Source: Zygnema cylindricum
Taxonomy: Eukaryota > Streptophyta > Zygnematophyceae > Zygnematales > Zygnemataceae
Assembly (NCBI GenBank): GCA_037447655.1
Contig: JBBHKE010002008.1
Location: 83,194-147,193 of the forward strand
Direction of reading: 5' to 3'
Length of the DNA stretch: 64,000 nt
Shown: positions 1 through 64,000 of the stretch, one piece after another
Numbering within the stretch: position 1 is the stretch's first letter
Layout: each line of letters begins with the position of its first letter
Notes under the pieces: model-generated
What the model was told of the DNA's origin: nothing
Database searches by the model: none
The model's input: only the letters and a program-made list of their open reading frames with translations
Translations under genes and position numbers: made by a program

Positions 1-776
1 GAAAGATGTGGGAACAGATTACGAATTTTTTGTTTCATACTATTGCACCCCAAGCTAACTGTTCACCACAGTAACCGTCAGAAACAATAAGGTGTTGGTG
101 TCAACGTCCAACTCCAGGTGGTTATCATCACCTACATCTGTCTGAAGTCGTTTTCGATGGTCGTTAGGATAGTTTGTTGGTTGAAACTATATTGTGTCTA
201 TCACGAGTGTCAAAGGTTTATAGTGGTTTCAAATGTTATTATGTCATAGTATACGTCAAACGGTTAAGGGTTTTAACGTCGGATTAGCTTGTTCGTATGG
301 TATTCTATGTTGTGAACCTTCAGAGGGTTTTTGATAGGGAATCTCATTAGTTAGTTTTCAATATATACTCTTTGTGAGTATAAAGTTAGGACTTAGCCAA
401 ATTTGTAATAATCTAGTATTGAGATCTAACTCTCTAAGGGATAGTTTTTGGGAGACTTCCAAGTGTTGTATCTTATGGTATGCTTGTTCGATTAGGCTGC
501 AATTTTGGGAATTGGCAAACTGCATATGATACTGTATTATTGTAAACTTTGGTGATATTTGGAAACTGTGAGCACTATCTGTGTTATATCAAAGTTGGTT
601 GTTTGATAGGATTGCTGGTAGCTTTTGCTGAAGTCTGTCTACATCCACTACTATTGGTGGACCTCAACCTGCAACTGTGGTTGTGGAATAACAAAGACTG
701 CCAATGACACCACTTGTCAATCGAACCCCACGTTATCATACTTTGTTTTTTAAGCATTAGACAAGGGTGTAGAAAG
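1..776. repeat. Perfect mirror repeat, two 345-base arms around an 86-base centre
   Basis: Base i equals base 777-i on the same strand for every position 1-345 against 432-776; I checked all 345 pairs by eye and found no mismatch. This is a reversal without complementing, so it is neither a hairpin nor an inverted repeat. The centre (346-431) is not mirrored; it holds a small ordinary hairpin, tatactc/gagtata, at about 364-382. The left arm reaches base 1, so the repeat may extend outside the window. The arms are not purine- or pyrimidine-biased, so the classical triplex (H-DNA) explanation for mirror repeats does not fit. No gene is seen here. Confidence 0.97.
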
Positions 777-890
777 TACTTCCTTTAATGATATAGCCAA
801 GAAAGTGTGATCCACCCCCCGCCGGAGTTTCGCCAGCTTTAATAATATATTATTGTAATCCTCTTCCCACCGCTTCGAAATGGGGAATTG

Positions 891-1543
891 CTATTTTTCT
901 TCCTCTATATCTGTGGAACTGCCAAACAGTGCAGTCGGAGATGATGTAGTATACACCGGGTAACATCCAGACACCGAGACATTTGTTTTCCCTTGATTCC
1001 ATAAATCCAAAGGAACCACCACTTTGGTTCCTTCGGGATTTCCGTGGTCCCGAACGGTACATTGTTCTTTCCACATGCTTAAACTCATATTTTGCCAGGT
1101 CTAAGTTGCCATCCCTAACAAAATTTCAAATTGAGTCCCTTCAACCACTAAAAAGGGAGTTCAATTTTCACCCTTTAGACTACGTCATTTAAGAATTCGA
1201 TTTCCTTGGCTTTAATGATGCCATGGACAAGTTGGCTACCGATGCTTACCGTGCTCAAGCAGATGTTACTAGGGTAGATTTTTGGCCGGAGTTCTTCAGG
1301 CATTTTGTGTAAGGGGAAAGTGGTAATGAGGTTGAGGAGCACTCCGCTGTCGACCACAATGTTCTTGTATCCTCCGTACCTGTTGAGCTTGAAGTTTCTA
1401 GTCCGGTTCTGTATAAGAGCCACTAAGAAGGCTTTGTAGTCCTTATCCACTATAGGCGTTTTCAGATCTGTAGACAAAAAGACTGAGGTTGGGGGAGTGG
1501 CCTTGTTGACACGGTTCTTCCCAGAGTGGATTTCTTCTCCCAA
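891..1543 (-). pseudogene. Retropepsin-like protease of element H
   Basis: The frame opening at 1543 contains V-V-D-S-G near its middle, the DSG form of the retroviral aspartic protease active site. It is followed by a hydrophobic strand and, after a stop near 1170 and a frame change, by the block F-E-I-L-L-G-M, which matches the I-L-G strand that closes the retropepsin fold. The frame then continues to a stop near 891. Such proteases cut the Gag polyprotein. The active-site residues are intact but the gene is broken by at least one stop plus a frameshift. The family assignment rests on motif order only. Confidence 0.6.
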
Positions 1544-2182
1544 TGCCTAAATGAGGATTTCTTCGGGCAGGTTGTGAGAGGATGCCAGTGTCTTTAGGTG
1601 GGTAAGGGCGTATGGCATGAGGTGGCGGACTAGCATTACAACCGGTTTGGAGGAAGGAAAGGTGGCCTCCGATGAGGATGGTGGTGAATCCGGTTCCTGC
1701 AGATCTTGATCTTATCCTTCCTTCTCGTCATTCTCGGATCCGGAATCTGCGATCGGCGGAGTTTGGGGAGTGTCATTTTCCGGGCGTTCTACCATGTATC
1801 TTTAAAACCAGTCCTGATTGTCCTTTTTCTCCTTTTCCAGCGACTCCTTCTCCCACTGTTATTTCTCGTTCTGCTAGTTTTCGAAACCAGGAGGCAATTA
1901 AGTGTTGAAAGGAAGAGATGGCGGGTTATTGAGTTTGATTCGGAGGCTAATGTCGTTGTTCAACATCAGTGCCTTGGGAGTAAATGACAAAGGACTTGTA
2001 GCTTTCCGGTTGTGGTCCCTTTGACCCGATTTTGCCTGTCGTGTCTTTGCATCGAGGTGGAGTGCGGAGTTGGCGACGACTGTCTCCCACCCCAACATTC
2101 CAAGCCTCGGAAAGGGATGTTCGGGCATATTGGGCATTTGAGGGTTCTTAATCCCAACCCAATAAGTCATCATCATTAGCAC
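1544..2182 (-). pseudogene. Linker between zinc knuckle and protease of element H
   Basis: An open stretch of 94 codons (1898-2182) is rich in Asn, Lys and Arg and has no motif I recognise. The remaining part up to the protease (1544-1897) is open only in short pieces. Position and strand place it between nucleocapsid and protease of the same Gag-like gene. Confidence 0.35.
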
Positions 2183-2576
2183 TCGCTATGCTTTGAAGGT
2201 CAAGCTCCGTGAGCTTTTGTAACATCTCCTGTTTCTGTTTTTGGAGACGTTGTGCTGCCGTGAGTAGAGCAAGCCAGGAAGAAGATCCTAAGCGGAGGGC
2301 AGCCAACTCTGCAGCCATTGCGGTTAGTTGCTGAAACTGTTGGATGATGAATTCCAGTGTCAGGCTCGATAGAGCCATCGGTGTTCCCTCCGCTTCATCC
2401 TCGATAATCGGAACTCGGCGTCCCCAAGGATAGAGGAGTTGAAGTGGGAGAGGGTTAACGGCAATTTCGCCTTCTCCAGTGAATAGGGCGAACTGCATCA
2501 TTTCTTTAGGAACTCTATTCTTTCGGAAACATTCCGCTTCCTTATGCTCAAGGAAGCCGCAAGCCTCGCATTTCGT
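2148..2576 (-). pseudogene. Nucleocapsid of element H with CCHC zinc knuckle
   Basis: Reading the minus strand at 2529-2570 gives a 14-residue C-X2-C-X4-H-X4-C knuckle (C-E-A-C, then H, then C), the nucleic-acid-binding motif of retroelement Gag. It is followed without a stop by about 125 residues that include a Gln/Leu-rich, probably coiled segment (around 2210-2350). A TGA lies four codons before the knuckle, so the link to the capsid part is broken. The knuckle spacing is the standard retroviral one. Confidence 0.7.
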
Positions 2577-2625
2577 TCATTCAAAGGTGTATTTACTGCG
2601 GATTTCATTTGAGATCTAGGCGTCA

Positions 2626-3746
2626 TCAAACTTTGGAAGTTTGATTTGTCTCAGCTGGGATTGCGACATTTTGGCGGTTTCTCCTCGAGGAGTCGGACGG
2701 TAAGTTTCCTTGGTTACTGGCATCTTTTCTTCCCCCTCTTCCCCTTTTAGCCATTCTTGTTACTTTTGGGTCCTTTCTATGTGTTCCTTTTCCCAGTCCT
2801 TTAGCTTCAAGGCTAGCTCCGGTGTAAGTTTCTGTGTGCTGTGCTTCCACCTATGGCTTGTTTGCAGACAATTTAAGCAATTGTAAAGAAAAACTCTTTC
2901 GTCTACTCCCATTGTCGGTTTCTGACCCGTTGTCAGCCACTTGCTTCCTTTTGAGCTTCCGCAAAGCTTGAAATTCAACCTTTTCCTCCTCACTCAAGGA
3001 GGTCTCTCCGGCGTATCCTGCAAAATTTGCGCGGGACTTGCCGGTCACGGCTTTCTCCCTGGCCTCACTGTGGACGAAATGGTCGTAAAACTTCATCACC
3101 ACCAACGAAATTTCCTTGGCTGAAGGATTAATGTCGTGATTTCTCTGTCGGACAATCTAATTATCCAGGGCACTCTGCCCTGTTGGTCCGAATGAATTAC
3201 GGACTGCGATGAAATATTTGGCTGCCATCGCAGGAAGATCAATCGTGGATAGTTTCATCTTCTGACAAAGGCTAGAGAGTCGGTTAAAGAGGGTCTGCGG
3301 AGTCTCGTTCTTCAAGCATCAAAATTCCTTGAATTCCTTGATCGGAGACTTGTTCCTCTCGGTGTAAAAGAGTCTCCATATGTTAAGCAAAATGGTACAA
3401 GGATTCGGATTAGCAACCATAGAGTTGCCTGAATTGCTTGCAGCTGGTTAACATAGGTACTTCCTTGCGCCTGGAGTTTCATGTCTTGTGTAAAGGTAGC
3501 AGTCACAGTTGTCACAGCTGCCGCAGCCAAGTCAGCCTCCGCTTGTAAAACTGCAGCATCAAGGGCTGGATCCGAGATCTTGATGCTAGGAGCCATCAAA
3601 AGAGGTTGACGCTCTTTGTAATCCGCAACCGCCCCTCCAGAAGGGTAGTTGACCATCATGGGGAAGAGTGTTGTTTCGAAGTCATCAGGAATGTCTCCTC
3701 CTCCGTACTTATTGATTTTGGCTAATGTGAAAGATTTCCACAACAA
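2626..3746 (-). pseudogene. Capsid-like part of element H Gag
   Basis: Three overlapping frames carry a coherent protein: an Ala-rich helical stretch (3400-3600), a segment reading like Gag capsid with an F-N-R-L-S-S-L-C motif (around 3260-3300), then a Lys/Glu-rich stretch (2851-3105). At least two frameshifts and two stops separate them. The order capsid, then knuckle, then protease is that of an LTR-element Gag. I cannot assign a family beyond that. Confidence 0.5.
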
Positions 3747-4420
3747 CTCAAAATCCGAAAATGCGATCCTCGAGCTATCTTCGTAAAGATCGAGATATCC
3801 CCCATTTCCTTTTCTTCCTCTACAAGGTTGGTGAAATGGGAAGAGGAAGGCCTGATGGGGTTGACAAACTGAATCGGTGAGATGACTCTCATATCCTCTT
3901 CCTCAGGACCGGAACCGTATCCTTCTCCGGTAGAAGGTGTTGCCCTGAGAGGTGTGGATCCCCCTCCCACAGAGGAAGTACCACCGTCTGAAAATATGGT
4001 TGGAGGAAGGATATTCCCCACTACTCCTCTATATCAAGGAGAGTATTGTTCCTCCCTGATAACTTTCTCCACCGATGGGATGTGGAGGTGAGGTCGATTC
4101 AAAAGAGGTCTTTGGGGAACGGGTGGCGACCAAGACGCAGACAAAGACTACTAGGGCCCGGTTGGATAAGGCGTATGTTTCCGCGTTCGCCTCTTGGAGG
4201 TCTCGGGAGGTGGAGTTCTAAAACTGGTGGAAGGGGAACGCCTATAAGGAGGTGAGTAAGCGGGGACGTCGTGTTTGTAGGGTAGGAGAGGCGGATCCGG
4301 TGACCCACGAACTGCTGCAGGCTCTAGTGTAGGACCCGGGGAGTAAAAAGATGGAGGTGGAGGAGAAGATGGGAGATCCGAAGATACTCTGGAAGATGGT
4401 GAAGGGGATGTTGACGGCCT
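3722..4420 (-). pseudogene. Proline-rich part of element H Gag, left of the solo LTR
   Basis: In the frame entering from 4420 the protein is strongly proline- and serine-rich up to a TAG near 4158. After a frame change it continues as a Gly/Thr/Glu-rich segment (3722-4021). Removing the solo LTR and one copy of its target duplication joins this frame exactly to the frame at 5484-6047, which shows that the two halves were once one reading frame. Confidence 0.55.
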
Positions 4421-5478
4421 TGTAGAAATTAATGTTCCATTTATAGTATTTTCTAGGTCTAAATAGAAATATAGAAAGAAGCCGAGGCAGTCTACCTCTA
4501 ACTTCTTTCTCCAACTCTCAAACTTGTCGCAGTCACTGAGAAATTGGAGAGGGAGCTAGAGCCATGGCTACCTAGGCTATCCACAGGTTTACGGGAATTT
4601 TTTTTTTGTTAAAGGGTTTATTTTATCTAAAAGGTATGTGCCGGCCACAGGATTTGATCCCTGTACCTACCGGCCGGCAGACAGTAGATAGCTGGTAGCC
4701 TTAGCCGTTAAGTCTAGGACTACTGTTACATAGTATATAGTTTGATATTTATTTAAACATGTATACGTAGGATTAATTATTTAACTACAATTTATTACGC
4801 AATACATAGATCCGTTAATGTGTAAAGTACGGATTACGGTACGGACAAGAAATCAATACGGCGCATTTATTTCTTAAATGAAACGAATACCGCGCATGTA
4901 TTTATTACGGCTACGATTAAATCCGAATTTAATCAGACGGCCGGAATTAGCGCCGAGATCGCGGAAGAAGAATTCGGCGGTTTGTGGCCATCGCCACATC
5001 GGATGACACGTGGCGAAATTACATTGGATCGTGGAATCTCCAGAGATTATGGCACCAAATCCGGATAGGACATGTGTCGACATTTAGGCCATGTCGTACA
5101 ATGTCCGTACATAAAGTACACCGGCAGCTCTACTTTTGCATACGGAACTGTATTTTGATTGGTTCCGTACATCAATAGATAGAGTCTATGAGAGAGATAA
5201 GACTTAGAAAAATTAGGAGATAGGACCCTCTCTCCCAGAGAGCTTCTGTACAATAGGTCAACTTTGACCCTCCATAACTTACTGCTCAAGGGAGCAAATT
5301 CAGAGATTCTTTTTGCTATAGACTTAGGGGAGTCTTCCCTTCACAAAGAAGCGGGTGGTCAGAGTTTTAGTCTACCAGGGAGGCAGTTATTTTCGCTGAA
5401 ACACAAAGGGGTTAGATTATCGTAGAGGCTTCTTGGAAGCTATCCACTCTGAGGACTTATGGAGGTCTCAGAGTTTCA
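4421..5478 (+). mobile_element. Solo copia LTR inside element H
   Basis: It starts TGTAGAAATT and ends GAGTTTCA, with the same internal landmarks as the LTRs of elements C and D: the T-arm-like hairpin at 4639-4679, the composite site at 5009-5027 (CGTGG-N9-ATTGG, exact), a second ATTGG at 5157-5161, and the GGTCAA-CT-TTGACC hairpin near 5257. It is 1058 bp long. The flanks are GGCCT (4416-4420) and AGCCT (5479-5483), a 5-bp target duplication with one mismatch. No primer site or gag follows, so the internal part was lost by LTR-LTR recombination. Confidence 0.88.
5009..5027 (-). promoter_or_regulatory. CCAAT-N9-CCACG composite site
   Basis: On the minus strand this reads CCAAT, nine bases, CCACG, the layout of the endoplasmic-reticulum-stress element bound by NF-Y together with a bZIP factor. 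It overlaps a G-box-like ACACGTGGC. The binding factors are inferred from other organisms. Confidence 0.6.
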
Positions 5479-6205
5479 AGCCTTAAGGGAATTTGAATCC
5501 TCTCGTCCGGTCGTAACTCCACGAAAGCCTCCACGGCGGAAGCAACCTCCATCAAGACAAAGGTAGGCTCTTCCCGGGGAAGAGGAGTAGACTCTGGAGG
5601 TAAATCTGCACCCAAACCCTTCATGTTAGGTTCAATGTTCTCCCCCCCTTCCCAATGAAGAGGAGGCACTCGGCTGATTTCCGAGGAAGGAACTTTGGGC
5701 TGAGTGCTTGCAAGAGGAGAAGTCGCCTGAGCTGACGCTTCAGGATGCGGGTCTGTATTTGGCGTAGGAGGATTCTGCTTGCTGAAAATCTTAGTAGATA
5801 TACGCCTAGCTTCCCGAATAAGTATCAATTCGTGTTCCCATAACTTCCGCCTTTCTACCTCTAAGGCTTCCCAATCTACCGTGACAGGTGCGGCCCTTGC
5901 CTTAGCTTTGCCCTGGGATTTTAAAACTTCCACAAGTTCTTTGGCCTTTTCGACTACTTTGGTAAGATCCGCTATCCCCATCCCCAGAATTTCGGGATCA
6001 TTAGGTCTAGTGCGCCACCATCCCTTGGACAAATCCTCTGGTCCCATACCCGAAACCTCTGGATCGGTCGGTTTCGATCGCTAGAGCCATTCAGCAGGGC
6101 GAACATGAGTTGCTGCAGGAGCATGTTCCTCGGTTAAGGCAGACACTTGAGTGGGGGAAGTATCCTCCTTGGGAAGAGGTGCGAATCTCCCCTTGCTGTC
6201 ACGGT
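5479..6205 (-). pseudogene. Acidic and proline-rich part of element H Gag
   Basis: An open frame of 196 codons (5457-6047, the last few in the LTR) begins with a Trp/Arg-rich patch, then a Lys/Glu-rich, probably coiled segment with a helical V-V-E-K-A-K-E-L-V, and ends in a Pro/Thr/Glu-rich tail. Upstream the same protein can be followed to about 6205 across one TAG near 6080. I do not recognise a domain. It runs in frame into the proline-rich segment across the solo LTR. Confidence 0.5.
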
Positions 6206-7546
6206 GTTCAAACCTCTTTCCCCTCGATGGATCTCGTGCTTCCCTTCGATACCACCTTCTCCTCTACGAGGCCACGAAGAGGTACGTCCCCGGAGGGTTT
6301 GTAAGCTGCGGTGTCCTGAGAGGAAGATGGAGGAGGGCGAGAATAGGGAGCTATTTGTGACCAGTCCTGCACCGACTCTGAAGAGCTGCTCTCCGAAAAC
6401 TGCTCAAAATCTCCACCACCCGTCCAACGAGTCTAACCACTCTGACTCGATCTACCCGAGCCACTCGCTGTACTAACTCCTTCTTCACCTTCCGCTCATC
6501 GAGGTCGTGAAGGGCAAGGAGTTCCTTACGACTTGGGCGACGTGGATCCATCAAATCCGCGGGGTCAATCTGGATCTCTACCTGGGGAATTTTGGATTTG
6601 GTGTGAAGCCCGACCTCCGGAAGATGACCCAAACGAGGCTCCCTCTGTGCTTGTTCAAACCTCTTTCCCCTCGATGGATCTCGTGCTTCCCTTCGATACC
6701 ACCTTCTCCTCTACGAGGCCACGAAGAGGTACGTCCCCGGAGGGTTTGTAAGCTGCGGTGTCCTGAGAGGAAGATGGAGGAGGGCGAGAATAGGGAGCTA
6801 TTTGTGACCAGTCCTGCACCGACTCTGAAGAGCTGCTCTCCGAAAACTGCTCAAAATCTCCACCACCCGTCCAACGAGTCTAACCACTCTGACTCGATCT
6901 ACCCGAGCCACTCGCTGTACTAACTCCTTCTTCACCTTCCGCTCATCGAGGTCGTGAAGGGCAAGGAGTTCCTTACGACTTGGGCGACGTGGATCCATCA
7001 AATCCGCGGGGTCAATCTGGATCTCTACCTGGGGAATTTTGGATTTGGTGTGAAGCCCGACCTCCGGAAGATGACCCAAACGAGGCTCCCTCTGTGCTTG
7101 TTCAAACCTCTTTCCCCTCGATGGATCTCGTGCTTCCCTTCGATACCACCTTCTCCTCTACGAGGCCACGAAGAGGTACGTCCCCGGAGGGTTTGTAAGC
7201 TGCGGTGTCCTGAGAGGAAGATGGAGGAGGGCGAGAATAGGGAGCTATTTGTGACCAGTCCTGCACCGACTCTGAAGAGCTGCTCTCCGAAAACTGCTCA
7301 AAATCTCCACCACCCGTCCAACGAGTCTAACCACTCTGACTCGATCTACCCGAGCCACTCGCTGTACGAACTCCTTCTTCACCTTCCGCTCATCGAGGTC
7401 GTGAAGGGCAAGGAGTTCCTTACGACTTGGGCGACGTGGATCCATCAAATCCGCGGGGTCAATCTGGATCTCTACCTGGGGAATTTTGGATTTGGTGTGA
7501 AGCCCGACCTCCGGAAGATGACCCAAACGAGGCTCCCTCTGTGCTT
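6206..7546 (-). repeat. Three tandem 447-bp units within element H coding sequence
   Basis: The unit 6206-6652 is repeated at 6653-7099 and 7100-7546; by eye the third copy differs at a single base (near 7368). The period is 447 = 3 x 149, so repetition preserves frame. On the minus strand each unit encodes a charged Arg/Val/Glu-rich stretch (open for 93 codons to a TAG) and, in another frame, a Ser/Glu-rich stretch. Near-identity means the expansion is recent relative to the decay of the gene, or was homogenised. The array ends a base or two before the duplication flanking element G. Confidence 0.9.
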
Positions 7547-7571
7547 GACACTTTGGCTGGGCCCTAATATA

Positions 7572-8637
7572 TTTAAAAATTGATGGTTCTTTTAATATTT
7601 TCTAGGTCTAAAATATAATGTAGTAAAGAAGCCGAGGCAATCTGTCTCTAAATTCTCTCTTCAACTCCCACACTTGTTGCAGTCACTTAAAGTTGGAGAG
7701 GAAGCTAGAGCCATGGACACCTAGGCTATCCAGAGGTTTACGGGAAATATATTAGTTGATCTACGGATTGGTAGCTTCTTTACTAAAAGGGAAGATGTCA
7801 CATCCAGGATTTGATCCTAGTACATGCAGTCTGATAAAGCCGCCGGTAACCGGTAGACTTATCCATTAAGTCTAGAAGTAGTGTTACATGCTATAGGGTT
7901 TGTTAGTTATTTAAATAATGCCACGTAGGATAATTCATTTAACAGCAACTGTTTACAGATATATAGATTCAGTTTTGTTAAAGTACGAATTACGGTTTGG
8001 ATAAGAAACGAGTACCGCGCATTTGTTTCTTTAAACGAAACAAATATTGCGCAAGTATTTATGACAGCTACGATTAAAATCTGCATTCAATCGGACGGCC
8101 GAGAAGAATGCCGAGATCGCAGAAGAGAATCTCGACGGTTTGTGGTCATCGCCACATCGGATGACACGTGGCACAACTACACTGGATCGCGGCATCTCCG
8201 GGGATTACGGGACCGAATCCGAATATGACATGTGTCGACATTTAGGCCATGTCGTACAATATTCATACAGAAAAAACACCAGCAACTGTACTTTTGTATA
8301 CAACACTGTTATATGATTGTGTTGTATGTCAGAATATAGAGTTTTAGAGAGAGATAGGACTTAGAGAAAACTAGTAGATAGGACCCTCTCTCCAAGAGAG
8401 CTTCTGTACATAAGGTCAACTTTGACCTTCCATAACTTACTGCTCAGGGGAGCAAATTCAGAGATTATTTCTGCTATCGACTCAGGGGAGTCTAAGCTAC
8501 ACAACGGTGTACTCGGTCAGAGTTTTTTTTTGCCAGGGTGCTAGTTATTATTGCCGAAACACAAAGGGGTCAGGGTTATCCTAGAGGCTTCGTGTGAGCT
8601 ACCTTCTATGAGGACCTATGGATGTCTCAGAGTTGCA
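7572..8637 (+). repeat. 5' LTR of element G
   Basis: It aligns throughout with 13062-14126 and ends CAGAGTTGCA just before the primer site. The composite site at 8167-8185 keeps the 9-nt spacing but has ACTGG for ATTGG. The GGTCAA-CT-TTGACC hairpin lies near 8413. Many substitutions against the 3' LTR make G one of the older insertions. Confidence 0.87.
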
Positions 8638-9737
8638 GGTTATGGGCCCACCATCTAGGGTGCCCATATATAATGGAACAGGCTTCCTATACTGGGAAAG
8701 TATGATGACAAGAGCTCTATGTGAGAAACGGTTTTGGGGAATAGTAAGTGGACGGGTGAGGCGTCCATCAAGTCTTACGATACCTCCAGGGTTTACAGGA
8801 GGTAGATTAACTAGAAATGGAGATCCATCTTCAACGGAAGAGACAAAGGAAGGGGAGGTGGTGGACAAAGGAAAGGAGAAGGAGACGGTCACACTAATAG
8901 CAACCGGTTCGGCATTCATGTCACCTATTTTGAGGAAAGTGGAGAATGATATCGATACCTGGGACTATAACAATATGGCGGCTAAGCACTTCATCCTCCG
9001 CCATCTTACTCAAAGGCTTGCATCTCCTCATTTGCAGGTAGAGAGGGCATTTGATCTTTGGGTGGCTCTCATAGAGATGTATCGAAGTGGTACGATTCAG
9101 CAACAACAGTTGGCTGTTCATAAATATTAAGGAGTTTGTATACAAAGGGGGGAAGATGTTGGATTTTTGCAATAAGCTTGCTACACTTTTCATAACACTA
9201 GAAAGTGCTGGAAAAGTATTTGGCGAAGAGGAAAAGGTTAAATGTTTAATAATGAAGTTACCCGATGAGTTCGAGAACATAGTTAACCGTGTGCAAGACT
9301 TAGAGGACTCAAGGTGGATTTGGAATTCAGTGATAGGGATGATTCTCGTTTGGGAGAATACGATTGAGATTCAAAGGGGAGGAAAGAGTGGGCAAGCTTT
9401 GGCTGCTAAGACCGATTGGAGGAACAATGATTCTAAGAAACAGGCTCGAAATTATCGAGGGGAGGGGAAAAAAAATCACACCGAGGAGTTCGGACCAAGG
9501 TCTCCTAAGGGTTTGTGCCATTTTTGTAAAAAACCTGGGCACTATATGGCTGAATGCAGTAAGTTAACCAAGCTGCGATTAAAAGAGGGGCACACCGGTG
9601 GACCCCCGAGAGGAAAGAAAAAGGCCCTTGTGACACAAGTACATGAGGCGGAATCGGAGGACGAGGACGAGGACGATGAACTCCTATTGGATAAAGAGTT
9701 GGAAGCGAAAAACGAGGTCCAAATTCCACGAAAGTAG
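8618..9737 (+). pseudogene. gag of element G
   Basis: The ATG at 8618 is in the LTR and the frame passes through the primer site (V-M-G-P-P). The frame is open to 9130, then shifts to a frame that continues to a TAG at 9735. The second part ends in the zinc knuckle C-H-F-C-K-K-P-G-H-Y-M-A-E-C (about 9518-9559), a Lys-rich patch and an acidic Asp/Glu run. The protein is the copia capsid/nucleocapsid polyprotein. One frameshift near 9115 and the terminal stop break it. Confidence 0.85.
8638..8650 (+). other. Primer-binding site of element G (initiator tRNA-Met half)
   Basis: GGTTATGGGCCCA begins directly after the LTR. It is complementary to the anticodon arm (GGGCCCAUAACC) of eukaryotic initiator tRNA-Met, as in Drosophila copia, rather than to a tRNA 3' end. 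It lies in frame inside gag. Confidence 0.85.
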
Positions 9738-11320
9738 AAATGTGCTTTCGGTAGATAGAAAGGTGAAGCACGCTGGATTCTAGACTCAAGTGCATCCATG
9801 CACATGTGTGATGAACACTTGTTCACTTAGATAAGAAATAATCCCACCGTAGAGATAGAGTACAAGGATGGGAGGATAGTCAATAGTACTCTTGTAGGAT
9901 CGGTAGATCTAAAAGTGTTAGTAGAAGGAAAGACATCCATAGTTACTTTCTCCGATGTATTGTTTATTCTAGAACTGAACAAAAACCTCATCTCTACGTC
10001 TGTATTAGATGATAAGGGTTTTGATACAAGCACTAGGAAAAGAGTGTTTACTGCTAGTTTCGAGGAGGAAGTTTAATTTGCTGCTGAAAAAGGTAGCCAA
10101 GGGATGTTTAGGCTGATTTTAAGCAATGAAGAGAAGAAACTTTATTATGCTGGTGTTCATGATATAATGTTGTGGCATAAGAGGCCTGGGCATGTGAATC
10201 TAGATAAGTTAAGAGAGGTGAAAAAGATGGGAGTAATGGAAGGGATTCAGTTCGGTGAGAGTGAGAATCTAAGTGATTGTAGTGGATGTGCTCAAGGTAA
10301 AGCACACAAGTTATCCTTCCCAAAAACAACCACCTATAATGGAGTAAAGATTCTAGATTTAGTACACACAAATATTTGGGGACCGGCCAAAGTGCCCTCA
10401 CTTAGGGGGAAGAGATTTATTATGACCATCACTGATGATTGGTCTTAGTATTCCAATGCGTACTTTTTTGAAAAATAAATCAAAAGCTCATGAATGTTTT
10501 CAACAATATAAAGCATGGAGTGAAAAACTCCATGAAACCTGAATCAAGAGAGTAAGGAGTGACAACGGTGGAGAGTATACCTCTAGCCGGTTTGAGGATT
10601 TTTTTAGAGAAGATGGAGTGAAACACCAAAAGAGAGTTCCTAAAAATCCTGAGCAAAATGGTGTAGCTGAAAGATTAAATAGAACACTGAGTGATAGTGT
10701 TGGGAGTATGCTGTCAGATAAGAAGATAGGAAAGAAGTTTTGGGCCCAAGCAATGAACTATGCAAATTATCTCAAGAATAGATTTCTTACTTCAACAATA
10801 AAAGGTCAAATACATTATGAGAGATGGACCGGCCGAAAATCAGACATATCTCACTTAAAGGTTTTTGGCACTCAAGTATTCAGTCTAGATACAAATCGGT
10901 CTAATTAGAAGCTAGATCCTAAAAAAAAACCGGGATAACTTATTTGGATATGATGAGGATGTTAAAGGATATAGAGTTTATGATCTAAAAAGGGAAGATA
11001 TAATCTTAGTAAATCATCTAGTAGTTATGGATGAAGGAAAGTCTATGGATCCCTTCAAGTATACAAAGTCAGTAAAAATCAGATTTGATTCAGAAAATTC
11101 CGATGACTTTGAGCTTCCTAACTATCCAAGTTTTAGAGAAGATGACATTCTTGCATGTACAAATCAGACCGAAAAGGACTCGGCTACGGAAACTCCAGTG
11201 ACAACTCTACCCGAAGCGGAAGACGTGGTGGAAATTGATTCGGAATCAAGGGACAGGGGAGAAGCCGAGATTGTTCGAAACAACCCACGAGAACCATCTA
11301 TTCCGGCCATAGATTTTTGA
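9738..11320 (+). pseudogene. protease and integrase of element G
   Basis: The protease motif reads D-S-S-A-S-M-H-M-C near 9784-9810, with the catalytic DSG changed to DSS. A TAG follows shortly after (about 9829), and another lies near 10075. The integrase zinc segment (H-K-R near 10177, C-S-G-C-A-Q-G near 10285) and catalytic core (S-D-N-G-G-E-Y near 10560, N-G-V-A-E-R near 10658) are readable across several stops and shifts. The tail to 11320 is the acidic linker before reverse transcriptase. Not functional. Confidence 0.83.
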
Positions 11321-13048
11321 GGGGGGAAGGAGAAATATCAAAAGATTGCAAGAAAAACAAGTTAATAACAAGGTAACAAAACTATCTCATCAAGATGAAC
11401 CTAACACTTATGGAGAGGCGATGACTTGTCTAAAAATGAACCGGTGAGAGACAACCATCAGTGAGGAGATGGCTTCAATTATGGTAGCCGATACTTAGGA
11501 GCTGGTGGACTGCCCACCTAAACGAAAACGAATCGGTTGTAAGTGGGTCTTCAAATTAAAACTGAACCCTGTTAACACCATTAAGCGTTACAAAGCCCGA
11601 TTAGTGGCAAAAAGATTTACACAGAAAGAAGGAATCGACTACGAGGAAACCTTTGCCTCAGTGGTTATATTTCCCTCCGTCCGCATACTTCTCAGTCTGG
11701 CAACAGCGGAAGACATGGAGGTGCACCAGATGGACATCAAGACAACCTTTTTGCATGGAGATTGGAAGAGGAGATATTCATGGAACAACCTGAAAGATTT
11801 GTGGAGGAAGTAGAGGAGAGTAAGGTATGCTGGCTGATTAAATCTCTATATGGTTTAAAACAAGCGCCTCGACGGTGGAATAAGAAGCTTGATAGGTTTC
11901 TTACCTGTCTAGGATATATCCGGATCAGCTCATATCAATCGATCTATGTTTTTTAAGATGAGGAAGGTGTTATATTTATTGCAATTTATGTTGAAGATTT
12001 GCTTGTTTTAAGTAAATCAATGGAAAAAATTAATACACTGAAAACCGATCTTAAGGGGAGATTTGAAATGAACGATATGGGGGAAGCAAGATATATTTTG
12101 GGAATTCAAGTAGAAAGAGACCGAGAAAGAAAGATTATAAGATTGACTCAAAACGAAGCAATAGGGAACATGTTGGAAAAATTTCAGATGGATAAAGCTA
12201 ATAGTTGCACAACTCTAATTGAGTTAAAAAAAGGATATGAGGGGAGTGAGGATGAAGGAGTCATAGTCTTAGACGAGGAATTAACAACTGAAGAAGAGAA
12301 TTATTGTAGACTATTCGTTACAGGCTAGTAGTGGGAAGCATAATCTATTTTATGAATTGTTCCCGGCTGGATCAGGCAGGTAGTGGGAAGCCTAATCTAT
12401 TTTATAAATTGTTCCCGGCTCGATTTAGCTGTAGCTGTAGGAGTGCTGAGTAGAAGTCTAAATGCTCCCACTAAGAGAGATTGGGAGGCAGCTAAGAGAG
12501 TCATTAGATATTTGATAGGAACTAGGGATATATGGTTGCATTTGGGTGGGGAGAATACTGACATCACTACTTGGAGTGATGCCAGTTATGGTGATGCTCC
12601 GATGAGGAGATGTACTTTTGGATATGTATTATATGTGGGTGATGAGGCTTGCTGTTGGAGTAGCAAACTACAAAAGGTTATTGCTCAGTCCACCATGGAG
12701 GCTGAGTACATGGAGGTTGAGTATATGGCCTCTTGCTCTGCTGTAAAAAAATTGATGTGGGTCAAGTCTTTGCTTGGTGAGCTTGGTTACCTTAAGAGTG
12801 GTGTGCAAGAATCTTTTTGTGATAATCAGGTAGAACTCGCTATTTCTGCCAATCCTAAACATCATTTTAAAGCCAAACACATGGACATTAGACTCAGTTT
12901 TGTTAGAGAGAAAGTAGAAAACAAAATTATCAGTTTAGGGTACCTACCAGATAGCGAGATGGTAGTAAATATTATGACCAAACCTGTGCCTTCCCCTAAG
13001 CTAATTTTCTTCAGGGAGAAGTGTGGTATGAAATTAAAGAGTGACTAG
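11321..13048 (+). pseudogene. reverse transcriptase and RNase H of element G
   Basis: Reverse transcriptase fragments include the W-V-F-K-L-K-L-N-P block, the palm block Y-E-E-T-F-A and a Y-V-E-D-L where Y-V-D-D-L is expected (near 11990), so the catalytic pair is damaged. A 52-bp tandem duplication at about 12325-12428 shifts the frame. RNase H runs 12383-13048 with S-D-A-S-Y-G intact. A 15-bp duplication turns A-E-Y-M-A into A-E-Y-M-E-V-E-Y-M-A (near 12700). It ends in the conserved M-T-K-P-V-P-S-P-K-L tail. Confidence 0.85.
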
Positions 13049-13061
13049 AAAATAAAGGGAG

Positions 13062-14126
13062 TGTAGAAATTGATGGTTCTTTTAGTATTTTCTAGGTCTA
13101 AAATATGATGTAGAAAAGAAACCGAGGTTATCTGCCTCTAACTCCTCTCTTCAACTCCCACACTTGTTGCATTCAGTGAAAGTTGGAGAGGAAGCTAGAG
13201 CCATGGCTACCTAGGCTATAAGGAGGTCTACGGGAAATAGATTAGTTGATCTACAGATTGGTAGTTTCTTACTAAAAGGGAAGATGTCACATCCAGGATT
13301 TGATCGTGGTACTTGCAGTTTGATAAAGCCGCCTGTAACCGTTACAATTATTTATTTAGTCTACGACTAGTGTTACATGCTATAGGGTTTGTTAGTTATT
13401 TAAATAATGCCACGTAGGTTAATTCATTTAACGCAACTGTTTACTTTATACATAGATTCAGTTATGTAAAAATTCGTATTACAGTTTGGATAAGAAACAA
13501 AAACCGTGTAATTGTTTCTTTAAACGAAACAAATACCGCGCAAGTATTTATGACGACTACGATTGAAATTTGAATTCAATCGGACGGCCGAGAAGAATGC
13601 CGAGATCGCGGAAGAGAATCTCGGCGGTTTGTGGTCATGGCCATATCGGATGACACGTGGCACAACTACATTGGTTCCGGCATCTCCAAGGATTACGGGA
13701 CCGAATCCGGATATGACATGTGTCGACATTTAGGCCATGTCGTACAATATTCAGACATAAAGTACCCCGGCAGCTGTATTTTTGTGTACAGCAGTGTAAT
13801 ATAATTGGTGCCGTACATCAGTAGATAAAGTTTTAGAGAGAGATAGGACTTAGAAAAAACTGGTAGATAAGACTCTCTCTCCCAAAGAGCTTTTGTACAA
13901 AAGGTCAACCTTGACCTTTCATAACTTATTGCTTAGGGGAGCAAATTCAGAGATAATTTTTGCTATCGACTCAGGGGAGTCTAGGCTACACAAAGGTGTA
14001 CTCGGTCAGAGTTTTTGTTTGCCACGGTGGCAGTTATTCTTGTCGAAACACAAAGGGGTCAGGGTTATCCTAAAGGCTTCGTGTGAGCTGCCTACTATGA
14101 GGACCTATGGATGTCTCAGAGTTGCA
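13062..14126 (+). repeat. 3' LTR of element G
   Basis: It follows the purine tract AAAATAAAGGGAG (13049-13061), starts TGTAGAAATT and ends GAGTTGCA. The composite site at 13656-13674 is exact on the minus strand (CCAAT-N9-CCACG). A GGTCAA-CC-TTGACC hairpin is near 13900. Confidence 0.9.
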
Positions 14127-14131
14127 ACACT

Positions 14132-14413
14132 GAGTTCCATTCTTGGGCCTGAGCCCGAGCTTCTTCCCTTTCCTCATCATAGACGGTAGCGACCTCAGCC
14201 AAGAAAAGGTAATGTTTGGGAGGCAGACGGGGAGGAGGAGGAGGAGAAGAAGCACCAGTCGGTTCCTTGGTCAGAGAATCAAAGACAATCTCCATGGGTC
14301 CAGACTCCTCGGACCTTTAAGACTGTCCCTCTTGTCGCTCCTGGCGACCCTACTCTCTAGATCTGTTATCTGGAGTCCCTCCTCCCGCCATAATGACAGA
14401 GGTAACGAGAGAA
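14132..14413 (-). pseudogene. N-terminal part of element H Gag
   Basis: Read from an ATG at 14413, the frame begins M-A-G-G-G and has two early stops. It is then open through a proline run (P-P-P-P-P near 14240) and an acidic/Ala-rich helix, to the duplication ACACT where element G interrupts it. Reading on at 7547 continues the same frame for about 30 codons into the first 447-bp unit. This is evidence that H and this segment were contiguous. Confidence 0.55.
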
Positions 14414-16018
14414 AGAGAAATGAATGTCATTAGAGCTCACTTTTAAAAAGAGAGCTTTCAAAGTTGAAGCTCTTATCCCCTCTAATCTGAGCAAACACGT
14501 GGCTTTTTAGTATTGTGCTTCCCCTACGAGAAGTTGATCGCACTTGTTCCCTCAAAACCCACTGTACTGACCCAAGGGGTTTCAGTTTACTCCGGGATGG
14601 TCACTCCAAAGCAAAATGAATTCCAGATGAAGACACAAATGCACTACCACGTAGAAATATATAGATAATAGGATTGGCTTTTCAGATTTAACAATATCAC
14701 CTTGCCCCTGAAAAGAGAATAAAAGAAAGAGAATGTCAAATATAACGAAGCAAGCTTAACATACCCCAGCAACAAACGATGACAACGAGAGAAAGGAGAT
14801 CCCTCTCACGATATTATCGTAAATAGGTATGGTGCTTCTTTAACCTCCAGTGTCCGCAGCTGGGAACCGACAAGACTCTTCTCAGTTTGAAAAAACATAA
14901 AGTCAAAAAATCACCCAAAAATTAGATAGTGCCAACTACCCGCCCGGACTGTGATTCCCACAAAAGATAGATCCAAAACCAAGATGGCAATAAAGTCAAA
15001 GCAAAACAAAGATTATCCAAAAAAAGGTTTGTTCGAATTTCTGAGGGTTTTCACAGGAGACAATACTGAAAAGCAACCTGTCTCCTTCGACCCCAAGTGC
15101 CTTATCCATCAAAGTTTGTCAAATTGCAGGTCCAAAAGTCAAAGCTATGCTATTAACAAATGAGCGGCAAGCAAGTGTTCTTAAACTGACATAAGACAAA
15201 ATAATTCGTACCACACTACGGGCAAAAAGTTATGCTCAAGATTGCGGCTAGATCCGCGGCCGGAAGTAATTATTTGGTCCACTATTATAAGACAAAGTCT
15301 TGTTAATGACACTAACTTGCCAGACTTTGACCTAACGTAATTAATGGGCCAAAAGTCAGCTGAGCCTGAGTTAAATTCCTACTGACGGCTAAGAGCATAA
15401 TCTAGATGCAAATTCGGAAAGTTACGCAGCGATCCACAATGTAGCCCCCACGGAGGCTGTCGGAAATTGGTCCCAAGTAACAGAATTGCAATCTTTGAAA
15501 CGGTACAACTTGGTCATTCGGCCTCTGTTAGACGCGAAAAAAAGTGTCTGCCGCTCAGTTTAGGAAATACAAGAATCTTGTCCTGCTTGGTGCACTCACT
15601 CCTCCCTACTCTGAAGAGTGTATAGGGTAAAAAGGGCCCGGAAATCCTTGGTGATATACAATTGTGCCAAACAAGCACACGAACTTGACATGTCGTGGTA
15701 GTTCGTGTTCACATATCTGACGCCTGAACATGTGAGAACACATTCGCGCAATTTTTCCTCGTTTTTATTACTTGGAATGAAATCCGAGTACGCTTTTCTG
15801 TGCGACTCACTCAATTTCACTTGTCGACGTCATTACCAGACACATATTTTGGACATCCAAGGCACATATTTTAGATATCCATACGCAATAATTAACAGTA
15901 CTAGTACGGAATGACACATTTTGTACATTGCACCACATTATCTAAAAATATTGGACATTGTAGTAATTAGAACTAGTTAATCAATTTCAATATTAACTTA
16001 CAAATTATTTTTTTTCGG
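14414..16018. other. Non-coding stretch upstream of element H
   Basis: No supported gene. On the minus strand, bases 14764 down to 14708 look like a short intron: GTATGTT at one end, a pyrimidine-rich TTTTATTCTCTTTTCAG at the other, 57 nt in all, about 300 nt ahead of the Gag ATG. It may be a spliced leader of element H. The rest shows no motif I can name; the open frames here are short and have no biased composition. Confidence 0.3.
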
Positions 16019-16290
16019 TTAGGGTGAAGTTTTATTAAGGAAAAAATGAGGTTGTAAATGATGACGGTACTGTTTTTTACAGTGCCGTACCAATTATATT
16101 TTTCAGTCAAAAAAACAAGGTTACTAGATGACTGATTTGATTCTCCATGGTTATGGGCGTAAACCTTGACCGTCGGATGCAGAACAGAATACACCATCGG
16201 TCGAGCCTTTTAGTTTGAAACAAGTGACCTAAAGGTGGTCAATTTTAAGAGGTTGAACGTTAAATATTGCGCCTCGTGGAAAAGTAAAAA
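16019..16290 (+). repeat. Dispersed repeat R1, copy 1
   Basis: It begins TTAGGGTGAAGTT and carries a poly-A-rich segment, the block ATGACTGATTTGATTCTCCA and a tail ending near AAATATTGCGCC. It is clearly related to 17793-18066 (direct) and to 58318-58562 (inverted). It has no coding potential. It could be the end of a non-autonomous DNA transposon or a short LTR. Confidence 0.7.
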
Positions 16291-16582
16291 ATTATCTAAG
16301 ACGCCCGAGCGTTTAAGTTGCTACACATCCCATAGACCGTGTGCCTTCCGCTAGCGTGGATGCGAGGCCAGCGAAAGCCGCGATAAAATCTTTGACAAAA
16401 GATATAATAAAAAACCTGGTATTTGTTGATTTTGGAAAGCTTTAAGTCTTAGTAAATTAGTGTGACGACACAATGACAGTAAAATATAGCGTAAATCACA
16501 TATGTCTTCACTTAAGTACAGAACAAGTATTTTAGATCAATTAAGAAACCTAGAAAATACATAAGAAAGCTTTTAATTTCAA

Positions 16583-18066
16583 CACACGAGTGGACGAATT
16601 TTAGGACGAGGGAGAGTACTCACTATATTTCTCCGTGCCCGTCAAGCACATGTACGAAAAAGACGAGCATGTACGGGGAAAATCTGAAGGTGTCTTAGAT
16701 CTCCACTTTCATTCATGGGTCCTTTGGAGAATTTTCTGTCGTTGTCGTCTCTCCCCTCTCCCTCTAACACTATCGATTATATCTCACACTTGTTAGAATG
16801 AGGCACGACAATACTAGTATGAAATGTAAGGTATTTGACAAATAATTCTTTTTACTGCCTTTATGTATATTTTTATAGCAAGTCAAGTGATGAAAGCTGA
16901 AAAAACGAAAGCTGGTAGTCATGGCCAAAAGTTCTTGACTTTGTGACATCGACGTTATCACAAGTGAGCATGGCGTCACAATGTCACAAAACCCGAAAAC
17001 ATTAGTTATGTCACAAAATTACAAAAATCTAGATGTTTACAACTATTGTTGTTTTTGTCGGCGTCACCAACTTTGTAGTCGTCTTGAACCGTCACAAAGT
17101 TGTACCTATGTCTACAACCATCACATGTCAAATCCGATTTCAATTTCCCACATTGGGACACTCTTCAAAGTAGTACATAGAACCTTCATTATAGTCCAAA
17201 ATACTTTATCAAAGTACCGATTATATGGAGACATACCTTTAACATTAGATTTGGCACTTAACGCCAATTTGTAGCGTTTAGGTTGAGTTGGCACCAACAC
17301 TATTTCAATTATCTTTATACTACCCTAACAAAATCAGAGTAGATATTTACTTGTGGGGTTTGGAAATAGTACGAGCCATGTAAATTAGAGTAAAATTTAA
17401 CACTAATTTCAGTTCCTTTAAGCCATTTTATGCTTAATAATGTTCGCGCTATTTTAGGTGGCTAAGAAAAGTTAATGCGAAATTCCCTTAACTTTGTAGA
17501 AAAACGATGTCACGTAGACGTTTTGTAAGCAAACAGCCAAACACGCTTGTCATCATAACATTAATTTTTACGAACATAATATAAAATGGTAAACACTAAA
17601 TGAAATCTTTTTATAATAGCATATCATACTTTAATGCTAATAGCACTAATTTATGATTTTACATCACTTGGGGCGGCTTTGTACCTACTCGAGGAGGAAT
17701 CTACCGTATAGTAAAGAACACCGCCCAATGGTATTACCATTAATGATTCATAGTCAAAATGCGGAGTGTTACATTTTTGGTCCTATGGAGTGTTAGGGTG
17801 AAGTTCTAATAAGGAAAAAATGAGGTTGTTTATTTACAACCGTACTGTTTTTTACAATGTCGAACAAAAGAAAAATTTGTCAGAAAAAATAGCTTGCCGT
17901 ACAAAAGAAAAATTTGTCAGAAAATATAGCTTACTGAATGACTGATTTGATTCTCCACAATTAAAAGCGTAAACCTTGAAAGCCGGATGCAAAATCAGAA
18001 ACGCCATCGTTTAAACCTTTGTGTTTGCAACAAGTGACCGGAAAGAGGTCAATTTTTAGAGCCTGA
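16583..18066 (+). repeat. Dispersed repeat of about 1.45 kb (R1+R2), inverted copy at 58318-59740
   Basis: From ACACGAGTGGAC (16583) to the R1 tail (18066) the sequence aligns, with many substitutions, to the reverse complement of 58318-59740. It contains clustered GTCACAAA/TTTGTGAC words at 16940-17100 (called R2) and ends in a second R1 copy (17793-18066). With the first R1 copy at 16019 the arrangement resembles a non-autonomous element with direct terminal repeats, but I could not define ends or a target duplication. No gene. Confidence 0.65.
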
Positions 18067-18068
18067 AT

Positions 18069-18716
18069 TGTAGAAATTAATGGTTCTTTTAGTATTTTCT
18101 AGGTCTAAACATGTAAAATAAAATGCAAAAGAGAAGCAGAGACAATCTGCCTCTAACTCCTCTCTTCAACTCCCACACTTGTCGTAGTCACTGAAGGTTA
18201 GAGAGGGAGCTAGAGCCATGGCTGCCTATGCACTCGAAAGAGAGAGACAACAGTATTTTTTTGGTAGATTTACCAAAAGTTACTAGACGGACCCAGGATT
18301 TGATCCTGGTACCTACTGTCCGTAAAAGTCAACAATAGTTGTAAGCTTTGTCCTATAGTCTAGGACCTGTGTTGAGGTATATAGGGTTCGTTAAATATTT
18401 AAAGATGTATACATAGATAAATTCATTTAACGGCGTGAATAGACTTGTGGCACATAGACACAGTTGGAGTATAATTACGGCTTACGATACTTTGCGAAAC
18501 AAATACCACCCATTTGTTTTGACGGCGAAACAAATATCGCGCATTTATTTTCGGCAGCTAAAGTTGAAAGCTAGTTTTGACCAGACGGCCACGATAGGTG
18601 CCGAAATCGCAAAATAGGCGTTTTGGCGGTTTTCGGTCACTGCCACGTCAAGCGACACGTGGCACAACCTCATTGGCTTGCGACATCTTCGGAGAATATG
18701 GGAACAAATCCGGATA
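18069..18716 (+). mobile_element. Truncated copia LTR (fragment I)
   Basis: It starts TGTAGAAATTAATGG and keeps the best T-arm-like hairpin of the window (CCAGG, 7-base loop, CCTGG at 18293-18309 inside an ACGGAC/GTCCGT outer stem). It also has an exact composite site at 18658-18676. It stops at CCGGATATG (18716), where unrelated pyrimidine-rich sequence begins; the downstream 40% of the LTR is missing. It sits directly at the end of the R1 copy. Confidence 0.85.
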
Positions 18717-19130
18717 TGGCTCCTCCTCGTCCTCTCTATTCCTCCCCCCGCCTCACTTCCCTCCCCCTCCTCAAGCGTCGCCTTTTTTTCCCTTCCTTTC
18801 TCACCTTATACCTACTCCTCCCTACTCACCTCAATAGATGCACTCTTTTCCTTCCCTTCCCTCCTTCCTCTTTCCGATCCAATGGCTAACAGCGTTGCCG
18901 CCTCCCGTTGCCTTGCTAACTCTTTCGCGGTAGCCGAAACTAGGTGAGGATAACGACGGCGATAAGCCATCATGGTATGTGGTCGCCTACTTGGATTGCT
19001 GCTCCCCTCCATAGCGAAGTGTCAAAGACGCGTGTAAAAAAGAAATGAGGAAGCCACGGCTACAAAAAGTGGAGGAAAAGACAAAAATAAATAACCTAAA
19101 TTGTCTTTTCACACCTATAAAGAACGTACC
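18717..19130. other. Pyrimidine-rich stretch, no supported gene
   Basis: Bases 18717-18880 are dominated by C and T runs, followed by a short frame from ATG 18882 (21 codons, Ala-rich). An opposite-strand frame (18812-19012) has a skewed Arg/Glu composition typical of a shadow of a CT-rich strand. It might be the 5' edge of something copied next to the LTR, but nothing is recognisable. Confidence 0.3.
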
Positions 19131-19223
19131 AAGGTAAGTTACTACAATTTCGTGCGAGGGGTACTTACATTACGTATAGGCAGGTACGGAATGAAGTAAT
19201 CAACTTCACGCTTTCGACTATTC

Positions 19224-19490
19224 CAACACTGTGGCGACGAAACGAAACAATGAGTTCCACGTTTCATTAACTACGCGATTCCAACATTGGACGCCGTCAC
19301 TTGTTCGATGGTTTTTAGATGTTAGATCTAAGGACGCCCAAATGTTAAACCGGCACGCAATTTTTTTTGGAAACTTCCAACGTTGAGGCGACACGCGGTC
19401 GTCGCTTTTTTTATATCTCCAACCTTTGCCGACACTCCAATGTAGTCGCCTTTCGATCACAACATTCAGGCGACGACAGAATGTCGTCGC
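19224..19490. repeat. Degenerate short repeats around CCAACNTTG-GCGACG
   Basis: Five imperfect copies of the theme CCAAC-A/G-TTG followed by GCGAC lie near 19227, 19272, 19386, 19425 and 19462, with uneven spacing of about 40-110 bases. They are GC-richer than the surroundings. I cannot assign them to a known element. Confidence 0.4.
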
Positions 19491-19716
19491 CCGTCTAGTG
19501 GATTGAACTCATAGCAAAATTCGCCATGAGAGGCCACATCGCCCTATTCCACAACAATGCACAACCACCCATCATAACGACACGAGGTGGGGGGAGAAAA
19601 GAATGGGGCATTCACAAATATACTAAATCAGGGAGAAATAATGAATATGAATATTCAATATGGAAATTAAATAAGAAACAATGGGAGCTAGCGACACACA
19701 ATATAGACAACTCGGG

Positions 19717-20007
19717 TTAGCTATATAAATGTAAGGTGGAATGGAAAAAACTCTTACTTGTGGAATTCACCCCCGTAAAATGTTGCCGAAACTTTTTGAA
19801 GGTCTTCAGGATGAGCCCTTCCTTTCCATTCTCATAGAAATCAACGATCATCCAATTGATTACTCGAAGTCGAGTAATCTTTGGTGAGACGTGATTAATT
19901 TTTTGGTTCAACACCGGGACGTTCTCATACTCCTCACGCGGTGAGTCCAATTCTCTGGTAGTAGCCCCTTCCACGAGTGGGTCCACGTCAGGTGAAACCA
20001 TGGTCAA
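19717..20007 (-). CDS. Possible exon or short gene fragment, unknown protein
   Basis: The frame from ATG 20007 runs 96 codons with an unbiased, protein-like composition: an acidic start (V-S-P-D-V-D-P), then a hydrophobic core (W-M-I-V-D-F-Y) and a basic K-T-F-K-K-F-R segment. Near its end, at about 19752-19758 read on the minus strand, CAA-GTAAGAG matches a 5' splice-site consensus, so the true exon may end there. No homologue comes to mind. It lies just outside the target site of element J. It could be a host exon or a fragment of another retroelement Gag. Confidence 0.3.
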   Translation of the reverse strand: MTMVSPDVDPLVEGATTRELDSPREEYENVPVLNQKINHVSPKITRLRVINWMIVDFYENGKEGLILKTFKKFRQHFTGVNSTSKSFFHSTLHLYS

Positions 20008-20095
20008 TCTAAGATGAAAAAGTATGCAATATGGTTTACTGGTACAGTACGTCCAAAACTAAAGAATAAACGCTAACATTTTTGGTGTATCAAAG

Positions 20096-21132
20096 TGAAA
20101 TTTTATGTCCTCTATTAGACTACAGAATATATGAAGCCTCTATATAGTTTTTAGCCAACCCATTTCAAGCAACAACCATTGCTGCCCAAGAAGGCAAACT
20201 GACAATTTGACTGCACCCCTGTGCAGCATGGACTCCCTTGAGTTTGTAGCAAAAAGAATCATTGAAAACAAACAACCAGCCGATAAGTTATGGGGTGGCA
20301 AAGATGCCTATTTTATACAAACCCCTAAGGGGAGAGGTGACTGTATCTAAAAACAATAAGTCCTGATTCCCTCTAATAAATCCTATCTACTGAAGTACAG
20401 ACCAATTATATTGCTATACCATACCAAAAAGTACTGCTACCGGTGTACCTTTTGTACTACAAATATACGATAAGGCTATTACGTGGACGCGTGCCCTCTT
20501 TTTACTCGTCGATAGGTTCCTCGGAATTCGCGCGACCAAATATGATCTCTCCACGTGGTGTCAGGTCATGCCATGTCACAAAAAGCCAAAGTGACCACTC
20601 CGAGATTTCGGCGATGATGTGCGCCGTTGGATATGAACCGAAATGCAATCTTAGCCGTTATAAATACTTGCGCAATATTCGTTTTGCTGTCGAAACACAA
20701 TGCGTGGTATCCGTTTCGAAATAGTATCTTACGTCGTACTTTACAAAATTGTATCTATGCATGCTGTATACAGTTTCACTTAAATGAATTTGTTCACTCC
20801 TAAATAAATATATATCTATCACACCCTATAGCATTTAGCATTGGTCCTAGTCTAATAGGATTAAGCTAACCGCTACCGGCCAACTTGACGGACGGCAGGT
20901 ACCGAGATCAAATCTTGGGACCGTCTAGTATCTTTTTATTAACCTACTAAAAATAACTGCCTACTGAACTAAGGCAGCCATGGTTCAACCACCCTCTCTA
21001 TCCTTCAATAACTACAACAGGTATGGGGGCTAGAGAGAGGAGGTGGAGGCAGGTTGTACATCCTTCACTTTTTCCTTTTATACTAACATGTTTATGCATA
21101 GAAAATACTCTAGAAATCTATTAATTTCAACA
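20096..21132 (-). repeat. 3' LTR of element J
   Basis: On the minus strand it runs from TGTTGAAATT (21132) to the end at 20096. The composite site at 20537-20555 keeps the N9 spacing but reads CAAAT for CCAAT. The T-arm-like hairpin is at about 20888-20930. Confidence 0.92.
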
Positions 21133-21145
21133 CTCCCTTTATTTT

Positions 21146-22680
21146 CTAGTCTAATTTTTACTTCAGTTTTAGTCCACATTTTTTTGTGTAATATTTCAAT
21201 TTAGGAGAGGGCACTAGTTTTGTCATCATATCAGCCACCATTTCCTCATCAGATTTATATATAAGATTCACCATCTTATTCTCAACTTTTTCCCTCACAA
21301 AACTCAATCTTATATCCATATACTTAGCTTTGAAATGATGTTTTGGATAAGCTGCAATTGCAATGGTAGCTTAACTATCACAAAACACTTCGTGCACTCT
21401 TTTCTTCATTTACCCCAGTTCTTGCAACAATGACTTGACCCACATCAGTTCTTTCATAGCAAAACAAGAGGCCATGTAATCAGCCCCCATGGTAGATTGA
21501 GCCAACACCTTTTGTTGCTTACTGCTCCAACAGCAAGCACCTTCCCCCACATACAACACAAACCTAAAAGTGCATCTTCTCATAGGTGTGTCCCCATAAC
21601 TGGCATCACTCCAAGTAGTGATGTCAGTGTGCTCCCCTCCCAAATGCAACCATAACTCTGTGGTTCCCATTAGATATCTCATGACTCTCTTGGTTGCCTC
21701 CTAGTCTCTCTTCCTAGAATCATTAAGACTCCTACTGAGTACTCCAACTGCTTCCGCTATGTCCGGCCTAGTACAGTTCATAAAATAGATCAAACTTCCT
21801 ATGACATGTCTATAAGGGATAGACTTCATAAAATCTCTCTCCTCTGGACTCATTTGATCTTCTAAGATCATCACTCCTTCTTCTACACCCCCATCACTTA
21901 CTTTTTTCAAGTCCATGGAAGTGGTACAACTGTTTGCTTTTTCTATCTGGAATTTCTCAAGCATATTACCTATTGTTTGTTTCTGAGTAAGTCTGATAAT
22001 CTTTTTCCCCTATCTCAATCCATTTTAATCCCCAAAATGTATCTTGCCTCACCTAAATACTTCATATCAAATTTGCTTACAAGATCTTTCTTTAGTCTAT
22101 TAATATTATCCATAGATTTACTCAACACAAGCAGATCATCCACATAAATTGCAATAAAAATGACACCATTCTCATCTTCAATCATATAGATAGAATGGTC
22201 AGAGCTAATCTTTATATATCCTCGACAGGTGAGAAACTCATCTAGTTTCTTGTTCCATTGTCAAGGAGCCTGCTTCAGTCCATATAAGGACTTTATGAGC
22301 CTGCAGACTTTGCTCTCTTCTCCTTCTTCCACAAATCCCTATGGTTGCCTCATGAAAATTTCTTCCTCTAACTCACCATTAAGAAAAGCAGTTTTAATAT
22401 CCATCTGGTGTATTTTCATGTTTTCCGCTGCTGCCCGACTGAGGAGAATCCCTACTCATGGAAACCGAACAACTGGAGCAAAATTCTCCAGATAGTCAAT
22501 CCCCACCTTTTGGGTGAACCTCTTTGCAACCAATCGAGCCTTATATCTCTCAATAGTATTATCAGTGTTTAGTTTTAGTTTAAACATCCATTTATAGCTA
22601 ATTAGTTTTATGTTCGGAGGACAGTGCGCAAGTTCCCAAGTATTTGCTTCCATGATAGAGGCCATCTCATCATTTATGAC
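21146..22680 (-). pseudogene. reverse transcriptase and RNase H of element J
   Basis: Minus-strand pieces carry the W-M-F-K-L-K-L-N block (22560-22600), the Y-V-D-D-L-L-V-L-S catalytic block (about 22110-22150), then RNase H with T-W-S-D-A-S-Y-G-D (about 21600-21625). The gene ends at a TAG (21146-21148) shortly before the purine tract and LTR. Breaks include stops near 21715 and 22015 and a frameshift around 22330. The catalytic aspartates of reverse transcriptase remain, but the frame is not open. Confidence 0.87.
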
Positions 22681-22682
22681 TC

Positions 22683-24030
22683 TTATCTATCTGTTTTCTT
22701 CGGAATGTTTACTGCCTCCGAGTATGAGTGAGGCTCAACTCTGTGAGATAGCTTAGTTACCTTGTGAGCAGCCTGTTTTTCCTGGATCTTTTTGCTGCTC
22801 CTTCTCCCCCTCTCAAACTCCGAAGCTGGGATGGAGGGAAATCTTGGATCTCTTCTTACTGTCTCCTCGACTCCCCTATCCATGGAAGTCGGTTTCGGTC
22901 CCTCCTCTTCTATCTCCTCGAAGTCCATAGGAATATGTGAGGTTTCTGGTGGATTGCTTGTGTCTTGGATCTCCCCTGAATTTGCAATCCCTGTTTCACG
23001 CATGTCTCTTTTGGGGAGGATAGTGTCCTCTTTATCTTTAGATTCAAATATGATATCTTTTTCGTATATTTAAAAGGGTCAAATGACTTCCCGTCATCCA
23101 TGACAACTAGGTGTTTGACCAGAATTGTATCTCTCTTTGCTAAGTCATAAACTCTATATCCGTTGAGATCTTCATCATATCCTACAAAGTATCCGGGTTT
23201 TCCCTTAGCATCTAGTTTCCAGTTTTCCTATCCGTGTCAAGACTGTAAACTTGCCTATCGAATACTTTAAGGTGAGAGATATATGGTTTCCTTCCCACCC
23301 ATCTCTCATAAGGTGTCATTCCTTTTATAGCTGAGGTAAGGACTATTTTCTTAATGTAGTTGGTTGAGTTCATGGCCTCTGCCCAAAATCTCTTTCCTAT
23401 TTTCTTATCGGCCAACATACTACATGCACTATCTCCAAGTGTTCGGTTCAACCTATGAGCTACTTTATTTTGTTCCGGGTTATATGGTACGGTTTTCTGG
23501 TGCTGAACTCCCTCATCTCTTAAGTTTTCCTCAAACTAGTTAGAGGTATATTCCACCCCATTATCACTTTTTATCCTCTTCATAGGGGTTCCATGCAACT
23601 TCTCACTCCAAGTTTTAAATTCTTTCAAGTAAGTTGATGTTTCACACTTTGTTTTTAAAAAGTAGACTATAGAGTATATAGACCAGTCATCGCTAATTGT
23701 AAACATAAACCTCTTTCTTCCAACCGAAGGCTTTTTTGTAGGTTCTCAGATATCTGTGTGGACAAGATCTAGTACTTTCTCACCTCTATATGTAGCGGCT
23801 TCGGGAAATGGAAGTTTGTGAGCCTTACCTTGAGCACAGCCACCACAATCATCCATCATTTCATTATCCCCAAACTGAATGCCTTCTACTAACCCAAGCT
23901 TTTTCATTACCCTCAACCTATCAAAATGCACATGCCCTAACCGCTTATGCCAAATCATCAACTTAGGAACACCAACATAGTAAGCATTCTTTTTTTCATT
24001 ACTCACGTTAAGCCTAAACATTCCTTGACT
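22683..24030 (-). pseudogene. integrase and linker of element J
   Basis: The integrase zinc segment (H-K-R-L-G-H-V-H, then C-G-G-C-A-Q-G-K) lies at 23830-23960. The core around the D-N-G and N-G-V motifs is interrupted by stops near 23535 and 23750. The C-terminal part (W-V-G-R-K-P) is at 23260-23300. The acidic/Ser-rich linker to reverse transcriptase occupies 22683-23100. Same domain order as element B, several breaks. Confidence 0.85.
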
Positions 24031-25488
24031 ACCCTTATCTGCCGTGTAGTAAACTTCATCCCCATACTTAGCTGTGAAGACTCCCTTTCTAGTGAAGGTA
24101 TCAAACTCATTGTCATCTTACACAGACGTAGAGACAAGATTTTTACTCAGCTAAGGAATGTAGAGTATATCTGAGAATGTGAGTATAGAAGTCTTACCCT
24201 CCACTAAGACTTTCGGATCTACCGACCCCACTAGATCTGTAGTACCCACTCTTCCATCCCCATAATTTATCTCTACGGTAGGGATCTTTCTTAGCTTAGT
24301 GAAGAGTTCCTTGTCACGACACATATGCATGGATGCATCGAGTTGATGATCCATCCTTCTTGTGGAGCTTCCCGAATTGCTCTCCAAGGGCACACTTTTG
24401 CCTCCGAGGAATATCCTTCTCCTCCAGACTCTCGTCAAGAAGAAGTTCCCCATCCTCCTCAGAGGACTCGTCCTCGGTTTCTCCTGACACTTTTGTAACC
24501 ACAAGTGCCTTTTTCTTCCCTCCGGAAGAACCCCCTCCACGGTTCTCTTGGAGCCTCAGCTGTGATAGCTTCACACAATCTGCAATAAAGTGTCCCGACT
24601 TTTTGCAATAATGACAAAGACCCTATGGGGGCCTCTGTCCCCCAGAATGATCTTTTTCCCCTCTAAAAGGTTTCTTTGGGTCCTTCCCCCATCGGTCCCC
24701 TCCTGCTGCTAGAGCTTGAATGCTCTTTCCTCCTCTCCTAATCTCTTTTGTGTTTTCCTGTACAAGTATCATCCTGACTACTGTGTTTCATTTCCATGAA
24801 CTAAGAGGCATTCCCTGTACTCGGTACACTATGTTTTCGAACTCATCTGGTAATTTCATGATAAGGGTCTTAACTTTCATTTTCATTGTACCTATCCACC
24901 CGGCACTTTCCATTTCCATATACAAACAATAAAGATCATTGCAGTAATCTAACATCTTTCCTCCTTTGTAAATGTAACTCACTAGCTTTTGCTCAGCCAA
25001 CTAGAGCTCCTAAATAGTACTTGCTCCTTAAACTCCACCAAACTCACCCACAACTCCTCAGCCTTGTAAATTTGAAGGTGAGGGGTTTCCAAAGCTTGAG
25101 TGATGTTCCTTAGAATGAAGTTCTTGGAAGCCATGTTTACATCTTCCCACATTTAAGTATCATTCTCCACGTTCTTGAAGGCCACCGCTCCTGGTGCCGT
25201 GGCAACAGGGGTGAGGGGTGTCTCCTTCCCTTTCCCCTTTTTGGGCACACTGTAGTTCCTATCATATGCCTCCTCCGTGGAAGCAGTCGCTGCTGGAAGA
25301 AACCTTACTCATCCAAATCCTGGCGGATTTCTTGAAGGTGGACGTTTCACTTGTCTTCTGACAATAACCCAGTATCGTTTTTCGCACAAAGCCCCCATCA
25401 TCAAGGCTTTCCAATAGATGAACCCTGGTCCATTGAAGGTGGGCACCCTAGAGGGTGGGTCTATAACCTGAAATCGTGTGTCCTCCAT
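24031..25488 (-). pseudogene. gag and protease of element J
   Basis: The start ATG (25488) is inside the LTR and the frame reads through the altered primer site. The gag body, the zinc knuckle region (about 24560-24625, with a stop nearby) and the Glu/Asp-rich patch are present. A frame change at the start of the protease makes the active-site block S-T-R-R-M-D-H-Q-L-D-A-S-M-H-M-C, so the DSG is not intact. Several stops, for example near 25150 and 25010. Confidence 0.83.
25457..25468 (-). other. Altered primer-binding site of element J
   Basis: The minus strand reads GGTTATAGACCC here, against GGTTATGGGCCC in the other elements: two G-to-A changes. Both fit decay by deamination. Pairing with initiator tRNA-Met would be weakened. 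Confidence 0.75.
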
Positions 25489-26505
25489 TGGACTACAGAA
25501 TACAGGAAGCCTCTAGATAATTTTTAACTAACCAACTTCAAGCCACAACCACTGCTGCCCAAGAAGGCAAAATAACTGTTTGATTGCACCCTTATGCAGC
25601 CAGGACTCCCCTAAGTACGTAGCAAAAAGAATCACTGAAAACGACCAACCAGCCGATAAGTTATGGGGTGGCAAAGATGCCTATTTTATACAAACCCTCA
25701 AGGGGAGAGGTGGCTGTATCTAAAAACACTAAGTCTTGACTCCCTTTAATAACTCCTATTGACCAAAGTACTGACCAATTATATTGCTGTATTGTACCAA
25801 AAAGTACTACTGCCAATGTACCATTTGTACGACAAATGTACGACAAGGCTATTACGTGGACGCGTGCCCTCTTTTTACTCGTCCATAGGTTCCTCGGAAT
25901 TCCCGCGACCAAATAAGATCTCTCCACGTGGCGCCAGGCCATGCCATGTCACAAAAAGCCAAACTGACCACTCAAAGATTTCAGCGATGATGTGCACCGT
26001 TGGATATGAACTGAAATGCAATCTCAACCGTTATAAATACTTGCGCAATATTCGTTTCACTCTGGAAACAAAATGTGTGGTATCCGTTTCGAAATAGTAT
26101 CTTGCTTCGTACTTTACAAAACTGTATCCATACATGGCGTAGAGAGTTTCACTTAAATGAATTCGTTCACTCCTAAATAAATACATATGTATCACACCCT
26201 ATAGCATTTAGCATTGGTCTTAGTCTAATAGGATAAAGCTGACCGCTACTGGCCAACTTGATGGACGGCAGGTACCGGGATCAAATCCTGGGTCGGTCAG
26301 GTATCTTTTAAGTAACCTACTAAAAATAACTGCTAGTTGAACTAAGGCAGCCATGGTTCAACCACCCTCTTTATCCTTCAGTGACTACAACAAGTATGGG
26401 GGCTAGAGAGAGGAGGTGGTGGCAGGTTGTGCGTTCTTTTCTTTTTCCTTTTATACTAACATATTTATACCTATAAAATACTCTACAAATCTATTAATTT
26501 CAACA
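25469..26505 (-). repeat. 5' LTR of element J
   Basis: It has the same ends and length as the 3' LTR. The composite site is at 25910-25928 with CAAAT for CCAAT, shared with the 3' LTR, so this change predates insertion. The right edge is followed by CAAAG. Confidence 0.92.
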
Positions 26506-26510
26506 CAAAG

Positions 26511-26850
26511 TTTACGTGAACGAAATTAAATTTTTGGGGTATTGTTTTTGAAAATTAAGTTTACGTCGCTATTGTTCAAATTGTGCAATTCATTTTTTTC
26601 TGATTGCTACGTATAATTTTTGACTATTGAAAAAATCGCAAAAAATTGCGATGTACTTTTTGTTCGGTAAACTGAACGGTCAATTTACAGAAACAGTATG
26701 GTGTTTTACGGTAAATGTACGGTTTTGTACAAAAAATGTATGGACTTTGACGAAAAGGTACGTTGCACTTTGTAGTACTTTCTGACCTGTGAACTGAACT
26801 CAAATTTTACGGGAAACGTATAGAATTGTAACGAAAATGTACGGACTATG
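26511..26850. other. Non-coding flank between elements J and B
   Basis: AT-rich sequence with repeated words such as TGTACGG and TTTACGG. The same style of sequence continues after element B at 33295, and the duplication CTATG joins the two sides. No gene is seen. Confidence 0.6.
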
Positions 26851-27898
26851 TGTTGAAATTTATAGATTTCTAGAGTATTTTCTAGGTTTAAATATGTTTT
26901 TATATAAGGAAAAAGAAAAGGACGGACAGCCTGCCTCCACCTCCGCTCTCTAGCCCCCATACTTGTTGTAGTCACTGAAGGAAAGAGAGAGAGGTTGATC
27001 CATGGCTGCCTTAGTTCAACAGACAGCTATTTTTAGTAGGTTACTAAAAATATCCTTGACGGACCAGAGATTTGATCCCGGTACCTGCGGTTCGTCAAAT
27101 CGACAGGTAGCGGTCAGCTTTATCCTAATAGACTAGGACCAATGCTAAATGCTATGGTATGTGATAGATATATATTTAGTTCGAAAGGATAAAGTTCATT
27201 TAACTAAAACTGTTTACGGCGAACATATATACAGTTTTATAAAGTACGTCGTACGACGCTAATTCAAAACGGATACCACGCATTTTATTTCTACATCGGA
27301 ACAAATATCGCGCAAGTATTTATTCCGGCCAAGATTACGTTTCGCATATAATCCAACGGCGCACATCATCGCCGAAATCCCGGAGTGGTCACTTTGGCAT
27401 TTAGTGACGTGGCATCACCTGGCGCCACGTGGGGAGACATCATTCGGTCGCGGGAATTCCGAGGAACGTATGGATGAGTGGAAAGTATACAGGCGTCCAC
27501 TTATGGCCTTGTCGTACAGAGGCCGTACAGAAAGTACATCGGCAGTAGTACTTTCTAGTACTATACAGTTTTGTGATTGGTTCGTACAGGCAGTAGATAG
27601 GAGCTGTGAGAGGGAATTAAGAAAAACTAGGACTTAGGAAAATTTAGGTAGATAGTCCTCTCTCTCAGAGAATTTGTATAAATTGGCATCTTTGCCACCC
27701 TATAACTTATCGCATGGTTGGCCGTTTTCAGTGATTCTTTTTTTCTACGGACTCAGGGGAGTCCAGGCTACACAGGGGTGCAGTCAAATTGTCAGTTTGC
27801 CTTCTTGGGAAGCAGTGGTTGTGGCTTAAAGTGGGTTAGTTAAATACTATCTAGAGGCTTCCTGTATTCTGTGGTCCAATGGAGGACACAGAATTGCA
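26851..27898 (+). repeat. 5' LTR of element B
   Basis: It starts TGTTGAAATT and ends GAATTGCA. It holds the T-arm-like hairpin (27056-27098, TTGACGGACC/GGTTCGTCAA), the composite site at 27428-27446 (ATTCG for ATTGG), a second ATTGG near 27569, and a TATA-like TGTATAAATTGG at about 27666. That is followed by the hairpin TGGCA-TCTT-TGCCA. The gag ATG lies at 27879. Confidence 0.95.
27056..27098 (+). other. T-arm-like LTR hairpin of element B
   Basis: The outer stem TTGACGGACC pairs with GGTTCGTCAA (one G-T pair). The inner part GATTTGATCCC resembles a tRNA T-arm or B-box, best read on the minus strand as GGGATCAAATC. The equivalent stems in other families have different sequences but still pair. 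Confidence 0.55.
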
Positions 27899-30800
27899 GG
27901 TTATGGGCCCACCCTCTAGGGTGCCCACCTTCAATGGATCTGGGTTCATCTATTGGGAAGCCATGATGATGGGAGCTTTGTGTGAAAAACGATATTGGGG
28001 TATCGTCAGTGGACAAGTGAAACGTCCACCTTCAGGAACTCCACCAGGATTTGGGGGAGTAAGGTTTCCTGCAACAACGGCTGCCTCGGCGGAGGAGGCA
28101 GATGATGGGGACAGCAGTGTGTCCGAAAAGGGGAAAGGGAAGGAGACACCCCTTACTCCTATTGCCACAGTATCGGGAGCGGCAATCGTGAAGACCGTGG
28201 AGAACGATACTCAAATGTGGGAGGATGTAAACATGGCTGCCAAGAACTTCATTCTGAGGCACCTCACTCAAGGTTTGGCCACTCCTCATCTTCACATTTA
28301 CAAGGCCGTGGAGTTGTGGGTGAGTTTGGTGGAAATTTATAGAGCTGGAACTATTCAGGAGCTCCAGTTGGCTGAGCAAAAGCTATTGAGTTACACTTAC
28401 AAAGGAGGAAAGATGTTAGATTACTGTAATGATCTTTCTTGTTTGTATACAGAAATGGAAAGTGTCGGGTGGATAGGTACAATGAAAATGAAAGTTAACA
28501 CCCTTATCATGAAATTACCAAATGAGTTCGAAAACTTAGTGTACCGAGTACAGGGAATGCCTGATAGTTCATGGAAATGGAACACAGTAGTCAGGATGAT
28601 ACTTGTGCAGGAAAACACAATGGAGATTAGGAGAGGAGGAAAGAGCATTCAAGCTCTAGCAGTAGGAGGGGACCGATGGGGAAAGGACCCGAAGAAACCT
28701 TATAGAGGGGAAAGAGATCATTTAGGGGGACAAAGGCCCCCAAAGGGTCTTTGTCATTATTGCAAAAAGCCGGGGCACTTTATTGCAGATTGTGTCAAGC
28801 TATCAGAGCTGAGGCTCCAAGAGAACCGTGGAGGGGGTTCTTCCGGAGGGAAGAAAAAGGCACTTGTGGTTACAAAGGTGTCAGGAGAAACCGAGGATGA
28901 GTCCTCTGAGGAGGATGGGGAGCTTCTTCTTGACGAGAGTTTGGAGGAGAAGGAGATTCCTCGGAGGCAGAAGTGTGCCCTTGGAGCCATCCGGGAAGCT
29001 CCACAGGAAGGATGGATCATCGACTCAGGTGCATCCATGCATATGTGTCGTGATAAAGAACTCTTCACTAAGTTAAGAAAGATTCCTACTGTAGAGATAG
29101 AGTATGGGGATGGGAGAGTGGTTACTACAGATCTAGTGGGATCAGTAGATCTGAAAGTCTTAGTGGAGGGTAAGACTTCTATACTTACATTCTCAGATGT
29201 ACTTTACATTCCACAGTTGAGTAAAAACCTTGTCTCTACGTCTGTGTTAGATGACAAAGAGTTTGATACCTTCACCAGAAAAGGAGTCTTTACAGCTAAG
29301 TATGGGGATGAAGTTTACTTCACAGCAGATAAGGGTAGCCAAGGAATGTTTAGGCTTAACTTGAGTAATGAAAAGAAGAATGCTTACTATGTTGGTGTTC
29401 CTAAGGTGATGATTTGGCATAAGCGGTTGGGGCATGTACATTTTGATAGGTTAACGGAAATGAAAAAACTTGGGGTAGTAGATGGCATTGAGTTTGGGGA
29501 TAATGAAATGATGGATGATTGTAGTGGTTGTGCTCAAGGTAAGGCTCACAGACTTCCCTTTCCCAAAGCCGCCACATATAGAGGTGAGAAAGTATTAGAT
29601 TTAGTCGACACAGATATTTGGTGGCCTGCAAAAGTACCTTCGGTTGGAGGAAAGAGGTTTATGATGACAATAACTGATGACTGGTCTAGATACTCTAGAG
29701 TCTACTTTCTGAAAACAAAGTCTGAAGCATCAACTTACTTCAAAGAATATAAAGCTTGGAGTGAGAAGTTGCATGAAACCCCCATTAAAAGGATAAGGAG
29801 TGATAATGGGGGGGAATATACCTCTAACGAGTTTGAGGAATATTTGAGAGATGAGGGAGTGCAGCACCAGAAAACTGTACCATATAACCCAGAACAAAAT
29901 GGGGTAGCTGAGAGGTTGAATAGAACACTAGGAGATAGTGCATGTAGTATGTTGGCAGACAAGAAAATAGGAAAGAGATTTTGGGCAGAGGCAATGAACT
30001 GTGCCAACTATATTAAAAATAGAGTCCTTACCTCAGCTGTAAAGGGAGTGACACCTTATGAGAGATGGGTTGGAAGGAAACCAGATATCTCACACCTTAA
30101 AGTATTTGGTAGCGAAGTTTACAGTCTTGACACGGATAGGAAAAACTGGAAACTAGATGCTAAGGGAAAACCTGGATACTTTGTGGGATATGATGAGGAT
30201 GTTAAGGGATATAGAGTCTATGACTTGGCAAAGAAAGATATCATTCTGGTCAAACACTTAGTTGTCATGGATGAAGGGAAGTCATTTAACCCCTTCAAAT
30301 ATACAAAGTAGATTAGGATCAGATTTGAGTCTGAAAGTGAGGAGAACTCGGTCGTTCCCGAAAAAGACATGAGTGAAACTGTGATTACAGATTCAGGGGA
30401 GATCGAAGATATAGGAGACTCACCGGAAACCTCACATACTCCTATGGACTTCGAGGAGATGGAAGAAGCGGGACAAGATACGGTTTTTATGGACAGGGGA
30501 GCCGATGAGACAGTGAGAAGAAATCCAAGACTTCCATCCATTCCAGCTTCGGAGTTTGAGGGAGGAAGGAGGAGCAGCAAAAGGATACAGGAAAAACAAG
30601 CTGCACATAAGGTAACTAAGCTATCTCACCCAGATGAGCCTCAGTCTTACTTAGAGGCAGTGAATAGTCCAGAGAAAGAAAGATGGATTAGAGCCATAAA
30701 TGATGAGATGGCTTCTATCATGGAAGCAAATACTTGGGAACTAGCGGATTGCCCTCCAGACAGAAAACCTATTGGATGTAAATGGATATTTAAACTAAAA

Positions 30801-32228
30801 CTGAACCCAGATAATACAATTGAGAGGTATAAGGCTCGATTGGTAGCAAAGGGGTTCACCCAAAAAGAGGGGATTGACTATGAGGAAACCTTTGCTCCAG
30901 TTGTTCGGTTCCCATCGGTAAGGATTCTCCTCAGTCTGGCCGCAGCGGAAGACATGGAAATTCACCAGATGGATATTAAGACTGCTTTTCTTAATGGTGA
31001 GTTAGAGGAAGAAATTTTTATGAGGCAACCCGATGGGTTTGTGGAAGAAGGAGAAGAGAGCAAAGTGTGCAGGCTCATAAAGTCGTTATATGGACTGAAA
31101 CAGGCTCCCCGACAGTGGAATAAGAAACTTGATGAGTTTCTCACCGATCTGGGATACATCCGGATCAGCTCTGACCATTCTATCTATATGTTTGAAGATG
31201 AGAATGGTGTCATTTTTATTGCAATTTATGTGGATGATCTGCTTGTGTTAAGTAAGTCTTTAGATAATATCAATAGGCTAAAGAAAGATCTTAGGGGCAG
31301 ATTTGATATGAAGGATTTAGGGGAGGCAAAATATATTTTGGGGATCCAAATGGAGAGAGATAGAGGGAAGAAGATTATCAGACTTACTCAGAAAGAAGCA
31401 ATAGGTAATATGCTTGAGAAATTCCAGATGGAAAATGCTAACAGTTGTACCACTCCCATGGACTTGAAAAAAGTAAGTGATGGGAGTGTAGAAGGAGGAG
31501 TGATGATCTTAGACGATCAGATGAGTCTAGAGGAGAGAGAGTTCATGAAGTGTATTCCTTATAGACAGGTCGTAGGAAGCTTAATCTATTTTATGAACTG
31601 TACCAGGCCGGACATAGCGGCAACAGTTGGAGTACTCAGTCCGAGTCTTAATGATCCTAGGAAGAGAGATTGGGAGGCAGCCAAGAGAGTCATGAGATAT
31701 CTGGTGGGAACTAGAGAGTTATGGTTGCATTTGGGAGGGGAGCATACTGATATCACCACTTGGAGTGACGCCAGTTATGGGGATGCACCTATGAGAAGAT
31801 GCACTTCTGGATATGTTTTGTATGTGGGGGAAGGTGCTTGCTGTTGGAGCAGTAAGCAACAAAAGGTGGTTGCTCAGTCTACTATGGAGGCTGAGTATAT
31901 GGCGTCGTGTTCTGCTGTAAAAGAACTAATGTGGGTGAAATCATTGTTACAAGAACTGGGATTTATGAAGGAGGGAGTGCATGAAATCTTTTGCGATAAC
32001 CAAGCTGCAATTCCAATTGCAGCCAATCCAAAACACCATTTCAAAGCAAAACATATGGACATAAGATTAAGCTTCGTAAGAGAAAAAGTTGAAAATAAAA
32101 TTCTAAATCTTGTGTATAGACCTGATGAAGAAATGGTGGCTGACATGATGACCAAACCTGTGCCCTCTCCTAAACTAAAATATTGTCGGGAAAAATGCGG
32201 GTTGAAAGAAAAATTAAAATTAGACTAG
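27879..32228 (+). CDS. gag-pol polyprotein of element B, interrupted by one TAG
   Basis: A single frame of 1450 codons. Gag occupies residues 1-330, with the knuckle C-H-Y-C-K-K-P-G-H-F-I-A-D-C from residue 292. The protease has D-S-G-A-S at residue 382. Integrase has H514 of the zinc segment, C-S-G-C, then D579, D642 and E678 (the D-D-35-E set). Reverse transcriptase has Y-V-D-D at 1117-1120, and RNase H has S-D-A-S-Y at about 1296-1300. The only defect is TAG at 30309-30311 (codon 811) between integrase and reverse transcriptase, where the relative J has a lysine codon, so A-to-T in AAG explains it. The ATG is 20 nt inside the LTR. Later in-frame ATGs (27903, in the primer site) are alternatives. 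Confidence 0.93.
27899..27911 (+). other. Primer-binding site of element B (initiator tRNA-Met half)
   Basis: GGTTATGGGCCCA lies directly after the LTR end and is complementary to the initiator tRNA-Met anticodon arm. It codes for V-M-G-P in the gag frame. Confidence 0.88.
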
Positions 32229-32241
32229 AAAATAAGGGGAG
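32229..32241 (+). other. Polypurine tract of element B
   Basis: AAAATAAGGGGAG immediately precedes the 3' LTR and overlaps no coding sequence, since the pol stop ends at 32228. It is the expected plus-strand primer. Confidence 0.85.
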
Positions 32242-33289
32242 TGTTGAAATTTATAGATTTCTAGAGTATTTTCTAGGTTTAAATATGTTTTTATAAAAGG
32301 AAAAAGAAAAGGACGGACAGCCTGCCTCCACCTCCGCTCTCTAGCCCCCATACTTGTTGTAGTCACTGAAGGAAAGAGAGAGAGGTTGATCCATGGCTGC
32401 CTTAGTTCAACAGACAGCTATTTTTAGTAGGTTACTAAAAATATCCTTGACGGACCAGAGATTTGATCCCGGTACCTGCGGTTCGTCAAATCGACCGGTA
32501 GCGGTCAGCTTTATCCTAATAGACTAGGACCAATGCTAAATGCTATGGTATGTGATAGATATATATTTAGTTCGAAAGGATAAAGTTCATTTAACTAAAA
32601 CTGTTTACGGCGAACATATATACAGTTTTATAAAGTACGTCGTACGACGCTAATTCAAAACGGATACCACGCATTTTATTTCTACATCGGAACAAATATC
32701 GCGCAAGTATTTATTCCGGCCAAGATTACGTTTCGCATATAATCCAACGGCGCACATCATCGCCGAAATCCCGGAGTGGTCACTTTGGCATTTAGTGACG
32801 TGGCATCACCTGGCGCCACGTGGGGAGACATCATTCGGTCGCGGGAATTCCGAGGAACGTACGGATGAGTGGAAAGTATACACGCGTCCACTTATGGCCT
32901 TGTCGTACAGAGGCCGTACAGAAAGTACATCGGCAGTAGTACTTTCTAGTACTATACAGTTTTGTGATTGGTTCGTACAGGCAGTAGATAGGAGCTGTGA
33001 GAGGGAATTAAGAAAAACTAGGACTTAGGAAAATTTAGGTAGATAGTCCTCTCTCTCAGAGAATTTGTATAAATTGGCATCTTTGCCACCCTATAACTTA
33101 TCGCCTGGTTGGCCGTTTTCAATGATTCTTTTTTTCTACGGACTCAGGGGAGTCCAGGCTACACAGGGGTGCAGTCAAATTGTAAGTTTGCCTTCTTGGG
33201 AAGCAGTGGTTGTGGCTTAAAGTGGGTTAGTTAAATACTATCTAGAGGCTTCCTGTATTCTGTGGTCCAATGGAGGACACAGAATTGCA
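32242..33289 (+). repeat. 3' LTR of element B
   Basis: It has the same 1048-bp length as the 5' LTR. Differences seen by eye include ATAAAAGG for ATATAAGG, GACCGG for GACAGG and CGCCTGG for CGCATGG. The composite site is at 32819-32837 with the same ATTCG variant. Confidence 0.95.
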
Positions 33290-33294
33290 CTATG

Positions 33295-34155
33295 ACGAAA
33301 AGTGACAGGAACTGAACGAAAAGTGTACAAAATGCGGTATATGTAAAATTCATTTTTGTTTACATGTACGGAATAGTACGAACGAAATTCCATTAACGAT
33401 TTTTACGATTTTTTCAAAACGTTCAATGCATTCGTATAATTTGTCGCGATTGAATCGTTCGCACTAAACTGTGTGAACAACTATGGTGTACGTGTACGCA
33501 TGTTTTTCGTTCACACGTAGTCAACATTTATAATGTGGTACTAATGAAGGTTCAAATCGATTAACAAATTGGGGGAGAAAAAACATCTAACATGTATTTA
33601 TATTTAAATGTCCGAAAAGATTCACTCGACGGTTTACTTAAAATGGTGCGGATTTAGGGTGGGGCTCCATCAGGCAAAAAGTGAGGTTGTTTATTGGAAA
33701 ATGTACCTTTCCGTACTCAGCCGTACTGCCTTTATTCTATTTTCTATAAAACATATTTAGGGTGTGTGCCCATGTAACAAAAACTTTGAAAAGTAGCTTT
33801 AGATTTTAGCGCAGATTTTACGGTGTACCTTTCAAAATGTATCTATGTCAATTGTTACTTGCGACTTCATTCCTTCAAATATGTGACAGTTGTAGACGTC
33901 TACAAAATGTGGGACAAATTAAAAAACGAAATGTAGACGACTAAGAAACTTCCTAAAATTGGTGACTTCTACAAAAACGGCGACGGTTGTAAACGTCTAG
34001 GTTTTTTTGACATTGTAGATGTTTAGGGTTTTGTGACATTAAGAAGTCATGCTACCTTGTGACGTCATCAGTACATAGATTTTCCGCCATGGCTTCCCAA
34101 TTTCTATTACTTATCTTATATCATTCGATATGCCATCAAACTAAGACTAAAAATA
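33295..34155. other. Non-coding gap with partial R1 and R2 repeats
   Basis: From 33654 the sequence reads TTAGGGTGGGGCTCCATCAG and follows the R1 start, with CCGTACT words downstream. Bases 33860-34080 carry the R2 theme (GTAGACG, GTCTACAA and TTTTGTGACATT words) also seen at 16940-17100 and 59230-59400. No gene. Confidence 0.55.
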
Positions 34156-34346
34156 TGTTGATATTTGAGTATTTTCTACGTCTGTATTAGGATAGGAAAA
34201 GAGCAGAGGCAGTTTGCCTCTAACTACCCTCTCCCAGCCCCCACACTTGTTTTAGTCACTAAAGGCTGGACAAGGGATATAGAGCCATGGCTGCCTAAGT
34301 CCTCTGGATAAGACATGGAATAAAGTGGGTAAATTCACCAAAAAGA
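34156..34346 (+). repeat. 5' LTR of element F, first part
   Basis: It starts TGTTGATATTTGAGTATTTTC, with the usual block CACACTTGTTTTAGTCACT and CCATGGCTGCC. It stops at AAAGA, the target duplication of element C, and continues at 40811. Confidence 0.85.
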
Positions 34347-35401
34347 TGTAGAAATTAATGGTCTTTTAAAGTATTTTCTAGTTCTGAATAGAAATAAGAA
34401 AGAAGCCGAGAAAGTCTACCTCTAACTTCTCTCTCCAACTCTCAAACTTGTCGCAGTCACTGAGAAATTGGAGAGGGAGCTAGAGCCATGGCTATCTAGG
34501 CTACCTAGAGGTTTACGAGAAATATATATTAGTTAGGGGTTTATTTACTAAAAGGTATGTGCCGGCCATAGGATTTGATCTTGGTACCTACCGGCCAACA
34601 TACAGCCGAAAGTCGGTAGCCTTAGCCGTTAAGTCTAGAATCACTGTTATGTACTATGAGGTTTGATAATTAATTAAACACTTATACGTATGATAGTTCA
34701 ATTAACTGAAATAGTTTAACAGGAGACATCGATCCAGTAATGTAAAAGTACGGATTACGGTACGGATTAGAAACGAAAACCGCGCATTTATTTATTTACC
34801 GAAACGAATACCGCGCATGTATTAATTACGGCTACGATTAAATGTGAATTTAATCGGAGGGCATATATTAAACGCAAAGATCGCGGAATAGAATTTCGGC
34901 GGTTTTTGATCATAGCCACATCGGATGACACGTGGCGGAATGATATTGGATCGCGGCATCTCCAAGGATTAAAGGATCAAATCCGGATATACCACGTGTC
35001 GACATTTAGGCCATGTCGTACAGTGTTCATACAGAAAGTACACTGGCAGCTATACTTTTCTGTACGGAACTGTAATCTGATAAGCTCCGTACATCAGTAG
35101 ATAGAGTCTTTGAGAGAGATAGGACTTAGAAAAATTAGGAGATAGGACCCTCTCTCTCAGAGAGCTTCTACATAAAAGGTCAACATTGACCCTCCATAAC
35201 TTACTACTAAGGGGAGCAAATTCAGAGATTCTTTTTGCTATCGACTCAAGGGAGTCTTTCCTTCACAATGGTGAAGTTGGCCACAATTATTATCTGCCAG
35301 GGTGGTAGTTGTTTTTGCTGAAACACAAAGGGGTCAGGGTTATCCTAGAGGCTTCTTGGAAGCTGTCCACTCTGAGGACTTATGGAGGTCTCAGAGTTTC
35401 A
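34347..35401 (+). repeat. 5' LTR of element C
   Basis: It starts TGTAGAAATTAATGG and ends GAGTTTCA. The exact composite site is at 34931-34949 and the GGTCAA-CA-TTGACC hairpin near 35177. It lacks the terminal changes (TATCGAGG, CTCAAG) found in its own 3' LTR. Confidence 0.92.
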
Positions 35402-36540
35402 GGTTATGGGCCCACCCTCTAGGGTACCAATCTTTAATGGAACTGGCTTCATATACTAGAAAAGTATGATGATAGGAGCTCTATGCAAAAAAAGGTTTTG
35501 GGGGATAGTGAGTGGACGGTTGGGGCGTCCATCAAGTCTTGGAATTCCTCCAGGGTTTGGAGGAAGCAGATTCACCAGAAAAGAGGATCCACCTTCAACG
35601 GAGGAAACAAAAGAAGGAGAGGTGGTGGACAAAGGAAAGGAGAAGGAGGCGACCACACCAATAGCAACTGGTTCGGTATTCATGTCACCTATTCCGAGGA
35701 CCGAGGAGAATGATAATGAAACCTGGGACTTCAACAATATGGCGGCAAAGCACTTCATCCTACGCCATCTCACTCAAGGACTTGCATGTCCTCATTTGCA
35801 AGTAGAAAGGGCATCCGATATTTAGATGGCTCTCATAGAGATGTACCGAAGTGGTACGATTAAGCAACAAAAGTTGGCTGATCAGAAAGTTAAGGAGTGT
35901 GTATACAAAGGGGGGAAGATGTTGGATTTTTGCAATGAGCTTGCTACACTCTTCATGGAGCTAGAGAGTGCGGGAAAATATTTTAGTGAAAAAGAAAAGG
36001 TTAACTGTTTACTGATGAAGTTACCCGATGAGTTCGAGAACATAGTCAACCGTGTGCAGGACTTGCTGGACTTAAGGTGGATATGGAACTTAGTGGTAAG
36101 GATGATTCTCGTTTGGGAGAATACGATTGAGATGCGAAAGGGAGGAAAGAGTGGCAAATCATTGGCAACTGTGACCGATTGGAGGAACAAGGATTCCCGG
36201 AAACCAATCGAAAACTATGGGGGGAGGGAGTAGAAAAATCAGACCGACGAGTTCGGACCAAGGGCTCCCAAAGGTTTATGTCATTTTTGAGAGAAACCTG
36301 GGCAGTATATGGCAGAGTGCACTAAGCTAACCAAGCTTCGGTTAAAGGAGGGGAAGACCGGTGGTACCCCGAAAGGAAAGAAAAAGGCCCATGTGACACA
36401 AGTACATGAGGCAAATCCGAGGACGAGGACGATGAGCTCCTTTTAGATGAGGAGTTGGAGGCGAAAAACGAGGTCAAAATTCCACGAAGGCATAAATGTG
36501 CTTACGGTGGATTGAAAGGTGAAGCAGGCTGGATTGTAGA
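35382..36540 (+). pseudogene. gag of element C
   Basis: The ATG is in the LTR (35382). A TAG follows the F-I-Y block near 35457, another TAG lies after A-S-D-I (35823-35825, shared with D), and a third ends the frame at 36231. The knuckle region near 36280-36315 has lost its first cysteines (a stop in C-H-F-C). The acidic run follows. Not functional. Confidence 0.85.
35402..35414 (+). other. Primer-binding site of element C
   Basis: GGTTATGGGCCCA, intact, directly after the LTR. Confidence 0.85.
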
Positions 36541-37460
36541 TTGAAGTGCCTCCATGCACATGTGGAAGGATAGGCACCTGTTCACTAAGATAAGAAAGAT
36601 TCCCACCGTAGAGATAGAGTACGAGGATGGGAGGATAGTCACCACTACTCTTGTAGAATCGGTAGATTTGAAAGTGTTAGTAGAAGGAAAGACATCCATA
36701 GTAACATTCTCCGATGTATTGTTTATTTTGGAGCTGAACAAAAACCTCATCTCTACATCCGTATTAGATGATAAGGGTTTTTTTACTAGCACTAGGGAAG
36801 GAGTCTTTACTGCTAGTTTTGAGGAGGATGTCTATTTCATTGCTGAGAAAGGTAGCCATGGGATGTTTAGGCTGGTTTTAAGTAATGAAAAGAAGAAACT
36901 TTATTATGCAGGTGTTCATGATATTATGATGTGGCATAAGAGGCTTGGGCATGTGAATCTAGACAAGTTAAGAGAGATGAAAAAGATGGGAGTGGTGGAA
37001 GGGATTAACTTCAGTGAGAATGATAATATAATTGATTGTAGTGGATGTGCTCAAGGTAAAACACAAAGATTACCCTTTCCTAAAACAACCACCTATAAGG
37101 GAGAAAAAATTCTAGATCTAGTACACACAGATATTTGGGGACCGGCTAAAGTGCCCTCACCGAGGGGGAAGAGATTTATGATGACTATCACTGATGATTG
37201 GTCTCTGTATTCCTGAGTGCTTTTTTTGAAAAACAAGTCCGAAGCTTAGGATTGTTTTAGACAATATAAAGCATGGAGCGAAAAACTCCATGAAACTCCA
37301 ATCAAGAGAATAAGGAGTAACAATGGTGGAGAGTATACTTCTAACCACTTTGAGGATTTTCTGAGGGAAGATGGGGTTCAACACCAAAAGACAGTTCCAA
37401 AAAACCCGAAACAGAATGGGGTAGCTGAGAGGTTAAATAGAACACTAAGTGATAGTGCTA
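36541..37460 (+). pseudogene. protease and N-terminal integrase of element C
   Basis: The protease active site reads D-x-S-A-S with a TGA where the aspartate-serine step should be (near 36542). The frame 36554-37216 is then open through the integrase zinc segment (H-K-R near 36933, C-S-G-C-A-Q-G near 37038) to T-I-T-D-D-W-S. Short frameshifts follow. The D-N-G-G-E motif is changed to N-N-G-G-E (near 37318), so the second catalytic aspartate is lost. Confidence 0.85.
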
Positions 37461-37465
37461 GAATT

Positions 37466-39738
37466 ATGTTGTCAGATAAGAAGAAAGGAAAAAGGTTTTG
37501 GGCAGAAGGAATGAACTGTGCTATTTACCTCAAAAATAGAGTTCTTACTTCAGCTATAAAAGATCAAACACCTTATGAGAGATGGAAAGGCCGGAAACCA
37601 GAGATATCTCACTTAAAAGTTTTCGGCAATCAAGTATTCGGTCTAGATGCAGATAGGTCTAATTGGAAGCTAGATCCTAAAGGAAAACAGGGATACTTAT
37701 TAGGATATGATGAGGATGTTAAAGGATATAGAGTTTATGATCTAAAAAGGGAAGATATAATCTTAGTGAAGCATCTAGTAGTTATGGATGAAAGAAAGTC
37801 TGTGGATCCCTTCAAATATACAAAGTCAATAAAAATCAGATTTGAGACAGAAAATTCCGATGACTTTGAGCTTCCTAACTATCCAGGTTTTAGAGAAGAT
37901 GACATTCTTGCAAGTACAAATCAGACCAAAAAGGGCTCGGCTGTGGAAACTCCAATGACAACTCTATCGGAAGCGGAAGACGTGGTGGAAATTGATTTGG
38001 AATCAAGGGATAGGAGAGAAGCCGAGTTTGTTCGAAATAATCCACGAGAACCATCTATTCCGGTTTCAGATTTTGAGGGGGGGAGGAGAAGTAGCAAAAG
38101 ACTGCAAGAAAAACAGGTTAATAACAAGGTAACTAAACTATCTCATCAAGATGAACCTCAAACTTATGGAGAGGCGATGACTTGTCCAAAAAGAAATCTG
38201 TGGAAGAAAGCCATCAATGAGGAGATGGCCTCAATTAAGGCAGCCGAAACTTGGGAGCTGGTGGATTGTCCACCTAACCGAAAACCAATCGGTTGTAAGT
38301 GGGTTTTCAAATTAAAACTGAACCCAGATAACACAATCGAGCGCTACAAGGCCCGATTAGTGGCAAAGGGATTTACACAAAAGGAGGGAATTGACTACGA
38401 GGAAACCTTTGCCCCGGTGGTCAGATTTCCCTCCGTCCGCATACTTCTCAGCCTGGGAGCAGCGAAAGACATGGAAGTGCACCAGATGGACACCAGGACA
38501 ACCTTTTTGCATGGAGAATTGGAAGAAGAGATCTTCATGCGACAACACGAAGGGTTTGTGGAGGAAGGAGAGGAGAGTAAGGTATGCCGGCTGATTAAAT
38601 CTCTTTATGGTTTGAAACAAGCGCCTTCACAGTGGAATAAGAAGCTTGATGAGTTTCTTACCGGTCTGGGATATATCTATATCAGCTCAGATCACTCAAT
38701 CTATGTTTTCGAAGATGAGGAAGTTTTTATATTTATTGCAATTTATGTTCATGATTTGCTTGTCTTAAGTAAATCAATGGAAAAAATTAATAAACTGAAA
38801 ACCGATCTTAAGGGGAGATTTAAATGAAGAATATGGGGGAAGCAAAATATATTTTGGGAATTCAAGTAGAGAGAGACCGAAAAAGAAAAATTATAAGATT
38901 GACTCAAAAAGAAGAAATACGGAACATTCTTGAAAAATTTCAAATGGATAAAGCTAATAGTTATACAACTCCAATGGAGTTGAAGAAGGGAAGTGAGGGG
39001 AGTGAGGAAGAAGGAGTCATAGTCTTAGACGAGGAATTTTCTCCTGAAGAACAGAAGTTCATGCAGACTATTCCTTACAGGCAAGTAGTGGGAAGTCTAA
39101 TCTATTTTATGAATTGTACCCGGCCGGATTTAGCTGCAGCTATAGGAGTGATGAGTAGAAGTCTAAATGCTCCCACTAAGAGGGATTGGGAGGCAGCTAA
39201 GAGAGTCCTTAGATATTTGATAGGAACTAGGGATCTATGGTTGCATTTCGGTGGGGAGAATACTGACACCACTACTTAGAGTGATGTCAGTTATGGTGAT
39301 GCTCCGATGAGGAGATGCACTTCTGGATATGTATTACATGTGGGTGATGGGGCTTGCTGTTGGAGTAGCAAACAGCAAAAAGTGATTGCTTAGTCCACCA
39401 TGGAGGCTGAGTATATGGCCTCTTGCTCTGCTGTAAAAGAATTGATGTGGGTCAAGTCTTTGCTTGGTGAGCTTGGTGACCTTAAGAGATGTGTGCAGAA
39501 AATATTTTGTGATAATGAGGCAGGAATCGCTATTTCTGCCAATCCTAAACATCATGTTAAAGCCAAACACATGGACATTAGACTCACCTTTGTTAGAGAT
39601 AAAGTAGAAAATAAAAAAATCAGTTTAGAGTACCGACCAGATAGTGAGATGGAAGCAGATATGATGACCAAACCTCTGCCTTCTCCTAAGCTAATTTTCT
39701 GCAGAGAGAAGTGTGGTCTGAAATTAAAGATTGACTAG
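37466..39738 (+). pseudogene. C-terminal integrase, reverse transcriptase and RNase H of element C
   Basis: A 453-codon open frame (37466-38827) covers the integrase C-terminus, the acidic linker and most of reverse transcriptase, including Y-E-E-T-F-A. The catalytic block reads Y-V-H-D instead of Y-V-D-D (about 38748), a loss shared with D. A one-base shift at about 38823 opens 38824-39279, a TAG interrupts T-W-S-D-A-S-Y at about 39278, and another lies near 39391. RNase H resumes to the stop at 39738. Confidence 0.87.
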
Positions 39739-39751
39739 AAAATGAGGGGTG

Positions 39752-40805
39752 TGTATAAATTAATGGTCTTTTAAAGTATTTTCTAGGTCTGAATAGAAAT
39801 AAGAAAGAAGCTGAGGCAGTCTACCTCTAACTTCTCTCTCCAATTCTCAAACTTGTCGCAGTCACTGAGAAATTGGAGAGGGAGGTAGAGCCATGGCTAT
39901 CTAGGCTACCTAGAGGTTTACAGGAAATATATATTAGTTATGGGTTTATTTACTAAAAGGTATGTGCCGGCCATAGGATTTGATCCTGGTACCTACCGGC
40001 CGGCATACAGTTGGTAGCCGGTAGCCTTAGCCGTTAAGTCTAGAATCAGTGTTATGTACTATGAGGTTTGATAATTACTTAAACACTTATACGTAGGATA
40101 GTTCATTTAATTGAAATAGTTTTACGGGAGACATAGATCCAGTAATGTAAAAGTACGGATTACGGTACGGATTAGAAACGAATACCGCGCATTTATTTAT
40201 TTACCGAAACGAATACCGCGCATGTATTAATTACGGCTACGATTAAATGTGAATTTAATCGGAGGGCAGAAATTAAACGCAGAGATCGCGGAATAGAATT
40301 TCGGCGGTTTTTGATCATAGCCACATTGGATGACACGTGGCGGAATGACATTGGATCGCAGCATCTCCAAGGATTAAGGGAGCGAATCCGGATATTCCAC
40401 GTGTCGACATCTAGGCCATGTCGTACAATGTTCATACATAAAGTACATCGACAGTTGTACTTTTGTGTACGGAACTGTAATCTGATTGGCTCCGTACAAT
40501 AGTAGATAGAGTGTGTGAGAGAGATAGGACTTAGAAAAATTAGGAGATAGGACCCTCTCTCCCAAAGAGCTTCTGTACAAAAGGTCAACTTTGACCCTCC
40601 ATAACTTACTACTCAGGGGAGCAAATTCAGAGATCCTTTTTGCTATCGACTAAAGGGAGTCTTGCCTTCACAAGGGTGAAGTAGGTCAAAGTTATTGTCT
40701 GCCAGGGTGGCAGTTGTTTTTGCTGAAACACAAAGGGATCACGGTTATCCTAGAGGCTTCTTGGAAGCTGTCCACTCTGAGGACTTATCGAGGTCTCAAG
40801 TTTCA
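39752..40805 (+). repeat. 3' LTR of element C
   Basis: It starts TGTATAAATT (G-to-T against the 5' LTR) and ends CGAGGTCTCAAGTTTCA, with one base missing. Both peculiarities are shared with the 3' LTR of D. Exact composite site at 40336-40354. Confidence 0.92.
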
Positions 40806-40810
40806 AAAGA

Positions 40811-41803
40811 CAGTTGACGGACCCAGGATTTGAACTTAGAACCTTCTGTCCGTCAAGATAGCCGTTAGGCGGTAGCTTTATTCAATTAGTCTAAGACGAC
40901 TGCTAATTACTGTTAGGTTTGATAAACAACCAAATGTTATCAAGTAGATCAATTCATTTAACTAGACAAAATGATTCCTAGTACATAGAAACAGTTCAAA
41001 TATAGTACGGTCTTATACACATTACGAAAAAGATAACGCGCATTTGTTTCGACCGGGGAAAAAATACCCCGCACCCATTTTCAACGGTTATAATAAAATT
41101 CAGTTTTGATCGGACGGCCGCGATAGGCGCCGCGATCGTGGAATAGGTACTTTTGGCGTTTTACAGTCATTGCAACCTCGAGTGACACGTGGCGCGACAA
41201 CATTGGATTGCGTTAACTTTGGAGATTACGCGAACAAATCCCGATTTGACACGTGTCGACATTTTGGCCATGTTGTACAGTGGCCGTACAGAAATTACAT
41301 CAATACCTGTACTTTTCTATACGACACATTAATTTGATTGGTGCCGTACGTCAATAAATAAAGTTTTAGAGAGGGAATAGGACATAGAAAATTGAGTAGG
41401 TAACAGCCTTTGTCCGAGAGAGCTCCTGTACAAAAGGTCATCTTTGACCAGATATAACTATTAATTTACTTGACCATTTTCAGTGATTTTTTTTTCTCTG
41501 GACTCAAGGGAGTCCAAACTACATATAAATGCAATCGGTTAGAGTTTTTTCTTACCAAGGTGGCTGCATTTCTAAGGGAAAGTCAAAGTGGGGGAATGTG
41601 TCCAAAAATCATATTCTAACTTTGCATTCTGTGGTGGAACTGAGCACACAAAAAGTCTTATTTCACAAGGGTGAAGCTATAATGGGTTTGTGATTTTCAA
41701 GGGGTCAGTCATTTGGGTTAATATAAACTTGGAGTCGGCACTATCTAGATTAACTTCTTTTGGATATGCGATTTCTATAAGCAATGGAGCACACAGAGTT
41801 TCA
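40811..41803 (+). repeat. 5' LTR of element F, second part
   Basis: It resumes after the AAAGA duplication with the hairpin TTGACGGAC/GTCCGTCAA (40814-40856, perfect stem). It has an exact composite site at 41188-41206 and ends GAGTTTCA at 41803. Confidence 0.85.
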
Positions 41804-42039
41804 GGTTATGGGCCCACAATCTTGGGGTGCCTATGTTTGATGGAACAAACTTCACTTATTGGGAGTTTACAATACGGGATTGCTTTTCGAGAAGCACTTA
41901 TGGGGAATTGTTCCGGGACAAGTTAGATGTCCGCCAACTGGCTTTGGAAGAGCTTACTATGGAATCTCAGGCTTCCCAGAAAACCAATCGTATTTCAGAT
42001 GCAACAGAAGGTGAAGGGAAAATTATTGCCATGGAAGGG
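41784..42039 (+). pseudogene. gag of element F, first part
   Basis: The ATG at 41784 lies in the LTR. A frameshift just after the primer site moves to the frame with V-P-M-F-D-G-T-N-F-T-Y-W, the family-typical Gag start. It runs to 42039, where element D begins. Confidence 0.75.
41804..41816 (+). other. Primer-binding site of element F
   Basis: GGTTATGGGCCCA, intact although the element is the oldest here. Confidence 0.82.
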
Positions 42040-43093
42040 TGAAACTTGAGACCTCGATAAGTCCTCAGAGTGGACAGCTTCCAAGAAGCCTCTAGGATAA
42101 CCGTGATCCCTTTGTGTTTCAGCAAAAACAACTGCCACCCTGGCAGACAATAACTTTGACCTACTTCACCCTTGTGAAGGCAAGACTCCCTTTAGTCGAT
42201 AGCAAAAAGGATCTCTGAATTTGCTCCCCTGAGTAGTAAGTTATGGAGGGTCAAAGTTGACCTTTTGTACAGAAGCTCTTTGGGAGAGAGGGTCCTATCT
42301 CCTAATTTTTCTAAGTCCTATCTCTCTCACACACTCTATCTACTATTGTACGGAGCCAATCAGATTACAGTTCCGTACACAAAAGTACAACTGTCGATGT
42401 ACTTTATGTATGAACATTGTACGACATGGCCTAGATGTCGACACGTGGAATATCCGGATTCGCTCCCTTAATCCTTGGAGATGCTGCGATCCAATGTCAT
42501 TCCGCCACGTGTCATCCAATGTGGCTATGATCAAAAACCGCCGAAATTCTATTCCGCGATCTCTGCGTTTAATTTCTGCCCTCCGATTAAATTCACATTT
42601 AATCGTAGCCGTAATTAATACATGCGCGGTATTCGTTTCGGTAAATAAATAAATGCGCGGTATTCGTTTCTAATCCGTACCGTAATCCGTACTTTTACAT
42701 TACTGGATCTATGTCTCCCGTAAAACTATTTCAATTAAATGAACTATCCTACGTATAAGTGTTTAAGTAATTATCAAACCTCATAGTACATAACACTGAT
42801 TCTAGACTTAACGGCTAAGGCTACCGGCTACCAACTGTATGCCGGCCGGTAGGTACCAGGATCAAATCCTATGGCCGACATATACCTTTTAGTAAATAAA
42901 CCCATAACTAATATATATTTCCTGTAAACCTCTAGGTAGCCTAGATAGCCATGGCTCTACCTCCCTCTCCAATTTCTCAGTGACTGCGACAAGTTTGAGA
43001 ATTGGAGAGAGAAGTTAGAGGTAGACTGCCTCAGCTTCTTTCTTATTTCTATTCAGACCTAGAAAATACTTTAAAAGACCATTAATTTATACA
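42040..43093 (-). repeat. 3' LTR of element D
   Basis: Nearly identical to the reverse complement of the 3' LTR of C, including the TGTATA start and the CTCAAG one-base deletion at the end. Exact composite site at 42491-42509. Confidence 0.93.
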
Positions 43094-43106
43094 CACCCCT
43101 CATTTT

Positions 43107-45379
43107 CTAGTCAATCTTTAATTTCAGACCACACTTCTCTCTGCAGAAAATTAGCTTAGGAGAAGGCAGAGGTTTGGTCATCATATCTGCTTCCATCTCA
43201 CTATCTGGTCGGTACTCTAAACTGATTTTTTTATTTTCTACTTTATCTCTAACAAAGGTGAGTCTAATGTCCATGTGTTTGGCTTTAACATGATGTTTAG
43301 GATTGGCAGAAATAGCGATTCCTGCCTCATTATCACAAAATATTTTCTGCACACATCTCTTAAGGTCACCAAGCTCACCAAGCAAAGACTTGACCCACAT
43401 CAATTCTTTTACAGCAGAGCAAGAGGCCATATACTCAGCCTCCATGGTGGACTAAGCAATCACTTTTTGCTGTTTGCTACTCCAACAGCAAGCCCCATCA
43501 CCCACATGTAATACATATCCAGAAGTGCATCTCCTCATCGGAGCATCACCATAACTGACATCACTCTAAGTAGTGGTGTCAGTATTCTCCCCACCGAAAT
43601 GCAACCATAGATCCCTAGTTCCTATCAAATATCTAAGGACTCTCTTAGCTGCCTCCCAATCCCTCTTAGTGGGAGCATTTAGACTTCTACTCATCACTCC
43701 TATAGCTGCAGCTAAATCCGGCCGGGTACAATTCATAAAATAGATTAGACTTCCCACTACTTGCCTGTAAGGAATAGTCTGCATGAACTTCTGTTCTTCA
43801 GGAGATAATTCCTCGTCTAAGACTATGACTCCTTCTTCCTCACTCCCCTCACTTCCCTTCTTCAACTCCATTGGAGTTGTATAACTATTAGCTTTATCCA
43901 TTTGAAATTTTTCAAGAATGTTCCGTATTTCTTCTTTTTTAGTCAATCTTATAATTTTTCTTTTTCGGTCTCTCTCTACTTGAATTCCCAAAATATATTT
44001 TGCTTCCCCCATATCCTTCATTTAAATCTCCCCTTAAGATCGGTTTTCAGTTTATTAATTTTTTCCATTGATTTACTTAAGACAAGCAAATCATGAACAT
44101 AAATTGCAATAAATATAAAAACTTCCTCATCTTCGAAAACATAGATTGAGTGATCTGAGCTGATATAGATATATCCCAGACCGGTAAGAAACTCATCAAG
44201 CTTCTTATTCCACTGTGAAGGCGCTTGTTTCAAACCATAAAGAGATTTAATCAGCCGGCATACCTTACTCTCCTCTCCTTCCTCCACAAACCCTTCGTGT
44301 TGTCGCATGAAGATCTCTTCTTCCAATTCTCCATGCAAAAAGGTTGTCCTGGTGTCCATCTGGTGCACTTCCATGTCTTTCGCTGCTCCCAGGCTGAGAA
44401 GTATGCGGACGGAGGGAAATCTGACCACCGGGGCAAAGGTTTCCTCGTAGTCAATTCCCTCCTTTTGTGTAAATCCCTTTGCCACTAATCGGGCCTTGTA
44501 GCGCTCGATTGTGTTATCTGGGTTCAGTTTTAATTTGAAAACCCACTTACAACCGATTGGTTTTCGGTTAGGTGGACAATCCACCAGCTCCCAAGTTTCG
44601 GCTGCCTTAATTGAGGCCATCTCCTCATTGATGGCTTTCTTCCACAGATTTCTTTCTGGACAAGTCATCGCCTCTCCATAAGTTTGAGGTTCATCTTGAT
44701 GAGATAGTTTAGTTACCTTGTTATTAACCTGTTTTTCTTGCAGTCTTTTGCTACTTCTCCTTCCCCCCTCAAAATCTGAAACCGGAATAGATGGTTCTCG
44801 TGGATTATTTCGAACAAACTCGGCTTCTCTCCTATCCCTTGATTCCAAATCAATTTCCACCACGTCTTCCGCTTCCGATAGAGTTGTCATTGGAGTTTCC
44901 ACAGCCGAGCCCTTTTTGGTCTGATTTGTACTTGCAAGAATGTCATCTTCTCTAAAACCTGGATAGTTAGGAAGCTCAAAGTCATCGGAATTTTCTGTCT
45001 CAAATCTGATTTTTATTGACTTTGTATATTTGAAGGGATCCACAGACTTTCTTTCATCCATAACTACTAGATGCTTCACTAAGATTATATCTTCCCTTTT
45101 TAGATCATAAACTCTATATCCTTTAACATCCTCATCATATCCTAATAAGTATCCCTGTTTTCCTTTAGGATCTAGCTTCCAATTAGACCTATCTGCATCT
45201 AGACCGAATACTTGACTGCCGAAAACTTTTAAGTGAGATATGTCTGGTTTCCGGCCTTTCCATCTCTCATAAGGTGTTTGATCTTTTATAGCTGAAGTAA
45301 GAACTCTATTTTTGAGGTAAATAGCACAGTTCATTCCTTCTGCCCAAAACCTTTTTCCTTTCTTCTTATCTGACAACAT
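43107..45379 (-). pseudogene. integrase C-terminus, reverse transcriptase and RNase H of element D
   Basis: It mirrors element C frame by frame: open frame of 453 codons (44018-45379), shift, 43566-44021, a stop in the RNase H T-W-S-D-A-S motif, then 43107-43445 to the TAG. The catalytic block is Y-V-H-D as in C. Only a few residues differ from C (for example D for E after R-K-P, E for K after T-C-P). Confidence 0.88.
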
Positions 45380-46443
45380 AATTCTAGCACTATCACTTAG
45401 TGTTCTATTTAACCTCTCAGCTACCCCATTCTGTTTCGGGTTTTTTGGAACTGTCTTTTGGTGTTGAACCCCATCTTCCCTCAGAAAATCCTCAATGTGG
45501 TTAGAAGTATACTCTCCACCATTGTTACTCCTTATTCTCTTGATTGGAGTTTCATGGAGTTTTTCGCTCCATGCTTTATATTGTCTAAAACAATCCTAAG
45601 CTTCGGACTTGTTTTTCAAAAAAAGCACTCAGGAATACAGAGACCAATCATCAGTGATAGTCATCATAAATCTCTTCCCCCTCGGTGAGGGCACTTTAGC
45701 CGGTCCCCAAATATCTGTGTGTACTAGATCTAGAATTTTTTCTCCCTTATAGGTGGTTGTTTTAGGAAAGGGTAATCTTTGTGTTTTACCTTGAGCACAT
45801 CCACTACAATCAATTATATTATCATTCTCACTGAAGATAATCCCTTCCACCACTCCCATCTTTTTCATCTCTCTTAACTTGTCTAGATTCACATGCCCAA
45901 GCCTCTTATGCCACATCATAATATCATGAACACCTGCATAATAAAGTTTCTTCTTTTCATTACTTAAAACCAGCCTAAACATCCCATGGCTACCTTTCTC
46001 AGCAATGAAATAGACATCCTCCTCAAAACTAGCAGTAAAGACTCCTTCCCTAGTGCTAGTAAAAAAACCCTTATCATCTAATACGGATGTAGAGATGAGG
46101 TTTTTGTTCAGCTCCAAAATAAACAATACATCGGAGAATGTTACTATGGATGTCTTTCCTTCTACTAACACTTTCAAATCTACCGATCCTACAAGAGTAG
46201 TGGTGACTATCCTCCCATCCCCGTACTCTATCTCTACGGTGGGAATCTTTCTTATCTTAGTGAATAGGTGCCTATCCTAACACATGTGCATGGAGGCACC
46301 TGAATCTACAATCCAGCCTGTTTCACCTTTCAATCCACCGTAAGCACATTTCTGCCTTCGTGGAATTTCGACCTCGTTTTTCGCCTCTAACTCCTCATCT
46401 AAAAGGAGCTCATCGTCCTCGTCCTCGGATTTCCCCTCATGTA
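45380..46443 (-). pseudogene. protease and N-terminal integrase of element D
   Basis: Open from 46177 to 45629 in the integrase zinc segment. The protease active site reads D-S-G-A-S-M-H-M-C with the triad intact (near 46290), unlike C, and is followed by a TAG. Identity with C drops on this side of about 46190. Ends at the E insertion. Confidence 0.86.
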
Positions 46444-46448
46444 CCTGT

Positions 46449-47478
46449 TGTAACTCTGAGACCTCCATAGGACCTCAGAGTAGACAGCTCACACGAAGCC
46501 TCTAGGATAACCCTAACCCCTTTGTCTTTCAGCAAGAATAACTGCCACCCTGGCAAACAAAAACTCAGACCACCTTCACCCCTGTAAAGGCAAGACTCCC
46601 CTGAGTCTATAGCAAAAAGAATCTCTGAATTTGCTCCCCTGAGCAGTAAGTTATGAAGGGTCAAAGTTGACCTTTTGTACAGCAGCTCTCTGGGAGAGAG
46701 GGTCCAATCTATCAAATTTTTCTAAGTCCCATCTCTCTCTAAACTCTATCTACTGAAGTACGGCACCAATCATAATAGTGTATCGTACATAAGGTACAAG
46801 TGCCGATGTACTTTATGTACGGATATTGTACAACATGGCCAACAAGTCGACACATGCCATTTTTGGATTCGTTCTTGGAATCCCAAGAGATGTCGCAATC
46901 CAATGTGATTTTGCCACGTGGCAATTGACGTGACGTCAACCGCAAACCGCCGAAAACCTATTCCACGATCTCGGCATGCTTCGTGGCCGTCCGATTAAGC
47001 CGGATTACAATCGTGACCGTCATAAATACTTCCGCAGTATTTGTTTCGCTTTCTAAACAAAATGCGCAGTATTCGTTTCGGATGTTTCGTACGCCGTACT
47101 TTACAAAGTGTGTCTATGTTTAAAGATCCGTTAAATGAAATAGACTACGTGTCAACATTTAAATATCTATCAAACTATATATCTTCAAGCATGATGGCAG
47201 ACTAAATGGCTAAGGCTACAGGCTAAGTTGACGGGCGGTAGGTACCAAGTTTAAACCCTAGGTCCGTCAATATACATTTTGGTAAATCTACCAAAATCTA
47301 TAACCCATAACTCTATCTCTAATCAGCATAGGCAGCCATGGCTCTAGCTCCGTCTTCAACCTTCAGTGACTACGACAAGTGTGGGAGCTGAAGAGAGAAG
47401 TTAGAGGCAGACTGCCTCGGCTTCTTTTCTGCATTTTGCAAAACCTAGAAAATACTAAAATAACCTTTTATTTCTACA
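46449..47478 (-). repeat. 3' LTR of element E
   Basis: Exact composite site at 46900-46918. Just beside it is a TGACGTCA word (about 46928-46935). Hairpin TTGACGGGC/GTCCGTCAA at 47228-47270. The purine tract AAAATAAGGGGAG (minus strand) abuts at 47479. Confidence 0.94.
46900..46918 (+). promoter_or_regulatory. CCAAT-N9-CCACG composite site of element E
   Basis: An exact match on the plus strand, that is, antisense to the element. It overlaps the palindrome GCCACGTGGC. The 5' LTR copy (52064-52082) has GCAAT. Confidence 0.6.
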
Positions 47479-47491
47479 CTCCCCTTATTTT

Positions 47492-49093
47492 CTAGTCACT
47501 CTTTATTTTAAGACCACACTTCTCCCGGCAGAAAATTAATTTAGGGGAAGGAACAGGTTTGGTCATCATATCAGCTACCATTTCACTATCTGGTTTATAC
47601 TCCAAACTGATTATCTTGTTTTCTACTTTCTCTCTAACAAAGCTAAGCCTAATGTCCATGTGTTTGGCTTTAAAGTGATGTTTAGGATTGGGAGAAATGG
47701 CAATGGCAGCCTGATTATCACAAAACACTTTTTGGACACCACTCTTAAGTTGACCAAGCTCACCTAGCAAAGACTTGACCCACATTAATTCTTTTACAGC
47801 AGAGCAAGAAGCCATGTACTCAGCCTCCATGGTGGACTGAGCAATGACCTTTTGCTGCTTGCTGCTCCAGCAGCAAGCCCTTTCACCCACATACAATACA
47901 TATCCAGATGTGCATCTCCTCATAGGAGCATCCCCATAGCTGGCATCACTCCAAGTGGTGATGTCAATATTTTTCCCACCCAAATGCAACCTTAGATCCC
48001 TAGTTCCTATGAGATATCTAAGGACTCTCTTAGCTGCCTCCCAATCTTTCTTTGTGGGAGCATTCAGACTCCTACTTAGTACTCCTACAGCTGCGGCTAT
48101 GTCTGGACGGGTACAATTCATAAAATATATTAGGCTGCCCACTACTTGTCTATAAGGGATGGTCTGCATAAATCTTTTCTCTTCCGGGCTTACCTCATCA
48201 TCTAAGATTATAACTCCCTCTTCCTCACTCCCCTCACTTCCCTTCTTTAAATCCATAGGAGTGGTACAACTATTAGCCTTGTCCATTTGGAATTTTTCTA
48301 ACATGTTTCCAATGGCCTCTTTTTGAGTTAATCTGATTATCTTTCTCTCTCTGTCCCTTTCTACCTGAATTCCCAAAATATACCTTGCTTCTCCCATATC
48401 CTTCATCTCAAATCTTCCTTTTAAATCATTTTTCAACTTATTTATTTTATCCATAGATTTACTTAAAACAAGCAAATCATCGACATAAATTGCAATAAAA
48501 ATAATTCCTTCCTCATCTTCAAACAAATATATAGAGTGATCTGAGCTGATGTGAATATATCCCAAACCTGTAAGAAACTCATCGAGCTTCTTGTTCCATT
48601 GCCGGGGCGCCTGTTTCAGCCCATACAAAGATTTGATCAATCGGCATACCTTGTTTTCCTCCCCTTGCTCCACAAATCCTTCGGGCTGTCGCATAAAAAT
48701 TTCCTCTTCCAACTCTCCATGTAGGAAGGCCGTCTTGATGTCCATCTGATGCACTTCCATGTCTTCTGCTGCCGCCATACTGAGAAGTATCTGAACCGAA
48801 GGAAACCTAACGACCGGAGCAAAAGTCTCCTCGTAGTCAATTCCCTCTTTCTGGGTAAATCCCTTCGCCACTAACCGAGCCTTGTAGCGCTCAATGGTGT
48901 TATCCGGGTTGAGTTTCAGCTTAAATACCCACTTACACCCAATTGGCTTCCTGTCAGGAGGACAATCCGCCAATTCCCATGTATCGGCCGCCATAATTGA
49001 GGCCATCTCCTCATTTATGGCTGTTTTCCACCGGTTTCTTTCAGGACAAGTCATTGCCTCATTATAAGTTTGAGGTTCATCGGGGTGAGACAC
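47492..49093 (-). pseudogene. reverse transcriptase and RNase H of element E (intact domain frame)
   Basis: A 533-codon open frame with the palm block Y-E-E-T-F-A-P-V-V-R-F, the catalytic block Y-V-D-D-L-L-V-L-S (about 48470-48490) and RNase H (T-W-S-D-A-S-Y-G, S-T-M-E-A-E-Y-M-A). It ends in M-T-K-P-V-P-S-P-K-L shortly before the LTR. All catalytic residues I can see are present. The domain is complete, but it is cut off from the upstream part by a frameshift in the linker near 49240. Confidence 0.9.
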
Positions 49094-49558
49094 TTTGGTT
49101 ACCTTATTGTTAACTTGTCTCTCTTGCAGTCTTTTGCTGCTTCTTCTTCCTCCCTCAAACTCGGTTGCCGGAATAGATGGTTCTCTTGGATTTTTCCGAA
49201 CAGTTTCTACTTCTCCCCTATCCCTTGATTCCGGGTCGATTTTCCACCACGTCTTCCGCTTCGGTTGGAGTTAATACAAGGGGTTCCACATTTGGGTCCT
49301 TCTCGATCTGATCCGTACCTGCAAGATCATCATCTTCTTGAAATCCTGGATAGTTAGGAAGCTCAAAGTCATCAGAATTTTCTGACTCAAATCTGATCTT
49401 GACTGTCCTTGTATGCTTAAAGGGATCAATAGATTTTCCTTCATCCATAACCACTAGATGCTTCACTAGATTAATATCCTCTCTTTTGAGATCATAGACT
49501 CTATATCCTTTTACATCTTCATCATATCCTAGTAGATATCCTGGTTTTCCTTTTGGGT
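49094..49558 (-). pseudogene. acidic linker of element E pol
   Basis: The open frame 49218-49466 holds the V-V-M-D-E-G-K-S block and an acidic tail. Frameshifts on either side (near 49240 and near 49560-49575) break the polyprotein. Confidence 0.8.
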
Positions 49559-50923
49559 CTAACTTCCAGTTTGACGATCTGTGTCTAAACTGAACACTTG
49601 ACTACCGAAAACCTTTAAGTGTGAAACATCTGGTTTTCGGCCTGTCCATCTCTCATAAGGTGTTTGGCCTTTTACTGCTGAAGTAAGAACTCTATTTTTG
49701 AGATAATTTGCACAGTTCATTGCTTCGGCCCAAAACTTCTTTCCTATCTTCTTATCGGACAGCATACTCCTAGCACTATCACTCAGTGTTCTATTTAATC
49801 TTTCAGCTACACCATTCTGCTCAGGATTTTCAGGAACTGTCTTTTGGTGTTGCACTCCATCTTCTCTCAAAAAATCCTCAAACTGGTTAGAGGTATACTC
49901 GCCACCATTGTCACTCCTTACTCTCTTGATTGAGGTTTCATGGAGTTTTTCACTCCATGCTTTATATTGTTTAAAACATTCCTGAGCCTCTGACTTATTT
50001 TTCAAAAAATACACTCTGGAATACCGAGACCAATCATCAGTTATAGTCATCATAAATCTCTTCCCCCCGGGTGATGGCACTCTGGCCGGCCCCCAAATAT
50101 CTGTGTGTACTAAATCTAGAATCTTTTCTCCCTTATAGGTGGCAGTTTTTGGGAAGGGCAACCTGTGTGCTTTACCTTGAGCACATCCCCTACAATCACT
50201 TAGATTCTCACTTTCACCAAACTGAATCCCTTCCACTACTCCCATCTTTTTCATCTCTCTTAACTTATCTAGATTCACATGCCCAAGCCTCTTATGCCAC
50301 AACATTATATCATGAACACCAGCATAATAAAGTTTCTTCTTTTCATTGCTTAAAATCAGCCTAAACATCCCTTGGCTACCTTTTTCAGCAGTGAAATAAA
50401 CTTCCTCCTCAAAGCTAGCAGTAAATACTCCTTTCCTAGTGCTAGTATCAAAACCCTTATCATCTAATACAGACGTAGAGATGAGGTTTTTGTTCAGCTC
50501 CGGAATAAACAACACATCGGAGAATGTAACTATAGATGTCTTTCCTTCTACTAACACTTTTAGATCTACCGATCCTACAAGAGTAGTAGTGACTATCCTC
50601 CCATCCCCGTACTCTATCTCTACGGTGGGAATCTTTCGTATCTTAGTGAACAGGTGTTTATCTTTACACATGTGCATGGATGCTCTTGAATCTACAATCC
50701 AGCCTGCTTCACCTTTCAATCCACCGAAAGCACATTTCTGTTTTCGTGGAATTTCGACCTCGTTTTTCGTTTCCAACTCCTCATCCAATAGGAGTTCATC
50801 GTCCTCGTCCTCGGATTCCGCCTCATGTACCTGCGTCACAAGGGCCTTTTTCTTTCCTCTCGCAGGTCCACCAGTCTGCCCCTCCTTTAACCGCAGCTCG
50901 GTTAACTTAGTGCATTCAGCCAT
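49559..50923 (-). pseudogene. zinc knuckle end, protease and integrase of element E
   Basis: A 454-codon frame. The protease active site reads D-S-R-A-S (near 50690), with the glycine of DSG replaced by arginine. Integrase keeps the zinc residues, S-D-N-G-G-E-Y and N-G-V-A-E-R. The frame ends at R-Q-T-G-S by a one-base shift. The knuckle just upstream has Y for the first cysteine (Y-H-F-C). Confidence 0.88.
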
Positions 50924-50960
50924 ATAGTGCCCGGGTTTCTTACAAAAATGGTACAGTCCC

Positions 50961-51632
50961 TTAGGAGTCCTTGGTCCGAACTCCTCGGTCTGACTTCATC
51001 AGTAAACAGTTAACCTTTTCCTTTTCACTAAATACTTTTCCAGCACTTTCTAGTTCCATAAAAAGTGTAGCAAGCTCATTGCAAAAATCCAACATCTTCC
51101 CCCCTTTGTACACATACTCCTTAATTTTCTGATCAGCCAACTGTTGTTGCTGAATCGTACCACTTCGATACATCTCTATGAGAGCCATCCAAAGATCGGA
51201 TGCCCTCTCTACTTGCAAATGGGGAGATGCAAGCCCTTGAGTAAGATGGCGGAGGATGAAGTGCTTAGCCGCCATATTGTTGTAGTCCCACGTATCGATA
51301 TCATTCTCCTCGTTCCTCGGAATAGGTGACATGAATGCCGAACCGACTGCTATTGGTGTGACCGTCTCCTTCTCCTTGCCTTTGTCCACCACCTCTCCTT
51401 CCTTTGTCTCCTCCGTTGAAGATGAATCTGCATCTCTAGTGAATTTTCCTCCTGTAAACCCTGGAGGTATCCCAAGATTGGATGGACGCCTCACCCGTCC
51501 ACTCACTATTCCCCAAAACCGTTTCTCACATAGAGCTCCTGTCATCATACTTTCCCAGTATATGAAGCCAGCTCCATTGAATATGGGCACCTTAGATGGT
51601 GGGCCCATAACCTGTAACTCTGAGACCTCCAT
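50961..51632 (-). pseudogene. gag of element E with internal deletion
   Basis: The frame starts at ATG 51632 inside the LTR and is open for 223 codons. At about 51000 the sequence jumps from the K-V-N-C-L-L-M-K block straight to the segment before the zinc knuckle. Compared with the same part of C, somewhat over 200 bases are missing and the frame is lost. The N-terminal two-thirds of Gag are intact. Confidence 0.88.
51601..51612 (-). other. Primer-binding site of element E
   Basis: The minus strand reads GGTTATGGGCCC directly after the LTR end at 51613. Intact. Confidence 0.85.
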
Positions 51633-52642
51633 AGGACCTCAGAGTAGACAGCTCACACGAAGCCTCTAGGATAACCCTGACCCCTTTGTCTTTCAGCAAG
51701 AATAACTGCCACCCTGGCAAACAAAAACTCAGACCACCTTCACCCCTGTAAAGGCAAGACTCCCCTGAGTCTATAGCAAAAAGAATCTCTGAATTTGCTC
51801 CCCTGAGCAGTAAGTTATGAAGGGTCAAAGTTGACCTTTTGTACAGCAGCTCTCTGGGAGAGAGGGTCCAATCTATCAAATTTTTCTAAGTCCTATCTCT
51901 CTCTAAACTCTATCTACTGAAGTACGGCACCAAACATAATAGTGTATCGTACATAAGGTACAAGTGCCGATGTACTTTATGTACGGATATTGTACAACAT
52001 GGCCAACAAGTCGACACATGCCATTTTTGGATTCGTTCTTGGAATCCCAAGAGATGTCGCAATGCAATGTGATTTTGCCACGTGGCAATTGACGTGACGT
52101 CAACCGCAAACCGCCGAAAACCTATTCCACGATCTCGGCATGCTTCGTGGCCGTCCGATTAAGCCGGATTACAATCGTGACCGTCATAAATACTTCCGCA
52201 GTATTTGTTTCGCTTTCTAAACAAAATGCGCAGTATTCGTTTCGGATGTTTCGTACGCCGTACTTTACAAAGTGTGTCTATGTTTAAAGATCCGTTAAAT
52301 GAAATAGACTACGTGTCAACATTTAAATATCTATCAAACTATATAACTTCAAGCATGATGGCAGACTAAATGGCTAAGGCTACAGGCTAAGTTGACGGGC
52401 GATATGTACCAAGTTCAAACCCTAGGTCCGTCAATATACATTTTGGTAAATCTACCAAAATCTATAACCCGTAACTCTATCTCTAATCAGCAAAGGCAGC
52501 CATGGCTCTAGCTCCCTCTTCAACCTTCAGTGACTACGACAAGTGTGGGAGCTGAAGAGAGAAGTTAGAGGCAGACTGCCTCGGCTTCTTTTCTGCATTT
52601 TGCAAAACCTAGAAAATACTAAAATAACCTTTTATTTCTACA
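51613..52642 (-). repeat. 5' LTR of element E
   Basis: Same ends as the 3' LTR. The composite site has GCAAT for CCAAT (52064-52068) and CCACG at 52078-52082, spacing unchanged. Confidence 0.94.
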
Positions 52643-52647
52643 CCTGT

Positions 52648-53659
52648 GTCACAAGGGCCTTTTTCTTTCCTCTCGGGGTACCACTGGTCTGCCCCTCCTT
52701 TAACCGAAGCTTGGTTAGCTTAGTGCACTCTCCCATATACTGCCCAGGTTTCTTACAAAAATGACATAAACCTTTGGGAGCCCTTGGTCCGAACTCGTCG
52801 GTCTGATTTTTCTACTCCCTCCCCCCATAGTTTTCGACCGGTTTCCGGGAATCCTTGTTCCTCCAATCAATCGCAGTTGCCAAGGCATGGCCACTCTTTC
52901 CTCCCCTTCGGATCTCAATCGTATTCTCCCAAACGAGAATCATCCCTACCATTGAGTTCTATATCCACCTTAAGTCCGGCAAGTCCTGCACATGGTTGAC
53001 TATGTTCTCAACTCATAGGGTAACTTCATCAGTAAACAGTTAACCTTTTCTTTATCACTAAAAACTTTTCCCGCACTCTCTAGCTCCATGAAGAGTGTAG
53101 CAAGCTCATTGCAAAAATCCAACATCTTCCCCCCTTTGTATACATACTCCTTAACTTTCTGATCAGCCAACTTTTGTTGCTTAATCGTACCACTTCGGTA
53201 CATCTTTATGAGAGCCATCTAAATATCAGATGCCTTTCCTACCTGCAAATGAAGACATGCAAGTCCTTGAGTGAGATGGCGTAGGATGAAGTGCTTTGCC
53301 GCCATATTGTTGAAGTCCCAGGTTTCAGTATCATTCTCCTCCTTCCTCAGAATAGGTTACATGAATGCCAAACCAATATCTATTGGTGTGGTCGCCTCTT
53401 TCTCCTTTCTTTTGTCCACCACCTCTCCTTCATTTGTTTCCTTCGTTGAAGGTGGATCCTCTTTCCTGGTAAATCTGCTTCCTCCAAACCCTGGAGGAAT
53501 TCTACTACTTGATGGACGCCCCAACCGTCCACTCACTATCCCCCAAAACCTTTTTTCACATAGAGCTCCTATCATCATACTTTCCCAGTATATGAAGCCA
53601 GTTCCATTAAAGATGTACCCTAAGGGTGGGCCCATAATCTGAAACTTTGAGACCTCCAT
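52648..53659 (-). pseudogene. gag of element D
   Basis: It begins at ATG 53659 in the LTR and runs 100 codons to a stop where other elements have a methionine-serine step. It is then readable in pieces (53000-53218) to the knuckle, where Q-Y-M-G-E-C replaces H-Y-M-A-E-C (about 52735). The stop after A-S-D-I is shared with C, but the overall identity to C is clearly lower than in pol. Confidence 0.84.
53628..53639 (-). other. Altered primer-binding site of element D
   Basis: The minus strand reads AGATTATGGGCCC around the LTR end: the first G of GGTTATGGGCCC is an A (GATTATGGGCCC). Confidence 0.75.
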
Positions 53660-54694
53660 AAGTCCTCAGAGTGGACAGCTTCTAAGAAGCCTCTAGGATA
53701 ACCCTGACCCCTTTGTGTTTCAGCAAAAACAACTGCCACCATGGCAGACAATAACTTTAACCAACTTCACCCTTGTGAAGGGAAGACTCCGTTGAGTGGA
53801 TAGCAAAAAGAATCTCTGAATTTGCTCCCTTGAGCAGTAAGTTATGGAGGGTCAAAGTTGACCTTTTGTACAGAAGCTCTCTGGGAGAGAGGGTCTTTTC
53901 TCCTAATTTTTCTAAGTTCTATCTCTCTCACACACTCTATCTACTAATGTACGGAGCCAATCAGATTACAATTCCGTACACAAAAGTACAACTGCCGGTG
54001 TACTTTATGTACGAACACTGTTCGACATGGCCTAAATGTCGACACGTGGTATCTTCGGATTCGCTCCCTTAATCCTCGGAGATGCCGCGATCCAATGTCA
54101 TTCCGCCACGTGTCATCCGATGTGGCGATGACCACAAACCGCCGAAATCCTCTTTCGCGATCTCAGCGTTAATTCCGGCCGTCCGATTAAATTCACATTT
54201 AATCGTAGCCGTAATAAATACATGCGCGGTATTCGTTTCATTAAAGAAATAAATGCGCGGTATTGGTTTCTTATCCGTACCGTAATCCGTACTTTTACAT
54301 TACTGGATCTATATATCCCGTAAACAGTTACAGTTAAATGAATTATCCTACCTGATAATGTTTAATTAAATATCAAACCATATAGTACGTAACTCTAGTT
54401 CTAGACTTAACGGCTAAGGCTACCGGCTACCGGCTGTCTGCCGTCTGGTAGGTACCAGGATCAAATCCTGTGGCCGGCACATACCTTTTAGTAAATATAC
54501 CCCTAACTAATATATATTTTTCGTAAACCTCTGGATAGCCTAGGTAGCCATGGCTCTAGCTCCCTCTCCAATTTCTCAGTGACTGCGACAAGTTTAAGAG
54601 TTGGAAAGAGAAGTTACAGGTAGACTGCCTCGGTTTCTTTCAATATTTCTATTTAGACATAGAAAAAACTTTAAATGGACCATTAATTTCTACA
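53640..54694 (-). repeat. 5' LTR of element D
   Basis: 1055 bp, starts TGTAGAAATT on the minus strand. Exact composite site at 54092-54110. It differs from the 3' LTR of D far more than that LTR differs from the 3' LTR of C. Confidence 0.92.
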
Positions 54695-55166
54695 GGAATT
54701 GGGGAGAAGGATAAAGGGACACCAATGGTGAATGGAGCTAGGCTCTCTTCCACAGCTCCACTTAAAGGGGTTATAATTATAACTCAAGAAAATGATAATA
54801 AAATTAGGGAGTATAAAAACACTATAGCAAAACATCTCATACTTAGAAATGTGTCTAAGTCCATAGCTATCACTCTTTTAAATCTAACCAAGTCTTCATA
54901 AATTTCGGAAACACTACGTCAGATTTATAAGAGTGTGACTATTCAGAGGCAGCAATTAGTAAAACAAGAAATAGATGCCTATGTTTATAAAGGCGGTAGC
55001 ATGATAGTGTTTTGCAATGATATTGTTGCGCTATATGTTGAGCTTGCTAGTGCGAGATATGTAGATTCTGAGGAGAGGAAGATTTATACAGTACTCATGA
55101 AACTCCGAGATGAGTATGAAAACATCATTTGTCCTATGTAGGCAATGGATGGCTCCTCATGGATTT
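54695..55166 (+). pseudogene. gag of element F, second part
   Basis: It continues the Gag of F after D: K-D-K-G-T-P, then A-K-H-L-I-L-R and, from 54935, Y-V-Y-K-G-G-S-M with V-L-M-K-L-R-D-E-Y-E-N-I, each aligning to family blocks. Stops near 54900 and at 55139. It breaks off at about 55166, where LTR sequence begins. Confidence 0.78.
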
Positions 55167-55167
55167 A

Positions 55168-55860
55168 TAGAACGGTCTTATGTACATTACGAAAAGGATA
55201 CCGCACATTTGTTTCGACCGCGAAACAAATACAGCGCACCCATTTTCAACGGTTTGAATTACAGTCGGTTTTGATCAGACGGCCGCAATAGGCGCCGCGT
55301 TCGCGGAATAGGTATTTTTGGTGTATTACGGTCATTGCAACCTCGAGTGACACGTGGCGCGACAACATTGGATTGCGGCTACTACAGAGATTACCGAAAC
55401 AAATCCCGATTTGACACGTGTCGACATTTTGGCCATGTTGTATGATGGCCCTACATAAAGTACATCAATACCTGTACTTTTCTGTACAACACAGTAATTT
55501 GATTAGTGCCGTACGTCAATAGATAGAGTTTTAGAGAGGGAATAGGACTTAGAAAATTGAGTAGATAACAGCCTCTCTTCGAGAGAGCTCCTGTACAAAA
55601 GGTCATCTTTGACCATTCATAACTATTAATTTACTTGACCATTTTCAATGATTCTTTTTGCTGTGAACTCAAGGGAGTCCAAGCTACACAAAAGCGTAGT
55701 CGGTCATAGTTTTTGCATTCCAGGGTGACTGTATTTCTAAGGGAAAGTCAAAGTGGGTGAATGTGTCCAAAACTCTTATTCTAACTTTGCATTCTGTGGT
55801 GGAACTAAGCACACAGAAAGTCTTATTTCATATAGGTGAAGCTTTAATGGGTTTGTGATT
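55168..55860 (+). repeat. Partial 3' LTR of element F
   Basis: From ACGGTCTTATG it matches 41006-41698, including an exact composite site at 55353-55371. It is cut on the left by a deletion joining it to gag and ends at GTGATT on the right, before the last 100 or so bases of the LTR. Confidence 0.83.
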
Positions 55861-57176
55861 GTCCACGTTTTCACAAATCATAAATTTCGCCCGTCTGTAC
55901 AAATACGCAGTTTAGATTTTGTGCTTTTCAAATCTTTTAGTTTTTCGGTCAGTCCTAATCGGACCTTACGTGGTACCAATCGAAATGAAGCACGTAAGCG
56001 AGAGGTGCCTTGCTGGCACGACCTGATAGACATGTTACTGCCAGTAAACTTGTTCGTATGAATAGTGGAAACGCTTGATGGAGGACGTCCCTTATTTGGA
56101 AGATCGCTTTGGAAAAGCAATCAGGATATGTGGCGCATTCTCATTTGAGAATTATGACGAAACTTATTTGCGCCAATCTGAAGAAACATTTATATGCAAG
56201 TGGCTTGTTTTGCGACGAGAATAATCATAATTAAAGATTTTCATCATAGGTACAAACGAAAACGCAACATTTTTGGCAAAGGACCACCTACGCTACGAAT
56301 AACATTTCTATTGTACAATGAAGTTTTGCAAAAAGACAATTATTTTACTCGCGTCATGACCGACAAAGGATTACACAAAATATATTCTTGGATAAGTACA
56401 CCGCGAATTGTAATTAGAGTAAAAAAAAAATTAGAGTAAAAAAAGAAAAAATTATAATTAAAGTTACGAACTTTAATTTGTGTGTTAGATTTTTTTCAAA
56501 AAGGAATTGTACTCTAATTTATCAATAACTCTAACTTGGGCGTAAATTTGGGCGCTGGATATATCCAGTGTAAAATATGTATAGGTAAAAAGTCTGACAG
56601 AACGTATAGTTTCACGTCATTATGACATTTGCATTACACGGTTTGTTAAAACGCAATTGCATGAAAACGGTCGGTACTAAATCATTATTTGTATTTTTTT
56701 ACTTAATAAAGTACAATTTTGCACAATCATACACCGACCGTATGCCACACTATTTAAAACGACACTGTATTAGAGTTATTAACGCTCATTTAAAAATTAC
56801 CTTAAATAACGTAAATAATAATTTAGAATTATGTACTCTATTTAATGTGATAGAGTCGAAATTTAGGACGAACGAATTAGCGTTCATAACTCTAATAACA
56901 ATTCACTGTGTACAAACAACATTAACGATTACTCCACGCCTTTTAATAGGTTCGCACGGCTAGATTTGATAAGGTGTACTAAGGTGTTGTCGGATTAAAT
57001 ACAACCTACGGTAACGATTTAGCGAAAGATTCTCTTCAAATACCACAACGAAGGTAAATAATTAGTAGGAGTATGTACGGACAAATCTTAATTTGTCTAA
57101 TTGAGACATATAGCGGGTTTTATGATTCGATTTATTTTGACATCATAGAAATTTGGTGAAAGCTTGTAAATATTAC
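55861..57176. other. AT-rich stretch, no supported gene
   Basis: Short frames on the plus strand at 56050-56220 read L-E-D-R-F-G-K-A and G-A-F-S-F-E-N-Y, faintly like a block seen in some DNA-transposon-associated proteins, but too short to call. A 113-codon frame (56622-56963) is rich in Asn, Leu and Thr as expected of AT-rich DNA by chance. I make no assignment. Confidence 0.3.
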
Positions 57177-58317
57177 TTAGGGTGGCGTTCCATCAGAAGA
57201 AAAGTGGGGTAGTTTATAAAAATCTGCGCCTATCCGTACTAGGCCGTACCACTTATTTTGTTTTTATACGCAAAAAACATTACATGGGATCTTTGCCAAT
57301 ACTCTCCGAAGGTCTAGGAGGGTAAGATTAACCGTCAAATAATCATTCGCGAGGCATTCACTTCAAGTTTTTTGTAGTTGACAACCCACCTTCACAAGTT
57401 GGGTTTTCAGCTACAAAGTTAAAAGAGTCGCGACACGCTGGACAATTAAGCTACGTGTCACGATGGACTATCAACGAAATTCCCAAAATTTGCACATGAT
57501 ATGCACCTTTCAAAATGCAACCGTAAACGAAAAAAAGTAATCTCATAACGCTCCTTCGTCGCACTATTTTTGGCAATGCTCTTTAGTAACACTATTTCTA
57601 GAAAAGGACTTTTGTCATGTTCGAAAACAAGAACCCTAAAAAATGACTTGGTGAAGAAGACTCGCGTCTGCAAGTAGTACAAAAGTTATGTTGTATGATG
57701 ACTTGGTAAGCAGGCACATGGTGCGCAAATGAAGATTTGAAGTTAAGTTTGTTTGTGTGAAGAATCATGAAAGATATTGAATATCGGATCGTAGTTACAT
57801 GGGGCCACTCGTTTTAAAACACGTGGTTTACAAACTATACGCGATGGAACATCGTCTAAGGCCATGGTTCTATTTTGCAGTATCAATCAACGTAATAATA
57901 CGTTTACTAAGGCCTTTGTTCTCTTGTGTCAGGTTAGTAACCAACTTTTTACTTGCGTGGCACATTTAAGTTGATTCCACGTATTCACTATTGCAATTAT
58001 GCAAATCTACATTGATTCTTTCACAGCAAGGTGAGTACGCAATATCCATACCAACGGAGGTAAAAAGTGACTTGTTTGGAGTATTGAATAAAATCTGTAA
58101 GAGCGGACGCAACTTAATATTTGTAAAAGCTTACGAAAATGTTTGAATAGTTAGTGGATGGCAACAAGAGCGTGAAATAATATCCTCCCTCAAAGATTTT
58201 CTTGCGGCTTCTGGTGACCTCGTATCCACTGTGGCGTAGGCACATGGCCTTTGCAACATGTAGCCACCTAATTACGTGTTCATTGTGGATATTTTTTCAG
58301 GTTTAAACGCGGCACAA
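57177..58317. other. Non-coding stretch beginning with a partial R1 repeat
   Basis: Bases 57177-57260 read TTAGGGTGGCGTTCCATCAG with CCGTACT and CCGTACC words, like 33654. The rest has no recognisable feature. Confidence 0.5.
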
Positions 58318-59740
58318 TATTATACGTTCAAGCTCTGAAAATTGACCTCTTTGATGTCACTTGTTGCATACAGAAAGGTTTGAACGATGGCGTTTCTGAT
58401 TGTGCATCCGACGGTCAAGGTTTACGCTCATAATCGTGGAGAATCAAATCAGTCATTCAGTAAGCTAATTTTTCGGACATTTTTTTTTTGTACGGCATTG
58501 TAAGAAACATTACAGCCGTTAGTAAATAGCCTCATTTTTTCCCTAATGGAACTTCACCCTAACACTCCATAGGACCAAAAATATAAAATTCCGCATTTTG
58601 ACTATGAATCATTAATGGTAATACCATTGGACGGTGTACTATACTATACGGTAGATTCCTCCTCGAGCAGAAACAAAGCCGCGCAAAGTGATGAAAAATC
58701 AAAAATTACTGCTATTAACTTTAAAGTATGATATGCTATTAGGAGAAGTTTTCATTTAATGATTACCATTTTATATTTTGTTCGTAAAAAAAATGTTATG
58801 ATGACAAGCTTGTTTGGCTGTTTGCTTACAAAATATCTACGTGACATGGTATATCTACAAAGTTAAAGGAATATCTCATTAACTTTATTTAGCCGCCTAA
58901 AATAGCGTGAACATTATAAAGCATAAAATAGCTTAAAAAAACCAAAATTAGTGTTAATTTTACTCTAATTTACATGGCTCGTACTATTTCCAAACCCACA
59001 AGTACATATCTACTCTGATGCTATTAGGGTAGTACATTGGCAATTGAAATAGTGTTGGTGCTAACTCAACGTAAACCCTACAAATTGGCGTTAAGTGCCA
59101 AATCTAATGTTCAAGGTATGTCTCTTTGTAATCGGTACTTTGATAAAGTATTTTGGACTATAGTGAAAATTCTCTGTACTACTTTGAAGATGGTCCCAAT
59201 GTGCGACATTGAAATCGGAATTGACATGTGACGATTGTAGACGTAGGTACAACTTTGTGACGGTAACAAAGTTGGTGACGCCAACAAAAACAACAGCAGT
59301 TGTAATCATCTAGATTTTTGTAATTTTGTGACATGGCAAATGTTAAGGGTTTTGTGACATTCTGATGCCGTTCTCACTTGTGATAACCTCGACGTCACAA
59401 ATTCAAGAACTTTTGGCCATGACTACCTGATTTCGTTTATTCAACTTTTATCACTCGACTTGCTATAAAAATATACAAAAATGTAGTATAAAGAATTATT
59501 TTTACCTATTTTTGTCGTGCCTCATTCTAACAAGTGCGAGATATAATCAATAGTGTTACATGGAGAGGGGAGAGACGACGACGACGCAAAATTTTAAAAA
59601 GGACCCATGAATGAAAGTGGAGGTCCAAGACCCCTTCAGATTTTTCCCGTACATGCTCGTCCTTTTCGTACATGTGCTTGTCCCGCACGGAGAAAAATAG
59701 CGAGTACTCTCCCTCGTCCTAAAATTTGTCCACTCGTGTG
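58318..59740 (-). repeat. Inverted copy of the 16583-18066 repeat
   Basis: The R1 segment is at 58318-58562 on the minus strand. The shared flank (GACTATGAATCATTAATGG near 58597) and R2 words (59230-59400) follow, and the block CCTCGTCCTAAAATTTGTCC ends the match at about 59740. Similarity is imperfect throughout, so both copies are old. No gene. Confidence 0.65.
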
Positions 59741-60828
59741 GCGCGTGTGTGGGTCGTTTTTTATTTTTTTCTTCCGCTAAAATCCACTCGCGAGGCGATT
59801 TCTGATAAAGGGTTGGATTCTCTTGCTCGGCGGTCGAAAAAAAGAAAAAGACAAAATGCGTTCACATGACGACAAACATGAAGTACACTCACAATATTGA
59901 CTTGACATTCGCTATACTTTGGTAAAATTGATTTTCTTATATGGCTGAAGTTTTTCTTGTTCGGGACTGTGTTTTGGGGGAAAACGAGAAGAAAAGGTCG
60001 ATATTTTAATATATAGGGACACACCCTAAGATTTTTTTTTTCGACACAATTTCACAAATTACCGTATTAGCTCTAACGGTAATAAGGGATATAAATTGTT
60101 CGTAAATGGATATTTAAGTGTCACGAATATAGAGTTATGAATTTGGTAGACGTCCGCAAAAGAATCGCACAATTTGGAGTTGTATTTTAAAAGTTATAGC
60201 GATTGGTGTATTTAGGTGAAAGCGCGAAGTCAAAATAACAAATGAGTGTTCGTTATAGCGGGTTAAAGGTCAAATTAGTAGCAGAACTTCCGGCGTACGT
60301 TAGATAAAGTACTAATGGTCGTTTGGTACACATGATGTTTCGTTTCGTAATATTTTTTACTACGAAACGTCATGAGTCAAATTTTGTAAGTTACGTAGGT
60401 TTTTTGCGTGTGAAATTTGTGACGCGCAAACGTGCGAAGTCGCGTTTCAATTCGAGCGCCCTATTGCACGTAAATGTTACGTAGGGAAAGCTACAATTTT
60501 ATTGTTTAGAAATGTTATGTAGTTAGTCAGAGATTTCACACGTTTTTGCATTTGTCGGTCGAGTCCTAGCTGATGAATGAATGGCCCAGGTAAAAGCCTG
60601 TTCAACGAAGTGATGACTCTGGCCTGGCTAGTCCAGGGCGATGATGGATAAATGGTGAAGTCGAAAAGAAAATTAGGCATCTTTTCCTTTGGAAAAAAAA
60701 TTGGAAAGTCTTGACGAATCCTGGTTGTGAGCAATAATACCAAATTGGAGAAATGGCATTTCACGGAAATCTCTTACAAACTAAGTAGAGTTTTTGTAGT
60801 TAAGAGATAGAATTATTTAAGAGTGGAG
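59741..60828. other. Non-coding stretch before element K
   Basis: Poly-T and poly-A runs, TACG-rich words and short open frames without motif. Nothing that I can support. Confidence 0.5.
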
Positions 60829-61821
60829 TGTTGAAATTAAAGGTTTACTTAGGTATTTTCTAGGTTACTTAATTGATTTAAATAGGAGCAGGAAAAAGCA
60901 AAGGCAACCTGCTTCTAACTTCACTCTCTAGTCCCCATACTTGTCGTAGTCACTAAAGGCTGAAGAGGAAGCTAGAGCCATGGCTGCCTATGCTTCCCCT
61001 AGAGTCAGAAGGCAACCCTTTGGTAAACTTACCAAAAAGGTTGACGGACCCAAGATTTGATCCTAGTACTTACCGTCTGTCCAAATAGCCTAGTGTCGTT
61101 ACCATGTAGCCTAACACCTATGTCGAAGTATATAGGGTACGATAGCTACTTAAAGACTTAGAAATAGAGAAGTTCATTTGACTGACGAAGATACCACAAT
61201 CACATAGACATAGTTAGATAGAATTACATCAAAAAGTACTGCTTGTATTTTTATGGCTATAAATTAAGGCCGGTATCAATCGGACGGCGAAGGAAGAAGC
61301 CAAGATCACGGAATGGACGATTTGGTGGTTTGCGGTCAAAGCCACACCGAGTGACACGTGGCAACATGATATTGGATAGCGGCATCTCCGGGACATACCC
61401 TGGCGAACCCGGATATGGCAAGCATTGTTTTGTTGGCCATGTCGTACAATGGCCGTACAGAAAGTAATCCGGGCCAAGTAGTACTGTACAGTGATTAGAT
61501 TGGCACTGTACTTCAATAGTAGAGGGATCAGAGAGGGGTTTAGGACTTAAGAGAATTAGAAGTAGCCGCCTCTCTACCAGAGTGCTCCTACATAAAAGGT
61601 CATCTTTGACCATTGATAATTTACTGCTCAAGGGAGCAAATTCAAGGATTCATTTTGTAGTAGACTCAAGCGAGTCTGCTCTTCTAAGGGGTGAGGTCAG
61701 GTCAGTTTGTATTCTGTCAAGGTGTCAGTAATACGTATACAAAGACTAAGGGATTGAGGTTATCCTAAGGGCTTTTGGTAAGCTGCCTACTTTGAGTACT
61801 AATGGAGGTCTCAGAGTTACA
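60829..61821 (+). repeat. 5' LTR of element K
   Basis: Ends GAGTTACA. Exact composite site at 61359-61377, T-arm-like hairpin starting TTGACGGACCC near 61042, second ATTGG near 61500, TACATAAAAGGTC (TATA-like) near 61590. Confidence 0.88.
61359..61377 (-). promoter_or_regulatory. CCAAT-N9-CCACG composite site of element K
   Basis: Exact on the minus strand. The nine spacer bases differ from those of every other family here. Confidence 0.6.
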
Positions 61822-62960
61822 GGTTATGGGCCCACCCTCTAGGGTACCCACATTGAATGGGACTGGGTTTATCAACTATGAGAGTATGATGATAGGAGCC
61901 CTAAGTGAGAAAAGATTTTGGGGAATAGTGAGTGGGCGAGTATAGCGTCGATACGGTCTTGCTATCCCTCTAGGGTTTGGAGGAAGCAAATTTTATTAGG
62001 ATGCCAAATCCACCACCATTAGAGGACTCAGAAGACGGAGAAAGCATCGTGATGGAAAAGGGGAAAGAAAAAGAGAAAACCAAACCTATAGCAACCAGTT
62101 CTGTTTTCATGTCTCCTATTCCGAGGAATGAGGAGAATGACATCCATACTTGGGACAACAACAACATGGCGGCCAGGCATTTTATCCTTTATCATCAAAC
62201 ACAAGGGCTCGCAAGTCATCATTTGCAGGTGGAAAGGGCATCCGATCTGCGAGATGCGCTTATAGAGATGTACCAGAGCGGTGCGATTCAGGAACAAAAG
62301 TTGGTAGAGCAAAAGATCAATGGATACTTTCACAAAGGAGAGAAGATGCTCGATTTCTGCAATGAGCTGGCTATACCTTTCATGGAGTTAAAGTGTGCCG
62401 AAAAAGTAGAAACTGAGAAGGCAAAAGTTCACTGCTTACTCATGAAACTACTCGATGAGTCTGAGGACATTGTGAACCGCGTTCAGGATTTGCCGAAATC
62501 CAGATGGATATGGAATTCAGTAGTTGGTATGATCCTCGTCTGAGATAATACTATCGAGATCTGGAGGGGAGTTAATAGTGGACAAGCCTTGGCGGCCGAG
62601 CAAGTTGGAGAAACAAAGATTCACGGAAACCACTTAGAAGTCATGGAGGGGGAGACTAGACAAATCAATCCGATGAGTCCGGAACAAGGGAACCTAAGGG
62701 GCTTTGTCATTTCTGTAAAAAAACCAGGCATTACATGGCGTAATGTACCAAAATGACCAAGCTTCAGATAAAGGAAGGGCAGACCGGGGTTCAGCCACGA
62801 GGGAAGAAAAAGGCACTTGTCACACAAGTACTTCCGGAGGAATCCGCTGAGGAGGACGACGATTTTTTTTTGGATGAGGAGTTGGAGGCAAAGACAGAAG
62901 TCAAAATTCCTCGCAAGCGGAAATGTGTTTTCGGTGGACTTAAATGTGAACGAGGCTAGA
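61802..62960 (+). pseudogene. gag of element K
   Basis: The ATG at 61802 is in the LTR. The frame has a TAG after S-G-R-V (near 61943) and shifts near 61980 to a frame open to 62543, which ends in a TGA where other families have W-E-N. The knuckle C-H-F-C-K-K-x-R-H-Y-M-A-x-C (about 62704-62745) has R for G and a stop before the last cysteine. An acidic run follows (62830-62890). Confidence 0.84.
61822..61834 (+). other. Primer-binding site of element K
   Basis: GGTTATGGGCCCA, intact, directly after the LTR. Confidence 0.85.
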
Positions 62961-64000
62961 TTGTGGATTCAGGTGCCGCCATGCACATGTGCAAGGATAA
63001 GCATCTGTTCACTAAGCTAAGAAAGGTTCCTACAGTAGAGATTGAATATGGGGATGAGAGGGTAGTTACCACTACTTATGTAGGATCTGTAGATGTGAAA
63101 GTCATAGTGCAAGGGAAAACCTCAATAGTTACATTCTCCGATGTATTGTTTATTCCGGAGCTAAACAAAAACCTTATCTCTACATCTGTATTAAATGATA
63201 AAGGTTTTGAAACTAGCACCAAAAAAGGAGTTTTTACAGCTAGCTTTGAGGAAGATGTGTATTTCACTGCTGAGAAAGGTAGCGAAGGAATGTTCAGGCT
63301 TGCTTTAAGTAATGAAAAACTCAAACTTTACTATGCTGGTGTTAATAACATTATGTTGTGGCATAAGAGACTTGGGCATTTGAATCTAGAAAAGCTAAAA
63401 GAAATGAAAAAGATGGGAGGAGTTGAAGGGATACGCTTTGGGGAAAATGAGAATTTAAGTGATTGCAGTGGGTGTGCTCAGGGTAAAGCACATAGATTAC
63501 CATTTCCAAAAGAAGCAACCTATAAAGGAGAAAAAGTTCTTGATTTGGTACACACGAACATTTGGGGACCGGCAAGAGTGTCATCACCATTTATGCTAAA
63601 CATTACTGATGACTGGTCTCTATAGTCCCGTGTATATTTTTTGAAAAACAAATCAAAAACTCTGGAGAATTTCAAACAATATAAGGCATGGGCCGAGAAG
63701 CTTCACGAGACTTGAATAAAGAGAGTAAGAAATGACAATGGAGGGGAATATACCTCCAATCAGTTTGAGGAGTTCTTAAGAGAGGATAGTGTGCAACATC
63801 AAAAGATAGTTCCGGAAAACCCGGAACAGAATGGTGTTGCTGAGAGATTGAAGAGGACATTGAATGATAGTGCCCGGAGTATGTTGTCAGATAAAAGGAT
63901 AGGAAAAAGATTTTGGGCCGAAGCTATGAATTGTGATAATTATTTGAGAAATATAGTACTTACTTTGGCGGTGAAAGGCCAAACTCCATATGAGAGATGG
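62961..64000 (+). pseudogene. protease and integrase of element K, incomplete
   Basis: The protease active site is V-D-S-G-A-A-M-H-M-C (intact triad, 62963 on), preceded by a TAG. The frame is open to 63625 through the integrase zinc residues (H-K-R near 63363, C-S-G-C-A-Q-G near 63466). Further breaks are a stop near 63623 and a TGA near 63715. The D-N-G-G-E motif reads N-D-N-G-G-E near 63733, and N-G-V-A-E-R is near 63830. The window ends inside the integrase. Confidence 0.84.

Follow-up and report, generated by a model that had tools for sequence, protein, structure and literature searches.

Gap-closing tools align reads to the flanks of an assembly gap and extend the contigs, after which PBJelly shrinks the gap (PMC3504050); IMAGE likewise fills gaps with reads that reach in from the flanks (PMC2884544). 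The reversed stretch of DNA described here occupies exactly the place that such tools extend, whereas the accounts of both methods, in their passages on gap filling (PMC3504050, PMC2884544), make no mention of plain reversal. Mirror repeats of the H-DNA type share the mirror symmetry on one strand. Those repeats, however, are described as homopurine/homopyrimidine tracts, whereas the arms considered here are mixed in sequence, 345 nt long and exact, and they include a reversed LTR end. Reversed, non-complementary copies have also been claimed by Seligmann, who proposed a "3'-to-5' inverted" RNA polymerisation by an "invertase" (titles cited in PMC5591391 and PMC4942731). That proposal differs in that it concerns mitochondrial RNA, and it is not needed for the present mirror.

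The locus opens a stretch of 64,000 nt from the genome of Zygnema cylindricum (hereafter the window; G000:C1512:83194-147193, plus strand), taken from an assembly with 2689 contigs and a total of 352,776,454 bases. Base i is the same as base 777-i for every i from 1 to 345, with 0 mismatches, which makes 1-345 the plain reversal of 432-776. No such symmetry holds for the centre, 346-431: when 346-388 is set against 389-431, 31 of the 43 position pairs disagree. Both features had been described in a sequence-only reading of the window, and both are confirmed. The same reading had set the mixed arms apart from purine/pyrimidine-biased H-DNA, as the composition of the left arm bears out (T 120, A 90, G 79, C 56); we rejected an H-DNA mirror repeat on these counts. 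Arms of such mixed sequence put a chance origin out of the question. Reverse-complement pairing is broken at 375 of the 388 position pairs of 1-776; this is therefore a mirror and not a palindrome, and an inverted duplication or foldback palindrome, with its reverse-complement arms, was rejected on that evidence. A tandem repeat as the source of the mirror was also rejected, there being no array within 1-776.

At the sensitivity of exact 16-mers, the pair 1-345/432-776 is the sole long mirror repeat of the window. Comparison of the window with its own reversal gave 666 such matches, 660 of them from this pair, and the six others connect 53880/53881 to itself, to 46689 and to 51853. The identical 776 bases stand in the assembly at C1512:83194-83969 (100%). 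The features of the region, as we interpret them, are as follows.

1-345, no strand assigned: probable artefactual arm, the plain reversal of 432-776, abutting an N run on its left (mirror, k-mer and LTR comparison).
346, no strand assigned: probable junction of artefact and natural sequence, corresponding to position 646-648 of an LTR of about 997 bp (LTR alignment).
346-693, plus strand: apparently natural sequence, the last ~350 bp of a putative copia-type LTR whose upstream ~646 bp are missing (genome search and LTR alignment).
346-431, plus strand: unmirrored centre, within the LTR; in the model preferred below it would equal an overlap of 431 minus an overhang of 345.
432-776, plus strand: natural arm, whose letters, when reversed, yield 1-345 (mirror and LTR comparison).
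694-776, plus strand: flank outside the LTR, with its reversal inside 1-83 (genome search; unmatched beyond 699).

Searching the organism's own genome with 1-776 gave 1584 candidate places, of which 40 were scored, one of them the window itself, so that a second mirrored LTR could be missed. All 39 other scored places match solely within 340-699, at 88-92% identity, and none of these 39, drawn from the 40 scored of 1584 candidates, covers 1-339. Several matches among the same 40 of 1584 form pairs about 5.2 kb apart on the same strand. Self-comparison of three two-LTR elements gave an LTR length of 996-998 bp, with TGT at the start and CAACA at the end, and in all six of their LTRs the counterpart of window position 346 is LTR position 646-648. 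Judged from these alignments, 346-693 is the last ~350 bp (the 3' third) of an LTR of about 997 bp that has many copies in the genome. Eight of eight aligned copies (from 5 contig stretches, out of the 39 other scored places) continue to the left of junction 346 with a sequence common to them, which the window does not have. By the same comparison, the ~646 bp of LTR expected upstream of 346 are missing, and the reversed arm occupies their place. The LTR-bearing element appears to be of copia type, a label based on Pfam hits to gag, integrase and reverse transcriptase in an element of the window and on similar frames, recognized by eye, in one LTR-bearing element; we read this content as that of a plant. 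A young-looking copia element lies at 26850-33289, with LTRs of 1049 bp that are 99.3% identical and with gag, integrase and reverse transcriptase domains.

The sequence to the left of the junction does not behave as LTR when read as written. When the left arm is compared with LTR positions 1-650, all six LTRs give it a score lower than the average of 30 shuffled versions, whereas its reversal aligns with LTR positions ~733-997 at 89-91% in every one of the six. At E 1e-8, the arm matches LTR-bearing loci when these are plainly reversed, and it matches none of them as written. In 306 kb of this genome, both strands included, none of its 331 15-mers turns up; the right arm has 89 of its 331 there, in a background that includes five loci chosen for bearing the LTR and that favours the right arm. 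The sequence-only reading had proposed a search for either arm alone to learn which is ancestral. That comparison, made here in part and within the genome, identifies the right arm as natural (39 of 39 other scored places match 340-699 only) and the left as the odd one (as written, it matches 0 of 6 LTRs beyond shuffled controls).

Between the two arms identity is 100%, whereas no other scored copy exceeds 92% identity to the natural sequence. Read backwards, 694-776 is likewise present in the left arm; this flank lies outside the LTR, and none of the 39 other scored places matches it beyond 699. The presence of this reversed locus-specific flank, together with the 100% identity, implies that the arm was built from the letters of its own contig. 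The flank itself shares 0 of its 69 15-mers in either direction, and we take it as natural because it is contiguous with the LTR end.

Composition points the same way, weakly. Markov models of orders 1-5 score the right arm above the left by 2.8, 6.1, 3.8, 5.0 and 12.5, a weak test in that the training sequence of the models was the window itself and that, at orders 1-4, the reversed string outscores the natural one for 34, 23, 13 and 6% of natural windows. The left arm has 12 CpG and 3 GpC and the right arm the opposite, which agrees with a natural right arm, again weakly (CpG minus GpC is at least 11 in 63 of 887 background windows). The assigned direction of the arms rests on the k-mer and LTR evidence.

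The sequence-only reading had also pointed to the sequence left of base 1, and what stands there is a run of 10,068 N (C1512:73126-83193). Window base 1 (83194) is the first letter after it, so the left arm directly abuts the N run. The same contig has another, short run of 10 N at 242968-242977 (positions 1-267193 of 348607 examined). The 10,068 N are likely a gap rather than masked sequence; that they could in principle be masked counts against an origin at a contig edge. The last 2 kb to the left of the run include sequence that resembles the end of a copia-type coding region (72-74% to four of the stretches examined). Assembly gaps are common in repeats, and with a copia coding end on the left and an LTR end on the right this is a place where they would be expected. 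Seven contig or gap edges were compared (C1512:83194; C1512:73125, 242967 and 242978; and the starts of C1512, C2068 and C2570), and a mirror is present solely at the C1512:83194 edge. That the six other edges carry none speaks against an artefact of contig edges, and indicates that the slip is not a general one. On the left side of the N run, after the copia 3' coding end, C1512:72726-73125 holds degenerate GCAGCTGCTATACAG-kind short repeats.

We conclude, with a probability of roughly 0.9, that the mirror arose at a contig edge as an assembly (data-handling) artefact, whichever route produced it. That it is an artefact of some kind is close to certain, and the string, although real in the assembly, is almost certainly not a real feature of the genome. 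The sequence-only reading had left two options, a data-handling error that reversed a string and an unknown copying process. The former gains from the gap edge, the missing LTR and the use of the contig's own letters; the latter has become very unlikely.

The particular route that we prefer, an overhang of a read or consensus cut out of a reversed string, has about an even chance of being correct. In this model, the true start of the contig would have been at or very near window position 346, inside the LTR and beside the 10-kb N run. We infer a gap-extension step that would have worked from a read, or a local consensus, some 776 nt long, with an overlap of 431 nt (346-776) and an overhang of 345 nt. 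The length of the overhang would have been computed correctly, but the 345 nt would have been cut from the reversed, uncomplemented string, and the reversal of 432-776 would thereby have been pasted in front of 346. An overlap of 431 minus an overhang of 345 yields an unmirrored centre of 86, and the resulting string starts exactly at the N-run edge. The sequence-only reading had argued correctly that, with its centre unmirrored, the repeat is not a simple reflection of a file boundary. An overhang cut from a reversed string at a contig edge would leave just such a centre, which would thus be no pointer to biology. We know of no named program that makes a plain-reversal slip of this kind. Literature titles and the openings of abstracts yielded none, although such a slip may still have been reported.

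Other routes to an artefact dispute only how the arm was made and leave the verdict unchanged. Either an extension from a seed in 346-431 ran in the wrong direction (outward to the right, the product then being reversed and prepended), or the complement step was lost or doubled for a foldback read. Identical letters would result, and missed adapters that produce opposite-strand subreads are described for PacBio reads in the PBJelly paper (PMC3504050). The wrong-direction version, however, leaves the seed length of 86 bases arbitrary, and the foldback version needs two independent faults where the cut overhang needs one, an argument from economy and not a test. Taken together, we regard these routes as a serious but tentative proposal. 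A nanopore strand backing out of the pore was rejected as a source, as a reversed signal is not called as exact reversed letters.

It is improbable that the mirror was inserted into the file after assembly, whether by later data handling or as a deliberate test insert. Nothing in the letters speaks against such an insertion, but the assembly has the same letters at C1512:83194-83969 (window and assembly may, however, share a source file), and the reversed piece replaces the LTR exactly at the N run, as an edge extension would. A genuine mirror duplication in the DNA of the organism, in which 345 nt would have been copied recently and exactly, reversed but uncomplemented, and joined to their source inside the LTR by an unknown parallel (3'-to-5') copying of a strand, is hardly credible, as the mirror is indeed exact and 345 nt long but its arm lies directly against the N run, has no divergence from its source and sits where ~646 bp of LTR belong, and the best mirrors at other loci examined are short. 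Polymerases and end-joining yield reverse complements, and polymerisation by Seligmann's "invertase" is, to our knowledge, not established. If true, a real copy in parallel orientation would be the first solid case in DNA known to us.

Long mirrors were sought at other loci amounting to 273,375 non-N bases (best mirror per locus, exact 14-mer seeds, overlaps between loci included), and only short ones were found. The longest have arms of about 41 nt in a TA-rich run (L032) and of 23 nt in a TTTA-rich run (L018). The remainder are short centres or, in L034, two purine-rich 16-mers about 2 kb apart.

If the mirror arose at a contig edge, as we conclude, it has no meaning as biology, and its possible value lies in assembly quality control. 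A plain reversal would escape checks that are limited to reverse-complement palindromes. The reversed bases match nothing, and a user of the assembly could mistake them for unique sequence specific to the lineage. Other assemblies could be checked for such a fault cheaply, by looking for mirror repeats at gap edges.

Scans of the surrounding sequence added little. Between 338 and 6080, 10 open frames were compared with Pfam at E 0.1 and none gave a hit, tRNA and Rfam scans of the window found none, and 1-776 had no match in plasmid and phage collections. On the minus strand, 1175-3902 holds several overlapping open frames of up to 196 aa that look like a decayed gag region of a retroelement. 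One of these frames carries what we take to be a CCHC-like knuckle, and the four frames scanned there matched no Pfam family. At 6205-7547, a 447-bp unit forms three head-to-tail repeats with 99% matches. Farther along the window, 36398-40805 and 42040-46448 make up an ordinary inverted (reverse-complement) copia duplication, 99.4% identical over 4409 nt, with its two copies 1.2 kb apart.
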